A DNA stretch of 64,000 nucleotides. Origin: a bacterium BMS3Bbin10 (GTDB taxonomy: Bacteria > Pseudomonadota > Alphaproteobacteria > Rhizobiales > Methyloligellaceae). The notes under the pieces were generated by a model. The model was not told where the DNA came from. It ran no database searches and saw nothing but the letters and a program-made list of their open reading frames with translations. The position numbers and the translations under genes are program-made. Positions 1 to 64,000 of the stretch are shown here, one piece after another. The stretch spans positions 1 through 64,000 of the forward strand of contig BDTT01000068.1 in the NCBI GenBank assembly GCA_002897995.1, read 5' to 3'. The stretch's first letter is position 1; each line of letters begins with the position of its first letter.

Positions 1-1012
1 CCGTCACCACGCCGGTATTGGCGTCAACGGCGAAGGGTCCGCCGACGATGGGATTGCCGCTGCCGTCAACGAGGGAGTAGGTGACGCCGTTATTGGTGGC
101 GTCGCCATCGGAGGCGGAGGCCGTAATCCCCACCACCGTGCCATTGGCGGCGCTCTCCGACACCGTGTTGGCGGACGCATTGCTATCGACCGGCGTAGTG
201 ACGTCGAACTCGTCGATGTCATTGACATTTATGGTGTAGCTCTGCGCCGAGGTGGAGCCGTCACTGGAGGTGGCCGTCACTTCGATATTGTAGCTCGCGG
301 CCGCTTCGCGGTCGATTGCGCCGGCAACCGTCACGACGCCGGTATTGGCGTCGATGGCGAACAGGCCGCCCGCGTCGTCGGTGAGCGAATAGCTGACCGT
401 GTCGGAGCCGTCGGCGTCCGAAGCGCTCGCCGTGATGCCGACCGTGGCGCCGATGGCCACATTCTCGTTGACCGCATTGGCCGAGGCATTGGTGTCGCTT
501 ACCGCGCCGATGTCGGAGTTTTCCGTCGATGAATCATCCGGATTGGCTGGCGTTGAAGAGCTGTTTCCGGCTGGCCGGCCGGCTTGCTGAACCGGCGCGG
601 TCTGCCCGGCTGCGTTGTCGCGAAGGTCCGGCGCCCCCGGATCAATGGGGTTCGATGGCTCTGACGCAAGGTTTGGGCCGGCCGCGGGAGCCTGGTCGGG
701 CGCCTCTGACTGTTCGTATGGCTGTTGCAGCGGCGAGGAAGATGATGCGCCCTCGCTCACGCCAGTAGAAAGGGAGGCCCGGGGGGCATTGCTATATGCG
801 GCCGTTTCAGCCTGTTGCGCAGGCCCGCTCTCAACGGATGGTCCCGGCGCCGGAGGGGCCGCGCTCTCCGCAGGCGGCAAAGGTGAACCGGGAACGACGA
901 TATCATGCCGATCGACCGGAGGAGCCTCCTGATGGAAATCGTAGGCCTGTTCGGATTCGGTTTTGTCTCGTGCGCCGGTCGGGCGGCTGGGAACATATTT
1001 TTCGGCGGCCAT
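1..1012 (-). CDS. Cadherin-like tandem-repeat surface/secreted protein, N-terminal part (continues past the left window edge)
   Basis: Open minus-strand frame from ATG at 1012 (MAAEKYVPSRPTGARDKTESEQAYDFHQEAPP...). Pro/Ser/Ala-rich N-terminus, then cadherin-type repeats (NASANAVNENVAIGATVGITASASDADGSDTVSYSLTDDAGGLFAIDANTGVVTVAGAIDREAAASYNIEVTATSSDGSTSAQSYTINVNDIDEF...). Missing from the ORF track because it has no stop inside the window. Confidence 0.85.
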   Translation of the reverse strand, partial: MAAEKYVPSRPTGARDKTESEQAYDFHQEAPPVDRHDIVVPGSPLPPAESAAPPAPGPSVESGPAQQAETAAYSNAPRASLSTGVSEGASSSSPLQQPYEQSEAPDQAPAAGPNLASEPSNPIDPGAPDLRDNAAGQTAPVQQAGRPAGNSSSTPANPDDSSTENSDIGAVSDTNASANAVNENVAIGATVGITASASDADGSDTVSYSLTDDAGGLFAIDANTGVVTVAGAIDREAAASYNIEVTATSSDGSTSAQSYTINVNDIDEFDVTTPVDSNASANTVSESAANGTVVGITASASDGDATNNGVTYSLVDGSGNPIVGGPFAVDANTGVVT

Positions 1013-1213
1013 AGCGTCGCAATTCCTTGCATAAGGGCTGAAGGAAATTCAGACGCCACGCTACCGGACCGCAATTGAAATCCGGTTTGCAAACGGCAAA
1101 TTGTTGCAAAAATTGCCTGTATGTTTGACAGAATATTAAATGGGCCGGAGGTTCGCTATTTACACCGCCCTTCCGGCGCCGAATGCGTCAGGCCGGTTTG
1201 CCGGGGGCTGAAC

Positions 1214-1341
1214 CTAGCGCGTATCACCGATAAGCATGTCCCCGCGAAGGCGGGGATGGAAACCGGTTATCGGACAAATGATACGCATAAACAAAAAATT
1301 AGAGCGCGGTTTTGATTCCATCAAAACATGAAGCGATCTAG
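1214..1341. repeat. Family A palindromic intergenic element, copy A1 (with 22-bp nested hairpin), bounded by CTAG
   Basis: CTAGcGCGTATCACCGATAAG[CATGTCCCCGCGAAGGCGGGGA]TGG.AACCGGTTATCGGACAAATGATACGCATAAAC...GCGGTTTTGATTCCATCAAAACATGAAGCGATCTAG. Matches copies at 15294, 27955, 31479 and 44303. Confidence 0.9.
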
Positions 1342-1649
1342 TAACAGACCCGGGCCTTCGCGACGCAGTTTCTGTGCGGCAGCATGTATTTTATAAACCA
1401 GCCGCCGCATTTGATCCGGACCTTGCCGATGCGCACGCGCTTGATGCCCTTCTCCTTCTGCCACTGCTCGATATACCAGAGGAGTTTGTTTTTCGCGGTT
1501 CCTTCGGTTCCGGTTTCGTAGAACAGGTCGGTCCCGTTGTGGCTCGCTTTAAACGTCTTGCACCGCGCCTCGGCCCGCTCGGGAAGGAGGGTGGTAAAGG
1601 CGATAAATCCGGCACAGAATATGGCGGATAAAATCCAGGTTTTACGCAT
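1338..1649 (-). CDS. Small secreted hypothetical protein (signal peptide, Cys-containing)
   Basis: MRKTWILSAIFCAGFIAFTTLLPERAEARCKTFKASHNGTDLFYETGTEGTAKNKLLWYIEQWQKEKG...CVAKARVCY; the stop codon lies in the end of repeat A1. Confidence 0.6.
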   Translation of the reverse strand: MRKTWILSAIFCAGFIAFTTLLPERAEARCKTFKASHNGTDLFYETGTEGTAKNKLLWYIEQWQKEKGIKRVRIGKVRIKCGGWFIKYMLPHRNCVAKARVCY

Positions 1650-1697
1650 TGCTTGTGCTTCCATTGACGCGAATGAGGCCCTGCGCGGCCAGGCGCC

Positions 1698-1770
1698 TAA
1701 TAACAAACCCGCGCTTTCGCGACGCAGTTTTTGTGCGGCAGTGCATATTTGATGAACCAGCCGCACTGCC
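1698..1770 (-). pseudogene. C-terminal remnant of a tandem paralogue of the 1338-1649 gene
   Basis: Minus strand reads QCGWFIKYALPHKNCVAKARVCY*, nearly identical to KCGGWFIKYMLPHRNCVAKARVCY* of the neighbouring gene; it follows a G9 tract out of frame with the upstream ATG. Confidence 0.65.
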
Positions 1771-1906
1771 CCCCCCCACAAATATTCAACTCGCGCGATA
1801 CTAAGGTCTGAGTGCACGAAGAGCCATGATCGGGGGCGCTCAGGCGCGGTTTTTTGTCGCGCCCTGTGGCCGATCCAACACAGATGAGTAAAGTGGCGGA
1901 AGTCGC

Positions 1907-3607
1907 CTATTTCCCGGCCAAAAAGTCGAAGTCACAGCCCTTGTCTGCCTGCAATACGGTTTGATCGAACAGTCTGGCAAACCCACGTTCCGGCGTCGGG
2001 CGGGCCGGTTTTTTCTCAATCGCCGCAGCCCGCGCCTGAAGGGTCTTGTCGCTCAAATCCACCTCCAGGCGGCGATTTGGGATGTCCATTGTGATCCGGT
2101 CGCCGGTTTCAATGAGGCAGAGAGGCCCGCCGATGGCGGCTTCGGGCGTGACATGCAGCACGATCGAGCCATAGGCCGTTCCGCTCATGCGGGCATCGGA
2201 AATCCGCACCATGTCCGTGACCCCGGCCTGCGCCAGTTTCTTCGGAATGGGCAGATAGCCGGCTTCGGGCATGCCGGGGGCGCCGACAGGCCCGGCGTTG
2301 CGCATCACCAGGATATCGTCCCTGGTGACATCGAGATCGGGGTCATCGATGCGGTTTGCCAGATCCTCCACCGACTCAAAGACGATTGCCCGGCCCGTAT
2401 GGGTGCGCAGTTCAGCGGATGCCGCGCTTTGCTTGATGACCGCGCCGCCGGGGGCCAGATTGCCCCTCAGCACGGCCAGGCCGCCCTCGGAGCTAAGCGG
2501 ATTGTCCAGGGGGCGCACGACGCTCTGCGGCCATTCGGGCGCAGCCTTGAGGGCGTCTTTGAGGGGTTTCCCGGTGACCGTCTTTTGCTCCGTATCGAGC
2601 AGGGGCGCGAGGGTGCGCAATATGGCGGCGAAGCCGCCGGCCTCATGCAGCTCCTGCATATAGTGCTCGCCGGTCGGTTTCAGATCGACGATCACGGGGG
2701 TTTCGCGGGCCAGCTCATCCACCCGGTCCAGGCAAACCTCGATGCCGAGCCGGCCGGCCATGGCTGTCAGATGTATCAGTCCGTTGGTCGAGCCGCCGAT
2801 TGCCAGCAGCACGCGAACCGCGTTCTCAACCGCTTCAGGTGTCATAATCTTGTCCAGGGTCAGCCCGGAATTCGCGAGCGCCACGGCCTGCGCGCCGGTT
2901 TGTTCGCCGTGGCGCAGGCGCTGCGAGTGAACGGCGGGAATGGTCGCGCCGCCCGGCAGCATCAGCCCGAGCGCTTCCGATATGAGCGCCATTGTGCTTG
3001 CCGTTCCCATGACCATGCAGGTGCCGGGGGTGGGGCCGAGCTGGTCGGTGATTTCGGGCAGCTGCTCCTGCGTAATTTCGCCCGCGCGGTAGCGGCCCCA
3101 AAAACCGCGGCAGTCGGTGCAGGCGCCGACGCGCTGTCCCCGGTATGAGCCGGTCAGCATGGGGCCGGTGACTTCAAGAATGGCCGGCGTGCCGGCGCTG
3201 GCGGCGCCCATGAGCAATGCCGGCACGGTCTTGTCGCACCCCCCCACAAGCACGACCGCGTCCATCGGTTGCGCGCGGATCATTTCCTCGGTGTCCATGG
3301 ACATGAGATTGCGCAGATACATCGATGTAGGGGTGCAGAAAGATTCATGCAGGGAAATGACCGGGAATTCGAACGGCAGGCCGCCGGCGATCATGACGCC
3401 GCGTTTGATTGCTTCAATCAGGGTGGGCACCGTGGCGTGGCACGAATTATATGCCGAATAGGTATTGGCGATTCCGATGATCGGCCTCTCCAGGGCCTCG
3501 TCGGTGTAGCCCATGGATTTGAGGAAGACCGTCCTGAGGTATTTTGAGAATTCCGCATCTCCGTAACTTGGGAGTTTGTCCGAAAACCCTCTTGTTTTGC
3601 GCGCCAC
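1907..3607 (-). CDS. IlvD/Edd family dehydratase (dihydroxy-acid / sugar-acid dehydratase)
   Basis: 566 aa; VGGCDKTVPALLMGA, GACTDCRGFWGRYRAGE, GTCMVMGTASTMALISEALGLMLPG and RNAGPVGAPGMPE are IlvD/Edd hallmarks. Confidence 0.93.
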   Translation of the reverse strand: MARKTRGFSDKLPSYGDAEFSKYLRTVFLKSMGYTDEALERPIIGIANTYSAYNSCHATVPTLIEAIKRGVMIAGGLPFEFPVISLHESFCTPTSMYLRNLMSMDTEEMIRAQPMDAVVLVGGCDKTVPALLMGAASAGTPAILEVTGPMLTGSYRGQRVGACTDCRGFWGRYRAGEITQEQLPEITDQLGPTPGTCMVMGTASTMALISEALGLMLPGGATIPAVHSQRLRHGEQTGAQAVALANSGLTLDKIMTPEAVENAVRVLLAIGGSTNGLIHLTAMAGRLGIEVCLDRVDELARETPVIVDLKPTGEHYMQELHEAGGFAAILRTLAPLLDTEQKTVTGKPLKDALKAAPEWPQSVVRPLDNPLSSEGGLAVLRGNLAPGGAVIKQSAASAELRTHTGRAIVFESVEDLANRIDDPDLDVTRDDILVMRNAGPVGAPGMPEAGYLPIPKKLAQAGVTDMVRISDARMSGTAYGSIVLHVTPEAAIGGPLCLIETGDRITMDIPNRRLEVDLSDKTLQARAAAIEKKPARPTPERGFARLFDQTVLQADKGCDFDFLAGK

Positions 3608-3818
3608 GTATTCGCCTTTCCATTGCTAATATCCTGATATCACGCCCGGCTTCGGGCTTACCATGAACAGGCCGGGCGCGGCTGTTGCATTTGCACCACG
3701 GTTCGCGAAAAATCACCATTTCTTGCGGCTTGATACTACGCTCACAGCGCAAATTGAGGTAAGCTGACATTCAAATAAGTAGAATCTCACAGTTGAAATT
3801 CTGGCGTTCAGCAATCAG

Positions 3819-4631
3819 ATGGCAGAGGTTGTGGGGATTTATCGATTTTGCCTAACCGTTTCGGCGGTCACTCTTTTGGCTGCATCGCCTGCACTGGCGA
3901 GCGGCCACATGGCTATGGATGAGCCACCCGGCGGGCCTGCGGTTTCCGCGCCCAATGGCAAGATTGCGGTCTTTGGCGGCGGTGACGATGATGGCGGGCT
4001 CGTCTTTGGCGAGGCCAGTTACACCATGCCTCTAGGCCATGCCTTCGGATTGCAGGTCGATGGGCTGGTCGGCCGGACCGGGAGCGTCGATGATACCCTC
4101 GCACAGGGCGCCGCGCATCTGTTCTGGCGCGACCCGGGCAAGGGTCTGCTGGGTCTTTACGGTTCTGCCCTGAGCGTCGACTCAAGCGATATGTATCGGC
4201 TGGGCGGTGAAGGACAGCTCTATCTGAACCGGATTTCCCTGGAAGGTATGATTGGCTGGGACGAGGCCGACGACGAAAGCGGGTTATTCGCATCGGGAAC
4301 GTTTGCTTATTACATGTCCGACAACACACGCGCCTATGCCGGCGCGCGCCGCACCGATTGGCGCGACGGCACGATACAGGGTGTCGGAACGGCCGGATTT
4401 GTCGGACTGGAGCATCAGACGCGGTGGGGGAATGACCGGCGTGGATACTCGCTTTTCGGCGAGGTGCGTTTTGGCGAGAACGACTATCGCGCCGCCTGGG
4501 GTGGCCTGAGGATTTATTTCGGCGAGAACAAGTCGCTTAAACGCCGCCACCGGGAAGATGATCCGTTCACGGTTGTACCGGATCTTGAAGAGATCGTGGA
4601 GAAGATCGTCGTTGCGCCGCTACCACAATGA
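3819..4631 (+). CDS. Hypothetical secreted / outer-membrane-like protein
   Basis: Signal peptide (CLTVSAVTLLAASPALASG); Gly/aromatic-rich alternating strands (YTMPLGHAFGLQVDGLVG...YSLFGEVRFGENDYRAAWGGLRIYF). Confidence 0.6.
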   Translation: MAEVVGIYRFCLTVSAVTLLAASPALASGHMAMDEPPGGPAVSAPNGKIAVFGGGDDDGGLVFGEASYTMPLGHAFGLQVDGLVGRTGSVDDTLAQGAAHLFWRDPGKGLLGLYGSALSVDSSDMYRLGGEGQLYLNRISLEGMIGWDEADDESGLFASGTFAYYMSDNTRAYAGARRTDWRDGTIQGVGTAGFVGLEHQTRWGNDRRGYSLFGEVRFGENDYRAAWGGLRIYFGENKSLKRRHREDDPFTVVPDLEEIVEKIVVAPLPQ

Positions 4632-4646
4632 ATAGCCTCTAGTTTT

Positions 4647-4922
4647 CTAGACGCCTTCGCTTCTCATTTTCCGCTGCCGTTCGAACTTGACGGGAGACAG
4701 CATCCCGTTTCGGGTAATGAAGGGGACCTCCGCCCACCTGTCCCAGTCAATCGATCCATCCATGCTGAAAAGAACCGCCAGCCGGTCCCGGTAAAAGGGA
4801 ACGGTTTCATAGGCATGGCGCAGGATTTTCCCGAGCGGCTTGCGCTGATAGGCGGCGAGCTCGTCAGCCGGCATCCACTGGGTTTTATCCAGAACTCGGA
4901 CGAATTGTTTGAGTGCGGACAT
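4647..4922 (-). pseudogene. N-terminal fragment of a CapK / phenylacetate-CoA ligase-like adenylate-forming enzyme
   Basis: MSALKQFVRVLDKTQWMPADELAAYQRKPLGKILRHAYETVPFYRDRL...EVPFITRNGMLS resembles the CapK N-terminus, but the ORF is only 91 aa. Confidence 0.6.
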
Positions 4923-5009
4923 CGCCTTTCACTTGCGCCGTTTCTCGTTTGCGGTCAGAACATAACGCAGTTGGGGCAGTTGGATACAGCTGGTTGAAGG
5001 GGATGCGGG

Positions 5010-5294
5010 ATGCTCGCAGTTATTGTTGATTTTGAAGCTTTGCCCGGCAAGGGGGATGAAGTGCGCGACGCGCTCCAGTTCCAGGCGCGCAATTCGCTCG
5101 AAAAGGAGCCCGGATGCCGCCAGTTCGATTTATGCGCCGATCCGGACGACCCCCACAAATTCTTCCTGTATGAAGTCTATGACGATCAGGCGGCCATCGA
5201 TGCCCATGGCCGCACCGAGCATTATGCGGTCTTTCGCGCGCGCATCGATCCGCTGCTCAAATCCCGCGAACGGCGGCAGATGGTCCGGCTTTAG
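5010..5294 (+). CDS. Antibiotic biosynthesis monooxygenase (ABM)-domain / putative quinol monooxygenase
   Basis: 94 aa; EPGCRQFDLCADPDDPHKFFLYEVYDDQAAIDAHGRTEHYAVF pattern of ABM proteins. Confidence 0.85.
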   Translation: MLAVIVDFEALPGKGDEVRDALQFQARNSLEKEPGCRQFDLCADPDDPHKFFLYEVYDDQAAIDAHGRTEHYAVFRARIDPLLKSRERRQMVRL

Positions 5295-5769
5295 CCTCCC
5301 AGACCAGAAGATGTCCCTTGCATGTCCTGCAATCCGAGCTGCCGAAGCCCGGCAGGGCGGTGCGAAAGGATTCCAAGCGGCTCATTTTGGCGACCAGATC
5401 GCATTCGCGAATATCAGGGGCGGGACTTCCCCAGAGCCGCACGCCGGGCGCGCAAGTGAGCTGGTCGATGTGCCAGTGAGGGCGCTTTTCCGTCCTGAAA
5501 TGACGGGCCAGACGGGCGCGGATGCCGCCCGGTCCGCGCGCTGAACCCGCATAGACATACCAGCCCTCGGGGAGCGTCCCCGCAGCTGAGGGCGGGCGGT
5601 CAACGCGCACGCCATGCTCCAGGTTCAAAATGAGCGCATAGGCGCCCGCCGTCCCTGGAAGCAGGTCCAGATCACCGGGTCCCGGCAAGGCGGCCTCGAG
5701 GCCGGCGTGCGCCAGCGCGCGGCGCAATCCCTCGGGGGGCGTCGCCGGGGTCATGGGTTGGAAGCCCAT
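5257..5769 (-). CDS. GIY-YIG nuclease family protein (DUF123)
   Basis: GTAGAYALILNLEHGVRVDRP...GWYVYAGSARGPGGIRARLARHFRTEKRPHWHIDQL, DUF123 signature. Confidence 0.88.
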   Translation of the reverse strand: MGFQPMTPATPPEGLRRALAHAGLEAALPGPGDLDLLPGTAGAYALILNLEHGVRVDRPPSAAGTLPEGWYVYAGSARGPGGIRARLARHFRTEKRPHWHIDQLTCAPGVRLWGSPAPDIRECDLVAKMSRLESFRTALPGFGSSDCRTCKGHLLVWEAKAGPSAAVRGI

Positions 5770-5857
5770 GCAGGGGCGAAAGCTCCAGCCGTTAACCGTT
5801 TGATGTCAATAAGACAATCGGCACTCATGCTGCATTCCCGGTTGTGATAAGCTCTGC

Positions 5858-7213
5858 GTGACGCCATATAGAACCAAGCGAATCGTTGAGAGGCATATGG
5901 CAGCGAATACTACAGATATCGTCAAGTCCGGGCGTGGGGACGGCGCTGTCGCGCCCTCGCGCCCGGCTGCGCCAGCGCCGGTGAATGTAAAGATTCGCAA
6001 GGTCGGGCCCGTCGGGGCGTTCCTGCGGCCCATCGGGATTTCTCTGGCCCTGCTGCTCGCCGCTTACGGTCTTGTCTCGCTCGGCACCACCTTCTGGCGC
6101 TCCTATCAGCGCGATCTTGACTATTCCCTGGCCACACATCCCGACAAATCCATCTTCGACATCTTCATCAAGGCGTCGCTGCCGAAAGACGCGGTCGATC
6201 TGGTGGTGCGCGATGTGGACGGCAAATTGCGCCGTGTCGCGGCGGCTAAAACCGATACCGATAATTTCGTCAACCAAACCATATTGATGCTCGATGACGA
6301 GCGCGACCGGATCAAGCAGGCGGCGGCGCGCGATATCGGCGCGCTGTTCGAAAATGCCTTCGCCGACAAGGAACAGGTGCTTGAGGCCTATGCGGACTGG
6401 TTCTTCGAGTGGAAGCGCTCCTACATCGTGCTCAAGGAGACGCTGACCTCGGCCGCCACGCGTTTCGCCCAAGCCGGCGAATATGAGAATCTGAGCGAGG
6501 CGGTCGAGCGCGACCTCAAGGACTATTTCATGCGTCATTACAAGGCGCAGGTCCTGAAGCCGGAAGTGCGCGACGTGAAGATCACGCAAGGGCTCGAGAC
6601 CCTGGTGCGCCGCGGGCATGAGAGTTACCGCCGGGTGATCGCCAATGGCGACATGAGATTGCAGCTCTTTCTTGCCCGGAACACGCGCAATCTCGCCGAT
6701 ATCCCGGCCGATGAAAAGGTTACCGGCGTCACGCTCGACTGGGATGCGCAGAAATGGAAGACGCCGACCTACCTGATGGAAGACCGGGCCTTTGACGGTA
6801 TTGCCGGGCTCGGCGTTGCGGCGGGCGGCGGCACCGCCGGCGCGCTGGTTCTGGGCCCTGTCATGAACCGGGTCATGGCGCGCAGCTTCGGGTTGCTGTC
6901 CCGCCGTTTCGTCACCACCTTCGGTGCCCGGCTGGCGCTGGCCGAACAGGGGGCCATCGCGGGCACGCTCGTGCAGCCGGCGGGCGGCCAGATTGTCGGC
7001 GCCATCGCCGGGGTGCTGATCGGCGTGGCGGCGGACTATTTCATCAATGAGGCGCAGGAAGAGTTCAACCGGGACAAGTTTATCGCCGCCAACCGCGAGG
7101 CGCTGGAGGCCACCATCGACACCTGGAAAACCAAGCTCAGAAGCAATGTGGACGCCGCCTTCGACCGCTGGTTCGACGACGCGCGCGCCAGCGTTGTGCT
7201 GGCGCGCAAATAG
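5858..7213 (+). CDS. Hypothetical membrane protein with N-terminal TM segment and C-terminal Gly-rich hydrophobic segment
   Basis: 451 aa with coding-like composition; TM FLRPIGISLALLLAAYGLVSLG; GIAGLGVAAGGGTAGALVLGPV...GAIAGVLIGVAADYFINEAQEEF. Family not named. Confidence 0.75.
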   Translation: MTPYRTKRIVERHMAANTTDIVKSGRGDGAVAPSRPAAPAPVNVKIRKVGPVGAFLRPIGISLALLLAAYGLVSLGTTFWRSYQRDLDYSLATHPDKSIFDIFIKASLPKDAVDLVVRDVDGKLRRVAAAKTDTDNFVNQTILMLDDERDRIKQAAARDIGALFENAFADKEQVLEAYADWFFEWKRSYIVLKETLTSAATRFAQAGEYENLSEAVERDLKDYFMRHYKAQVLKPEVRDVKITQGLETLVRRGHESYRRVIANGDMRLQLFLARNTRNLADIPADEKVTGVTLDWDAQKWKTPTYLMEDRAFDGIAGLGVAAGGGTAGALVLGPVMNRVMARSFGLLSRRFVTTFGARLALAEQGAIAGTLVQPAGGQIVGAIAGVLIGVAADYFINEAQEEFNRDKFIAANREALEATIDTWKTKLRSNVDAAFDRWFDDARASVVLARK

Positions 7214-7433
7214 CGTCAGCCGGCTCCCTCTGAGCGGCGCAACCCTGAACCTCAACAGACCCTAGTGCCGGTCCCGCGGCGGCCATGGCGCCTGGACTGG
7301 TTTCAAGGCCCAGAATCACGGAATTGACGACAATGAGCGCCATGACCGTTCGCTCCGTGAGCGGAGCGTCGATGACGCGCTTGAGCCATGCGCGGATGTC
7401 TGTAAGAGGGGTGATTTGGAACCGGTTTGTCAT
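7137..7433 (-). pseudogene. N-terminal remnant of a voltage-gated ion-channel (ion_trans) gene
   Basis: LTDIRAWLKRVIDAPLTERTVMALIVVNSVILGLETSPGAMAAAGPALG resembles the S1 region of bacterial NaV-type channels; homology ends after about 50 aa and the frame runs into antisense low-complexity sequence. Confidence 0.55.
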
Positions 7434-7627
7434 AGGGAATACAGGATTGCTGCTGGCCGCCTGGAAAGGGCTCTGCGGGACTCTGTTTAACCGGGGTTAA
7501 ATAGTATGATTATCAGCACTATTCCGGATTTGCGGATGCCGCATATGCCAACAATTTTGCCGTCCGCCACTCCAAGATGCTACATTTGAGGGCAAGGTTG
7601 TGGCGAAACGGTGAGGGCGTACCCAGC

Positions 7628-8173
7628 ATGAAGAAGACAGACAAGAGGCTTGACCAGCCGGCAACCGCGACATCGCTGCGCGAGGCCATTCACCTTGCCC
7701 GCGTCCAGGAAGCTGTCGACATAGATCAATCCGTCGACCGCAGAAGCAACGAGATGGCCCGCCTGGAAGTGCTGCATGCGGCGGTCGAGCAGGTGTTCGA
7801 TGAAATTCCGATGGAAGACGACCGCTTTGCGCTTGCCCTTGTGCCGAGCAAGCCGGCGCGCCTGTGGATCGACATCATCACCTATATCGCCATGGACAAT
7901 TCAGGCGAGATCTACCGGATGATCCGCAATGAGGGTACGGGCCGCATCGTGATGGTCGAGACCGATGACGTCGGGGTCATGGCCGGGCGGATCACCGAAT
8001 ATGTGGCGAACGAGATCGTGGCGCGCGAGCGCGCCGCGTCCGGATTCCGCTATGATCGCCTGCCCCGGCGGCACGGCCGCAGCCGCAAGGGTCTCATATT
8101 CTCGGCCTTCATTATCGGCCTTCTCACCGGTGTTGCCGGGCTGCTGGCTTTGGGTTGGAAGATCACCCAGTAA
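7628..8173 (+). CDS. Hypothetical protein with C-terminal TM helix
   Basis: MKKTDKRLDQPATATSLREAIHLARVQEAV...GLIFSAFIIGLLTGVAGLLALGWKITQ. Confidence 0.7.
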   Translation: MKKTDKRLDQPATATSLREAIHLARVQEAVDIDQSVDRRSNEMARLEVLHAAVEQVFDEIPMEDDRFALALVPSKPARLWIDIITYIAMDNSGEIYRMIRNEGTGRIVMVETDDVGVMAGRITEYVANEIVARERAASGFRYDRLPRRHGRSRKGLIFSAFIIGLLTGVAGLLALGWKITQ

Positions 8174-8245
8174 TACCAGGTTGCGCTGACGGCCAGCGGT
8201 GCTTGAGGCAAAAAGCACCATTATCTCAATGGCTTGCCCATTCGG

Positions 8246-9178
8246 CTATGAGTCAAGGTCAGCGCAACCGCGTATAATCAGCCTCTGCTCCAGTTCCGTA
8301 ACCGGCCCGCCGAGCATGCGCAGGCCGCGGCCGGTCATTTCGCAGCGCCAGCGGTTTTCGTCCTGGCGGATTGCGAACAGATTATAGCGGGCCAAATGAT
8401 CCGCGCCCCCGCGCGACGATGACGCCGAGGGGGCGCCGATCACCGGAATGGGCCCGGTCGCGCCGGACAGTATGTTGACGGCCTGGGTATGGTTGTGGCC
8501 ATAGAGCACAAGCTCCGCCCCTCTGGCGGCGAGAAGCTCCTGCAACTCCGCCGCTCCGCGCAGGGCGCGCCGCCATGGCGCCAGGCCCGGCAGCGGCGGA
8601 TGGTGGATAAGAACGATCCGGAAGTGTTTTTTCTCACCCAGCTCCGCCAGAATTCCGCCCAGAGCCTCAAGCTGGCCGTCTTCCAGGCGTCCGGAGGCGG
8701 AAAAGGGCGGCGTGGGAATGCCGGTGTTCAGCGCGACAAGCGAAACCCTGCCGAAGTGGCGCACATAGGGAAAGCCGTTTGCGCCGGGGGAACTGTTCTC
8801 CACAGACCCCGCGTGCGAGCCCATATAGGCGTCCCACAAGCCAACTGCGGATTTCCAGTCCGCGCGCACATAGGCGTCGTGATTTCCCGGCACGACACTG
8901 ACGCGTTCAGGTCCGCCAAGCGATTCAAGCCAGGCGAGAGAGGCCTGAAACTCAGCTGGAAGCGCCAGATTCGTCAGATCGCCGCCCACCGCGATGTGAT
9001 CGGGGGAGCGGGCCAGCATGTCCTCGACGATGGCGTCGAGAACGGGGCGGGCGTGGATGGCCTTGCGCGAGCGCAGCCAGTTGAGGTACCCGAGGAGGCG
9101 TTTGTTTGCCAGCTCGGCAGGCCTGGGCGTTGGCAGGGGCGCCAGATGCGGGTCTGAAAGATGAGCAAGTGTGAACAT
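8246..9178 (-). CDS. Calcineurin-like metallophosphoesterase
   Basis: LAHLSDPHLAP, AVGGDLTNLALP, VVPGNHDAY, ELVLYGHNHTQ. Confidence 0.93.
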   Translation of the reverse strand: MFTLAHLSDPHLAPLPTPRPAELANKRLLGYLNWLRSRKAIHARPVLDAIVEDMLARSPDHIAVGGDLTNLALPAEFQASLAWLESLGGPERVSVVPGNHDAYVRADWKSAVGLWDAYMGSHAGSVENSSPGANGFPYVRHFGRVSLVALNTGIPTPPFSASGRLEDGQLEALGGILAELGEKKHFRIVLIHHPPLPGLAPWRRALRGAAELQELLAARGAELVLYGHNHTQAVNILSGATGPIPVIGAPSASSSRGGADHLARYNLFAIRQDENRWRCEMTGRGLRMLGGPVTELEQRLIIRGCADLDS

Positions 9179-9291
9179 ATGCCGATGCGGTCTTTTTCGC
9201 GATTTCCGGTGCATGAGTTGCCCCGCGCCGGGCAATCAGAGGCGCCCATTTATCCCCTGGCGCAAGGGCATGACAAGCGGGATGATCCGGC

Positions 9292-9765
9292 ATGACGAAC
9301 AAATCCCGCCCAAGACGGTTCATGATCAGGGCGCTCAGACCGTGGTGGCGTCTGACCCGCGGGCTGACAATCGGAGCGCAGGGGGTGGTGGTCGATGAGC
9401 GCTCGGGCGTGCTGCTCGTGCGTCACCGTTACCGGCCCGGCTGGTTTTTCCCCGGTGGCGGCGTGGAACGCTTTGAGACCATCGAAACGGCCCTGGCGCG
9501 CGAGCTTCATGAAGAAACCGGCGTGGCGCTCACCGCGCCGGCCGAACTGCACGGGATCTTTTCGAACGGGGAAAATTTCCCCGGCGACCATATTGCGGTT
9601 TTCACCGTGCGCGCCTGGGAGCAGGCTGAAACGCCGCCTCCCAATATGGAAATCGCCGAACAGGGATTCTTTACCCTGAAGGACCTGCCGCGCGGAACCG
9701 ATGCGGGCACCAGACGGCGGCTGGCGGAAATATTCGATGGCGCTGACTTGAGCGAAATGTGGTGA
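9292..9765 (+). CDS. NUDIX domain hydrolase
   Basis: Nudix box GGGVERFETIETALARELHEETGVAL. Confidence 0.92.
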   Translation: MTNKSRPRRFMIRALRPWWRLTRGLTIGAQGVVVDERSGVLLVRHRYRPGWFFPGGGVERFETIETALARELHEETGVALTAPAELHGIFSNGENFPGDHIAVFTVRAWEQAETPPPNMEIAEQGFFTLKDLPRGTDAGTRRRLAEIFDGADLSEMW

Positions 9766-9804
9766 GGGTTCCATGCCGCCAGCGGTTAGCTTTGGCCGAT
9801 CCGC

Positions 9805-9914
9805 ACATCCTTCGAGACGCGGCTCCGCCGCTCCTCAGGATGAGGCTGGAGCAAGAAAAACAGGTCTATTCCTCATGGCTCGGAGCGCCCATGGGGCGCG
9901 TCTCGAAGCATCTG
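9805..9914. repeat. Inverted pair of REP-like units (CATCCTTCGAGACG...CTCCTCAGGATGAGG)
   Basis: catccttcgagacgcggctccgccgctcctcaggatgagg, then an inverted relative cctcatggctcggagcgcccatggggcgcgtctcgaagcatc; same core as 48367-48515. Confidence 0.85.
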
Positions 9915-10078
9915 CCCCGAGTCAGGGTCAATATCCCCTGGCAGTCACCCGCAAGATTCGCATTCTTTGCTTCTGTAGCAATCATTGACCCGGCGGCGGG
10001 TAAAACCCGCCACCGGGCCGGTGCAGCCCTAACCGCCCGCAACTGTGCGAGGCATCGGCGCCGCCGCATGACGCGAAA

Positions 10079-10531
10079 CTAGCGCCGGCGCGGGCGAGGC
10101 CGTTGCGGGCGAACGGGCTGTCGGGCGTTGTAGATTCTGCGCTGCGCCGCGGGCCGCCACGGTTTGACGTCGGGGGAGGCGCCGGGCCCGCCACGCGGTC
10201 CGGGAGGATTTTCCCAGTTTGTGCCGGGCCCGCCTCTGGGGCCGGGAGGATTGTTGTCGCTGTCGAAAAACCTGCGCCAGACCCACGGCCGCCACGGCTT
10301 GGCGTCGGGGGAGGCGCCGGGGCCGCCGCGCGGTCCAGGGGGGTTCTCCCAGTTTGTGCCGGGACCCCCTCTGGGCACCGGGGGGTTGTTGTCCCTGTCG
10401 GGAGCCGCCAGCGCAAGCGTTGCCGTGGCGAGAAGGATGCCGGTTGTCAGCGCGGCGCAAGTGATCGCTCTTGCAAATCCGCCATCGCGTTCACGAAAGT
10501 CTTGTTCCGCAGTCTCCCGTCTGTTCCACAT
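10079..10531 (-). CDS. Secreted NPPGPRGGPG tandem-repeat protein
   Basis: Signal peptide (AITCAALTTGILLATATLALAAPDR), then two 45-aa repeats DNNPP[VG]PRGGPGTNWENPPGPRGGPGASPD[AV]KPWRP...; DNA-level direct repeat of about 135 bp (units start near 10161 and 10296). Confidence 0.8.
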   Translation of the reverse strand: MWNRRETAEQDFRERDGGFARAITCAALTTGILLATATLALAAPDRDNNPPVPRGGPGTNWENPPGPRGGPGASPDAKPWRPWVWRRFFDSDNNPPGPRGGPGTNWENPPGPRGGPGASPDVKPWRPAAQRRIYNARQPVRPQRPRPRRR

Positions 10532-10602
10532 AACTCACTCTCCTGATGTCCCTGGCGGCTCCGGAGCAGGTTTTCCCTGGGGGAAACGGAGCACTAAAAA
10601 CG

Positions 10603-10707
10603 TGGGAAATAATCCCACAATATGGAGATTATTATGTGGGAAATTTTCCCATGTCAAGTTTTTATGTGTTATAGAACAAAATGAAACAATGATGGGATAA
10701 CATCCCA
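10603..10707. promoter_or_regulatory. Three operator-like palindromes TGGGA-N5-TCCCA
   Basis: TGGGAAATAATCCCA (10603-10617), TGGGAAATTTTCCCA (10637-10651), TGGGATAACATCCCA (10693-10707), in the intergenic region between divergent genes. Confidence 0.75.
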
Positions 10708-10756
10708 CAATCTGCTTATAGAGGGCGTCAGAGCCCATTCAGATGAAAGTGGAAAC

Positions 10757-11590
10757 TTGACACCAGGCGAACCGCATCCGGCATTGATGCAGGCCCTTCA
10801 CCGGCTTTTGCGCCCGCTCGTGCGCGCCCTCATCGCCAAGGGGATCACCTTTCCCTCGCTGTCGCGGCTGCTCAAGCAGGTTTATGTCGAAGTGGCGCGG
10901 GACGAATTTCCGGTTCCGGGAAAGCCGCAGACCGACAGCCGTATCTCTTTGCTGACCGGCGTGCACCGCAAGGACATCAAGGCGCTGCGGGAGCGCCGGC
11001 GTGGCGGCGATGCGCCCTCGCCGGTGCTTTCGCGCAATGCGCATCTGATTGCCCTGTGGACCGGCGCGCCCGACTATATTGACGGGCGCGGGCGCCCGCG
11101 CCCCCTCCCGCGCCAGCGTTCAAAGAATGGCGGGCCGTCCTTTGAAGGCCTTGTCTCCTCCGTTTCCACGGACATCCGTGCCCGGGCCGTTCTTGATGAA
11201 TGGGTGCGTCGGGGCCTGGCGCGGGTCGACGAGGACGACCTCGTGCATCTGGACATGACGGCCTTCGTGCCGAATGAAGACTTCGGCGATCTGGCATATT
11301 ATTTCGGGCGCAATCTGCGCGATCATATCGCCGCCGCCGGCCATAACCTGCTTGGGGCCAAGCCCGCCATGCTGGAACGCGCGGTGTATTACGAGAAGCT
11401 CCGCCCAGGCTCCGTGGAAGAACTCGCCGGATATTCGCGCGAGCTGGGATCGGAGGCGCTGGTCAAGGTGAACCAGAAAGCGTTCGAGCTGGCCGAGCGG
11501 GACAAGAACGCGGGCGACGCAACCCGGCGCATGACCTTCGGCGTCTATTTCTATTCCGGCCCGGACGATGGTCCGGACGGCGAGGAATAG
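10757..11590 (+). CDS. DUF6502 family protein (possible DNA-binding regulator)
   Basis: HPALMQALHRLLRPLVRALIAKGITFPSLSRLLKQVYVEVA...DSRISLLTGVHRKDIKALR; coupled to the downstream DUF5666 gene. Confidence 0.8.
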   Translation: MTPGEPHPALMQALHRLLRPLVRALIAKGITFPSLSRLLKQVYVEVARDEFPVPGKPQTDSRISLLTGVHRKDIKALRERRRGGDAPSPVLSRNAHLIALWTGAPDYIDGRGRPRPLPRQRSKNGGPSFEGLVSSVSTDIRARAVLDEWVRRGLARVDEDDLVHLDMTAFVPNEDFGDLAYYFGRNLRDHIAAAGHNLLGAKPAMLERAVYYEKLRPGSVEELAGYSRELGSEALVKVNQKAFELAERDKNAGDATRRMTFGVYFYSGPDDGPDGEE

Positions 11591-11594
11591 GGCG

Positions 11595-12848
11595 ATGGCC
11601 AATCACTCCGATCGCCCGAACCTTTCCGCGCTGTTTGCAGGATGCCTGGCGTTTTTTGCGCTGCTGGCCCTCAATGGCTGCGCCGGATCGCTTGGCGGCG
11701 GCGGCGCGCCGGCGGCTTCTGTCACCGGCGAAGCTCCCGTTTCAGAACCTGCCGGCACCGCTGTGAAGGTCGCCCAGATGAGCGGCCGGCCCGGCATTGG
11801 CGGCACCGGCAAACCCAATGACAAATCCCCCGGCATCGGCGGCACGGGGCAGGTTGCGGGCGCGCCTCCGGGGATCGGCGGCACGGGCATCGTCGGCACC
11901 GTCACCGGCTTTGGCAGTATCCTCGTGAATGGTTTTGAAGTGGATTATGCGCCTGACCTGCCCATCACCTTCAAGGATCGTAAGGTGCGTCCCGATGCCT
12001 TGCGCATCGGCCAGGTGGTCGAGGTGGAAGCGCAGGGGAGCGGCAACCGTTTGCGGGCAAACCGGCTCGCCATACGCCATGAGGTGGCCGGTCCCATCGA
12101 GCGGATCGACCCCGCGCGGCGCATTGCCGTCGTGTTCGGGCAGCGGATCGAAATCCCCGAAGGCGTTATTTCAGCGGGCAATGGATCGCGGGCGATGAAA
12201 ATTGGCGGCCTTGGCGTCGGAGACCATATCGACGTCAGCGGACTGAGGCGCGCGGACGGTGTGATCGCCGCCTCGCGCATCGATAAAACCGGGCCCGGCG
12301 CGGCGACGGTATTGCGCGGCCGGGTGACGGCCACCGGCCGGACCGGGTTCTCCGTCAATGGCGTGCGCATCGATGCGCCAGCCGGCAGCAGGCCGCGCAC
12401 GCTGGCTTCGGGCCAGGATGTCCAGATCATCGGCACGGCCGTTGGCGGGCGTCTGCGCGCGCGGCGCATCGATCAGCTTCCCCTGCGGCCCTTCTCGGGC
12501 CGGGTGCGGCGTTTGTCCGTCGAGGGCTATGTGAGGCGCGCCATTTCCGGAGGCGTGGCCGTGGGGCGCGTGCCCATTACCCAGCTTCCGGCGCGCGCCA
12601 ATTTACGCGCCGGGCAGCGCATCATTCTTGACGGTTCGCTCGATGCCCGGGGGCGTTTTGCGGCAAAACGCCTGCGCGCGCCGCGCATCGATTTGCGGCG
12701 TCCCGGCCGCGCCCCGGCGAACCTGAACACAAGACCTACCCCCGGCCGCCGGGTGATACCGCCCGCGCCACGGCCGCCGGTACAGCGCGCTCCGTGGCCA
12801 AGACGCCCGGACACATTCCGCGCGCCGCCGCGCAGGCCGGGAAGGTGA
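11595..12848 (+). CDS. DUF5666 domain lipoprotein
   Basis: Lipobox ALLALNGCAG; GIGGTG motifs; VGTVTGFGSILVNGFEVDY; repeated DUF5666-like beta units (GRVTATGRTGFSVNGVRIDA). Confidence 0.85.
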   Translation: MANHSDRPNLSALFAGCLAFFALLALNGCAGSLGGGGAPAASVTGEAPVSEPAGTAVKVAQMSGRPGIGGTGKPNDKSPGIGGTGQVAGAPPGIGGTGIVGTVTGFGSILVNGFEVDYAPDLPITFKDRKVRPDALRIGQVVEVEAQGSGNRLRANRLAIRHEVAGPIERIDPARRIAVVFGQRIEIPEGVISAGNGSRAMKIGGLGVGDHIDVSGLRRADGVIAASRIDKTGPGAATVLRGRVTATGRTGFSVNGVRIDAPAGSRPRTLASGQDVQIIGTAVGGRLRARRIDQLPLRPFSGRVRRLSVEGYVRRAISGGVAVGRVPITQLPARANLRAGQRIILDGSLDARGRFAAKRLRAPRIDLRRPGRAPANLNTRPTPGRRVIPPAPRPPVQRAPWPRRPDTFRAPPRRPGR

Positions 12849-12856
12849 TGGACTCA

Positions 12857-13840
12857 TTAGCTGAATTTCGCCCGGTCGTGCGGCGCTGAATAGTCGATTT
12901 CGGGACCCAGCGGCACGATGCCGGTCGGATTGATCGTGCCATGGGATCCGTAATAATGCCGTTTGATATGGGTGAAGTTCACCGTCTGCGCGATCCCCGG
13001 CATCTGGTACAGCTCACGCAGATAATTCGAAAGGTTCGGGTAATCCGCGATGCGCCGCTTGTTGCATTTGAAATGCCCCACATAGACAGGATCGAAACGC
13101 ACTAAAGTCGTGAACAGCCGCCAATCCGCTTCGGTCAGTGTATTTCCAACCAGATAGCGCTGTTTCGACAGCCGGTTCTCAAGTTCATCGAGCGTATCGA
13201 ACAGGGTGGTGAAGGCCTCCTCATAGGCCTCCTGGCTGGTTGCGAAGCCGGTCTTGTAAACCCCGTTGTTCACGCAGGAATAGACGGTTTCGTTGACGGC
13301 GTCGATTTCGGACCGCAGCGCCTGCGGGTAATAGTCGCCTTGCGCGGCGCCCGCGCCGTCGAAGGCCGAATTGAGCATGCGAATGATCTCGGAGGATTCA
13401 TTATTCACGATGGTGCGCTGCTGCTTGTCCCACAGCACCGGCACCGTGACGCGGCCCGAATAGGCGGGGTCCGCCAGGGTGTAAATCTCGTAAAGCTTGT
13501 CTTTGCCGTTCACCCTGTCCGCGGTCGCGCCGTCGGTGCCGGGATCGAACACCCAGCCATTTTCGCCCATATGGTAGTGGACCACATCAACGCTGATGGC
13601 GTCCTCAAGCCCCTTCAGTTTGCGGAAGATGAGCGTGCGGTGAGCCCACGGGCAGGCGAGCGATACATAGAGGTGATACCGTCCGGGCTCTGCCCTGAAG
13701 CCCGGGCCGCCGGATGGTCCGGCGCTCCCGTCGCGTGTGATCCAGTTGCGGAAACTTGACTCCTGACGCTTGAAGCGCCCGGCTGTCGACTTGGTGTCGT
13801 ACCACTGGTCACGCCATTTACCCTCTACAAGCAGTCCCAT
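12857..13840 (-). CDS. Glutathionyl-hydroquinone reductase (YqjG/ECM4-type GST)
   Basis: GRYHLYVSLACPWAHRTLIFRKLKGLE, GWVFDPGTDGATADRVNGKDKLYEIY, TVPVLWDKQQRTIVNNESSEIIRMLN. Confidence 0.93.
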   Translation of the reverse strand: MGLLVEGKWRDQWYDTKSTAGRFKRQESSFRNWITRDGSAGPSGGPGFRAEPGRYHLYVSLACPWAHRTLIFRKLKGLEDAISVDVVHYHMGENGWVFDPGTDGATADRVNGKDKLYEIYTLADPAYSGRVTVPVLWDKQQRTIVNNESSEIIRMLNSAFDGAGAAQGDYYPQALRSEIDAVNETVYSCVNNGVYKTGFATSQEAYEEAFTTLFDTLDELENRLSKQRYLVGNTLTEADWRLFTTLVRFDPVYVGHFKCNKRRIADYPNLSNYLRELYQMPGIAQTVNFTHIKRHYYGSHGTINPTGIVPLGPEIDYSAPHDRAKFS

Positions 13841-13851
13841 GGATGCTGTCC

Positions 13852-13982
13852 CTAAAGCGGTTTCGATCAAACCGAGGCCCGGCCACCCGCTCCCCCTTGC
13901 CCAGCCACCCCGTGAGTGTACCCTTGGGGTGGCTGGGCAAGGGGGAGCGGGTGGCCGGGAATACTTAAAAGAAACTCCCTAG
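13852..13982. repeat. Family B long-hairpin element, copy B1
   Basis: CCACCCGCTCCCCCTTGCCCAGCCACCCC-loop-GGGGTGGCTGGGCAAGGGGGAGCGGGTGG; CTAA/CTAG ends. Confidence 0.92.
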
Positions 13983-15265
13983 TTCCGTTCCGACAGCAGT
14001 TTTTCCGTGACCGCCAGAAGTATCGACAGCGCAATGCCTTCGCTTGCGGGCGCCAGGTCGGCGAGCGCGGGATAGGTTGGCGCGACGCGCAGGTTCCGGT
14101 CGCGCGGGTCTTTCCCATATGGAAATGTCGCGCCGGCGGGCACGAGGGCCACACCGGCCTGGTTTGCCAGTTCGACGACGCGTCTTGCGCAACCATCCAT
14201 CACATTCACGGAAATAAAATATCCGCCCTCCGGCCTGGTCCATGTGGCGGCGCCGGTTCCTTCGAGATGGGTATTGAATACTCCATCAACGGCCCGGAAT
14301 TTGGGCGCGATTATGTCCCGGTGGCTTTCCATGAGCCGGTCCAGCCCGGCGGCGTCCTTCAGGTAGCGCACATGGCGCAGCTGGTTGAGTTTATCGGGGC
14401 CGATGGACCGCTTTTTCATCGCTCCCGCGAGCCAGGCAACATTTGCCATTGATGAGGCGAACAGGCCTAGGCCGCCGCCGCCGAAGGTAATTTTCGAGGT
14501 GGAGCCGAAAACGAAGGCGCGGTCGGGGGCGCCGGCCTGCTCGCAGACCTCAAGGATATTCAGAATGTCCGCGCGCGCATCGCTCAGATTGTGCAGTGCG
14601 TAGGCATTGTCCCAGAACAGCCGGAAATCGGCCGCGCCCGCCTTCATGGCCGCGAGCCGCCGCACCGTCTCGTCGTCATAGATGTCGCCGGAGGGATTGG
14701 AATATTTGGGAACGCACCACATGCCCTTGACTTCGCGAGAGACCACAAGGCGCTCGACCTCATCCATGTCGGGGCCGGAGCCTGTCATCTCGACCGGGAT
14801 CATGTCGATCCCGTATTCTTCGCAGATGGCAAAGTGGCGATCGTATCCCGGTACCGGGCACAGGAAGGATGTCTTTTCCCAATCCCGCCAGGGCGCACTG
14901 CCGCCCGGAACGCCCCTGAGCAGCGCGTAGGCGATGCAGTCATGCATCAGGGCGAGGCTTGAATTATTCGCGACAATGATCTGGTAGGCGGGTGCGCCGA
15001 GGAGGCCGGTGAAGAGCTCGCGGGCTTCGGGCAGGCCCTGAACCGGGCCGCCATAGTTGCGCGCGTCGCTGCCGTCCGCCAGATGATAGTCCACATTTTC
15101 CGGCAGGCGCAGCAGCGCATTCGACAGATCGAGCTGGGCGGTAGAGGGCTTTCCGCGCGTCATGTCGATTTTCATCGCGCGCGTGCGGAAAGCCGCGAAG
15201 TCATTGACGCATCGTTCGTGAAATTCACGCAGGTCGGGAGTCGGGAGGTCCTTGAGCTCAGGCAT
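13979..15265 (-). CDS. Aminotransferase class I/II (aspartate aminotransferase-like, PF12897 type)
   Basis: MTRGKPSTAQLDLSNALLRLPE...NYGGPVQGLPEARELF...CPVPGYDRHFAICEEYGI...VPKYSNPSGDIYDDETVRRLA...FGSTSKITFGGGGLGLFASS. Confidence 0.9.
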   Translation of the reverse strand: MPELKDLPTPDLREFHERCVNDFAAFRTRAMKIDMTRGKPSTAQLDLSNALLRLPENVDYHLADGSDARNYGGPVQGLPEARELFTGLLGAPAYQIIVANNSSLALMHDCIAYALLRGVPGGSAPWRDWEKTSFLCPVPGYDRHFAICEEYGIDMIPVEMTGSGPDMDEVERLVVSREVKGMWCVPKYSNPSGDIYDDETVRRLAAMKAGAADFRLFWDNAYALHNLSDARADILNILEVCEQAGAPDRAFVFGSTSKITFGGGGLGLFASSMANVAWLAGAMKKRSIGPDKLNQLRHVRYLKDAAGLDRLMESHRDIIAPKFRAVDGVFNTHLEGTGAATWTRPEGGYFISVNVMDGCARRVVELANQAGVALVPAGATFPYGKDPRDRNLRVAPTYPALADLAPASEGIALSILLAVTEKLLSERN

Positions 15266-15293
15266 GAAAAATCAGGTATTCCGCGCGTTTGGT

Positions 15294-15399
15294 CTAGATC
15301 GCTTCATGTTTTGATGGAATCAAAACCGCGATCCAGCTTTTTGTTTATGCGTATCATTTCTCCGATAACCGGTTCCCACTTATCGGTGATACGCACTAG
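15294..15399. repeat. Family A element, copy A2 (106 bp, without the 22-bp insert)
   Basis: CTAGATCGCTTCATGTTTTGATGGAATCAAAACCGCGATCC...GCGTATCATTTCTCCGATAACCGGTTCCCACTTATCGGTGATACGCACTAG. Confidence 0.92.
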
Positions 15400-16004
15400 C
15401 CGATCAGCTTCTGCGCGATCGAAGCCACATGGTGTCCCTGGAAGCTGGCCAGATTCAACTCCTTTTGCGTCGGCTGGCGCGAACCGTCCGGGCCGGCGAT
15501 CGTCGCCGCGCCATAAGGAGAGCCGCCGCGGACTTCGGAAATATCCGCCAGATCGGGCGCGGAATAGGGCAGGCCGACGATAATCATGCCGTGATGTAGA
15601 AGCGTGTTGTAGAATGAGGTGATGGTCGTCTCGCCGCCGCCGCCCGTGCCGGTCGAAGTGAACACACTGCCGATCTTGCCGATGAGTGTGCCCTGCGCCC
15701 AGAGCCCGCCGGTCTGATCCAGGAAGTTGCGCATCTGCGAGGACATGTTGCCGAAGCGCGTGGGCGTGCCGAAGATAATGGCGTCGCAATCCGCCAGGTC
15801 GTTGGGGGCAAGGATTTGCGCGGGTTGCTCAGTCTTCATGCCGGACGCCCGCAAAGCGTCTTCCGGCATCAGCTCGGGCACCCGCCGCACCTGCACTTCC
15901 GCCCCCTCAACCGCGCGCGCGCCGGTGGCGACCGCATAGGCCATTGTCTCCACATGACCGTAGGAGCTGTGATAGACGATCATGATTTTCGGTGCTCGTG
16001 CCAT
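15396..16004 (-). CDS. wrbA: NAD(P)H:quinone oxidoreductase (flavoprotein WrbA)
   Basis: [86 protein letters not shown]. Confidence 0.96.
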
Positions 16005-16148
16005 GTGCCGTTCCTGGCGGCCTCCTAATTTTTGTGGCCGGGCCTCGCCGGCAGTTTCCAACACGATTCGCCCACAGCTTAGGTTCCAGACCCATAAAAG
16101 TCATTACCCAGGCTGGACCACAACGCACTATTTTGAAAGTGTCGCGTC

Positions 16149-16655
16149 ATGACCGATCCCGAATTCGCGCTGCGCCCCGAGCGCGCGGAGGATATCCGGC
16201 CCTTGAGAAAGCTGGCCGAAGAGACTTTCGGCCCCGGCCGGTTTGTCCGGACCGCACACCGTGTGCGCGAGGGGGCGCCAGTTGCCGCCGATCTCTCCCT
16301 GACCGCCTGGCGCGAGGATAAACTGGCCGGTTCCATCCGTTTTTCCGCCATTCGCGTCGGTGCGCGCTCCGGCGCCCTGCTGCTCGGCCCGCTCATGGTC
16401 GCCCCGCGATGGGCCGGCAAAGGCTGCGGACGGGCGCTGATCGCGGAGGGCCTGGAACTGGCGCGCGCGCGCGGTTACGCACTTGTCCTGCTGGTTGGCG
16501 ACCTTCCCTATTATGAGCGCTTCGGGTTCGCCCGCGTGCCTCCCGGGCAGATTACATTGCCCGGACCGGTAGACCCCGCGCGAGTGCTCGCGGCCGAGTT
16601 GGCGCCCGGTGCGTTGCGGGACTATGAAGGGCCGGTTACCGGCGGGGTGGCGTAA
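16149..16655 (+). CDS. GNAT family N-acetyltransferase (YhbS-like)
   Basis: LLGPLMVAPRWAGKGCGRALIAEGLELARARGYALVLLVGDLPYYERFGF. Confidence 0.9.
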   Translation: MTDPEFALRPERAEDIRPLRKLAEETFGPGRFVRTAHRVREGAPVAADLSLTAWREDKLAGSIRFSAIRVGARSGALLLGPLMVAPRWAGKGCGRALIAEGLELARARGYALVLLVGDLPYYERFGFARVPPGQITLPGPVDPARVLAAELAPGALRDYEGPVTGGVA

Positions 16656-16662
16656 ATTTATC

Positions 16663-16792
16663 CTGGAGCGGTTTTTCCATGACACTGAAGCCAAGCCGCC
16701 CGCTCCCCCTTACCCAACCACCCCGCAATGGTACCCTTGGGGTGGTTGGGTAAGGGGGAGCGGGCGGCTTGGAATATTAAAAAAAGCGCTAA
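16663..16792. repeat. Family B long-hairpin element, copy B2 (with compensatory substitutions)
   Basis: CCGCCCGCTCCCCCTTACCCAACCACCCC-loop-GGGGTGGTTGGGTAAGGGGGAGCGGGCGG. Confidence 0.92.
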
Positions 16793-18867
16793 CGCCCTTC
16801 GCGGAACCAGGTGAGCGACAGGGCGCCCAGCAGCAGGGCCAGGGCGATGAGACCGGAAAAGAGCGGGATCAGACGCACGCCGCGCGTCACATAGGCGTCG
16901 CGTTTCCTGAATCCCATCCAGGCGGCGCCATGCATCACTCTGCCCGAGCGCAGCATGGCGAGGCGCGGCAGTTTTACGGCTGCCGCATCGCGCCCGGTCC
17001 AGAAGCTCCCGCCGCCCGTTTGCTCGAGGATTGGCTGTATACGCTCGGCCGTCGCACTCAGCGTCGAGAGTTCCTTGGTGTTCATCCGGCCGATATGGGC
17101 GACGGCGCGCAGCCCGCCCGACTTCAGCCGGTAGACGCCGTTGTCGCGTATATCCAGCACCTTGCGCCAATAGCCCGGACCCGCGGGCGCCAGCTCGACG
17201 GACCGTGTTTTTCCATTGGGAAGCGTCACTTCAACCGGTTCGACATTGTCCTTCATGGAGTGGCGCTCAATGGTGAGCGAGGTTTCGTCACCCGAGGCGC
17301 GCAGTATGTCTTCCTCCAGATCCGGCTCCTTCATGAGCCAGTGGGCAAGGCGGCGCAGCAGGGCGGTGTAAGGCCCGCCGCCCTCGAAGCCGCGCGCCCA
17401 CAACCAGGCATGGTCCGACAGCAGCAGCGCCACGCGGCCCTTCTTCAGCCGGTTCAGGATCAGCAGTGGCTTGTCGTCCGGCCCGTTCATCAGCACATCG
17501 CCGCGCGCGCCTTCCGCTTCGATCAGACGGAACCAGCGGCCCCACTGGGGCGGCCCGGATGCGTTTTCGCGCAGGCCCCGCGTGACCGGATGCCGCTTCC
17601 CGGTTTCGGTAATTGCGGGCCGGTAGGGTTTCTCGATCACCCGTCCGGTGGGGGCCGCGGGGAGGATTTGCGACAGCGGCGTGCGGTACAGGCTCGTCGG
17701 CGAGGCGTAGCGCGGACCGGCGGCCACCAGGACCGCCCCGCCGTTTTCCACATATTGCGCGACATTATCGAGATAGAGCAGCGGCAGGACGCCGCGGCGG
17801 TGATAGCGGTCGAAGATGATGAGATCGAACTCGTCCAGTTTCTCGGAAAAAAGTTCACGCGTGGGAAAGGCAATCAGCGAAAGCTGATTGATCGGCGTCC
17901 CGTCCTGTTTCTCCGGCGGGCGCAGAATGGTGAAATGAACAAGATCGACCGCGGCGTCCGACTTGAGCAGATTGCGCCATGTGCGCTCGCCCGCATGGGG
18001 CTCGCCCGAAACCAGCAGCACGCGCAGATTTTCCCGCACGCCCTCGGCGGCCAGAACGGCCTTGTTGTTGGCGGTGGTCAGCTCGCCCGGCGCGGCCTCC
18101 ACTTCCAGCTCGACAATGTTGAGACCGGCATGCCGAAAGCGGATCGGAACCTCGACGGTTTCGCCCGGCCGCACGCGCAGGGTTTCATCGGGCTGCCCCT
18201 CGCGGCGGACCGTCAGCGCCACCGTCTTGCCGCCCGCGCGCGCGGGCAGGTCGACGACACGGACCTCGGCATACTGCACACCGCCGACGAAACCGAAGCG
18301 CGGGGCGCGCACCACTTCCAGCCGCCGGTCGAACTCGTCCCGCTCGCCGGCAATAATCGCATGTACCGGCACCTGAAGGCCAAAGTCCTTCGCGCTGGCC
18401 GGGACGTCGTGAATCTGGCCATCGGTCAAAAGCACGACGCCGGCCAGCCGGTCGGGCGGGATGTCGGACAGCGTCTTGCCAAGATCGCCGAACAGAAGCG
18501 TCCCGTCACGGTCGCTGCCGCGCCCGAGCGGAGAGGAAACCCATCGCACTTCCATATCCGGGATCGCGCCAAGTTTCTCCGAAAGCTGTTTGCGTGCCTC
18601 GGCCGTTGCGCCGTCACGGCCGGTAAAACGCTGGCTTGCGCTCTCGTCAACCGCGACAACGACAATGTTGGACAGCGGTTCGCGGTCTTCCTGGCGCAGG
18701 TTCGGGTTTGCCAGCGCCAGCAACAAAAGCGCAAGCGCGCCGGTTCGCAGCAATGCGCCGCGCGCGCGGTTCCACAGCAGCCCGGCGGCAAGGACCGCGC
18801 CCGCGCCGCCCAGGGCGACAAGCACGTCCTGGGGCAGCAATGGCGAAAATTCGACGATCCAGTTCAT
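16789..18867 (-). CDS. Membrane protein of a MoxR/DUF58-type operon (VWA / glutamine-amidotransferase-like)
   Basis: 692 aa; N-terminal TM segments, VVAVDESASQRFTGRD, VVLLTDGQIHD, C-terminal TM LIPLFSGLIALALLLGALSLTWF. Confidence 0.82.
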   Translation of the reverse strand: MNWIVEFSPLLPQDVLVALGGAGAVLAAGLLWNRARGALLRTGALALLLLALANPNLRQEDREPLSNIVVVAVDESASQRFTGRDGATAEARKQLSEKLGAIPDMEVRWVSSPLGRGSDRDGTLLFGDLGKTLSDIPPDRLAGVVLLTDGQIHDVPASAKDFGLQVPVHAIIAGERDEFDRRLEVVRAPRFGFVGGVQYAEVRVVDLPARAGGKTVALTVRREGQPDETLRVRPGETVEVPIRFRHAGLNIVELEVEAAPGELTTANNKAVLAAEGVRENLRVLLVSGEPHAGERTWRNLLKSDAAVDLVHFTILRPPEKQDGTPINQLSLIAFPTRELFSEKLDEFDLIIFDRYHRRGVLPLLYLDNVAQYVENGGAVLVAAGPRYASPTSLYRTPLSQILPAAPTGRVIEKPYRPAITETGKRHPVTRGLRENASGPPQWGRWFRLIEAEGARGDVLMNGPDDKPLLILNRLKKGRVALLLSDHAWLWARGFEGGGPYTALLRRLAHWLMKEPDLEEDILRASGDETSLTIERHSMKDNVEPVEVTLPNGKTRSVELAPAGPGYWRKVLDIRDNGVYRLKSGGLRAVAHIGRMNTKELSTLSATAERIQPILEQTGGGSFWTGRDAAAVKLPRLAMLRSGRVMHGAAWMGFRKRDAYVTRGVRLIPLFSGLIALALLLGALSLTWFREGR

Positions 18868-18891
18868 GATCTCTATCGGCCCTACTGGTTG

Positions 18892-19022
18892 CTAGAGCGT
18901 TTCTTACAGTATTCCAAGCCACCCGCTCCCCCTTGCCCAACCACCCCGTGAGTGTACCCTTGGGGTGGTCCGTGCAAGGGGGAGCGGGTGGCTTGGCTTC
19001 GGGTTCATCGAAACCGCTCTAC
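18892..19022. repeat. Family B long-hairpin element, copy B3
   Basis: CTAGAGCGTTTC...CCAAGCCACCCGCTCCCCCTTGCCCAACCACCCC...GGGGTGGTCCGTGCAAGGGGGAGCGGGTGGCTTGG...GAAACCGCTCTA; lies inside the operon between the 19019 and 16789 genes. Confidence 0.92.
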
Positions 19023-21865
19023 TGTCCAAGGCGTTCAAGCAGGGCCGGCACATGCACCTGATCGGCCTTGTAATTGCCGGTCAGCGCATACATGACGATG
19101 TTGACGCCGACGCGGAATGCCATTTCGCGCTGTATGTCTCCGCCCGGAACGACGGGAAAAAGCGCGCGGTTTCTGTCATCGAGCGCCCAGGCGGCGGCGA
19201 AATCGTTCGAGGTGATCAGCAGCGAACTTACACCATCCGTGCGCCGCGAACGCGCGGACTTGTCGGCTTCGCTCGCCGGGGTGGCTTCAACCCACAGCGC
19301 ACCGCCATCCCATCGGCCGGGGAAATTCCTGAGCAGGTAAAATGCCTTTGTCAGCACGTGATTTTCCGGAACCGGCTCCAGCGGCGGAATATCCAGATCG
19401 CCGATCAGCCTGGACAGCGCCGTGGCGCCCGGTCCCTGCGCCCCGACTCCGCCGGGCAGGGTTCTTTGATAGTCGCGCGTGTCGAAAACGATCATGCCGC
19501 CCTGCTTCATATAGGCGTCGATCTTGGCCAGTGTCTTTTCGGCGAGCGGGTTCGCATTTTCCCGAACGGGCCAGTAGAGCAGCGGGTAGAAAGCCAGCTC
19601 GTCGGTCTCGACATTGATGCCGACGGGCTCGGCCGGTTCAATGGCCGTGCGGGCCTTGAGTACACGGCTGAGGCCGCTCAGTCCCGCCAGGCTGACACGG
19701 TCGATTTCCGCATCGCCGGTGACCACGAAAGCAAGGCGTGTGCTGAGTGTGGCTTCAAGCGCCTGTGCATCGGTGGTGGTGCCCGATTGCTGCGCACCGG
19801 CGGATTGCGCCATTATCGCCAGCACCAGCAGCGCGGGCGCGGTGGCCGCCGCTCCGCGGCGGATCATCGACACAAGGCGCCCCCCCGCGGAGAAAACCAG
19901 CATGATAATCATGTCGGCGAGAAACAGTAAAAAGGCGGCCGCGAGCAGCATGGGTTTCAACTGCACCGCCTCCAGTTCGCTGTAGCCGATCTGCCGGCTC
20001 CGGCCCGAAGGCGGGGACAGGGGCTCCAGCACGCTCCGGGCGCGAATGATGTTGAGCGCGCGCGCGGAACTTGCAGAACCGTAATATCCCGGCGGGCGCG
20101 TCGGTCCGGGCTTGGCTTCATCGATCTTCCCCGCTTCGATCGGCGCGACGGCGGGCGAGGGGGCGATGAGCCGGCCGAATCCGTCAAGCACCTCGCGCGG
20201 CGCCAGCAGGCCTGTTTGCTGCGCGGCGGCATCGCCCGGGGCTTGCGCGCGACCGGCGGCTTTCGCCGCGCCGGGCGTGGTCACGGAACGTTCCGTGATA
20301 CGGCGCAGCATTTCCACAAACAGACCGGACATCGGCAGGCTCGACCAGTCGGAATTGGCGGTGATATGGAACAGCACGATCCAGCCGTCGCCGCGCCTGG
20401 CGGCGCTGACGAGCGGTGTGCCGTCTTTCAATCGCGCCCAGACCTTGGCCTGGCGGACGGCGGCGGGGTCCGTCAGCACCTGGCGGCGCACGGTTACGTC
20501 CGCCGGCGGTTTCAGCCCATAAAACGGGCTAGAATTCTCAAACGGCGAAAGTCGTTGCGGTGTGCTCCAGGAGAGCGAACCGCCCAGAGTGCGTCCGCCC
20601 CGGCGCAGCGCGGCCGGCAGCAGCCGGTCGCCATTCTTCTCAAGACGCGGTCCGGCGAAACGAACGAGTGTGCCGCCGCGTTTCACCCAGGATTCAATTG
20701 ATTCGAGTGAGCCCGAGACCAGCTTTCCTATGTCCGCCAAAATGAGGACCGAAAGATTCCGTTGCAGCAATTCTTCAACGGAGGAAGCAATGTTGCTCCC
20801 CTTCGCCGCCTCGACCTCCGTATAGGGTGAAAGTGCCCGTTCCACATAATAGAGCGGCGAAAGAAGCGGTTGGGCGAGTTCGCGCGCTTCACCCGAAATC
20901 ACCCCGACCCGGCGCCAGCGGGACCGCGAGTCGAGCAAATGAACCGCGCCGGCGGAAGTTTCACCGGCAATCTCAAGGCGTGCGATCTGGTTGCGAATTT
21001 CAAGCGGGAGTTCAAACGCCGCATCGGCTGCCGTGGCGCCTTTGGCAAAGGAGAAAGCGACCTCGCCCAGTTGCTCGCCGCGAGTCGTGAAGGCCTGTAT
21101 TGTGCCGCCCCGCGCGTTGCCGCCGGAGCGGATAACCTGTGCGGCCAGTCTGCCCTTCTCACCCTTGGCGGTGCGCAGCCCGAGCGTGCCTGCGCCCGAT
21201 TGAGGAAGCGCAATGGCAAGCGATGCCTCCCCGCCGGCAAGGGCGGACAGGGCGGCGGCGAATTCGCTCCCGCCGCCATAATCGAGGCCATCGCTCAGCC
21301 AGACGGCCGCCAGTCCCTCCTGGCCCTTGAATTCATTTCCAAGTTTTTCCGCGAGCCGGGCACGGTCCGGGTTAAAGGGAAGGGGCTGGAGAGAGGCGGC
21401 GGCCTCGCGCGCCTCTTGCGGGCTCATCGCGCTGATGCGGGTCTCGCGCGATCCGGCGGTGCCCATCAGGATGATCGGGCGGGAGTCGCGCTCGGCGCGG
21501 GAGATATAGGTGTCGATCAGGCTTTGACGCTCGCGCCATCCGCTGGCGGCGGCCCATCCGTTATCGGCCACGATAAGCACCGGTCCCGATCCGGGAAGCG
21601 CATCGCGGTCAGGGTGAAGCACGGGGCCCGACAGGGCGAAAATCAGCAGCGCCGCCATCGCTATTCTCAAGGCCGTCAGCCACCAGGGGCTGTGCGCGGA
21701 AGTTTGTTCCGCGTCTTCCAGGCCCTTGAGCAGGCGCGTCGGCGGGAAGACAATGGTTTTCGGGCGCGGCGGTGTAATGCGCAACAGCCACCAGATGGCC
21801 GGCAGCACGATGAGCGCGCCCAGCACGAGAGGCTGAAGAAACCCGATGGGACCAAAGCTCATCAT
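19019..21865 (-). CDS. DUF4159 domain protein with N-terminal BatA-like region
   Basis: MMSFGPIGFLQPLVLGALIVLPAIWWLLRITPPRPKTIVFPPTRLL (BatA-type); C-terminal FYPLLYWPVRENANPLAEKTLAKIDAYMKQGGMIVFDTRDYQ (DUF4159). Confidence 0.92.
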   Translation of the reverse strand: MMSFGPIGFLQPLVLGALIVLPAIWWLLRITPPRPKTIVFPPTRLLKGLEDAEQTSAHSPWWLTALRIAMAALLIFALSGPVLHPDRDALPGSGPVLIVADNGWAAASGWRERQSLIDTYISRAERDSRPIILMGTAGSRETRISAMSPQEAREAAASLQPLPFNPDRARLAEKLGNEFKGQEGLAAVWLSDGLDYGGGSEFAAALSALAGGEASLAIALPQSGAGTLGLRTAKGEKGRLAAQVIRSGGNARGGTIQAFTTRGEQLGEVAFSFAKGATAADAAFELPLEIRNQIARLEIAGETSAGAVHLLDSRSRWRRVGVISGEARELAQPLLSPLYYVERALSPYTEVEAAKGSNIASSVEELLQRNLSVLILADIGKLVSGSLESIESWVKRGGTLVRFAGPRLEKNGDRLLPAALRRGGRTLGGSLSWSTPQRLSPFENSSPFYGLKPPADVTVRRQVLTDPAAVRQAKVWARLKDGTPLVSAARRGDGWIVLFHITANSDWSSLPMSGLFVEMLRRITERSVTTPGAAKAAGRAQAPGDAAAQQTGLLAPREVLDGFGRLIAPSPAVAPIEAGKIDEAKPGPTRPPGYYGSASSARALNIIRARSVLEPLSPPSGRSRQIGYSELEAVQLKPMLLAAAFLLFLADMIIMLVFSAGGRLVSMIRRGAAATAPALLVLAIMAQSAGAQQSGTTTDAQALEATLSTRLAFVVTGDAEIDRVSLAGLSGLSRVLKARTAIEPAEPVGINVETDELAFYPLLYWPVRENANPLAEKTLAKIDAYMKQGGMIVFDTRDYQRTLPGGVGAQGPGATALSRLIGDLDIPPLEPVPENHVLTKAFYLLRNFPGRWDGGALWVEATPASEADKSARSRRTDGVSSLLITSNDFAAAWALDDRNRALFPVVPGGDIQREMAFRVGVNIVMYALTGNYKADQVHVPALLERLGQ

Positions 21866-22854
21866 GCGTCGCCCCCTTTGGGCAGGCCCGCATCTATGGT
21901 TTCGGCCGGCGGGCGGTAGCGGTAATCATGTTCCAGCCCGGCCAGGCGCGTGTGCGACGCCAGCAGCGCTTCTTCCGCCGGGCGGTCCGTGTGATGCACC
22001 AGCAGCGACCATTCCAGCCGCTTGAGCTCGGCAAGAATCGCATGGCGGTGCGCGACCATACGCTCATGAAAGCGAGTCCGAAGGCTCTCCGCGCGTCCGG
22101 CGATCACCCGCTCTCCGCCCTCCGCGGCGGTAAACTCCGTGCGGCCTTCATAGGGGAGGGATTCTTCCGCGGGATCGAGGATCTGCATGAGATGACCGCG
22201 CACGCCCTGCACCGCAAGCTGCTCAAGACGCGGCGCCAGATCCTCCGGCGGCTCCAGAAAATCGGAAAACAGAAGACATTCCGAAAACTGTCCCAGAGCC
22301 GTCACCGGCGGCAGGCTGTCTTGCGCGAATGCCGGGTCGCCGGCCCGGCGCGCAATCGACAGCGCCAGTTTGTTCACCGCGGCGCGCCCGGCGCGCGGAC
22401 GCCCGCCCATGAACGCGATGCGTTCACCGCCCTGCATAAGCAATTCGCCCATCGCCAGCGCCAGGACGATGGCGCGGTCCATTTTCGATGTCGCGGAAAG
22501 ATGTGAGCGGAACGCCATGGACGCGGAAAGGTCGATCCACATCCAGACCGTGTGCGCCGCCTCCCATTCGCGTTCGCGCACATAAAGATGGTCCGATGTG
22601 GCCGAGCGGCGCCAATCGATGGATTCAGCGGCGTCGCTGTCTTCGAAATGACGGAACTGCCAGAAGGTTTCGCCCGGACCCCGGCGGCGGCGGCCGTGGA
22701 TGCCGTGGGCTACCGTGTGGGATACACGCCGCGCCGCGACCAGCAATGACGGCATGCGGGCGGCCAGCCCATGAGCGTGGGCCTCCAGCTCATGAAGCGG
22801 CGAGGTCGTCTCTGTTTCCAAGATAGTGGTCTCTCTTTCCAAGGTCGGAGCCAC
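21862..22854 (-). CDS. DUF58 domain-containing protein
   Basis: GIHGRRRRGPGETFWQFRHFEDSDAAESIDWRRSATSDHLYVREREWEAAHTVWMWIDLSASM. Confidence 0.95.
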   Translation of the reverse strand: MAPTLERETTILETETTSPLHELEAHAHGLAARMPSLLVAARRVSHTVAHGIHGRRRRGPGETFWQFRHFEDSDAAESIDWRRSATSDHLYVREREWEAAHTVWMWIDLSASMAFRSHLSATSKMDRAIVLALAMGELLMQGGERIAFMGGRPRAGRAAVNKLALSIARRAGDPAFAQDSLPPVTALGQFSECLLFSDFLEPPEDLAPRLEQLAVQGVRGHLMQILDPAEESLPYEGRTEFTAAEGGERVIAGRAESLRTRFHERMVAHRHAILAELKRLEWSLLVHHTDRPAEEALLASHTRLAGLEHDYRYRPPAETIDAGLPKGGDA

Positions 22855-22865
22855 ACCGGGGGTCG

Positions 22866-23861
22866 TTACAGCCGCTGGGCAATCGATCCGATCACGGACC
22901 GGACGGTGATGCCTTCGGCGCGCGCGGCAAAGGTCAGCGCCATGCGATGCTTCAGTATGGGCTCGGCAAGGGCGGTGACGTCGTCCACCGAGGGAGCCAG
23001 CCGGCCGTCAATCAGCGCCTTGGCGCGAACGCCAAGCATCAGGGCCTGGCTCGCGCGCGGGCCCGGACCCCATGCAATCTGCTCGTTTATGGCGTCTTCG
23101 GCGCCGCTGCCGGGACGGGCTGAACGGACCAGCGTCAGGATCGCATCGACAACCTTCTCTCCGACCGGCATCTGCCGCACCAGACGTTGCGCGGCCATCA
23201 GGTCGGTCTCGTTGAGGATCGGTTTGAGCTTGGTTTCTTCGAGTCCCGTGGTAGCAAACAGCATACGCCGCTCCGCCGCCTGGTCGGGATAGTCGATGTC
23301 TATCTGCAGCAAAAAGCGGTCAAGCTGGGCTTCGGGAAGCGGATAAGTCCCTTCCTGCTCAAGCGGGTTTTGCGTCGCCAGAACATGAAACGGGCGCGGG
23401 ACCGGATAATTGACCCCGGCCATCGTGACATGGTGTTCCTGCATGGCCTGCAGGAGCGCCGACTGGGTCTTGGGGCTCGCCCGGTTGATTTCGTCCGCCA
23501 TCAGCAGCTGAGTGAAGACCGGGCCTTTCAGAAAGCGGAACGAGCGTTTGCCGCCGGCGCCTTCTTCCAGAACCTCCGAGCCGATGATGTCCGAAGGCAT
23601 GAGGTCCGGCGTGAACTGAATTCGCTTGTTGTTCAGGCCGAGAACCGTGCCCAGCGTTTCTACCAGAGAGGTCTTGGCGAGGCCCGGGACGCCGATCAGC
23701 AACGCATGGCCGCCGGCCAGCAATGTAATCAGCGTCAGTTCAATCACCCGGTCCTGACCGAAGATAACCGAAGCCGCCGCCTCATGGACATGGCGGGCCT
23801 TGTCACCCGCGGCCTCGAGGCGTTCGGCAAGTTTTTCGTCTGTTTGACTTAGTGCGCTCAT
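22866..23861 (-). CDS. MoxR-family AAA+ ATPase
   Basis: VIFGQDRVIELTLITLLAGGHALLIGVPGLAKTSLVETL...FLKGPVFTQLLMADEINRASPKTQSALLQAMQEHHVTM. Confidence 0.96.
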   Translation of the reverse strand: MSALSQTDEKLAERLEAAGDKARHVHEAAASVIFGQDRVIELTLITLLAGGHALLIGVPGLAKTSLVETLGTVLGLNNKRIQFTPDLMPSDIIGSEVLEEGAGGKRSFRFLKGPVFTQLLMADEINRASPKTQSALLQAMQEHHVTMAGVNYPVPRPFHVLATQNPLEQEGTYPLPEAQLDRFLLQIDIDYPDQAAERRMLFATTGLEETKLKPILNETDLMAAQRLVRQMPVGEKVVDAILTLVRSARPGSGAEDAINEQIAWGPGPRASQALMLGVRAKALIDGRLAPSVDDVTALAEPILKHRMALTFAARAEGITVRSVIGSIAQRL

Positions 23862-24050
23862 GGTGCTGAATATAATCTCGTAATGATCGGATCGGAATAG
23901 TCTGCCGCCAAATTTGGTCACAATCGTGTTAGAGCGGAAGTCAGGCGGCCCCTGGACTCACGACCCCTAAACTCACGACCGGCTCCCGCCGGGCAGCAAT
24001 CAGGCGCATCACTCTTTGACCGAACGATAGGCTTGACGGGACGATAGGCG

Positions 24051-24734
24051 ATGGCACATGTGCAAGACAAGGAGGCTGGCGAATTTACGGCAGACGACTT
24101 GCGCATCCGCGCGCGCGGTGTGCTGGCCACGCCCGAGCAGCGGATCGCCAGCGAGGATGGGGCGTTTCCCGGCCGCAGCGACTTTGAACTCAATCCCGAA
24201 CTTGAAATCCTGGCGGACGTCGAACACAAACGCACGGCCGCCGTGCTCATCCCGGTTATCAAGCGCGGGGGGGCGGCTTCCATTCTGTTTACGCAGCGGA
24301 CCGACGACCTCCCCACCCATGCCGGGCAGATTTCCTTCCCCGGCGGCAAGCAGGACGCCGGCGACGCCAATGTGGTCGATACGGCGCTCAGGGAAGCCCG
24401 GGAAGAGATTGGCCTCGATCCGGAATTTGTCGAGATGGTCGGCTTTCTCGACGACTATATAACATCGACGGGCTACAGGATTTCACCGCTGGTTGCGATC
24501 ATCCGCGAGGGATATTCGATTGCCCCCGACCGCAGCGAGGTCGCCGACATATTCGATGTGCCGCTAAGCCATTTGATGAATTCGGAGAACTATGAGATGC
24601 ATGCGCGGGAATGGCGTGGCGTGAAGCGCGTTTTTTATGCCATTCCCTACGAAGATCGCTTTATCTGGGGCGCAACCGCGGGCATGCTGCGCAATCTGTG
24701 CGATTGTCTATACAGTTTGGATTCAAAGAAATGA
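24051..24734 (+). CDS. CoA pyrophosphatase, NUDIX family (NudL-like)
   Basis: LFTQRTDDLPTHAGQISFPGGKQDAGDANVVDTALREAREEIGLDP. Confidence 0.93.
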   Translation: MAHVQDKEAGEFTADDLRIRARGVLATPEQRIASEDGAFPGRSDFELNPELEILADVEHKRTAAVLIPVIKRGGAASILFTQRTDDLPTHAGQISFPGGKQDAGDANVVDTALREAREEIGLDPEFVEMVGFLDDYITSTGYRISPLVAIIREGYSIAPDRSEVADIFDVPLSHLMNSENYEMHAREWRGVKRVFYAIPYEDRFIWGATAGMLRNLCDCLYSLDSKK

Positions 24735-24994
24735 TACGCTTTTTTCTCGCCGTCATTGCCATGTTCTTCGTGCCGTTCCTCATTTACGCGGCCTTTGTTT
24801 TCGTGCGCCGGCGCGGTAATCTGGAAGGAAACCTCCTGGAAGACGCGCCGGTAAACTGGCTGGCGGTCGCGGGCACGATTCTGGCGGTTGGAACCTTTGC
24901 AAGCCTGGTTTCCATGGAAATCATTGAATATGAACAGGGGAGCCAGGCGCCCTCCCTGCGTGAGGGCCAGGTAAAACCGGGCCGCGGCCCCTGA
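24731..24994 (+). CDS. Small membrane protein (DUF6111-like)
   Basis: MIRFFLAVIAMFFVPFLIYAAFVFVRRRG...; ATGA overlap with the upstream NUDIX gene. Confidence 0.75.
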   Translation: MIRFFLAVIAMFFVPFLIYAAFVFVRRRGNLEGNLLEDAPVNWLAVAGTILAVGTFASLVSMEIIEYEQGSQAPSLREGQVKPGRGP

Positions 24995-25043
24995 CGCATG
25001 CGCGCATAACCATAAAGGTCCACTGACCCTAGGACTGTTCCAG

Positions 25044-26336
25044 ATGTCCCCGAGCCACCGGGATTCATTGCCATCGCTCGCCGGCGCGGACTGGCTGGCC
25101 TGGCCCGGCACGCGCAAGGTCTTCGCCACGATTGGCACGCAGGGCTTCGATATCCGCGCGGTCGGCGGCGCGGTGCGCGACGCCTTGCTGTCGCGCCGCG
25201 TTCAGGATGTCGATTTTGCCACCACGGCGGGTCCCGAAACGGTCATGGAACTGGCGCGGGATGCCGGATTGAAGGTTATTGCGACGGGCCTGGATCACGG
25301 CACGGTCACGGTTGTTGCGGGCGGGCGCGCATTCGAGGTGACCACGTTGCGCAAGGACGTGGAAACCTACGGACGGCGCGCGAAGGTGTCCTACACGGAC
25401 GATTGGCTGGCCGATGCGCGCCGGCGCGACTTCACGATCAACGCGCTTTATGCGGACGCCGATGGAACGCTCCACGATCCTCTGGGCGTCATCGGCGACG
25501 TAGCGGCGCGGCATATTCGTTTCATCGGCGATCCGCGCGAAAGGGTGCGCGAGGACTATCTGCGGATCCTTCGCTTCTTTCGCTTCAACGCCCAGCTCGG
25601 CGACGGGGACTTCGATGCCGCGGCCCTGGATGCCTGCGTGAGCGCGCGCGCCGGGCTGCAAGGCCTTTCCGCCGAGCGGGTGAACAGCGAAATGATGCGG
25701 CTGTTGCGCGCGCCGGGCGCCGCCGAAGCTCTGCGGAAAATGTTCGAATACGGCTTGCTTGTTCAGGTGCTCGCGGGCGTGCCGTTCCTCGGCCGGCTGG
25801 AAAAACTGATCGCCGTCGAGGCGCATCTTGGCCAGGAGCCCGACGCCGTGCTTCGGCTTGGCGCGCTGGCTGTTGCGGTGGCTGAGGACGCCGCGCGGCT
25901 GACGGGGCGGCTGCGTTTGTCGAATGCGGATGGGAAACGTCTGGAGGAAGCGTCCCGGTTTCACGGCCTGACGCCGGATATGGATGATGCCGGCGTCAGG
26001 GCCGGTATCCATGCGGTGGGGCGGTCGGGTTGCCGGGACAGGGCGCTCATGGCGTGGGCCGCGTCGCAGGATATGGCTTCAGATACAAGGTGGCGCGATC
26101 TCGTGACCCGCATCGGGGAAGCGCCAGCCCCGAAGTTTCCGCTGCTGGGGGCGGATATTGTGGGCATGGGCGTGCCGCAAGGGCCCGCGGTGGGCGAGAT
26201 ACTGGGTGAAATTGAAACGCGCTGGATCGCGGGCGGCTTCGCATTGGGCAGGGCGAAGCTGCTGGATATGGCGCGCGGACTGGTCGCCTCAAGGAGCGGC
26301 GGCACCTGTCAGGAGATGGAAAGGGAGCGCAAATGA
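25044..26336 (+). CDS. cca: CCA tRNA nucleotidyltransferase / poly(A) polymerase family
   Basis: IRAVGGAVRDALLSRRVQDVDFATTAGPE...RRDFTINALYADADGTLHDPLG...RFIGDPRERVREDYLRILRFFRF. Confidence 0.95.
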   Translation: MSPSHRDSLPSLAGADWLAWPGTRKVFATIGTQGFDIRAVGGAVRDALLSRRVQDVDFATTAGPETVMELARDAGLKVIATGLDHGTVTVVAGGRAFEVTTLRKDVETYGRRAKVSYTDDWLADARRRDFTINALYADADGTLHDPLGVIGDVAARHIRFIGDPRERVREDYLRILRFFRFNAQLGDGDFDAAALDACVSARAGLQGLSAERVNSEMMRLLRAPGAAEALRKMFEYGLLVQVLAGVPFLGRLEKLIAVEAHLGQEPDAVLRLGALAVAVAEDAARLTGRLRLSNADGKRLEEASRFHGLTPDMDDAGVRAGIHAVGRSGCRDRALMAWAASQDMASDTRWRDLVTRIGEAPAPKFPLLGADIVGMGVPQGPAVGEILGEIETRWIAGGFALGRAKLLDMARGLVASRSGGTCQEMERERK

Positions 26337-26560
26337 CACAGCAATCCTCAAGCAACGAAACACGGACCAGCGCGGTCAAGATTGCGTTCGGCGCCATGGC
26401 GCTTGTGTGCCTGGTCGCGGGCCTCGTCATCTATCTGTTCGCGGAGCAATTCGGTTTTTCCGAAGAGACCGCGCAGATCGTGGCGATTGCATTTCTGGCG
26501 GCGGGAGCGGGCGATTACCTTGTCCTGAAATTCTGGGACCGTATTGCGGGCCGGCGTTAG
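26333..26560 (+). CDS. Small membrane protein, hypothetical
   Basis: 75 aa with two TM stretches; ATGA overlap with cca. Confidence 0.75.
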   Translation: MTQQSSSNETRTSAVKIAFGAMALVCLVAGLVIYLFAEQFGFSEETAQIVAIAFLAAGAGDYLVLKFWDRIAGRR

Positions 26561-26675
26561 CAGCATAACCAGATTGCTGCCAACATAATGATTTAACACT
26601 GAAAAATTGATTCCATCAGCTTCTGTGCGCTATCATTCCTATCGAGGATTCGGGCGCCGCGGAAAGGAGTCTGAC

Positions 26676-26945
26676 ATGGCTGACCGGGATTTTGCGGCCC
26701 AGCTGCAAGGGCACTGCCTGACCACGGCGGAGATTCTGTATCGTCTGCCGGATTATCCCGCGCTCATTCAGTCCTATCTCTGGCAGGACTACGACCTTGC
26801 TCCGGCGTTTCCAAAGCTGGTCAATTTCCTCGAATTCTGGAGCGAAAACCTCGACGGCCCGCTCTACCGAATTCGCGTCATGCACAAGCAATTGCTGTCG
26901 CCAAGGGAAATCCGGTTTCTGGATGGCGAGTTTTGCCTGAACTGA
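26676..26945 (+). CDS. usg: Usg protein family
   Basis: DFAAQLQGHCLTTAEILYRLPDYPALIQSYLWQDYDLAPAFPKLVNFLEFWSENLDGPLYRIRVMHKQLLSPREIRFLDGEFCLN. Confidence 0.92.
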   Translation: MADRDFAAQLQGHCLTTAEILYRLPDYPALIQSYLWQDYDLAPAFPKLVNFLEFWSENLDGPLYRIRVMHKQLLSPREIRFLDGEFCLN

Positions 26946-26955
26946 AAATATGTGT

Positions 26956-27363
26956 TTACTGGGTGGCCGGCGGGGGCTTGATGACGACGCGCACGATGGA
27001 CGTCCTGGTATAGGTGCGCCCGCCCATCCGGCGGTAATAGTCAAACGCCAGATCGGCCTGGCCGGCACTCAGGGCCCGGACCGCGACATTCAGCATGCTT
27101 TGCTCCTGGAAGAACATGGACCGCCCTTTCTGGGCCATGAACCATCCGATCTCATCCACCTTCACCAGGTCGAGACCCTTGCTGAGATCCTTGTTAAGCC
27201 GCCACTTGTAACCAACCGATGGATTGCCGGGCAATTTGAGAAACACGATCTCGCCGGTCCTGGTTTCAAGGGTCTGGATGATCCGGGTCTTTTTCGCCCA
27301 AGCGGGCGCCCCCGGTCCCAGAACCAGCATAACCGCGGCAGCTATCAGGAATAGTTTGCGCAA
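26956..27363 (-). CDS. Protease inhibitor I42 (chagasin/ICP-like), probable TTG start
   Basis: Signal peptide (LRKLFLIAAAVMLVLGPGAPAWA); PGNPSVGYKW, FDYYRRMGGRTYTRTSIVRVVI. The first in-frame start preceded by AGGGG is TTG. Confidence 0.78.
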   Translation of the reverse strand: MRKLFLIAAAVMLVLGPGAPAWAKKTRIIQTLETRTGEIVFLKLPGNPSVGYKWRLNKDLSKGLDLVKVDEIGWFMAQKGRSMFFQEQSMLNVAVRALSAGQADLAFDYYRRMGGRTYTRTSIVRVVIKPPPATQ

Positions 27364-27386
27364 AACTCCGTTCCCCTCAGGACCCG

Positions 27387-27875
27387 TCAGCCGAAGGCCT
27401 TTTTCACAGTGGCTTCGGGATCTTTTCCGGGTTGATTGGTGCGCACCGTCCCCGGGACCGCATCGATGAGTTCCCTCATGAACCCCAGCAGGCTGTCGGC
27501 GGTCATTTTCATGGGCTCGAATTCGTCCGAACAGCAATAGCGCCGGTGAACCTCTTCGGCGACCTGCTGGCCGACAAAACACATCGACCAGCCGGCAAAG
27601 CGGCGCTTCTTGATCGGCCGGGCCTCGAGAATGACCGGGTCCGAGTGGCGCGGGTCTTTCATGATCCGGCAAAATGTCTCCGTCACCGCCTTGCGGTCGC
27701 CTTCCAGCACCTGGGCGAAATGGTTCTGGTTGAACAGCAGCGCCCCGGTCACGCCATGGGCCATATTGTTACGCTTGGCGGATCTGAGAATTTCCTTCAA
27801 ATCGGCCCGCAGATGCGGGTCGTCCGGATTAACGGCCGTGTTCTTCGAATAATAGATCAGGCGAAAAAGATACAT
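27387..27875 (-). CDS. BLUF-domain blue-light sensor protein
   Basis: RLIYYSKNTA...LKEILRSAKRNNMAHGVTGALLFNQNHFAQVLEGDRKAVTETFCRIMKDPRHSD...RRFAGWSMCFVG. Confidence 0.93.
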   Translation of the reverse strand: MYLFRLIYYSKNTAVNPDDPHLRADLKEILRSAKRNNMAHGVTGALLFNQNHFAQVLEGDRKAVTETFCRIMKDPRHSDPVILEARPIKKRRFAGWSMCFVGQQVAEEVHRRYCCSDEFEPMKMTADSLLGFMRELIDAVPGTVRTNQPGKDPEATVKKAFG

Positions 27876-27954
27876 GCGTCCACACCTTTCCAGGCGGCGG
27901 ATTTTATCACCGGCGTGGTGTAAATGAGGTTAATACCTGGATTGAGTCCTCAAC

Positions 27955-28082
27955 CTAGTGCGTATCACCGATAAGCATGTCCCCGCGAAGGCGGGGATGG
28001 GAACCGGTTATCGGACAAATGATACGCATAAACAAAGAGCTGGATCGCGGTTTTGATGGAATCAAAACATGAAGCGATCTAG
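27955..28082. repeat. Family A element, copy A3 (128 bp, with 22-bp nested hairpin), CTAG at both ends
   Basis: CTAGTGCGTATCACCGATAAG[CATGTCCCCGCGAAGGCGGGGA]TGGGAACCGGTTATCGGACAAATGATACGCATAAACAAAGAGCTGGATCGCGGTTTTGATGGAATCAAAACATGAAGCGATCTAG. Confidence 0.94.
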
Positions 28083-28960
28083 CGCCCATACTCGTAAATG
28101 CGCGAACCCTGCTTATCCAAAACCGGTCTCAAATCCCGGAAAGCTTCCGAGTAGAGATAGAAGGGGATGCGGGGAAAGAGGTGATGGATGAGATGGTAAT
28201 TCTGGAACAGATACAGCCAGTTCGCGATCCGGCCCGCGGGGCCTGACACCTTGTAGACATTTGTCGCCTGCCACTTGTTTTTCGTATCATGCGGTTTGTG
28301 CGGCAGATAGGCGAAGAAGTAGATGATAATCGCGCTGCCGATCCAGTGGGGGCCGAGCCAAAGCGCCAGCACCTCGCGCCAGTAGCCGAAGACGCTGAGC
28401 CAGAAGGCGATTGAATACAGCACCCAATAGGCGGCGATGACGTGGGCGGTGATCTTGAAGTTTGCCGGCTCTTTCGGGTTGAGGGCGATCTTCCGGAAAA
28501 AGAAGTGATGGTAGTAGGGCACGATGGTGAAGCAGCGGAACAGAACGGCGAGCGGGTTGCTCACCTTGAGCCAGTGATCGGGGTCGAGATCGTCGTCATT
28601 CGTTTCGCGATGATGCATCAGGTGCATCTGCCGGAACGCCTTGTATTCATGGAGTAAAATTGCGCCGCTCAGGAACCCGATCAGATGATTGAGCCACATC
28701 CAGCGGCTGTCGCGTCCGGCGATGTTGCCATGGCAGGCCTCATGGAGCGGGGTCTGGATGACATAGAGCAACAAGGAGTTGAGAATCAGTCCCGCCCATA
28801 ACGGGATAACCCCCGCCACAGCGAGGGTGCAGACAAGCGCGAAGGAGCCAATAATCGCGAATGCCAGCGTGACGCTCGGCCAGGCAACCATTCCCTGGTA
28901 TGGCTTTACAATCCTCTGCGCTTCGCGGTCGACGCTCGCGGTTGCTGCGGTCATGTTCAC
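28079..28960 (-). CDS. Fatty acid desaturase family protein
   Basis: His boxes HEACHG, HLMHHRETN, HLIHHLFPRIPFY; multiple TM segments. Confidence 0.92.
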   Translation of the reverse strand: MNMTAATASVDREAQRIVKPYQGMVAWPSVTLAFAIIGSFALVCTLAVAGVIPLWAGLILNSLLLYVIQTPLHEACHGNIAGRDSRWMWLNHLIGFLSGAILLHEYKAFRQMHLMHHRETNDDDLDPDHWLKVSNPLAVLFRCFTIVPYYHHFFFRKIALNPKEPANFKITAHVIAAYWVLYSIAFWLSVFGYWREVLALWLGPHWIGSAIIIYFFAYLPHKPHDTKNKWQATNVYKVSGPAGRIANWLYLFQNYHLIHHLFPRIPFYLYSEAFRDLRPVLDKQGSRIYEYGR

Positions 28961-29089
28961 ACGCTCCCTCGTTCACGCGCTTCCTGCTTCATGCGCGATG
29001 AATTCGACGCGGGGCGTCAGCCACCATACGGGTTCATGCAGCCCCTTGTTATGACAGTATGCTGATTATGCGCACATTTCCGCCGCAAT

Positions 29090-29776
29090 TCAATTTTGAA
29101 ACGCGCCGCGTGGCCTCTTGTCCACCATCCTGTCCGCGAGTCCGCAGCTCTTCATGCGCCAGATCAGCATATCCAGCCGGTCCTGACCGAAGAAGAGTTC
29201 TCCCTGAAAAACGAACAGCGGCACGCCATTGTGCCCCGCCGAGGCCTGCGCGGCCTGATTCGATTCGATTGCGCCGTCATATCTGTCCAGGTCCATATCC
29301 AGGGCGCGTTTCAAGGCTGCCGGGTTCAGGCCCGCGCGCTTGATCGCGGCGGTCAGATGCATCCCCTCATGCCAGTTGTCGGTCCGCCCGTCCCACAGCA
29401 GCCGCATGACCTGATCCTGGAACTCAAGTCCCTTGCCCGCTTCCACGGCGGCCGCCGCAAGACGCGTCAGCTCATGGATATAGGGTTGATGCCCGGCGAT
29501 CTCATTGGTCTCCATATCCTGCAGGACCGGGTCGGGAATAGGCCGCCTGTAGGGCACGCTCAAGAATTCCGCGACCCGGTTCGAATCGCGCAAATGATAG
29601 GATCGGTAATGGGCTGGAGTTGTCTTGAAAAAACCCGGATTGCGGATCGCCAGCGGATAGACGATCCGCAGATTGACGGTGACGTCATACTGGGCGCGCA
29701 GCGCCAATACGCGGTCGAGCGCCAGGTAGCAGAACGGGCTGCGCATCGACCAGTATAAATCAAACGAAAGGGGCAT
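29090..29776 (-). CDS. DsbA-family / 2-hydroxychromene-2-carboxylate isomerase-like protein
   Basis: LSFDLYWSMRSPFCYLALDRVLAL...GVPLFVFQGELFFGQDRLDMLIWRM. Confidence 0.85.
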   Translation of the reverse strand: MPLSFDLYWSMRSPFCYLALDRVLALRAQYDVTVNLRIVYPLAIRNPGFFKTTPAHYRSYHLRDSNRVAEFLSVPYRRPIPDPVLQDMETNEIAGHQPYIHELTRLAAAAVEAGKGLEFQDQVMRLLWDGRTDNWHEGMHLTAAIKRAGLNPAALKRALDMDLDRYDGAIESNQAAQASAGHNGVPLFVFQGELFFGQDRLDMLIWRMKSCGLADRMVDKRPRGAFQN

Positions 29777-29860
29777 GGCCTCGCCTCGCAACGATCACAC
29801 GCGCATACTGTAACAATTTACGGGCCGGACGCAGTGCCGAAACGCCCCGTTATACCGGAT

Positions 29861-29895
29861 AAAAAAAGGCCCGCCTCGATGGGCGGGCCTTTTTG
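29861..29895. terminator. Rho-independent, potentially bidirectional terminator
   Basis: AAAAAAAGGCCCGCC-TCGAT-GGGCGGGCCTTTTT. Confidence 0.9.
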
Positions 29896-29918
29896 CCATT
29901 TATATCGGTCCGCCGCCC

Positions 29919-30362
29919 TCAGGCCGCGCGTTCGATTCTGGCTGCGCGCAGTTTTCCGCTGCCGGTTGCCGTCGTGGCCTGCCTGAAAGTGTCGACATTC
30001 GATGAAGCCTGGGAGAGCGGATCATCGGAGCGCTGCGATTTGCCCTCGAAATAACCGCCATGCTCGAGCTTGAGAGCCTGATGGCAAATGTCACCCTCGA
30101 CATGGGAGTTGGATTCCAGCGTTACGCTCAGGGCGTTGATCGAGCCCGAGATGCGGCCATGGACCGTGACTTCCTCGGCGACGATGCCGCCATGAATGCG
30201 TCCCCGGTCGCCAACGATGAGCGTGGCGCAGAACACGTCGCCCTGCACGTCGCCTTCGACCTGAACTTCCCCCTTGGAAATGATGTTCCCCGTTATTGTA
30301 AGATCTTCGCCTATGATTGATGGAGCCATTGTCCATGATCCTCCTGGTTTCAGCTTGGTCAT
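29919..30362 (-). CDS. Bactofilin (polymer-forming cytoskeletal protein)
   Basis: PSIIGEDLTITGNIISKGEVQVEGDVQGDVFCATLIVGDRGRIHGGIVAEEVTVHGRISGSINALSVTLESNSHVEGDI; start at 30362 or 30329. Confidence 0.93.
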   Translation of the reverse strand: MTKLKPGGSWTMAPSIIGEDLTITGNIISKGEVQVEGDVQGDVFCATLIVGDRGRIHGGIVAEEVTVHGRISGSINALSVTLESNSHVEGDICHQALKLEHGGYFEGKSQRSDDPLSQASSNVDTFRQATTATGSGKLRAARIERAA

Positions 30363-30743
30363 TTGTCCCCCGACAATGTCCGTATCCGCACGAGTTCGTT
30401 CCAAGCAGCCGAATCGTTGATTTCAGATTGTGTTAAGTGTGGTTAACGAAGCGTAAACGGGCGTTTGGGTTTGGGACGCCGTTGCGGCGTTCGCAAAAGT
30501 GAAAACGGGGGGTGCAAACGGTCCGGGCCGTTGTTTGTCCCCAGACTTTTCCACAGATATCGCCTGCGGACATGCAGACAGCGGGTATCAGTAGCTGCGC
30601 GGCGCGCGCATCGCTATCATGCCGCCAGCGGCAGGTTGAGACGGAAGTAATGCCGATTGAGCCTCACAAGGCATGTCTTAAGTTGACTTCCCCAGCGTTG
30701 CGTAAAGATCGGGAGGCCAAGCAGCGTATGGATTGGAGCAAAA

Positions 30744-31208
30744 ATGTCTGAATCAGTTATCGCGGACGATCTGCACATCAAGGGTGAAGTCACAACTTTA
30801 GGCGACATTGAACTCAAGGGCACTTTGGAAGGCGAGGTTACTTGCCGGACATTGCTGATCGCCGAAGACGCCAAGATCGAGGGCAAGGCCACGGCGGAAA
30901 AGGTTGTTGTGCGCGGAACCGTGGAAGGCACCATCAATGGCGTCCGGGTGACGCTGACATCATCGGCAAAGGTCAAGGGCGAGTTGGTCTGCAAGGCGCT
31001 TTCCGTTGATGAGGAGGCCTATTTTGACGGCACTTCGCAGCGCGTCAATGATCCCCTTGGGCTTGGCCAGGAAGAGCGCAAGCCCAAAGCCGAGGAAAAA
31101 CCCGCGTCCGCCACTGCGGAAGCTTCCAAATCAACGAACGGAAATATTACCCCTGACAAGCGGCCTGGTGACAAGCTCCAGCCGCTTGCGGCAAGCGGCG
31201 GTCACTAG
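30744..31208 (+). CDS. Bactofilin (polymer-forming cytoskeletal protein)
   Basis: SVIADDLHIKGEVTTLGDIELKGTLEGEVTCRTLLIAEDAKIEGKATAEKVVVRGTVEGTINGVRVTL. Confidence 0.93.
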   Translation: MSESVIADDLHIKGEVTTLGDIELKGTLEGEVTCRTLLIAEDAKIEGKATAEKVVVRGTVEGTINGVRVTLTSSAKVKGELVCKALSVDEEAYFDGTSQRVNDPLGLGQEERKPKAEEKPASATAEASKSTNGNITPDKRPGDKLQPLAASGGH

Positions 31209-31355
31209 GACCGTTTCTGTTTTTAACAGAAACGGTAAGGCCGCGACTGCGGCCCGGCGCTTATGCGCCGCGCCCGCGCAGACCCGCGCGAAGCGCGGAT
31301 AGGTTGTGAGCGAAAAAAATCCGGAGCGATTCCGTCAAAGACGGAACTGCTCGAG
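31205..31355. repeat. Family C multi-hairpin element, copy C1
   Basis: CTAGgACCGTTTCTGTTTTTAACAGAAACGGTAAGGCCGCGACTGCGGCCCGGCGCTTATGCGCCG...GAGCGATTCCGTCAAAGACGGAACTGCTCGAG. Confidence 0.92.
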
Positions 31356-31478
31356 GACCCGCACGGCATTCGGTAATTTGGGGCGTGATGCCCGCGCCAA
31401 CGGAACAAGCCGGCCCGCGTTAGCGCGGGCCGGCTATTTATCTGGTTTATTGTGAAGCCTGTTTGAGCCCGGACCCCG

Positions 31479-31580
31479 GATCGCTTCATGTTTCGATGGA
31501 ATCAAAACGGCGGTCCCGGCCTTGTTTATGCATATCGTTTTTCCGATAAACGGTTCCCGCTTACCGGTGATAAGCCCTAG
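31479..31580. repeat. Family A element, copy A4, between C1 and C2
   Basis: GATCGCTTCATGTTTCGATGGAATCAAAACGGCGGTC...ATATCGTTTTTCCGATAAACGGTTCCCGCTTACCGGTGATAAGCCCTAG. Confidence 0.88.
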
Positions 31581-31726
31581 ACCGTTTCTGTTCTTAACGG
31601 AAGCGGTAAGGCCGCGACTGCGGTCCGGCGCTTATGCGCCGCGCCCGCGCCGACCCGCGCGAAGCGCGGACAGGTCGTGAGCGAAAAAAATCCGGAGCGA
31701 TTCCGTCAAAGACGGAACCGCTCTAG
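31577..31726. repeat. Family C multi-hairpin element, copy C2, CTAG at both ends
   Basis: CTAGACCGTTTCTGTTCTTAACGGAAGCGGTAAGGCCGCGACTGCGGTCCGGCGCTTATGCGCCG...GAGCGATTCCGTCAAAGACGGAACCGCTCTAG; direct repeat of C1. Confidence 0.93.
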
Positions 31727-32043
31727 GCGAGCTTGCCGAGCGTGCCGGTCTTTTCTGCCGCCAGATAATAAAATGTGACGCGCGACTTCGAGTTGTCGCC
31801 GCTCATCTGCTGGCATACGGACTGCAGCACCGCGTCGATCTCGTCGTCGCTTTGCGACAGCCCCAGCTTCTTCTTGCAGAAATTCTCCCGCACACGCTTG
31901 AGCTCCTCGGGGTCGGAGCAGGCAACCAATGATGCATCTCTCTGCGCCAGTATTCCCTTGCCCAGATAATTTTCAATTGCCTTCACCGCCGCCTCGTCGG
32001 CTCCAGGTGAATATTTTTTCACATCGGCAATATAATCTGACAT
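31723..32043 (-). CDS. DUF2853 family protein
   Basis: MSDYIADVKKYSPGADEAAVKAIENYLGKGILAQRDASLVACSDPEELKRVRENFCKKKLGL. Confidence 0.88.
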   Translation of the reverse strand: MSDYIADVKKYSPGADEAAVKAIENYLGKGILAQRDASLVACSDPEELKRVRENFCKKKLGLSQSDDEIDAVLQSVCQQMSGDNSKSRVTFYYLAAEKTGTLGKLA

Positions 32044-32151
32044 CCGGTTGATCCTCCTCCCTGTCCGTGTGTTCCGGCATCTCGTCCATGCGGCGCCGCT
32101 TGGCCGGATGGCCGAACCATTTTCCAAGGAAATAACGCGGGCGATCCGCCG

Positions 32152-33087
32152 TCAAGGCCATTTCACGACGGGGGGCATCGAGGAAAGGATCGAGTCTACG
32201 TTTCCGCCGGTCTTGAGGCCAAACGCCGTTCCGCGGTCATAGAGCAGGTTGAATTCCACATAGCGGCCGCGCCGGACGAGCTGTTCTTCGCGGTCCTTCC
32301 CGCTCCACGGGGCGTTCATGTTGCGCCTTACGAGTTCAGGATATACTCCGGCGAAGGCGCGGCCCACATCCCGGGTGAAGGCAAAATCCGCCTCCCAGCC
32401 ACCCTTCGCCTCACCGGAATGCAGATAATCGTAAAAGATGCCGCCAACCCCGCGCATCTCGTCCCGGTGCTTGAGAAAGAAATATTCATCGCACCAAGTC
32501 TTGAAATGCTCATAGTCGGCGACGGCGTGCGGCGCGCAGGCCGCTTTCATGGCGGCGTGAAAGTCCTTCGTGTCCGGGTCGCCCTGGCTGCGGCGCGCGT
32601 CCAGCACCGGCGTCAGGTCCGCGCCGCCGCCGAACCAGCTTTTCGATGTCACCACAAAGCGGGTGTTCATATGCACCGCCGGCACATTCGGGTTGTGCAT
32701 ATGGGCGATGAGCGAGATGCCGCTCGCCCAGAAACGCGGATCGTCCCCGGCGCCGGGGATTTGCGATCTGAACTCGGGCGCGAATTCTCCATGCACGCTT
32801 GAAGTATGCACGCCCACCTTCTCGAACACCCGCCCCTTCATCAGGGACATAATGCCGCCGCCGCCCTTTGCGCCCGTATGGTCGGTCCGCTCCCAGGGGG
32901 TGCGCTCGAACCGGCCGGGCTCCAGCGCGGCATGAGGTCCGCTGGACAAATCATCCTCAATGGCTTCAAAGGCCGCGCAGATATCATCGCGCAGCTCTTC
33001 AAACCAGGCGCGCGCGCGGGCCTTGCGCTCATCGAGTTTCGCCAGCTCTTCCGGCGAGGTGCCGGGAATATCGGCCGCCTTGTTCAT
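32152..33087 (-). CDS. hemF: Oxygen-dependent coproporphyrinogen III oxidase
   Basis: [28 protein letters not shown]...[40 protein letters not shown]...[10 protein letters not shown]...[35 protein letters not shown]. Confidence 0.97.
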
Positions 33088-34538
33088 GTGCCCAGCTGCG
33101 TTCCGCGCAACCCCTTGCCCGGGCGTGCCCCGGTCGCCGCGCCATCGCGCCATACCCTTTGCCCGTTCACGAAAACCTGCGAAATGCCGTCCGCCGGTGT
33201 TTCGGGGCGCTCGAATGTCGCGGTGTCGATTACGCTTGCCGGATCGAACAGGACCAGATCGGCATAGGCGCCTTCGCAGAGGATGCCGCGGTCCTTCAGT
33301 CCGAAGGTGCGCGCCGTGAGGCCGGTCATCTTGTGCACCGCCGTTTCCAGCGGAAACAATCCTTCCTCGCGCGCATAATGTCCAAGCACACGCGGAAAAG
33401 TGCCCCACAGGCGCGGATGCGGGTGGCGGTCATGGGGCAGGCCGTCCGAACCGATCATGGTCGCGGGATGCGCCATGATGGCCTTCACATCGCGCTCGTC
33501 CATCAGAAAATAGATTGCTCCCGCCGGTGAAATGGCGTCGATCGCCGCATCGGGCGTCAGGCCCATTTCGGCGGCCACTTCCTCGAGGTCGCGCCCCTCC
33601 AGGCCATCGGCCTTTTCGGACCATGTAATGAGCGTGCGCGAGGACAACGCCACCCGGTCTTTGTGCAATATCGTGGAGGAGGCCACATAGGGATAGATGT
33701 CGAGGCCGATTTTCTGCGTGGCGCGCGCCGCGTCGATTAATCTGAGCGTTTCGCCCGAGCGGCCGTGATTGGCGAGACCGACGCATTTATGATGCGAGAT
33801 GATGACGGGCACGCGCGCGGTGCGCCCGATACGAAATGTCTCTTCGAGGGAGTCCGCGACGCCGTCCGCCTCATCGCGCATATGGGTGGAGTGGAATCCG
33901 CCCTCTTCATGCACCACCTGCGCCAGAGCCTCTATTTCTTCGGTCGGCGCGGCCCTGGCCGGCGCGTAATAGAGCCCGGTGGACAGGCCCGCCGCGCCGT
34001 CCTTGAGCGCCTGGCGCAGCAGGTCCTTCATCTGCCCGACTTCATCCATCGTTGCGGCCCGGTCGAAACTGTCCATGACGCCGGCGCGCAGCGTAGCGTG
34101 GCCAACCTGGGCAACGACATTTACAGCCGGGGGCGTCTTTTCCAGGGCGCTGAAATAGGCGGCGAAGCCTGAGAAGAAATCCGAAGGGTTTGGGCATATG
34201 AGGTCGAGCGGCCCCGGCGGGCGCGCGGCGATTGTCAGGGGCGCGATGGATACGCCGCAATTGCCGGTGACGACGGTGGTGACGCCCTGGCTGACCTTGC
34301 ATGTCATGGCGGGGTCGACGAGCACGGCCCGGTCGTCATGGGTGTGCGCGTCGATGAATCCCGGAGCGAGGGCTTTGCCGCCGGCATCGATCTCCTGCGC
34401 CGCGCCGCAATCGAGCGAGGGCCCGATTGCGCAGATGCGGCTCCCGGTCACCGCCAGATCGCCCGGGGTGCCGGGCGCGCCGGTGCCGTCGATGAGCATT
34501 GCATTGCGGATTATCAGGTCTGCTTTTTCCATCGCCAT
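33084..34538 (-). CDS. N-acyl-D-amino-acid deacylase (D-aminoacylase) / amidohydrolase
   Basis: [71 protein letters not shown]. Confidence 0.93.
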
Positions 34539-34670
34539 GCTTTCGCCCCCATTTTTGTCCGGAAGTCTCCCGCGCCGGTGCCGGAGATCCTTCCCGTCTT
34601 TCTTTTTGAACCTTTTCGCGGGCCCGCGCGACTAATTCCGTGAAACGCTGATTTCAAGGGAGATTATGAA

Positions 34671-34815
34671 ATGCGGTGCCTGAAACTGGTTCTGAGTGTC
34701 CTGGCCGTGCTGGCCGTGGCTGCCGGTACGGCGTCTGTATATTATGTATGACCAAGGTCCCCAGGCCTGCAAGTTCTGTCCGGTGCACGCGCCGGTAAAA
34801 TACGCCCTGGCATGA
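34671..34815 (+). other. Candidate frameshifted microprotein: signal peptide frame plus out-of-frame CxxC frame
   Basis: 34671-34751 reads MRCLKLVLSVLAVLAVAAGTASVYYV*; the overlapping frame 34744-34815 reads MYDQGPQACKFCPVHAPVKYALA*. AGGGAG lies upstream of the first ATG. Confidence 0.35.
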
Positions 34816-34834
34816 ACTCATCTCTGCGATGTGA

Positions 34835-35602
34835 TCAGGTGCTGGTCAGCTCATTGGCGAATGTGAGCTTGTATGTGAAGCGGTCCTGCGGATGCATGCT
34901 CACGGACGTCTCGAACACACGCCCGTCGCGCCCGTAATAGCGGCGCAGTATGCGCGCGGCCGCGGTGCCTTCCTCCACCGACAAAAAACCTGCTTCCGGG
35001 TTCTTCATGGTGACGGCGCCCAGCTCGATTTCCACACGGGAAATTTCAAGACGGTAGAGTTTCTGGATGATCCGGTAGACGGGGCGGGTGTCCTTTCCGA
35101 CCTCGTCAAAGACACCGGCATATTCCCGGCGCACATATATCTCACTCCAGCACAGCGGCAGCCCGTCATCGATCCGCGACCGCACGGAGCGGATGCGCGA
35201 AAGAGGCGTCCCTTCCGCCGTTTCGAACCAGCGCGCCACTGTCTCATCGGCTGTGATGCTTTCCAGGCTTTTGGCGTCGAGCCGTGTCTCGACGGGATAC
35301 TGGAGAAGATCGTCGACGCTCGCCAGCTTCTGGATAAAGGCCGCCGAAGGCTCGACCGAGCGGATGACCGTGCCCGTCGCCTTGTTGCGCTTCAGCAGTC
35401 CTTCGCGCTCAAGACAACTCAGCGCACTGCGCACCGTGTGACGGCTCACTGCGAAACGGTCACACAGATCGAATTCCTTCGGAAACGGGTCACCAACCGC
35501 ATAACCGCCCCCTAAGATTTCACCGCGCAATATGTCTGCAATATCGCGGTATTTTGGCTTGCTTGCCGGTATCATTGGCCTGGGGCACCCGTTGAATTTC
35601 AT
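34835..35602 (-). CDS. GntR family transcriptional regulator (HutC/UTRA type)
   Basis: PKYRDIADILRGEILGGGYAVGDPFPKEFDLCDRFAVSRHTVRSALSCLEREGLLKR plus UTRA C-terminus. Confidence 0.95.
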   Translation of the reverse strand: MKFNGCPRPMIPASKPKYRDIADILRGEILGGGYAVGDPFPKEFDLCDRFAVSRHTVRSALSCLEREGLLKRNKATGTVIRSVEPSAAFIQKLASVDDLLQYPVETRLDAKSLESITADETVARWFETAEGTPLSRIRSVRSRIDDGLPLCWSEIYVRREYAGVFDEVGKDTRPVYRIIQKLYRLEISRVEIELGAVTMKNPEAGFLSVEEGTAAARILRRYYGRDGRVFETSVSMHPQDRFTYKLTFANELTST

Positions 35603-35631
35603 GTCTTTGCGGGCTGCGGACGCAGATTAGT

Positions 35632-35675
35632 TTGCTTCGTTCCGGTTCTCATTCTATAATGTCCGTACATTATAG
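35632..35675 (+). promoter_or_regulatory. Promoter with overlapping operator: TTGCTT-17 bp-TATAAT and inverted repeat CTATAATGT-CCGT-ACATTATAG
   Basis: TTGCTT 35632-35637, TATAAT 35655-35660; perfect 9-bp arms at 35654-35662 and 35667-35675, between divergent gntR and the MmgE/PrpD operon. Confidence 0.8.
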
Positions 35676-35736
35676 ACAAGCAGCCTGTCCGGTGCAGGCG
35701 CGGCGCGGTTCATGCGGGGGAACGGGAGGCTGTTCA

Positions 35737-37116
35737 ATGGGTATCACGAAGCAACTGGCATCCTTTGTTGCGGATCTGACTTATGGAGATCTGCCGAAAG
35801 AAGTTACAGAACGCTCGAAGCGGCTGATCCTGGACCTCACCGGCATCATCATCCGCGCGCGCCACGACGCGGAATCGACGCCGAGCCTGATTTCGGCGGT
35901 CGAGAAACTCGGGCTTACGGGCGGCGACTGCTCGGTGATGGGCGATACGCGCTCCTATGCGCCAACGGCGGCGGCGCTTATTAACGGCACGCTCGCCCAC
36001 TCGCTCGATTTCGATGACACCCATGCGGCGGGTTCCCTCCATTCCTCGGCGCCGATTGTTCCCGCCGCTCTCGCCGCCGCCCAGATGAGCGATGCGTCGG
36101 GCAAGGAACTGATAACCGCCGTGGTCGCCGGATACGAAGTCCAGATCAGGCTGGCTCTGGCGCTCAATCCAACCGCCCATTACGAGCGCGGCTTCCACCC
36201 GACGGCCACCTGCGGCGTGTTCGGCGCCGCCGCCGCCGCGGGCAAGCTGCTCGAGCTGGACGCCGAAGGCATTCAGTCCGCCTTCGGCATCGCGCTCAGC
36301 CAGGCGGCGGGGTCCATGCAGTTCCTCGCCGATGGCGCATGGACCAAGCGCTCCCATGTGGGGCAGGCGGCGCAGAACGGTCTCATTTGTGCGGTTCTGG
36401 CGGGCGAGGGGTTCAAGGGCCCGCGCGAGGCCTTCGAAGGCCGGGCCGGGCTGTTCCATGCCTACTCGCCGCAATCCGATCCCGAAAAGGCGGTCAAGGC
36501 TCTCGGCGAGAGGTGGGAGACCATGGAGCTGGCGGTGAAACCCTATCCCTCCTGCCGCTACTCCCATGCGGCAATCGATGGCCTTGTTTCGCTCATGAAG
36601 GAGCATGGGTTCAGCGCCGGCGATGTCGAGGACGTCGAAATCGGTCTGCCGGAGACGGGCTGGAAAATTATCGGCGGACCGGAAGACAAGACCAATCCGC
36701 GCAGTGTCGTGGACGGCCAGTTCTCCATGCCGTTCTGCGCGGCGGTGGCGCTGCGCGAGGGCGGTCTCGCATGGGACGACTATAAGAAGCATCTGAAGGA
36801 CGACGCCACGCGTGCGCTGACCGCCAAGGTCCGCTCCGTGGTGGATGAACGCGCGCAGGCGGAGTTTCCGGCCAATCTGAGCGCGGTCGTCCGCGTGAAG
36901 ACCGCGAGCGGCGAATTTGAATCCCTGGTTGTGGTGCCGCGGGGAGAACCGGATAATTTCCTCGCCGATGAGGAGTTCCGCGGCAAGTTCGATGGGCTGT
37001 GCGTGCCTTATCTGGGCGAGGAGGGGGCCGCCCGGCTCGCCGGCCAGCTCATGGCGCTGGAGCAGGCCAACTCCGTCTCCGCCGTAATGGCATTGAGCCA
37101 GGGGCGGGGAGCCTGA
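35737..37116 (+). CDS. MmgE/PrpD family protein
   Basis: AALINGTLAHSLDFDDTHAAGSLHSSAPIVPAALAAAQ...GFHPTATCGVFGAAAAAGKLL...KPYPSCRYSHAAIDG. Confidence 0.95.
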   Translation: MGITKQLASFVADLTYGDLPKEVTERSKRLILDLTGIIIRARHDAESTPSLISAVEKLGLTGGDCSVMGDTRSYAPTAAALINGTLAHSLDFDDTHAAGSLHSSAPIVPAALAAAQMSDASGKELITAVVAGYEVQIRLALALNPTAHYERGFHPTATCGVFGAAAAAGKLLELDAEGIQSAFGIALSQAAGSMQFLADGAWTKRSHVGQAAQNGLICAVLAGEGFKGPREAFEGRAGLFHAYSPQSDPEKAVKALGERWETMELAVKPYPSCRYSHAAIDGLVSLMKEHGFSAGDVEDVEIGLPETGWKIIGGPEDKTNPRSVVDGQFSMPFCAAVALREGGLAWDDYKKHLKDDATRALTAKVRSVVDERAQAEFPANLSAVVRVKTASGEFESLVVVPRGEPDNFLADEEFRGKFDGLCVPYLGEEGAARLAGQLMALEQANSVSAVMALSQGRGA

Positions 37117-37119
37117 GCC

Positions 37120-37638
37120 GTGGTTGCCGAAGCGAAAAAAGTCGGCGAAGCCCGCTACCGGGAATCCTATGGCCGCTATTTCGAGGAATTTAAGGTCGGT
37201 GACGTTTACGAGCATCGCCCCGGGCGCACCATATCGGAAGCGGACAACACCTGGTTCACATTGCTCACCATGAACCAGCATCCGCTGCATTTCGATTTCG
37301 AATATGCCGCAAAAAGCGAATTCGGCAAGCCGCTGGTGAATTCCTGCCTGACGCTCTCCATCCTGGCCGGCATGAGCGTTTCGGACGTCAGCCAGAAAAC
37401 AATCGCCAATCTGGGCTGGGACAAGATCAAGCTCACCGCGCCGGTCTTTATCGGCGACACGATCTATGCGGAATCGGAGGTGCTGGCCAAGCGCGAGTCG
37501 AAGTCGCGCCCCACCCAGGGCATTGTCACCGTGAAGACGACCGGCAGGAAGGCGGACGGCACGCAGATCATGTCCTTTGAGCGCACAATGCTGATCCCCA
37601 AGCGCGGTCACGGCGTGGACGACAAGGCAAACTATTAG
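37120..37638 (+). CDS. MaoC family (R)-specific enoyl-CoA hydratase/dehydratase
   Basis: FEEFKVGDVYEHRPGRTISEADNTWFTLLTMNQHPLHFDFEYAAKSEFGKPLVNSCLTLSI. Confidence 0.93.
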   Translation: MVAEAKKVGEARYRESYGRYFEEFKVGDVYEHRPGRTISEADNTWFTLLTMNQHPLHFDFEYAAKSEFGKPLVNSCLTLSILAGMSVSDVSQKTIANLGWDKIKLTAPVFIGDTIYAESEVLAKRESKSRPTQGIVTVKTTGRKADGTQIMSFERTMLIPKRGHGVDDKANY

Positions 37639-37642
37639 ACCC

Positions 37643-38806
37643 ATGACTCAACGGCAAAATATCACTTCGGAAGAAGACGAGGTCCTGATCCTCGATGCCG
37701 TGCGGGAATTTCTCAAACGCGATGTTGCCCCTTACGCTCATGACCTTGAAGCACGCGATGAGTACCCGCAGAAGATCGCCGACAAGATGGCGGAGCTCGG
37801 GCTGTTCGGCATCACGATCTCTTCTGACTATGGCGGGCTTGGATTATCAGCGGCCACTTTTGCCCGGATTGTCGAGGAAATCGCGGCCGTATGGATGTCG
37901 GTCGGGGGCATTATCGGCTCGCACCTCATCATGGCCCGCCTGGTGGAGCGGTTCGGTTCCGATGAGATGAAACAGGCCTATCTGCCGAAATTCGCATCCG
38001 GCGAACTGCGCGGCGGCATCGCGCTCACCGAGCCCGACGCGGGAACCGATTTGCAGGCCATCCGCATGCGCGCGGCGCGCGAGGGCGATGAGTATGTCAT
38101 CAACGGGTCCAAGATGTGGATCACGAACTCGATGATGGGCAATATCCTCGCCGTGCTGGTGAAGACGGATACCAGGGCGGAACCGGCGCATAAGGGCATG
38201 AGCCTCCTGCTGGTTCCCAGGCAAGCGGGCTATGTACCCTCGAAGCTGGAAAAGCTCGGCTATCGCGGCATCGACACCTGCGGCATCGAGTTTTGCGATG
38301 TGCGCGTTCCCGCGGCCAATCTGATTGGCGGCGAGGAGGGGCGCGGATTGCAGCAGACACTCAATGCGATTGAGCTCGGCCGCATAAATGTCGCGGCGCG
38401 CGGGACCGGCATCGCGCGCGCCTGCCTTGAAGAATCGCTGGCCTATGCCCAGACGAGGCGGACCTTCGGCAAGCCCATCTGCCAGCACCAGTCCATCCAG
38501 ATCAAACTGGCGGATATGGCGACGCGCGTGGAGGCGGCGCGGCTGCTGACCGAGCAGGCGGCGCACGCCTTCGATGAGGGCCGGCGCAGCGATCTGGAGG
38601 CCGGCATGGCCAAGCTGTTCGCCACCGAAGCGGCGATGGAGAATTCAGCCGAAGCCATGCGTATCCACGGCGCTTACGGTTATTCCAAGGAATTCAACAT
38701 CGAGCGCTATTATCGCGACGCGCCGCTGCTGGCGATCGGCGAGGGGACCAATGAGCTGCAACGGCTCATCATTGCCCGTCAGCTGGTCGAGAAATATCCG
38801 GTTTAG
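37643..38806 (+). CDS. Acyl-CoA dehydrogenase
   Basis: ALTEPDAGTDLQAIRMRA, INGSKMWITNS, RRTFGKPICQHQSIQIKLADMA, IHGAYGYSKEFNIERYYRDAPLLAIGEGTNELQ. Confidence 0.97.
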   Translation: MTQRQNITSEEDEVLILDAVREFLKRDVAPYAHDLEARDEYPQKIADKMAELGLFGITISSDYGGLGLSAATFARIVEEIAAVWMSVGGIIGSHLIMARLVERFGSDEMKQAYLPKFASGELRGGIALTEPDAGTDLQAIRMRAAREGDEYVINGSKMWITNSMMGNILAVLVKTDTRAEPAHKGMSLLLVPRQAGYVPSKLEKLGYRGIDTCGIEFCDVRVPAANLIGGEEGRGLQQTLNAIELGRINVAARGTGIARACLEESLAYAQTRRTFGKPICQHQSIQIKLADMATRVEAARLLTEQAAHAFDEGRRSDLEAGMAKLFATEAAMENSAEAMRIHGAYGYSKEFNIERYYRDAPLLAIGEGTNELQRLIIARQLVEKYPV

Positions 38807-38808
38807 GG

Positions 38809-40005
38809 ATGGATGCACCACTCCCTCTTGAAGGTGTTCGTGTGCTGGCGGTCGAGCAATATGGCGCCGGCCCGTTCGGCACCCTGTTCCTTGCCGATCA
38901 GGGGGCGGAAGTCATCAAGATTGAAAATCCCAATACGGGAGGGGATTTCGCCCGCGATGTGGGCCCCTATTTCTTCACAGCCGACGATTCCGAATTCTTC
39001 CACGCCTATAACCGCAACAAGAAGAGCCTCGGCCTCGATCTCTCAAAGCCCGAAGGGCAGGCGGTGTTCCACGATCTGGTGAAAGGCGCGGACGCCGTGG
39101 CGTCAAATCTGCGCGGCGATGTGCCCGGCAAGCTCGGCCTCACTTACGAGGCGCTTAAAGAATTCAATCCGAAAATCGTCTGCGCTCACCTTTCCGCTTA
39201 CGGCCGGGAGGGTTCGCGGTCCAATTGGCCGGGCTTTGATTATCTCATGCAGGCGGAAGCGGGATTTTTTTCCCTGACAGGCGAACCCGATACGCCGCCG
39301 GCCCGCTTCGGCCTCTCGGTTGTCGATCAGATGACGGGGCTCGCCCTGGCCTATGCGCTGCTTGCCGGACTGACCGGCGCGCGGGCGTCGGGCGAGGGCC
39401 GCGATATGGATGTGAGCCTGTTCGACATCGCCATGTGCAACACCGCTTACCCCGCCATCTGGTATCTGAACGAGGGCCATGTGCAGGAGCGCTTGCCGCG
39501 TTCGGCGCATCCCTCCCTCACGCCATGCCAGCTTTATACGAGCAAGGACGGCTGGATATATATCATGTGCAACAAGGAGAAATTCTGGCCGTCATTATGC
39601 CGGGCGCTCGGGAGAGACGGGTGGGCGGAAGACTCGCGATTCGCGCGCTTCAAGGACAGGCTGGAGAACCGGGAGGTCATTCAGGAGCTGCTTGACGATG
39701 TGCTCGCCGCGAAGACCACCGCCGAATGGCTCGAGCTTTTTGCCGGCGACGTTCCGGCATCGCCCATAAATGATATCGCCGCCGCATTGGACAATCCGTT
39801 CGTGGCCGAGCGGGGCGGCGTGCAGACGCTCACACTCGAGGGCCATGGCGATTATCGCATGCTGGCGTCGCCCGTCCTCAGCGGCGGGTCGCAAACCCCC
39901 GCCAATCCGGCGCCGAAACTTGGCCAGCAAACGGAAGAAATCCTGCACGGGCTTGGCTACACAACCGAACGACTGGACTCCCTGCGCAAAACAAAGGTGA
40001 TCTGA
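38809..40005 (+). CDS. CaiB/BaiF CoA-transferase family protein
   Basis: PLEGVRVLAVEQYGAGPFGTLFLADQGAEVIKIENPNTGGDFAR...YNRNKKSLGLDLSKPEGQ. Confidence 0.96.
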   Translation: MDAPLPLEGVRVLAVEQYGAGPFGTLFLADQGAEVIKIENPNTGGDFARDVGPYFFTADDSEFFHAYNRNKKSLGLDLSKPEGQAVFHDLVKGADAVASNLRGDVPGKLGLTYEALKEFNPKIVCAHLSAYGREGSRSNWPGFDYLMQAEAGFFSLTGEPDTPPARFGLSVVDQMTGLALAYALLAGLTGARASGEGRDMDVSLFDIAMCNTAYPAIWYLNEGHVQERLPRSAHPSLTPCQLYTSKDGWIYIMCNKEKFWPSLCRALGRDGWAEDSRFARFKDRLENREVIQELLDDVLAAKTTAEWLELFAGDVPASPINDIAAALDNPFVAERGGVQTLTLEGHGDYRMLASPVLSGGSQTPANPAPKLGQQTEEILHGLGYTTERLDSLRKTKVI

Positions 40006-40009
40006 GAAA

Positions 40010-40804
40010 ATGGCTGAAGACGTAATCCTCACGGAAATCGACAAGCGCGGTATCGCCACGCTCCGCCTCAACCGGCCGAAGGTCAACAACGCCTATAACG
40101 GCGAGATGATCGCGGCCCTGATCGAACGCATCGAGACCCTGGGGGCGGATGACGCGGTGCGGGTCATCATCCTGCGCGGCAACGGCCGGCATTTCCAGGC
40201 CGGGGCGGACCTGAACTGGGTGCAGGAATCCCTGACCAATACGCTTGATGAAAATCTCGTCATCTCGCGCGAGACCGGCAAGGCCTTCTTCGGGCTCGTA
40301 TCGTGCCTGAAACCCACGATTGCGCTCATTCACGGCGGCTGCTTCGGCGGCGGTACGGGCATTGCCGCATCATGTGACATCGTGGTTGCGGAAGAGAGCG
40401 CCATCTTCGCCATTACCGAAGCGCGCTGGGGGCTGGTGCCGACACCCATCATGCCGCAATTGCTCTCGCGGCTCGGTCCCGCCCGGCTGCGCCGTTACAG
40501 TCTGACATGCGAACGCTTTGACGCCAGACGCGGTTTCGACATCGGCTTTGTCGATGAAGTATGCGGCGAGGGCAAGCTCGATGAAACAGCCGCGCCCATC
40601 ATTGACGCACTTCTGCATTGTCCGCCGGCCACCCTTGCAGCCCTCAAGGCGGATACGCTGCGGTTCGCCGGACTTGAATTCAGTGATGAAGAGTTCGAGG
40701 ACATGGCCCGGGCCCATGCGGCGCATAGAGGAACCGAAGAGGCGGCCGAGGGGGTGAAGAGCTTTCTGGAGAAGAGAAAACCGAACTGGTATCCGGGCGC
40801 GTAA
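40010..40804 (+). CDS. Enoyl-CoA hydratase/isomerase family protein
   Basis: IATLRLNRPKVNNAYNGEMIAAL...ILRGNGRHFQAGADLNWVQ...IALIHGGCFGGGTGIAASCDIVVAEESAIFAITEARWGLVP. Confidence 0.95.
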   Translation: MAEDVILTEIDKRGIATLRLNRPKVNNAYNGEMIAALIERIETLGADDAVRVIILRGNGRHFQAGADLNWVQESLTNTLDENLVISRETGKAFFGLVSCLKPTIALIHGGCFGGGTGIAASCDIVVAEESAIFAITEARWGLVPTPIMPQLLSRLGPARLRRYSLTCERFDARRGFDIGFVDEVCGEGKLDETAAPIIDALLHCPPATLAALKADTLRFAGLEFSDEEFEDMARAHAAHRGTEEAAEGVKSFLEKRKPNWYPGA

Positions 40805-40808
40805 ACAC

Positions 40809-41267
40809 TCAGTGCGGAAATCCATCCGTCTGCCTCAGGCCTTCGCCGAGCACCATCGCGGCCGCCGTAACGATATTCAGCGAGCGCCGCCCCTGCGCCA
40901 TGGGAATCAGCACGCATGCATCGGCGGCGTCATGAACGTTCTTCGGGACGCCGGTGCTCTCGCGGCCAAGCAGCAGGATATCACTGCGTCGGTAGGTGAG
41001 GGCGGTGTAAGGCGTTTCAGCCCGTGTCGTCAGCAGTATCAGCCGGCTTTGCTCTTCCTCGCGCCAGGCGTTGAACGTCTCGAAGGAGCCGTGGCGGCGG
41101 ATGCGGGCATGCTCGATATAATCGAGCCCTGCGCGCCGCAGCGCCCGCTCGCTCATATCGAAACCGGATGGCGCGATGACGTGGACCCCGGCGTTCAGGC
41201 AGGCGGCAAGCCGCAATATCGCTCCCGTATTTTGCGGAATATCAGGCTGGTAAAGAGCAATATCCAT
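40809..41267 (-). CDS. trmL: tRNA (cytidine(34)-2'-O)-methyltransferase (SpoU/TrmL)
   Basis: MDIALYQPDIPQNTGAILRLAACLNAGVHVIAPSGF...LLLGRESTGVPKNVHDAADACVLIPMAQGRRSLNIVTAAAMVLGE. Confidence 0.95.
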   Translation of the reverse strand: MDIALYQPDIPQNTGAILRLAACLNAGVHVIAPSGFDMSERALRRAGLDYIEHARIRRHGSFETFNAWREEEQSRLILLTTRAETPYTALTYRRSDILLLGRESTGVPKNVHDAADACVLIPMAQGRRSLNIVTAAAMVLGEGLRQTDGFPH

Positions 41268-41593
41268 TGGTTTTATCCGCAATGTTGCGGGATTCCAGGC
41301 GCCGATTGGCGACCGCGCCGCGCGGCCCCCCTCCGCAAGGGTCAATATGATCGGTACATGCTCTAGACATTCGCGCGCAAGGGTGCAAAAAAGTGGTGAA
41401 TCGGAACCATCGTCGTCCTGGGCTTAACGGCATCATGCATGCGGCGGGATGGGAACGGATTTTAGGGGGTGTCAGTCTATCCTTTGGTGATGCGGGCCTG
41501 GACTGCGGCAGACAGGGCGCTCTTCAGGTTGATCCAAAGGCCGTCATTCATTATGTCCCCGGATTTTTTGGTCGTTGAAGGAGGAATCGCGCC

Positions 41594-42166
41594 TTGGCCA
41601 CGAAGACAATTGAACCTACCCGAAGGGATTTCATGACCATTGCGGCAGGTTCATTCGCAGCTGTCGGCAGTGCAGCGGCCCTGTGGCCGTTTGTCGACCA
41701 GATGAATCCGGACGCGTCGGCGCTCTCGCTGGCCACCACCGAGGTCGATCTCGCGCCGATCGAGGAAGGTCAGTCGATCACGGTTTCATGGCGCGGCAAG
41801 CCGGTCTTTATCCGTCACCGCACGCCCGCCGAAATCGAGCAGGCTAAGGCGGTCAAGCTCGAAGATCTCGCCGATCCGGAAGCGCGCAACGAAAATCTTG
41901 ACGATAGCGCGCCGGCAACCGATGAAAACCGCGTGAAGGACAAGAAAGAGAAATGGCTGGTTATGGTCGGTATCTGCACTCATCTGGGGTGCATCCCGAA
42001 AGGCCAGAGGGTTGGCGACGAAAAGGGTGAATACGGGGGATGGTTCTGCCCCTGCCACGGGTCGCATTACGACACCGCCGGGCGCATCCGCAAAGGACCG
42101 GCGCCGCGTAATCTCGACGTTCCCACCTATGACTATATTTCTGAGACCAAGATCAAGATCGGCTAG
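41594..42166 (+). CDS. petA: Ubiquinol-cytochrome c reductase Rieske iron-sulfur subunit
   Basis: TAT-like [26 protein letters not shown] and [27 protein letters not shown]. Confidence 0.97.
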
Positions 42167-42207
42167 GGCCGTTTAGGGTCCTGACCCCGAGCCAACAGAG
42201 GGCGTAT

Positions 42208-43491
42208 ATGGCACACGCATCAAGCTATAGGCCGAACACGGCCATCGGGAAGTGGTTCGACGTCAGGCTTCCGGTCATGCGCATGATGCATGATCAGTTC
42301 AACGATTTCCCGACGCCCCGCAATCTGAACTATCTCTGGACGTTTGGCGGCATCCTGACCTTTTTTCTCGTTGTCCAGCTCGCCACGGGCATCGTCCTGG
42401 CCATGCATTATATACCGCACGAGTCGATGGCGTTCGACAGCGTCGAGAAGATCATGCGTGACGTGAACTGGGGCTGGCTGCTGCGCTACATGCATGCAAA
42501 CGGCGGGTCCATGTTCTTCCTTGCCGTCTATATCCATATTGCGCGCGGCATGTATTACGGCTCCTACAAGGCGCCGCGTGAAATCTTGTGGGTCATCGGC
42601 GTGTTTATCTTCCTCGCCATGATGGCCACCGCTTTCATGGGTTATTCGCTGGTATGGGGTCAGATGAGCTTCTGGGCGGTGACGGTCATCACCAACCTGT
42701 TCTCGTCTCTCGATTCCATCGTGGATGGTCTGGGGACTGCCGTCGTGCAGTGGATCTGGGGCGGATTCTCGGTTGGCGGCCCGACGCTGACCCGGCTGTT
42801 CTCCCTGCACTATCTGCTGCCGTTCATCATTACGGGCCTTGTGATCCTGCATATCTGGGCGTTGCACGTGCCGGGCAGCAACAACCCGACGGGCATCGAC
42901 ATCAAATCCAAATCCGATGCGATTCCCTTCCACCCCTATTACACGTTCAAGGATGCTTACGCCTTGTGCCTGTTCGTGATCCTGTTCATGGGGCTGGTGT
43001 TTTATGCGCCGAATTTCCTCGCCCATCCGGATAACTATATTCAGGCCAATCCGTTGCAGACGCCGCCGCACATCGTGCCGGAATGGTATTTCCTTCCCTT
43101 TTACGCGATTCTGCGGGCGATCCCGGACAAGCTGTTTGGCGTGATCGCGTTTGCGGGTTCAATCGGTCTGCTGGCCTTCCTGCCCTGGCTCGACACATCC
43201 AAAGTGAAATCAACGCGCTACCGGCCCATCTACAAATGGTTCTTCGCGCTTTTCATCATCAACACGCTTGTACTGGGCTATCTCGGCGCCAAGCCGGCCG
43301 AAGGGATGTATCTGCTGTTCGCGCGCATTGGCACGGCCTTCTATTTCGCGCATCTGCTGGTGGTCATGCCGGTCGTGGGCTGGTTTGAAAAGCCCTCGGC
43401 CATGCCGGGCAGTATCACCGACGATGTGCTGGGAAAAGGGTCCGGCGGGGGCAGGCCGTCCGCGGCAACCGCTTCACCTGGGCGGCGGTGA
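42208..43491 (+). CDS. petB: Cytochrome b
   Basis: [33 protein letters not shown]...[23 protein letters not shown]...[27 protein letters not shown]. Confidence 0.98.
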
Positions 43492-43505
43492 TGGGGGAGA
43501 AAGCC

Positions 43506-44306
43506 ATGAGAAACATCGCATCACCGAAACGGAAACTGCTTTTGGCTGTTGCAGCCGCGGTGCTATATGCCGCGAGCGTCGCGGGCACGCCCGCGAAAGC
43601 CGCCGGAGAGCAGACGATTGAGACGCAGAAATGGTCCTTCTCGGGCCCGTTCGGCATGTTCGACCGGGGTCAGCTTCAGCGCGGCTTCAAAGTCTATAAG
43701 GAAGTCTGTGCCGCGTGCCACGGCTTGCGGCTGCTGCGTTTCCGCAATCTTGGCGAGCCCGGCGGGCCGGAATTCAGCAGCGCGGCGGTAAAGGCGCTGG
43801 CCGCCGAAGCCGAGGTTCAGGACGGCCCCGATGATGAGGGGGAAATGTTTACACGGCCCGGCAGGCCGTCGGATGCCTTTGTTTCCCCGTTCGCGAATAA
43901 AAATGCGGCGCGGGCGGCCAACAATGGCGCCTACCCGCCGGACCTTTCGGTCATGGCCAAGGCGCGCGCCCGCGGGCCGGATTATATCTATTCCCTTATG
44001 GCCGGTTATAAAGAGACACCGGACGATTTGGAATTGGCGGAGGGCATGAGCTACAACACCGCCTTCCCGGGCCATCAGATCGCCATGGCGGCGCCGCTTG
44101 ATGACGATGCGGTCGAATATACCGATGGCACCGCGCCAACCCTTGAGAATTATTCCAAGGACATTTCCGCGTTTCTCATGTGGGCGGCGGAGCCGAAGCT
44201 GGAAGAGCGCCACAAGCTCGGTTTCCGCTTCATGATCTATCTTATTATTCTTGCGGGCCTTCTTTATCTGGTCAAGCGCCGCGTGTGGGCCGGGCTAAAG
44301 CATTAG
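43506..44306 (+). CDS. petC: Cytochrome c1
   Basis: WSFSGPFGMFDRGQLQRGFKVYKEVCAACHGLRLLRFRNL...GADYIYSLMAGY-like; C-terminal TM anchor. Confidence 0.96.
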   Translation: MRNIASPKRKLLLAVAAAVLYAASVAGTPAKAAGEQTIETQKWSFSGPFGMFDRGQLQRGFKVYKEVCAACHGLRLLRFRNLGEPGGPEFSSAAVKALAAEAEVQDGPDDEGEMFTRPGRPSDAFVSPFANKNAARAANNGAYPPDLSVMAKARARGPDYIYSLMAGYKETPDDLELAEGMSYNTAFPGHQIAMAAPLDDDAVEYTDGTAPTLENYSKDISAFLMWAAEPKLEERHKLGFRFMIYLIILAGLLYLVKRRVWAGLKH

Positions 44307-44406
44307 GGCGTATCACCGGTAAGTGGAAACCGGTTACCGGAAAAACGATACGCATAAACAAAGCCGGGATCGCGGTTTTGATTCTATTCGACATGAAGCG
44401 ATCCAG
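44303..44406. repeat. Family A element, copy A5
   Basis: TTAGGGCGTATCACCGGTAAGTGGAAACCGGTTACCGGAAAAACGATACGCATAAACAAAGCCGGGATCGCGGTTTTGATTCTATTCGACATGAAGCGATCCAG. Confidence 0.9.
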
Positions 44407-44443
44407 GGTCCCGAGCCTGGTTTCCAGCCGGAATGCGGAATGT

Positions 44444-44475
44444 AAAAAGGCCCCTTCCTCGAAGGGGCCTTTTTT
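44444..44475. terminator. Rho-independent terminator
   Basis: AAAAAGGCCCCTTCCTCGAAGGGGCCTTTTTT, downstream of petC. Confidence 0.9.
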
Positions 44476-44532
44476 GCCGGCGGGGCCGTCGCGGTGCGAT
44501 GCCGGCCCGGCCAGCGGCTCCGGGAGGAAGGG

Positions 44533-44769
44533 CTAGTTCTTTTTCATCATGGTGTCGGGCTTTTTCATATCGTCCTTCATCATGGTGTCTTTCATCATGG
44601 TGTCGGGCTTTTTCATATCGTCCTTCATCATGGTGTCTTTCATCATGGTGTCGGACTTTTTCATATCGTCCTTCATCATGGTGTCCTTCTTATCTCCGCT
44701 GGCGAAGGACGGCGCCGCCAACATGAGAGAGGCGGTGAGGACGGTAAGCGTAAGCAGGCGTTTTTTCAT
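44533..44769 (-). CDS. Pentapeptide MXKDX repeat protein (secreted)
   Basis: MKKRLLTLTVLTASLMLAAPSFASGDKKDTMMKDDMKKSDTMMKDTMMKDDMKKPDTMMKDTMMKDDMKKPDTMMKKN; signal peptide plus tandem Met/Lys/Asp repeats. Confidence 0.88.
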   Translation of the reverse strand: MKKRLLTLTVLTASLMLAAPSFASGDKKDTMMKDDMKKSDTMMKDTMMKDDMKKPDTMMKDTMMKDDMKKPDTMMKKN

Positions 44770-44956
44770 GACTTCCTCCTGAACAGGCAATTGAATCGCT
44801 TCTGTGCCTTCGCAGTAACGAACCGGGAGAAAATTCAGATGCGGGGCGCCGGCGGAGGAAACGGACTTTTTCCTTTGGCACCAATCGGACGGGGGGCTAG
44901 GGTCCGGGCTGCGGAAAGAACAAGAAGCAAGGCCGCTGGGGCAGGGGGTTGAACGC

Positions 44957-45844
44957 ATGACAAAAACCGTACTCGGCATCATCGGCGGAAGCGGCGTATA
45001 TGATCTGCCGGGGCTTGAGAAGACGCGCACCGAGCGTATCCACACACCGTGGGGCGAGCCTTCCGATGAGTTGGGCTTCGGCGAGATAGACGGGCTTCCG
45101 CTCGTCTTTCTGCCGCGCCATGGGCGTGGCCACCGTCTCGGCCCCAGCCAGATCAACTACCGCGCCAATATCGACGCCCTGAAGCGGGCCGGCGTGACGG
45201 ACCTTGTGTCCGTCTCCGCCTGCGGATCGTTCCGCGAGGAACTCTCTCCCGGCACCCTCGTGCTGGTGGATCAGTTCATCGACCGCACCTTCGCCCGCGA
45301 GAAAAGTTTTTTCGGTCCGGGCTGCGTCGCCCATGTGGCGTTTGCCGATCCGGTGAGCCCGGGCCTCGCCGATCGCATCGAGACGGCGGCAAAGTCAGAG
45401 GAACTGGACTACAAGCGCGGCGGGACTTATCTGGTCATGGAAGGTCCGCAATTCTCAACCCGCGCGGAGTCCGATCTTTACCGCTCCTGGAATTGCGATG
45501 TCATCGGCATGACCAACATGCCCGAGGCGAAACTCGCCCGTGAAGCTGAAATCTGCTACGCGACGCTTGCCTTGGTCACCGACTATGATTGCTGGCATGA
45601 GAGCCATGCGGACATCGATATCGAAGTGCTTCTGAAGACCCTGCATGACAATGTGGAAAAGGCCACGCGCCTGATCGGAAGACTGGCCCGCGATATGCCG
45701 CGCGAGCATGAGCCATGCCCCATCGGGTCCGACAGGGCGCTGGAGGTGGCCATCATCACCGCGCCCGAAGCGCGCGACCCGGAGCTTCTGAGAAAGCTCG
45801 ACGCGGTGGCCGGACGGGTGTTGCAGGGGGGGGCAGGGCAATGA
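44957..45844 (+). CDS. mtnP: S-methyl-5'-thioadenosine phosphorylase
   Basis: [93 protein letters not shown]. Confidence 0.97.
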
Positions 45845-46377
45845 CGGAGGCAGACATCAGGGCGCTTGTGCGCACCATCCCCGACTATCCCAAGCCCGGC
45901 ATCATGTTCCGCGACATCACCACGCTGCTGGGCGACGCCATGGGTCTCACCGCCTGTATCGAGCAACTGGCCGCGCCCTATCGCGAGGTTCAGGTGGACG
46001 CGGTCGCCGGCATCGAGGCGCGCGGGTTTATTCTGGGCGGCGCCGTCGCCGACCGGCTGGGCTGCGGCTTCGTGCCCATCCGCAAGAAGGGCAAGCTGCC
46101 GGGCAAGGCCGTCGGCCAGGACTACGAGCTGGAATACGGCGTCGACGTCATAGAGATCCACGAAGACGGCATCACGAGCGGTGAACGGGTGCTGCTGGTG
46201 GATGATCTCATCGCTACAGGCGGCACGGCGGCGGCGGCGGTCAAACTGCTGCGCAAGCTCAACGCGGAGATTGTCGCCGCGGCCTTCGTCATCGACCTGC
46301 CCGACCTTGCGGGCCGCAAACGGGTCGAGGCGCTCGGCGTTGAGTGCCATACGCTGATTGAGTTCGAAGGGGATTAG
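45841..46377 (+). CDS. apt: Adenine phosphoribosyltransferase
   Basis: [62 protein letters not shown] overlap with mtnP. Confidence 0.97.
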
Positions 46378-46389
46378 AGCACAGGACCC

Positions 46390-47481
46390 ATGAATATAGA
46401 CGGCAAACATTTCCGCACCATCTGGGTCGATGACGATGAATGGACCGTCGGCATCATCGACCAGACAAAACTGCCGCATGTTTTTGAAACCAGGGCGCTA
46501 AAATGCGTTGGCGACGCGGCCTATGCGATAAAGGAGATGCTGGTGCGCGGCGCGCCGCTGATCGGGGCGACAGCCGCCTACGGGATCTGCCTCGCCTTGC
46601 GCGAGAACGCGTCGGACAAAAATCTTGAAGCCGCCTGCCAGTTGCTCATGGCCACACGGCCGACGGCGGTCAATCTGCGCTGGGCCCTCGATGAGATGAT
46701 GCATTGCGTCCGCAGCCTGCCGCGCGAAAAAAGGGTGATCGCGGCTTATGCCCGGGCTGGCGAAATCTGCGATGAGGATGTGGAAACCTGCCGCATGATC
46801 GGTGTGCATGGGCTGGGGCTCATCGAGAAGATCGCACGGGCCAAAAAGGGCAAGGCGGTGAATATCCTCACCCATTGCAACGCCGGCTGGCTGGCGACCG
46901 TCGACTGGGGAACGGCGACCTCGCCGATCTATCAGGCCCATGCGGCGGGCTTGCCCGTCCATGTCTGGGTCGATGAAACGCGGCCCCGCAATCAGGGCGC
47001 CGCGCTCACCGCCTTTGAGCTGGGTCATGAGGGCGTGCCCCATACGATTATCGCCGACAATGCGGGCGGGCATCTGATGCAGCGCGGCGAAGTTGATCTG
47101 GTGCTGACCGGCACCGACCGCACCGCCGCCAGCGGCGATGTCGCCAACAAGATCGGCACTTATTTGAAAGCACTCGCGGCGGCCGACAATGAGCTGCCCT
47201 TCTATGTCGCCCTGCCGCACACCACCATCGACTGGTCTCTGATGGATGGATTTGAAATTCCCATCGAGGAGCGCGGAAGCGAAGAGGTGACGCAGATGAG
47301 CGGGCGCACAGCTGAGGGAGAGGTGATCACGATAGATATCGCCGCGCCGGGCAGTCCGGCGGCCAATCCGGCATTCGACGTGACGCCGGCGCGCCTCGTC
47401 ACCGGCCTCATCACCGAGCGGGGCGTGTGCGCGGCCAGCCTCGACGGGCTGCTGGGACTCTATCCGGAGAGGGGCGAATGA
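46390..47481 (+). CDS. mtnA: S-methyl-5-thioribose-1-phosphate isomerase
   Basis: [21 protein letters not shown]...[54 protein letters not shown]...[21 protein letters not shown]. Confidence 0.96.
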
Positions 47482-47502
47482 AAGCCGGCGCCTGACATTT
47501 TT

Positions 47503-47648
47503 CCCTCCCCCTGGCGGGGAGGGGCCAGGGGTGGGGGGCGATACCTTGTTGTTGGGCATTGAAACTGGCGGGGGTGTAAAAACATGCCGCTGTCACCCCA
47601 CCCGACCACTTCGTGGCCACCCTCCCCGTCAAGGGGAGGGAGGGTTAT
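47503..47648. repeat. G/C-rich imperfect palindromic repeat units (TCCCTCCCC...GGGGAGGG type)
   Basis: ttttccctccccctggcggggaggggccagggg and ccaccctccccgtcaaggggagggaggg; related unit at 48791-48835. Confidence 0.65.
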
Positions 47649-47691
47649 AGTCGATGCCGAATTTGCCTGCACAGCGATAGGGATGCACTCA

Positions 47692-48339
47692 ATGGACGAA
47701 GCCTGGCTGCGTCAGCAAATCATCGACACTGCCCTGGCCATGTCGGGGGAGGGCCTGTCGCCGGGGACATCGGGCAATGTTTCGGCGCGGTGGAAAGAAG
47801 GCATGCTGATCACGCCCACCGGCATGGCCTATGATGACCTGATTCCGGAAGATATTGTTTTCTTGGAAAAAAATGGCGAACCGCTCCCCGGCGCGCGCAA
47901 GCCTTCGAGCGAATGGCGTTTTCATCTCTCCGCTTATGGCGCGCGCAAAGACGCCGGCGCCGTCGTCCACACCCATTCCCGGTTCGCCACCGCGCTGGCC
48001 TGCGCCCGCAAACCTATTCCCGCCTTCCACTATATGGTCGCGGTTGCCGGCGGGGAGGACATTCCATTGGCGGATTACGCCACCTTTGGAACCAGGGAGT
48101 TAGCCGACAATGTTGCCGCCACGCTCAAGGACCGCAGCGCCTGCCTGATGGCCAATCACGGGCAGATTGCATGCGGGGCAACGCTGGAGGCTGCGCTCGC
48201 GCTGGCGCGCGAGGTTGAAGCGCTGGCGGCGCAATATGTGGCGGTCTGCCAGCTGGGCGAGCCGCATATTCTGGATGGTGAGGAGATGAGCCGCGTTCTG
48301 AAGCGTTTCGAAAGCTACGGGCAGCGGGACGGGGGCTGA
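47692..48339 (+). CDS. Class II aldolase/adducin family protein (candidate methylthioribulose-1-P / deoxyribulose-1-P aldolase)
   Basis: GLSPGTSGNVSARWKEGMLITPTGMAYDDL...PSSEWRFHLSAYGARKDAGAVVHTHSRFATALAC...CLMANHGQIACG. Confidence 0.9.
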   Translation: MDEAWLRQQIIDTALAMSGEGLSPGTSGNVSARWKEGMLITPTGMAYDDLIPEDIVFLEKNGEPLPGARKPSSEWRFHLSAYGARKDAGAVVHTHSRFATALACARKPIPAFHYMVAVAGGEDIPLADYATFGTRELADNVAATLKDRSACLMANHGQIACGATLEAALALAREVEALAAQYVAVCQLGEPHILDGEEMSRVLKRFESYGQRDGG

Positions 48340-48366
48340 AGCTCTGTTGGCCAAAGGGCCTGCGGC

Positions 48367-48515
48367 GCATGCTTCGAGACGCGCCCTTCAGGGCGCTCCT
48401 CAGCATGAGGCATGTATTTTTGTTTTGCTCAACCCTCATCCTGAGGAGGCGCTCCGAGCCGTCTCGAAGCCTCATCCTGAGGAGGCGCGAAGCGCCGTCT
48501 CGAAGGATGTGCGGA
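48367..48515. repeat. Cluster of three REP-like units (TTCGAGACG...CCTCAGGATGAGG)
   Basis: atgcttcgagacgcgcccttcagggcgctcctcagcatgagg; ccctcatcctgaggaggcgctccgagccgtctcgaag; cctcatcctgaggaggcgcgaagcgccgtctcgaaggatg. Confidence 0.9.
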
Positions 48516-48541
48516 TCGCTCAAACGCAACGGCCCTCGATA

Positions 48542-48775
48542 TCAGAGCACATCGGCAAGCCAGGAGACCGTGGCGCGCGCCTTGTCTTCAGCCTCGCTCT
48601 CGCACCGGAAACTTTTCTCGCCATGAAATCCGATCGGGAACCAGCCGCGCATATCCTCTGGTTCGCGGCGGTATTCCTCGAAGCCGAAAGAGCCGTCGGG
48701 GCGAATGAAAAAATCGACGCAGCGGCCGCCGTCAGGTGTCTCGATTGAGCGAAGGACTCTGTTTTTTCCGGCCAT
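48542..48775 (-). CDS. Hypothetical protein, 77 aa
   Basis: MAGKNRVLRSIETPDGGRCVDFFIRPDGSFGFEEYRREPEDMRGWFPIGFHGEKSFRCESEAEDKARATVSWLADVL; compact, protein-like composition. Confidence 0.7.
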   Translation of the reverse strand: MAGKNRVLRSIETPDGGRCVDFFIRPDGSFGFEEYRREPEDMRGWFPIGFHGEKSFRCESEAEDKARATVSWLADVL

Positions 48776-48829
48776 GGCGATTGCTCCTACTCTCCCTCCC
48801 CCCTTGCGGGGGAGGGCCGGGGAGGGGGG

Positions 48830-49957
48830 TCAGGTTGCGAAACGGAAATGCAGCAGGTCTCCGTCCTTGACCACATAGTCCTTGCCTTCCAGGCGCATCC
48901 TGCCCGCCTCGCGCGCACCGGTCTCGCCATTATATTTGATAAAATCGTCATAGGTGATGGTCTCGGCCCGGATGAAACCCTTCTCGAAGTCCGTGTGGAT
49001 GACGGCGGCGGCCCTCGGCGCCCTGGTATTCTCGCGCACGGTCCAGGCGCGCACCTGCTTTTCGCCCGCGGTGAAAAAGGTGATGAGTTCAAGCAGGTTG
49101 TAACCGGCGCGGATGAGCCGGGCGAGACCGGGCTCGGCGAGGCCAAGCTCGTTCAGATATTCGGTGCGTTCATCTTCGGGAAGCTGCGCCAGTTCGGCTT
49201 CGATCTTGGCGGAAATCACGACGACTTCCGCGGGCCTGGGGTCGCCCGCGCCTGCGCTGCGCGCGTCGTCCGCAACCCTGGCTTCCACATTCCTCGAATA
49301 TTCGTTGCCGGTGGCGGCCGAAGCCTCATCCACATTGCAGACATAGAGGACCCGCTTGGATGTCAGCAGGTTGAGGGCCCGAAAGGCGCGCCGGTCTTCC
49401 TCCGCCACCCCGGCGAGGCGCGCCGGTTTGCCATTTTGCAGCATCGCAAGCGCCAGATGCACCAGTTCGAGCGTTTTCCTGGCCTCCTTGTCCTGGCCCC
49501 GGAGTTTCTTCTCCAGCGGCTCGATGCGCTTCTCCAGGCTCTCCATGTCGGCCAGCATCAGCTCGGTCTCGACGATTTCCGCATCGCTCAGCGGGTCGAT
49601 GCGTCCACCCACATGGGTGACGTCCGCGTCGTCGAAGCAGCGCAGGGTGTAGGCGATGGCGTCCACCTCGCGGATATGGGCCAGGAACTGGTTGCCCAGC
49701 CCTTCGCCCTTGGACGCGCCTTTGACCAGCCCGGCAATGTCCACGAATGTCAGGCGCGTCGGCACGACGGCCTGAGGCCTGACGATAGCGGCGATCTTTT
49801 CAAGGCGCGGGTCGGGCACCGGCACCTCGCCCACATTGGGCTCGATGGTGCAGAACGGATAATTGGCGGCCTCCGCGGAGGCCGTCTGCGTCAGCGCGTT
49901 GAAAAGCGTGGACTTGCCGACATTGGGCAGCCCGACGATACCGCATTTGAATCCCAT
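48830..49957 (-). CDS. ychF: Redox-regulated ATPase YchF
   Basis: [52 protein letters not shown]...[19 protein letters not shown]. Confidence 0.97.
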
Positions 49958-49973
49958 GAATTTTCCCGCGCCT

Positions 49974-50741
49974 TTATTTTTCGTTTGCGCCGTTTGCGCG
50001 GAACAGGCCCCGCAGCCGGGCGAAGGGACCGCTCGGCCGGGCGGGCCGGGGATCGTCCGGCCCGGAGGCGGGTGCGGCGGCTTTGCGCGCCAGATCGCGT
50101 TGAGTGGGCGCCCTGGAGACACGCTTCTTGCCGGAACCGCCCCGCTTCCTGGATGAGGCAGCAGGCTTTTCATCGCTGCCGCAGGCGAGCGCGACCTTGT
50201 TCATAAAATTGGCGGTATCGCCATCGGCCAGATGCGGCGCGGCGTCGGCGATGGCCGCAATCAGCGGCGCCAGCCAGACTTGTTCGGATTTGGAGAAATC
50301 CTTCAGCACATGGCCGTGGACTTTCGATTTGTCGCCAGGATGGCCGATGCCGATACGCACCCTGATATATTCGTTGCCAATATGGCGCGTCAGCGATTTG
50401 AGACCGTTATGACCGGCAACGCCGCCGCCGGTTTTCACGCGGACTTTGCAAGGCGCCAGGTCGAGTTCGTCATGCAGCACAATCACGTCGTCAGGGGCGA
50501 GCTTGAAGAAGCGTATCGCCTCGTTCGCGGCGCGCCCGGACTCGTTCATGAATGTTGCCGGTTTCAGCAGCAGGCATTTCTCGCCGCCCAGGCGCCCTTC
50601 GGCGATCTGGCCGTGGAACTTCTTGCGCCACGGACCGAAGCTGTGCGTTTTGGCGATTGCGTCGATCGCCATAAAGCCAACATTGTGCCGGTTGCGCGCA
50701 TGCTCAGCGCCAGGATTGCCTAGTCCGATCAGCAGCTTCAT
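49974..50741 (-). CDS. pth: Peptidyl-tRNA hydrolase with basic C-terminal extension
   Basis: MKLLIGLGNPGAEHARNRHNVGFMAID...KPATFMNESGRAANEAIRFFKL...VLHDELDLAPCKVRVKTGGGVAGHNGLKSL. Confidence 0.96.
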   Translation of the reverse strand: MKLLIGLGNPGAEHARNRHNVGFMAIDAIAKTHSFGPWRKKFHGQIAEGRLGGEKCLLLKPATFMNESGRAANEAIRFFKLAPDDVIVLHDELDLAPCKVRVKTGGGVAGHNGLKSLTRHIGNEYIRVRIGIGHPGDKSKVHGHVLKDFSKSEQVWLAPLIAAIADAAPHLADGDTANFMNKVALACGSDEKPAASSRKRGGSGKKRVSRAPTQRDLARKAAAPASGPDDPRPARPSGPFARLRGLFRANGANEK

Positions 50742-50789
50742 GGGAGCCAAGACCTTATCGGGTCCAGAGGAGGGCGTGCCGTTTGCGCC

Positions 50790-51488
50790 TTACTCCTTGC
50801 CGGCCTCCGACTTGCCACCGGCTTCGCCGCCCTCTTCGCCTTCGCCCTCTGCGCCTTCCTCACCCTCTTCGAGCTCTTCGCCCTCAAGGTCTTCTTCTTC
50901 CTCCACCTCATCCACAATCTCGGCCATGCGGCCGACAACGTTGACGATGGTGAAATCGCGGTCGGCGATGGTCAGCTCAACGCCCTCGGGAAACTTGATC
51001 GAGGAGACATGAAGGGAGTCGCCGATATCGAGGCCGGTAAGGTCCGCGTCCAGGCGCTCGGGGATTGCCTCTGCAAGGCATCTCAGCTCGATGGTATGGC
51101 GCACGATGTTGAGCACGCCGCCGCGCTTCAGGCCCGGCGATTCCTCTTCGTTCAGGAACTGCATCGGCACTTCGACCGTCACTTTGGCCCCCTTGCCGAG
51201 CCGCATGAAATCCACATGAAGAGGCACGTCGCGAACCGGATGGAGCTGGAATTCGCGCGGGATCACGCGGGTTTGCTCACCCTCCACGTCGAGCATGAAA
51301 ATCGTGTTCAGGAACTGGCCCGTGCGCACCAGCAGCCGCAGCTCCTTGTCGTCCACCGAAACGGTCTGCGGGTCCGTGTTGTCCCCGTAGATAATGGCCG
51401 GAATACGTCCTTCGCGCCGCGCCGCACGGGCTGCGCCCTTGCCCGTTTGATCACGCATCGCGGCTTTGATCTGGCTGATCTCGGCCAT
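50790..51488 (-). CDS. rplY: 50S ribosomal protein L25 / Ctc with acidic C-terminal tail
   Basis: RDQTGKGAARAARREGRIPAIIYGDNTDPQTVSVDDKEL...DVEGEQTRVIPREFQLHPVRDVPLHVDF; Glu/Gly-rich tail. Confidence 0.95.
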   Translation of the reverse strand: MAEISQIKAAMRDQTGKGAARAARREGRIPAIIYGDNTDPQTVSVDDKELRLLVRTGQFLNTIFMLDVEGEQTRVIPREFQLHPVRDVPLHVDFMRLGKGAKVTVEVPMQFLNEEESPGLKRGGVLNIVRHTIELRCLAEAIPERLDADLTGLDIGDSLHVSSIKFPEGVELTIADRDFTIVNVVGRMAEIVDEVEEEEDLEGEELEEGEEGAEGEGEEGGEAGGKSEAGKE

Positions 51489-51509
51489 GTCTCATCCTTT
51501 CAAAATTTT

Positions 51510-51610
51510 CAGGGTCTTTTCGATTTTGATGGAATCAAAATCGGACCCTGGTTCTTTGATTTAACGTGCCTCTTACCGGAAAACCGGTTCCCGCTTTTCC
51601 CGAAGCACTC
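51510..51610. repeat. Degenerate family A element, copy A6
   Basis: TTTTCGATTTTGATGGAATCAAAATCGGACC...CTTACCGGAAAACCGGTTCCCGCTTTTCCCG. Confidence 0.7.
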
Positions 51611-51822
51611 AATATCCGAACCGTGTCTGGCCCGCTGTCCCTGCCCATGCTGCGATTGGCCGTTAGCTGCGGGACACAATTTCTGGCGCGCTTATACCGC
51701 CCGCGGGCCGCGCTGGCAATGGTGGGAAGCGGACTTCGTGCCGTCAATCCCCTCTTCCCGTCATTCTGGCCTGCGCCGGGGTGACGTTAGGGGGCCGGGG
51801 TGACGAGAGCGGTGCATTCACT

Positions 51823-52755
51823 CTAATCGAACAGGCTGGATACGGATTTCTCGTCGCTGGTGCGTTTGATCGCCTCGCCGAGCAGGGGGGCGATGGGGAG
51901 GACGCGGATATTGCGCGCCACGCGGATCGCCTCGGTGGGCAGGATCGAGTCGGTAATGACGAGCGCCTTGAGATCCGAGGCGGAGACGCGCGCGACCGAG
52001 CCGCCCGAGAGCACTCCGTGGGTAATATAGGCGCTGACTTCGGTTGCGCCCTGTTTAAGCAGTGCTTCAGCCGCGTTGCAGAGCGTTCCTCCCGAATCGA
52101 CAATGTCATCCACCAGAATGCAGGAATGCCCCTCCACATCGCCGATGACATTCATGACGACCGATTCACCGGCGCGCTCGCGGCGCTTGTCGATGATGGC
52201 CAGCGGTGCGCCGATGCGTTTCGCCAGCCCGCGCGCACGCACCACACCGCCCACATCGGGCGAAACCACCATCACCTTGCCTTTGCTGTAGTTTTCCTTG
52301 ATGTCTTTCACTTTGACGGGGGCGGCATAGAGATTGTCGGTGGGGATGTCGAAGAAACCCTGGATCTGCCCCGAATGCAGGTCCAGCGTCAGCACCCTGT
52401 CGGCACCCGCATGGGTAATGAGATTGGCGGTCAGCTTGGCGGAGATCGGCGTGCGCGGCCCGACCTTGCGGTCCTGCCGGGCATAGCCGAAATAGGGAAT
52501 AACGGCCGTGATCCGCCGCGCCGAGGCCCGGCGCAGCGCATCGATCATGATGAGCAGTTCCATCAGATGGTCATTTGCCGGATAGGACGTGGATTGCAGG
52601 ACGAAGACGTCTTCGCCGCGCACATTTTCCAGAATTTCGACAAATACCTCCATATCCGCGAAGCGGCGGACGGTACATTCGCCCAATGGAAAATCGAGAT
52701 AGGACGCAATCGCCTCGGCGAGAGGCTGATTGGAGTTACCGGCGAACAGTTTCAT
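51823..52755 (-). CDS. prs: Ribose-phosphate pyrophosphokinase
   Basis: [56 protein letters not shown]...[22 protein letters not shown]...[21 protein letters not shown]. Confidence 0.97.
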
Positions 52756-52880
52756 GCACCGCTCCGAGGCTGAACCGATGATTTACCATGACGGAGGTGC
52801 CCGTCCGGCGCCCATGCGAGGGCCGCTTTGTAGCAACGTAAAAGTGGCGTGTAAACCGAAGTGGCAGTGGGGCGGTCCGT

Positions 52881-53864
52881 TCAGCTTCGGCTCTTGGCGA
52901 TCAGCTTGGCGATCTCGGCGGCGGCGGCGTTCCCCGCGGAGACGGCCGCCGGGCCCCAGGAACGGTCCAGCGAGCCTTTCGGCACATCGGACTGCTGCGT
53001 CACCGAGCCCAGATCGCGCCCCGTTGAACTCAGCAATTGCCAATCGATCTTGACACTCTGCGTGCCGGCCGTTTTTCCGCGCCCCATGGTCACCTTGCCG
53101 TTGATCTTATAGACGTTGGCGCCGCCCGTGCTGGCAACCTTTATGCCCTTGGCCCGCAGCCGGTTTCGAATTGCATTGGTCAATGATTTCCGGCCATCGC
53201 CCGGCGCGCCCGATACCGGTGGCACCAGTACTGAAATCGGCTTCCTTGCTGCGCTCGCCGACGCGGTTCGCCTTGAGGCGCTGGCTGGCGGTTTTTGCGT
53301 GGCGGACGTGCTTCGCGCACTTGCAACGCCACTTTGTTTTGGCAGCCATATGGCAAGATCTGTCGCCGTCTTGGCGGCGATTTTCTGCAGGGCCGCCTGA
53401 TTGATGGACGCCCATGGTTTCGCGCCCGGCTTTGCCGGGACCGCTTCTTCGCCAAGAATACGGTGGACCCGGTTGCCGGATTTGTCCCTCACATCCCAAA
53501 TGTATGAGAATTTTTCCTTCTTCGATTCATTGGACTGGGCGAGGAAACCCTGCACTGTGTAAGTGGCGGTTTTGCCCTTCTCGGAGACGACGGGAATGTT
53601 TTTCCGCTGGGCTGCCGCAACGAGCTGTCCGGTCAGTTTATCGCCAACCTCGGGCGGTGGGCCAATGACGGGAGCAAAGGAAATCGGCGCCAGACCGGTG
53701 TTGGATGAACTCTCGCCGGAGCCGCTGAATACGCTGCTCAACGAGCCGCCCGAGCACCCGCCAAGACTGACCGTCAGCACCGTCAACAGCGCCAACATAG
53801 TCAACCAGCTACCGATGCGCCCCGCCGCCGCCCTACGCATGCTCAACACTCGTTTGGGCTCCAT
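52881..53864 (-). CDS. Hypothetical lipoprotein
   Basis: Lipobox LLTVLTVSLGGCSGGS; 300+ aa with repeated Ala/Lys-rich domain (GKTATYTVQGFLAQSNESKKEKFSYIWDVRDKSGNRVHRI). Confidence 0.8.
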   Translation of the reverse strand: MEPKRVLSMRRAAAGRIGSWLTMLALLTVLTVSLGGCSGGSLSSVFSGSGESSSNTGLAPISFAPVIGPPPEVGDKLTGQLVAAAQRKNIPVVSEKGKTATYTVQGFLAQSNESKKEKFSYIWDVRDKSGNRVHRILGEEAVPAKPGAKPWASINQAALQKIAAKTATDLAIWLPKQSGVASARSTSATQKPPASASRRTASASAARKPISVLVPPVSGAPGDGRKSLTNAIRNRLRAKGIKVASTGGANVYKINGKVTMGRGKTAGTQSVKIDWQLLSSTGRDLGSVTQQSDVPKGSLDRSWGPAAVSAGNAAAAEIAKLIAKSRS

Positions 53865-54014
53865 ATTATTTAAAAAACCCAGTATATGCCAAGATTTCAA
53901 TAGTTTGGCCTGATCCTGGCTGCTCGCAGTTTCAATTTGTACAGCGTCTGAGCGAAGCCGTCCAGCGGTCCGCGCAAGGAGTGCTTCTGTGCCCGTTTTT
54001 TCCATGACACAGTA

Positions 54015-54782
54015 TCATGAGATCAAAATGGCAGAGATTTGGCGGCCATAGTCCGCATCGCCATTATGATATGATCGCCGGTAGCTGAAAAAATGTTCCG
54101 AGTTACCATAGGTGCATATTTTCAAGTCGTCGACCGCGCCTGTGCCCGCGCCGAGCAAACGCGCCGCCACATAACCTGTCAGGTTGAAATATAGACGGGA
54201 ATTTTGGGGCCTACGTTCAAAAAACCGTGCGCTGGTTTCATCCTCGGCCAAAAACCGTGCCTCGAATTCGTCGCCGACCTCATAGGCCTGCTGTGAAATC
54301 GCCGGGCCAATTGTGGCGCAGATCCGCGCGCGATCCGCTCCAAGGCCCTCCATGGCCCCGAGCACGGCTTCAAGAATGCCTGACAATGCGCCGCGCCAGC
54401 CGGCATGCGCGGCCCCCACGACTTTCGCCTCGCAGTCGGCAAACAGCACCGGCACGCAGTCGGCGGTCGAAACGGCGATGGCGACTCCGGGCCGCGCGGT
54501 AACGACTCCGTCGGCCCTGGGGGCATCGCCGCGCGCCCAGGGTTTTTCAGCGGTAGCGACTTGCGCGGAGTGGATTTGATACGGGGTCACAAGAGCGCCG
54601 GGCGATGCTCCGAGCCGTTTTGCAAGCCGGGCGCGGTTCTCGGCCACATCCCCCTGGTCATCTCTCGAGCCCACCCCGCAATTGAGCGTTGCGTAGATTC
54701 CGCTTGAGACACCTCCCTTTCGGGTTCCGAAGCCATGGCGTATTCCGGCCATGTTTGAAAGCGTGACGCTTTCGACAATCAT
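54015..54782 (-). CDS. pgeF: Peptidoglycan editing factor PgeF (multicopper polyphenol oxidase-like)
   Basis: HGFGTRKGGVSSGIYATLNCGVGSRDD...TADCVPVLFADCEAKVVGAAHAGWRGALSGILEAVLGAM...ATIGPAISQQAYEVGDEF. Confidence 0.95.
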   Translation of the reverse strand: MIVESVTLSNMAGIRHGFGTRKGGVSSGIYATLNCGVGSRDDQGDVAENRARLAKRLGASPGALVTPYQIHSAQVATAEKPWARGDAPRADGVVTARPGVAIAVSTADCVPVLFADCEAKVVGAAHAGWRGALSGILEAVLGAMEGLGADRARICATIGPAISQQAYEVGDEFEARFLAEDETSARFFERRPQNSRLYFNLTGYVAARLLGAGTGAVDDLKICTYGNSEHFFSYRRSYHNGDADYGRQISAILIS

Positions 54783-55921
54783 ATTCTTGCCCCGGACCTT
54801 GGAAAACCGGCAAAAGCCGGTGGCGTCAGGCCCCCGCTGGTGAGCGCCATGACCTTGAAAAGGCTGCCCATTTGCGCCGGGTCCGCAACCCGCAAGGCGC
54901 CTGATGCGATCTGTTCCCGGTCCTTGTCCTGCGCCGTTTCCATCAGCCGTTCGCAACGCTCCTTAAGGCCAAGCGCGCCAAGAAACTCCGCCTGCGAGAC
55001 GGGGCCGTGAACCTCCAGGGCGTTTTTGCCGGCGACTTCGCCGAGCCGCCCGAAATCCACATGCGCCGTGAGGTCTGCATAACCAGGCAGGGCCAGCGGG
55101 TCGGCAAAGTCGTGGGCCCTGACCGCCTGAAGGGTTTCGCCCGGCGCGCTTCTGGCGTGACCATAGTCGATAAACAGAGCCGACAGGGCGTGGTTTTGAG
55201 CCCGTGCGGCGAGGGTTTCGACAAGCTCATCCGCGCCGGGGCGTATTTCGCAAATGTCCCCGTCCACCGCGCCGGCGCGCAAACCCCGCGGCAGGAGGTC
55301 CGGCGTCTCGAGGGCGTCGGGCGCCGTGCAGAAAGCCAGCCCGCGCTCTTCGCAAAGCTCGACGCAACGCTCGAACCACGCGCCTTCGCGCCGCACGAAC
55401 TGGCGTACGGGCAGGGCATCGAGAAACTCATTGGCAATGAGGATGGCTGCCCCTTCGGGCACATCGCCGGCGCGGGCATGCCAGTGGGGTTTCCGGCCTG
55501 ACGCTTCGAGATTGCGGGCCTGAGCCTCGCGTAACACGGGGCTCGTCTCGACCAGATATATGTGAGCGGCGTCCAGAAATTCCGGCGCCACCTTTGCGGC
55601 CCGCAGCGCGTCGGCCATCAATGTTCCGCGGCCGGGCCCAAGTTCAATGAGGCGCAAGGGCTCCGGTTTTCCCATACTGCGCCAGACGACAACGCACCAC
55701 AGCCCGATAAGCTCTCCAAATATCTGGCTGATCTCGGGTGCTGTCGTGAAGTCGCCCCCGGCGCCGAAGGGATCGCGGGTCGTGTAGTAGCCATGGTCAG
55801 GGTCGCACAGACAGGCATCCATATACTGCGCGAGGGTGATCGGGCCCTCGCTGGCAATCCGGCGCCTCAGCTTGATCAACAGCGCGTTCGGCCCACTATT
55901 GCCCGTCGAGGAGAGAGTCAT
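54779..55921 (-). CDS. Class I SAM-dependent methyltransferase (MidA/NDUFAF7 family)
   Basis: PITLAQYMDACLCDPDHGYYTTRDPFGAGGDFTTAPEISQIFGELIGLW...LIELGPGRGTLMADALRA...NEFLDALPVRQFV. Confidence 0.95.
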   Translation of the reverse strand: MTLSSTGNSGPNALLIKLRRRIASEGPITLAQYMDACLCDPDHGYYTTRDPFGAGGDFTTAPEISQIFGELIGLWCVVVWRSMGKPEPLRLIELGPGRGTLMADALRAAKVAPEFLDAAHIYLVETSPVLREAQARNLEASGRKPHWHARAGDVPEGAAILIANEFLDALPVRQFVRREGAWFERCVELCEERGLAFCTAPDALETPDLLPRGLRAGAVDGDICEIRPGADELVETLAARAQNHALSALFIDYGHARSAPGETLQAVRAHDFADPLALPGYADLTAHVDFGRLGEVAGKNALEVHGPVSQAEFLGALGLKERCERLMETAQDKDREQIASGALRVADPAQMGSLFKVMALTSGGLTPPAFAGFPRSGARI

Positions 55922-55924
55922 GGG

Positions 55925-56743
55925 TCAGACAGCGGCCCGCTTGCGTGCGCGCCAGATGAAATATGCACCAAGGGCGATCATGGGCAGGGAATAAACAATG
56001 CCCGGCGTCAGCCATCCGGTGGAAAAGATATGTTCAGGATCATACATGCGGAAATTTTCAGCCGTGATCCGCGCCAGCGCATATCCGGCAAAAAACACGC
56101 CCGTGACATAGCCGGGCCGGGGAAGAACTTTTCTCACATGGGTGAAATAGCGAATGACGATGAACAGAAGAAGTCCCTCGAGCACCGCCTCGTAGAGCTG
56201 GCTCGGGTGGCGGGGTTGCGGTCCGGCGCCGGGGAACACCATGGCCCAGGGCACGTCGGAGACACGCCCCCAAAGCTCGCCGTTTACAAAGTTTGCGATG
56301 CGGCCGAAAAACAGTCCGAAGGTCGCCGCCGCGCAACTCACGTCGGCGAGCGAGAACATCGGAATTTTCCTGGCGCGCGCAAACAGAAAGACCGCGAGAC
56401 ACACTCCGGCGAGGCCGCCATGAAACGACATGCCGCCATTCCACAGCTTCGGGATGTCTCCCGGATTGGCGAAAAAGTAAGCGGGTTCATAGAACAGCAC
56501 ATAGCCCATCCGCCCGCCGAGCACGACGCCGAGCGTGGCCCACAGCAGCAAATCGTCGGCGACTTCGGGGCCCGCGGGCGATTTGCCCGCCCACAGCGTC
56601 TGATTGGCGAGCAGGGAGCGGGCGTAAAGCCAGCCAAACAGCAGGCCGAACATGTAAGCGAGGCCATACCACTGCACGGCGATGGGGCCGATTTCAAAGG
56701 CGACCGGATCAATCGCGGGAAAGGGAATAGCAAAAAGGGGCAT
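55925..56743 (-). CDS. lgt: Prolipoprotein diacylglyceryl transferase
   Basis: FPAIDPVAFEIGPIAVQWYGLAYMFGLLFGW...GGRMGYVLFYEP...NGGMSFHGGLAGVCLAVFLFAR...GRIANFVNGELWGR...PRHPSQLYEAVLEG. Confidence 0.97.
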   Translation of the reverse strand: MPLFAIPFPAIDPVAFEIGPIAVQWYGLAYMFGLLFGWLYARSLLANQTLWAGKSPAGPEVADDLLLWATLGVVLGGRMGYVLFYEPAYFFANPGDIPKLWNGGMSFHGGLAGVCLAVFLFARARKIPMFSLADVSCAAATFGLFFGRIANFVNGELWGRVSDVPWAMVFPGAGPQPRHPSQLYEAVLEGLLLFIVIRYFTHVRKVLPRPGYVTGVFFAGYALARITAENFRMYDPEHIFSTGWLTPGIVYSLPMIALGAYFIWRARKRAAV

Positions 56744-57037
56744 GGATTGTTCTTTCGTCCCCGGCGACGGGCATTCGTTTGCGAGGCGGGTGGACCTTCC
56801 TTGAGGTCTGCGCTGGTGTCAAGCAACACAGATGTGATCGGGCCGCAAGGCGGACAAAGAGCGGATAAAGAGCAGATGAGAGGCGGTGGCGTCGCGGCTC
56901 GCCGGTGCAGGCTTGAGCTTGACGGGGGAGTGGTCAATGTCTTGATTGCTGCGCCCGGCGGCCCCATAGTCAAATTATGCAGGCGGACGGTGAATTATGC
57001 CCCGCCGCCACACATGTTCAGGAGGTCACCGCAACCG

Positions 57038-57346
57038 ATGCCCCAGACCACCAGCCGGTTCTTCGATGAAATCGCCAAACTGATGACCGACGCCACCGGC
57101 GCGGCTCAGGGCGTGCGCGGCGAGATCGATGGCCTGATCCGCAGCCAGGCGGAACGGGTGCTGCGCGATCTGGATCTCGTGCAGCGCGAAGAGTTCGAGG
57201 CGATGAAGGCGATGGCGCAAAAAGCCCGCGAAGAAAATGCCAGACTGGAGAAGCGAATTGGCGAACTGGAGGGCGCTCTTTCCCGGTTTGGCGAAGGCCG
57301 CCCGGCCGCCTCTCCCCCAACTGGTGGCGACCCTTCCGGCCGGTAG
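57038..57346 (+). CDS. ubiK: UbiK-like accessory factor (BMFP domain)
   Basis: FFDEIAKLMTDATGAAQGVRGEIDGLIRSQAERVLRDLDLVQREEFEAMKAMAQKAREENARLEKRI; AGGAGG upstream. Confidence 0.92.
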   Translation: MPQTTSRFFDEIAKLMTDATGAAQGVRGEIDGLIRSQAERVLRDLDLVQREEFEAMKAMAQKAREENARLEKRIGELEGALSRFGEGRPAASPPTGGDPSGR

Positions 57347-57614
57347 CGCGCCTAAAAACATAACAAATCGACTTAATGCCGCCGTTTACCTGCCATTTTT
57401 CCCGCTTAATAAGGATCATCACGCCCTTTCATGAAATTGGCGTGGACAAGTTTGCCTGGCGTCTTGCGACTCAACCGACCTAAGGTTATGTCGCAGGGGT
57501 TGTGGTTTCTGAACTATAAACCGCAATATTTAGTGGGACTTGGGGGGGTGTCGCGCTGCGTTCATACTTGTGCGACTGGCCCAATATCACCAGGCCGGAA
57601 AACAAGGGCACGTC

Positions 57615-58112
57615 ATGGCTTCCATGGAATTTAACGGTGAACGCGCGCATCATCCGGTCGATCTGGTCGAGAATATCGCGACCATGCATGACTGGGCATT
57701 TGAGCGCAGCGCCGAAGATGAGCTGTCATTATGTGTGGCGGGCACCTGGAGCGACTATCAGATTTCCCTCAACTGGCGGGGCGACCTTGAGGCGCTGCAC
57801 CTGGCGTGTGCGGTCGATCTGAAAGTCTCCGACAGCCGCCTCACCGAGGTTTACCGTCTGATGGCGACCATCAACGAGCAGCTCTGGATTGGCCATTTCG
57901 ATCTGTGGCGCAACGAAAACCTGCTGCTGTTCCGCCATGGCCTGATGCTCAATGGGGCAGACCCGACGGTGGCGCAATGCGAGGCGCTGCTGCATAGCGC
58001 GCTCGATGCCTGCGAGCGCTACTTTCAGGCCTTCCAGTTCGTGATCTGGGCCGGAAAGTCCGCCGAGGAATCCCTGACGAACACGATGTTCGAAACCGAA
58101 GGACAGGCATGA
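57615..58112 (+). CDS. YbjN domain-containing protein
   Basis: MASMEFNGERAHHPVDLVENIATMHDWAFERSAEDELSLCVAGTWSDYQISLNWRGDLEALHLACAVDLKV...LWIGHFDLWRNENLLLFRHGL. Confidence 0.9.
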   Translation: MASMEFNGERAHHPVDLVENIATMHDWAFERSAEDELSLCVAGTWSDYQISLNWRGDLEALHLACAVDLKVSDSRLTEVYRLMATINEQLWIGHFDLWRNENLLLFRHGLMLNGADPTVAQCEALLHSALDACERYFQAFQFVIWAGKSAEESLTNTMFETEGQA

Positions 58113-58969
58113 CGCTCGAAATTGGCGGTGCGCTCGTTCTCATAGGCGCCGGCAAGATGGGCAGCGCACTTCTGGCCGGCTGGCTTGACCGGGGTCTGGA
58201 CCCGAAAACCCTATTCGTACAGGACCCCGATCCTTCCGATGAGCTGACCTCTCTCGCGCAGCGCAAGCATTTCAGCGTGGGCGCGGATGCCGCCGCCCTG
58301 CCTGCCGCTCCCGCAGTCATTGTGCTGGCGATCAAGCCTCAGATCATGGACGAGGTGCTTCCCTTCCTGAAGCCGCTTGTCGGCGGGAGCACCGTGGTGC
58401 TCTCGATCGTCGCCGGGCGGACGCTTGCCGGCATGGAGCGTCATCTGGGCGCCGGCAGCGCGATTGTGCGCTCCATGCCCAATATGCCGGCATCCATCGG
58501 GCGCGGCATAACGGTGGCTTGCGCCAACGCCAGCGTAACGCCTGCCCAGAAGACGAAATGCGACGAGCTTTTGCAGGCCGCGGGCTGCGTGGCGTGGACA
58601 AGCGAGGAAGCCGCGCTTGATCCCGTCACGGCGGTATCGGGCAGCGGGCCGGCCTATGTATTCCTGCTGGCGGAATGCCTGGAGGAAGCGGGGGTGCAGG
58701 CGGGGCTGGACCCGGAACTCGCCCGCAGGCTCGCGCGCGAAACGGTGAGCGGGGCCGGAGAGCTCCTGCGCCGGTCCGGTGCGCCGGCTTCCCGATTACG
58801 GAAAGACGTAACATCGCCCGGCGGCACGACGGCGGCGGCCCTCGAGGTTCTGATGGGAGGGGAGGATGGGCTGAAGCAATTGCTCATCCGTGCTGTCAAC
58901 GCGGCGGCCACGCGCTCGCGAGAGCTTTCGTCCCAGGCTTCGGACACCGGATCAAAGGTCAAGGATTGA
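58109..58969 (+). CDS. proC: Pyrroline-5-carboxylate reductase
   Basis: ALVLIGAGKMGSALLAGWLDRG...LAIKPQIMDEVL...RSMPNMPASIGRGITV...TAVSGSGPAYVFLLAECLEEAGVQAGL...VTSPGGTTAAALEVL. Confidence 0.95.
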   Translation: MTLEIGGALVLIGAGKMGSALLAGWLDRGLDPKTLFVQDPDPSDELTSLAQRKHFSVGADAAALPAAPAVIVLAIKPQIMDEVLPFLKPLVGGSTVVLSIVAGRTLAGMERHLGAGSAIVRSMPNMPASIGRGITVACANASVTPAQKTKCDELLQAAGCVAWTSEEAALDPVTAVSGSGPAYVFLLAECLEEAGVQAGLDPELARRLARETVSGAGELLRRSGAPASRLRKDVTSPGGTTAAALEVLMGGEDGLKQLLIRAVNAAATRSRELSSQASDTGSKVKD

Positions 58970-59029
58970 AAAATCGGGGGGTGCCGCGCGTGACAGGCGC
59001 GAACCCGCCACGCGCAGCAAAGGCATCGC

Positions 59030-59692
59030 CTAGTTGTTGGCGCTGAAGACATCCTGGCCGAAGCCACTGTCGTTCATGGCCGCGGTAATCGACGCGGTTA
59101 CGAATTTCTTGCCCGTGACGACGACCTTCGTCCCGACGGTGGTGCGGTCGTAAAGGTCGATGACATCCTCGTTATACATGCGGATGCAGCCGCGCGAGAC
59201 GGACTTTCCGATCAGCTCGGGCGCATCGGTGCCGTGTATCCGGTAGAGCGTGCTGCCGAGATACAGCGCCCGCACGCCGAGCGGGTTGCGCGGATCCCCG
59301 CCCTTGACATAGGGGGGAAGGTCGGGGTTTTCCCGGCGCATGGAGGCCGTCGGCGTCCAGCGCGGGTTCACCGTCTTGCGGCTTACCGGCTCCACGCCGG
59401 ACCAGAACGCTTTCCCGGTCGGAATGGCGATCGGATAGGAAATCGCCTTGCCGCCCGGCAGGATCTTGTAGAGGCGCGCATCGCCGATGCTGACGATTAT
59501 TGTGCCCGCGCGATACGGCACTTTCAGGTCTACGGTTGTGCGGCTGAGGGGTCTGTCGCTCCCGATCCCACCCAAAAAGCTGCTGAAGAAGCTTTGGGCG
59601 GAGGAGCTGTCCGCGGCGGCAGTCATTCCGATCGCCGCCGCGAGAGCCCCGAAGGCCACGCTTTTCAAGAGTCTGTTTATCTGTTTCATCAC
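59030..59692 (-). CDS. L,D-transpeptidase (YkuD), secreted
   Basis: TIIVSIGDARLYKILPGGKAISYPIAIPTGKAFWSGVEPVSRKTVNPRWTPTASM...YLGSTLYRIHGTDAPELIGKSVSRGCIRMYNEDVIDLYDR. Confidence 0.95.
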   Translation of the reverse strand: MMKQINRLLKSVAFGALAAAIGMTAAADSSSAQSFFSSFLGGIGSDRPLSRTTVDLKVPYRAGTIIVSIGDARLYKILPGGKAISYPIAIPTGKAFWSGVEPVSRKTVNPRWTPTASMRRENPDLPPYVKGGDPRNPLGVRALYLGSTLYRIHGTDAPELIGKSVSRGCIRMYNEDVIDLYDRTTVGTKVVVTGKKFVTASITAAMNDSGFGQDVFSANN

Positions 59693-59828
59693 ATCTTGTT
59701 CCTTGTGTTCCTCAATATCTGGGCAAGCCCGCCTGGCTGAGGGCTCGTTTATCCGCGGACACGAAAGACGCGGGGGATGCGTCCCGGGCGCCCGGCGCCT
59801 GGATGCCGTTGCCGGCTTTGAGGAGGTG

Positions 59829-60305
59829 TCAGATGCGCAGCCGGCCCGTGCGGGCGAATATGCTTGTGCCCGTGGAGCGGGCCTGAGACAGCAATCCGTA
59901 TATTGCGCTCAACCGCGTGGCTCCGCGCCCGGCGGCAAGCGGAGCCTGAACAAAGCGGAAAGAGAGATTGTCCGCTTTCAGCCCGGGGGCCTGGGCCTTG
60001 GGCCGAACGCGGCTCACAAGGGTCATGACAAATGATGTGCCGCAAGACGGGCATGATCCATGTGACCGCTCAGTCACATGCACGCAGACGGATTTTTCTG
60101 AAATGCCAGTCTGTACCGGGACGCGGCCGGGCACGGGGAAATAGAAACCGCCGACCGTCAGGGCGCCTTGCCCGCCGGTGACCGCATTGGCGGGCCCGGC
60201 CGGCGCGAGCCCCACGGTAAGCAGCGCAAGAAGTCCGAAAATTCGACGGAGGGCTGCATGCGCCAAGGTTCTGTCCCCAAGTCCCAAGTGACTCGATCTT
60301 AACAA
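59829..60305 (-). CDS. Hypothetical secreted protein (start uncertain)
   Basis: Signal-peptide-like ALRRIFGLLALLTVGLAPAGPANAVTGGQGALTVGG; no recognised domain. Confidence 0.4.
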   Translation of the reverse strand: MLRSSHLGLGDRTLAHAALRRIFGLLALLTVGLAPAGPANAVTGGQGALTVGGFYFPVPGRVPVQTGISEKSVCVHVTERSHGSCPSCGTSFVMTLVSRVRPKAQAPGLKADNLSFRFVQAPLAAGRGATRLSAIYGLLSQARSTGTSIFARTGRLRI

Positions 60306-60412
60306 GGACAGTCTCGGCTAGCGAAGCTAAAATACGCCTAACGCAGGTCACAATTACTTGTATCGCGCACTTGTATCGCGGCACATTGCATGGCTTGCGG
60401 GTCCTGGGATGA

Positions 60413-60787
60413 ATGCCGCTGGAGAACAAAGTGTCCGAACCCTCCGCTTCGCCGGAAATAGCCTTCGATGATTTTCTGAAAGTCGACATACGCGTGGGAA
60501 CGGTGACCCGCGCGGAGCCTTTTGCGCAAGCCCGCAAACCGGCGATCAGGCTGTGGATCGATTTCGGACCTGAAATCGGGATAAAGAAAAGCTCGGCTCA
60601 GATCACGGCGCATTACACGCCCGGGGAGCTGGTCGGCCGGCAGGTGGCGGCGGTCGTCAATTTTCCACCGCGTCAGATCGGACCCGTAATGTCGGAAGTG
60701 CTGACGCTCGGGTTTCCCGATGAAAATGGCGAGGTGGTGCTGTTCGCGCCCGATCTCAAAACGCCCGATGGCGGGCGGCTGTTCTGA
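60413..60787 (+). CDS. csaA: tRNA-binding protein / CsaA-like
   Basis: FDDFLKVDIRVGTVTRAEPFAQARKPAIRLWIDFGPEIGIKKSSAQITAHYTPGELVGRQVAAVVNFPPRQIGPVMSEVLTLGF. Confidence 0.93.
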   Translation: MPLENKVSEPSASPEIAFDDFLKVDIRVGTVTRAEPFAQARKPAIRLWIDFGPEIGIKKSSAQITAHYTPGELVGRQVAAVVNFPPRQIGPVMSEVLTLGFPDENGEVVLFAPDLKTPDGGRLF

Positions 60788-61767
60788 TGAAAATCGTTAT
60801 AACCGGAGGGGCCGGGTTTCTGGGGCGCAAACTGAGCGAGGCGCTGCTTGCCAGAGGCACGCTCGCGGGCCTGGAGGGGCGCGGCGAGCCCGTAACGCAA
60901 ATCACCTGTATAGATCAGCTCGAACCGGAGCGCCCGCTTGAGGGTGTCGGCTATGTGCGGGGCGATATATGCGACGCGGATGTTCTGGAGCAGGCAATCG
61001 GCGATGACACCGCGAGCGTGTTTCATCTGGCGGCCGTCGTCTCGGGCCAGGCCGAAGCCGACTTCGATCTTGGAATGCGCGTCAATCTCGACGCCACGCG
61101 CGCGCTGCTGGAGCGCTGCCGGAAATTGCCCCGGCCGCCGCGCTTCATATTCGCCAGTTCGGTTGCGGCTTTTGGCGCCGCGCCACGGATTGTCGACGAC
61201 GATACGCCTGTGCGGCCGCTCAACTCCTACGGGGTGGCGAAGGTGATCGGCGAATATCTGGTGGGTGAGTATGCCCGGCGCGGCTGGATTGACGGACGCA
61301 GCTTCCGCCTGCCCACCATCGTCATCCGGCCCGGCGCCCCGAACAGGGCGGCCTCGTCCTTTGCAAGCTCGATTTTGCGCGAGCCGCTCCAGGGCCGCAA
61401 GGCGATCTGCCCGGTGGCCGGGGACCTTGCGATCTGGATTCAGTCGCCCCGCACCGTGATTGCCAATCTGATCGCGGGGCATGAGCTGCCGCCGGAGGCC
61501 TGGGAGGAGGGCCTGCGGGTGCTCAATCTGCCGGGCCTCACGGTCACGGTCTCGCAGATGGTTGCGGGTCTTGAGCGCGCGGGGGGCGATACGGGCCTGA
61601 TTTCCTGGGAAGCCGATGCGGCGATAGAAGCGATTGTCGGCGCATGGCCGCGCGGCATGAAAACCGCGCGCGCCGATCAGCTCGGTTTCCGGTCGGACAG
61701 GGATATAGATGCAATCATTCGTGTTTTTCAGGAAGATGAATCTCAGCCTGGGGGAGGGCAGAAATGA
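60787..61767 (+). CDS. denD: NAD-dependent epimerase/dehydratase, D-erythronate dehydrogenase-like (DenD)
   Basis: [26 protein letters not shown]...[35 protein letters not shown]...FASSVAAFG...[36 protein letters not shown]. Confidence 0.85.
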
Positions 61768-62519
61768 GCGGGGGAAAAGTTGCGCTTGTGACGGGCGCGG
61801 GCAGCGGGATCGGGCGGGCGACCGCGCTCCTGCTGCAGGAAAACGGTTACGCGGTCGTGCTGACCGGCCGCCGGCTGGAGGCTCTGGAGGAAACCGCGCG
61901 TCTGGCGGTGGAAGGCGGCGGCGCAATGGCGCCCATATCCATGGATGCCGCCAACCCGGATTCGGTCGCGGCCGCATTCAGGAAAACAAAGGACGAGTTC
62001 GAACGCCTCGATTTGCTGTTCAACAATGCCGGCACCAGCGCGCCCGGCGTGCCGATGGAGGAGCTGACGCCGAAACAGTGGCAGGACGTGGTCAACGTCA
62101 ATCTGAGCGGTGCTTTCTACTGCGCCCAGCAAGCGATTCTGATCATGAGGGAACAAGATCCCAAAGGCGGGCGTATCATAAATAACGGATCGGTCTCGGC
62201 GCACGCGCCGCGGCCCTTTTCAGCCCCCTATACCGCCACCAAGCATGCCGTCACCGGCCTCACGAAATCGATTTCCCTGGACGGCCGCGCCCACAACATC
62301 GCCTGCGGCCAGATCGATATCGGCAATGCCCTGACCGGCCGGACGGAACGGATGCAAAAAGGCGTGCCCCAGGCCGATGGCACCGAGGCAATCGAGCCGG
62401 TCATGACGGCCGATCAGGTCGCGAGCGCCGTTCTCTACATGGATAGTCTGCCGCTTGAGACCAATGTGCAGTTCATGACCATCATGGCGACCAAAATGCC
62501 GTTTGTCGGACGGGGGTAG
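61764..62519 (+). CDS. SDR family oxidoreductase
   Basis: [32 protein letters not shown]...[40 protein letters not shown]...[20 protein letters not shown]. Confidence 0.94.
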
Positions 62520-62526
62520 GGTTACT

Positions 62527-62657
62527 CTAGAGCGGTTTCGATAATACCGTAAACCCGGCCACCCGCTCCCCCTTGCCCAACCACCCCGTGAGTGTACCCT
62601 TGGGGTGGTTGGGCAAGGGGGAGCGGGTGGCTTGGCACTTTACAAAAGGCTCCAATT
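62527..62657. repeat. Family B long-hairpin element, copy B4
   Basis: CTAGAGCGGTTTCGAT...CCACCCGCTCCCCCTTGCCCAACCACCCC-GTGAGTGTACCCTT-GGGGTGGTTGGGCAAGGGGGAGCGGGTGGCTTGG. Confidence 0.92.
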
Positions 62658-62692
62658 GGTCCTGAACCTGCCGGCCGGTCGGCAATGTGCCT

Positions 62693-64000
62693 CTAAACCG
62701 GCACGCGGATAATCGCCTGAAGGCCGCCCATCTTGCTCTGCTTGAGTGTGATGTCGCCGCCGTGGCTGCGCACGATGTCGCGGGCGATGGAGAGGCCGAG
62801 GCCGGTATTGGTGCCGGTGTCCTGCCCGCGCGCGTCATCGAGCCTGTAGAAGGGGCGGAAGACTTCTTCGCGTTCCGCTTCCGGGATGCCCGGCCCGTCA
62901 TCGTCGATGCGGAGCGTGAGCCAGTTTTTGGTCTTGGCGACGCGGATCGTGATGTTTTGAGAAAAGCGCACCGCGTTGGAGACCACATTGGTCACGGCGC
63001 GTTTGAAGGCATGCTGGCGCAGCGGCGCGACGACGGCGTCGCCCGGCAGCTTTAGCGTAATCACGGTGTTTTCCCGGCCGGTCTGGTTGCGGATTTCCTG
63101 GAGCAGGTGGCGGATATTGACCTGACTGCTTTTTTCACTCGAATCGCCCTTGGCGAATGCCATGTAATCTTCGAGCATGGCCTGCATTTCATCGACGTCG
63201 GCAAGCATCTCCTTTGCTTCGCTGGTGTCGCCGAACATCGCCAGCTGCAATTTGAACCGGGTCAGGACCGTTCGCAGGTCATGGCTGACGCCGGCGAGCA
63301 TGGTCGTGCGCTGTTCCATCTGGCGTTCGATCCTGTTGCGCATTTCCATGAAGGAGACCGCGGCCTGGCGCACCTCGCGCGCGCCGCGCGGCCGGAAATC
63401 CGCGGGCGCGGGGAGTCCCTTGCCGAAACGTTCGGCGGCTTGAGCGAGCCGCAGAATCGGCTTGATTTGATTGCGCATGAACAAAATGGCGACGGTAATC
63501 AGCACAAACGAGGTCCCGACCATCCACAACAGGAAGATATACGAATTGGACGCATAGGTCTGGCTGCGGCGTGCGATCACCCGAAATATCACCTTATCCA
63601 GCTTGATGCGTATTTCCACCAGACGTGAGCGCCCGACGGTGTCGATCCAGAACGGCCTGCCGATCTGCTTCCTGATTTTGTTGCTTAAGGTGCGGTCCAG
63701 CAGGTCGAAGAACGGTTTGGGGCGTACCGGAGGCAGGTTCTGGTCCGGCAAAATCTGAACCGCGAGGTTCAGGTCATTCCGGGCCATCTTGATCAATTTC
63801 TCGTATTTCTCGTCCTGGGGGTAGTTTTTATAGACTGAAATCAGGAATGAAATATCCCGCGTCGTGGCGTCGGACAGGCGCCGGGTGACGGTCTGCCAGT
63901 GCCGCTCCATGAAAACAAAGGCGACAACGGACTGCAGCAGGACCATCGGAGCGATGATAATCAGGAGCGCGCGGGCATAGAGACTCTTCGGCAGGACGCC
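62693..64000 (-). CDS. Sensor histidine kinase (EnvZ-like), 5' end beyond the window
   Basis: Frame stays open to 64000 (GVLPKSLYARALLIIIAPMVLLQSVVAFVFMERHW...). H-box MLAGVSHDLRTVLTRFKLQLA, N-box KRAVTNVVSNAVRF, G-boxes DDDGPGIPE and GTNTGLGLSIARDIVRSHGG. Confidence 0.95.
   Translation of the reverse strand, partial: GVLPKSLYARALLIIIAPMVLLQSVVAFVFMERHWQTVTRRLSDATTRDISFLISVYKNYPQDEKYEKLIKMARNDLNLAVQILPDQNLPPVRPKPFFDLLDRTLSNKIRKQIGRPFWIDTVGRSRLVEIRIKLDKVIFRVIARRSQTYASNSYIFLLWMVGTSFVLITVAILFMRNQIKPILRLAQAAERFGKGLPAPADFRPRGAREVRQAAVSFMEMRNRIERQMEQRTTMLAGVSHDLRTVLTRFKLQLAMFGDTSEAKEMLADVDEMQAMLEDYMAFAKGDSSEKSSQVNIRHLLQEIRNQTGRENTVITLKLPGDAVVAPLRQHAFKRAVTNVVSNAVRFSQNITIRVAKTKNWLTLRIDDDGPGIPEAEREEVFRPFYRLDDARGQDTGTNTGLGLSIARDIVRSHGGDITLKQSKMGGLQAIIRVPV

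Follow-up and report, generated by a model that had tools for sequence, protein, structure and literature searches.

The DUF6502 locus and its three palindromes

The window analysed here is a stretch of 64,000 nucleotides from the alphaproteobacterium BMS3Bbin10 (contig BDTT01000068.1). A gene for a predicted exported repeat protein and a gene of the DUF6502 family diverge from an intergenic region (10532-10756) that carries three palindromes. The features of the locus are as follows.

10079..10531, minus strand: divergent gene, predicted exported protein of NPPGPRGGPGTNWENPPGPRGGPGASPD repeats, 150 aa; predicted repression target
10602..10618, no strand: putative operator site 1, GTGGGAAATAATCCCAC, core TGGGAAATAATCCCA at 10603-10617; just 3' of the predicted divergent transcript start
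10629..10634, minus strand: predicted -10 hexamer TAATAA, 17 bp from the -35 (sequence prediction; an 18-bp reading gives AATAAT at 10628-10633)
10636..10652, no strand: putative operator site 2, GTGGGAAATTTTCCCAT, core TGGGAAATTTTCCCA at 10637-10651; fills the spacer of the predicted divergent promoter
10652..10657, minus strand: predicted -35 hexamer of the divergent promoter, TTGACA, immediately adjoining site 2 (sequence prediction)
10692..10708, no strand: putative operator site 3, ATGGGATAACATCCCAC, core TGGGATAACATCCCA at 10693-10707; the closest of the three to DUF6502
10757..11590, plus strand: DUF6502 gene, proposed regulator; TTG start as listed, alternative ATG at 10787
10934..10993, plus strand: DUF6502 codons 60-79, helix-turn-helix-like DSRISLLTGVHRKDIKALRE; K72 at 10970-10972
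11177..11179, plus strand: DUF6502 R141 codon; by covariation, this residue follows the outer operator base most closely
11568..12848, plus strand: DUF5666 gene, starting at ATG 11568 or in-frame ATG 11595; overlaps or directly follows DUF6502

The first-pass annotation was right to name DUF6502: the window protein matches the Pfam family (PF20112) with E = 3.8e-32 and 111.6 bits against a cut-off of 27, over model positions 3-261 of 268. The DUF5666 gene is probably its operon partner. A DUF5666-like exported protein is encoded directly 3' of DUF6502, often with an ATGA-type overlap, in 87 of the 122 loci compared below, a rough count because a simple sequence signature was used. The pair also occurs in annotated public records of Azospirillum, Methylocystis, Pseudoroseomonas, Rhizobium and Variovorax. 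In a DUF6502 subfamily with the motif TGLQRRD (L084, L086, L088-L101), an adjoining DUF5666-like gene is mostly missing; two ATGTG-N7-CACAT sites often precede the start of its DUF6502 gene, at distances of about 64 and 18 bp. The divergent repeat protein (10079-10531) had no match in Pfam or NCBIfam. A relative is encoded in another family of the same order (L158 1327-2055), also behind a putative operator.

The three 15-bp TGGGAN5TCCCA palindromes are genuine and far above chance. All three exact copies reported earlier were found in place and a pattern scan gave no other in the window; dinucleotide shuffles of the intergenic region (n=5000) averaged 0.0006 sites and never exceeded one. They lie in a stretch (10590-10720) correctly described as A+T-rich, with 33% G+C compared to 62% in the window. 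The palindromes reach 17 bp: site 1 reads GTGGG-N7-CCCAC, and in sites 2 and 3 the outer pairs of the 17-bp form are one G:C and one A:T. The first-pass annotation would have been undermined by a motif common throughout the genome, but the whole genome (3.18 Mb; 3,184,120 bases) has four exact matches, three of them here within 105 bp. The fourth has a G+C spacer, and all exact sites with an A+T spacer in this genome thus belong to this locus. When one mismatch was allowed, the genome had 42 sites compared to 56 for a reversed control pattern, with no excess, which speaks against a genome-wide regulon in this genome.

Conservation of the sites and their fit to predicted promoters

DUF6502 loci were collected from the same family, order, class and phylum, from two further families and from five plasmid loci, giving 122 after de-duplication across the alpha-, beta- and gammaproteobacteria, and 300 bp upstream of each was scanned. 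The exact palindrome recurs upstream of DUF6502 in 47 of the 122 loci (64 sites compared to 0.03 expected from dinucleotide shuffles), as expected from the earlier proposal that orthologous upstream regions would carry it. The wider form TG[GT]G-N7-C[AC]CA occurs in 80 loci (135 sites; 2.9 expected from the same kind of shuffle). In roughly one in four of the 122 loci, the 300 bp upstream of DUF6502 held no recognisable site. A Burkholderiales group with the motif VSRIS..TG[IL]xRRE (L118, L122, L125, L067, L130) is mostly without a recognised upstream operator.

The motif is nearly restricted to genomes with the gene. Of 21 related genomes that lack DUF6502, two contain the 17-bp form GTGGGAN5TCCCAC, both with G+C-rich spacers, and seven contain a reversed control pattern. 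All 19 DUF6502 genomes searched contain the 17-bp form, but these were preselected for the motif at the locus and the comparison is therefore informative on its negative side only.

From the three matches the first-pass annotation had proposed a dimeric regulator binding cooperatively. A regulator that reads the palindrome is supported by the conservation and restriction of the sites and by the covariation described below, but a rigid cooperative, helically phased array is not. DUF6502 loci of the same genus keep all three sites, with centre-to-centre distances of 34 and 55/56 bp. Outside the genus the spacing varies between 28 and 61 bp, which leaves rigid cooperativity unsupported; the helical-phase signal is weak (Rayleigh p ~0.014), and in many orthologues there is only one site. 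The arrangement suggests individual sites placed on individual predicted promoter elements.

The positions of the sites fit this reading. In 25 loci, the window included, TTGACA or a one-mismatch version (TTGACR, mostly TTGACG) abuts the operator (1.3 expected); this -35 points away from DUF6502 in all 25, and the TA of a -10 follows after exactly 17 bp in 23. In the window, a generic promoter scan independently picked the divergent promoter, with the 18-bp reading. Another seven loci carry a -35-like element (TTGTGT or similar) inside the gene-proximal palindrome, with a -10 (TACAAT etc.) 16-18 bp further on, facing DUF6502. The predicted operators thus overlap predicted promoter elements of both the DUF6502 gene and the divergent gene, as is usual for a local repressor; the DUF6502 gene of the window has a weakly defined promoter of its own.

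Second sites elsewhere in some genomes usually have the same TTGACG-operator arrangement. In several genomes of the order-level set, a single additional operator lies at a distance from the DUF6502 gene, within a promoter of the TTGACG- or TTGAAG-operator type (L152 1981, L153 1989, L154 2048, L155 2070, L156 2045). The genes behind these distant sites share an RRFxPxLAxGF-like motif followed by a hydrophobic segment, and are likely a second target.

Covariation of operator bases with DUF6502 residues

Versions of the operator half-site differ at the outer base (GTGGG or A/TTGGG) and at the middle base (TGGG or TGTG). These operator classes were compared with DUF6502 residues at 90 loci. Where residue 141 is arginine, the outer G is present on both sides of 67 sites, on one side of 18 and on neither side of none (0/85). 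Where it is not arginine, no site has the outer G on both sides (0/60), 10 have it on one side and 50 on neither. In a tree-based test of correlated change, residue 141 came top of 90 columns for the outer base (LR 32.8, p = 1.3e-6), although p-values from this test are optimistic because the residue grouping was chosen to favour each column. Mutual information had been used to narrow about 271 columns down to these 90, and the residue-141 p multiplied by 271 is still <0.001.

Residue 72 tracks the middle base, lysine occurring with TGGG and arginine with TGTG (p = 1.4e-4), less strictly than residue 141 tracks the outer one. This rule is not universal because Burkholderiales proteins with SGVHRRD have R72 and yet retain GGG sites. 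Crossed comparisons of residues 70 and 72 with the other base were not significant. When columns were grouped freely, several columns outside the helix correlated too, so relatedness is not fully removed, and H70 dropped to tenth for the outer base. H70 had at first fitted as the reader of that base, but it fails for LHRKD, several SGVHRKD and Rhizobium proteins, all of which R141 fits with the exception of some mixed sites, few in number.

Eight further loci that were not part of the correlation set (five Rhizobium, two Acinetobacter and one Microvirga) obey the residue-141 rule, although the Rhizobium and Acinetobacter sites were examined before residue 141 was chosen and are data outside the fit, not blind predictions. 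The Rhizobium loci first seemed to be exceptions because they have no site upstream of DUF6502; all five combine H141 with an ATGGG-N7-CCCAT site just past DUF5666, before the next small gene. The two Acinetobacter loci have His141 and Arg72, with ATGTG sites (ATGTGCAATATGCACAT or ATGTGCAATTTGCACAT) before neighbouring genes, and Microvirga has Arg141 with a GTGGG site. In three Rhizobium records (L072 5923; L163 5927; L164 5946), the operator is on the far side of the DUF6502-DUF5666 pair, a small hypothetical gene comes next and the neighbourhood is flagellar and chemotactic.

These correlations argue strongly, if indirectly, for DUF6502 itself as the protein that reads the palindrome. The earlier suggestion that it is the regulator has become the most plausible one, since the sites are conserved at its orthologues, scarce in genomes without it and covary with its residues.

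DUF6502 as a putative local regulator

Residues 59-79 of the protein form a helix-turn-helix sequence pattern, TDSRISLLTGVHRKDIKALR, and residues 128-166 (VSxDVRPRAVLDELxRxGLV, then a predicted hairpin) resemble a generic winged helix, both judged by eye. A medium-confidence model of the N-terminal part (pLDDT 67; about 57 in this region) places helices at residues 61-67 and 71-82. A profile search of solved structures found no relative of DUF6502, a fold search with the N-terminal model matched no solved structure, and a full-length model from four sequences was unusable (pLDDT 38); the helix-turn-helix reading therefore draws on the sequence pattern and a weak model. A profile search of 44 members (E up to 10) found no WYL domain, in a search where the HMMER filters drop most very weak matches. 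TetR, MarR and LacI profiles gave no significant match, DUF6502 alone being significant; a TetR_C_11 match in one member (E = 0.57) is consistent with chance. No NCBIfam model matches DUF6502, and the viral contigs searched contained none. A literature search, which covered subscription papers thinly, gave no paper on DUF6502 or the motif, and a search by the Rhizobium identifiers gave no match. Few papers name DUF5666 and, going by titles and abstracts, they mention it incidentally.

We consider it very probable that the palindromes are operators of the adjoining DUF6502 protein, a previously uncharacterised and probably dimeric helix-turn-helix factor that represses the divergent gene and its own operon. 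We infer that the protein physically binds the sites, dimerises, represses and does not activate, and responds to a signal that relieves the repression; the regulator is probably a dimer because the sites are palindromes. Each site, of the form GTGGG/ATGGG-N7-CCCAC/CCCAT, would be bound by a DUF6502 dimer. In the divergent sigma-70 promoter (TTGACA-17-TAATAA), site 2 would take up the entire spacer, and binding there should therefore exclude RNA polymerase and silence the exported repeat-protein gene. Site 1, near the start point, would reinforce this repression, and site 3, perhaps with site 2, would repress the DUF6502-DUF5666 operon, which would amount to autoregulation.

An activator of the divergent gene, or a dual regulator, could bind the same palindromes, and several loci do carry extra sites outside the predicted promoter core. 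We regard this as unlikely, because the operator takes up the stretch between -35 and -10 in a promoter that has a near-consensus -35 and canonical 17-bp spacing, and a protein bound there would ordinarily block the polymerase. MerR-type activation from within the spacer goes with over-long spacers of 19-20 bp, and the conserved, canonical 17 bp disfavours this mode.

The correlation of other DUF6502 columns with operator class would also suit an unlinked regulator that has DUF6502 merely as one of its targets. This is very improbable given that related genomes lacking the gene hardly contain the palindrome, that the operator bases separate by residue 141 of this very protein, and that all exact A+T-spacer sites of the window genome are at the DUF6502 locus. 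A consensus scan scores all three palindromes as terminator-like, but that they act as RNA hairpins or transcription terminators and not as protein-binding DNA is scarcely credible: a hairpin requires pairing only, and here the half-site is conserved in its actual bases, which vary with the protein. Moreover, site 2 and its counterparts are located within predicted promoter spacers and are therefore not transcribed from that promoter.

Repressor-operator systems with the layout proposed for DUF6502 are well known. Local repressors of the TetR, MarR and LacI types use palindromic operators between -35 and -10 and exclude RNA polymerase. DUF6502 resembles them in its divergent, autoregulated layout and spacer operator, as predicted here, and differs in having no significant match to these families and apparently two DNA-reading stretches. 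BrxR (e.g. of Acinetobacter) is a locally encoded winged helix-turn-helix homodimer whose palindrome, with half-sites 5 nt apart, overlaps the -35 element upstream of its own gene (PMC9122589). BrxR/WYL autoregulators and DUF6502, as proposed here, are alike in the local regulator, the palindrome and the operator at a -35 element. This is a likeness only and no relatedness is claimed, as DUF6502 has no detected WYL domain, and it adjoins exported proteins whereas BrxR adjoins phage defence. For DUF6502, a family listed by Pfam as of unknown function, an operator and a regulatory role are newly proposed here.

More broadly, we lean slightly towards the view that DUF6502 is an unrecognised transcription-factor family, widespread in Proteobacteria, with two DNA-contacting stretches: residue 72 of the N-terminal helix-turn-helix would face the middle base and residue 141 of the winged helix the outer base. 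It would act mainly at its own locus on exported and surface proteins (DUF5666, repeat proteins and one Acinetobacter trimeric autotransporter adhesin), with a specificity partly predictable from both residues. Two separate stretches would then read neighbouring bases, and one of the correlations could be indirect. The proposal gives a Pfam family of unknown function a candidate role, an operator and residue-level predictions, and ties it to exported partners (DUF5666, repeat proteins, adhesins) of mostly unknown role. Concretely, the operator base should shift with residue 141 or 72, and the promoters should be derepressed on deletion of DUF6502.

In two Acinetobacter records (L161 8101-8119, 3211-7971; L162 12594-12612) DUF6502 is near surface-protein genes. 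One of the two is filed as a phage but looks like a bacterial contig. In one case the genes are those for a YadA-type trimeric autotransporter adhesin and an ompA-like protein, and an ATGTG-type palindrome precedes the cluster.
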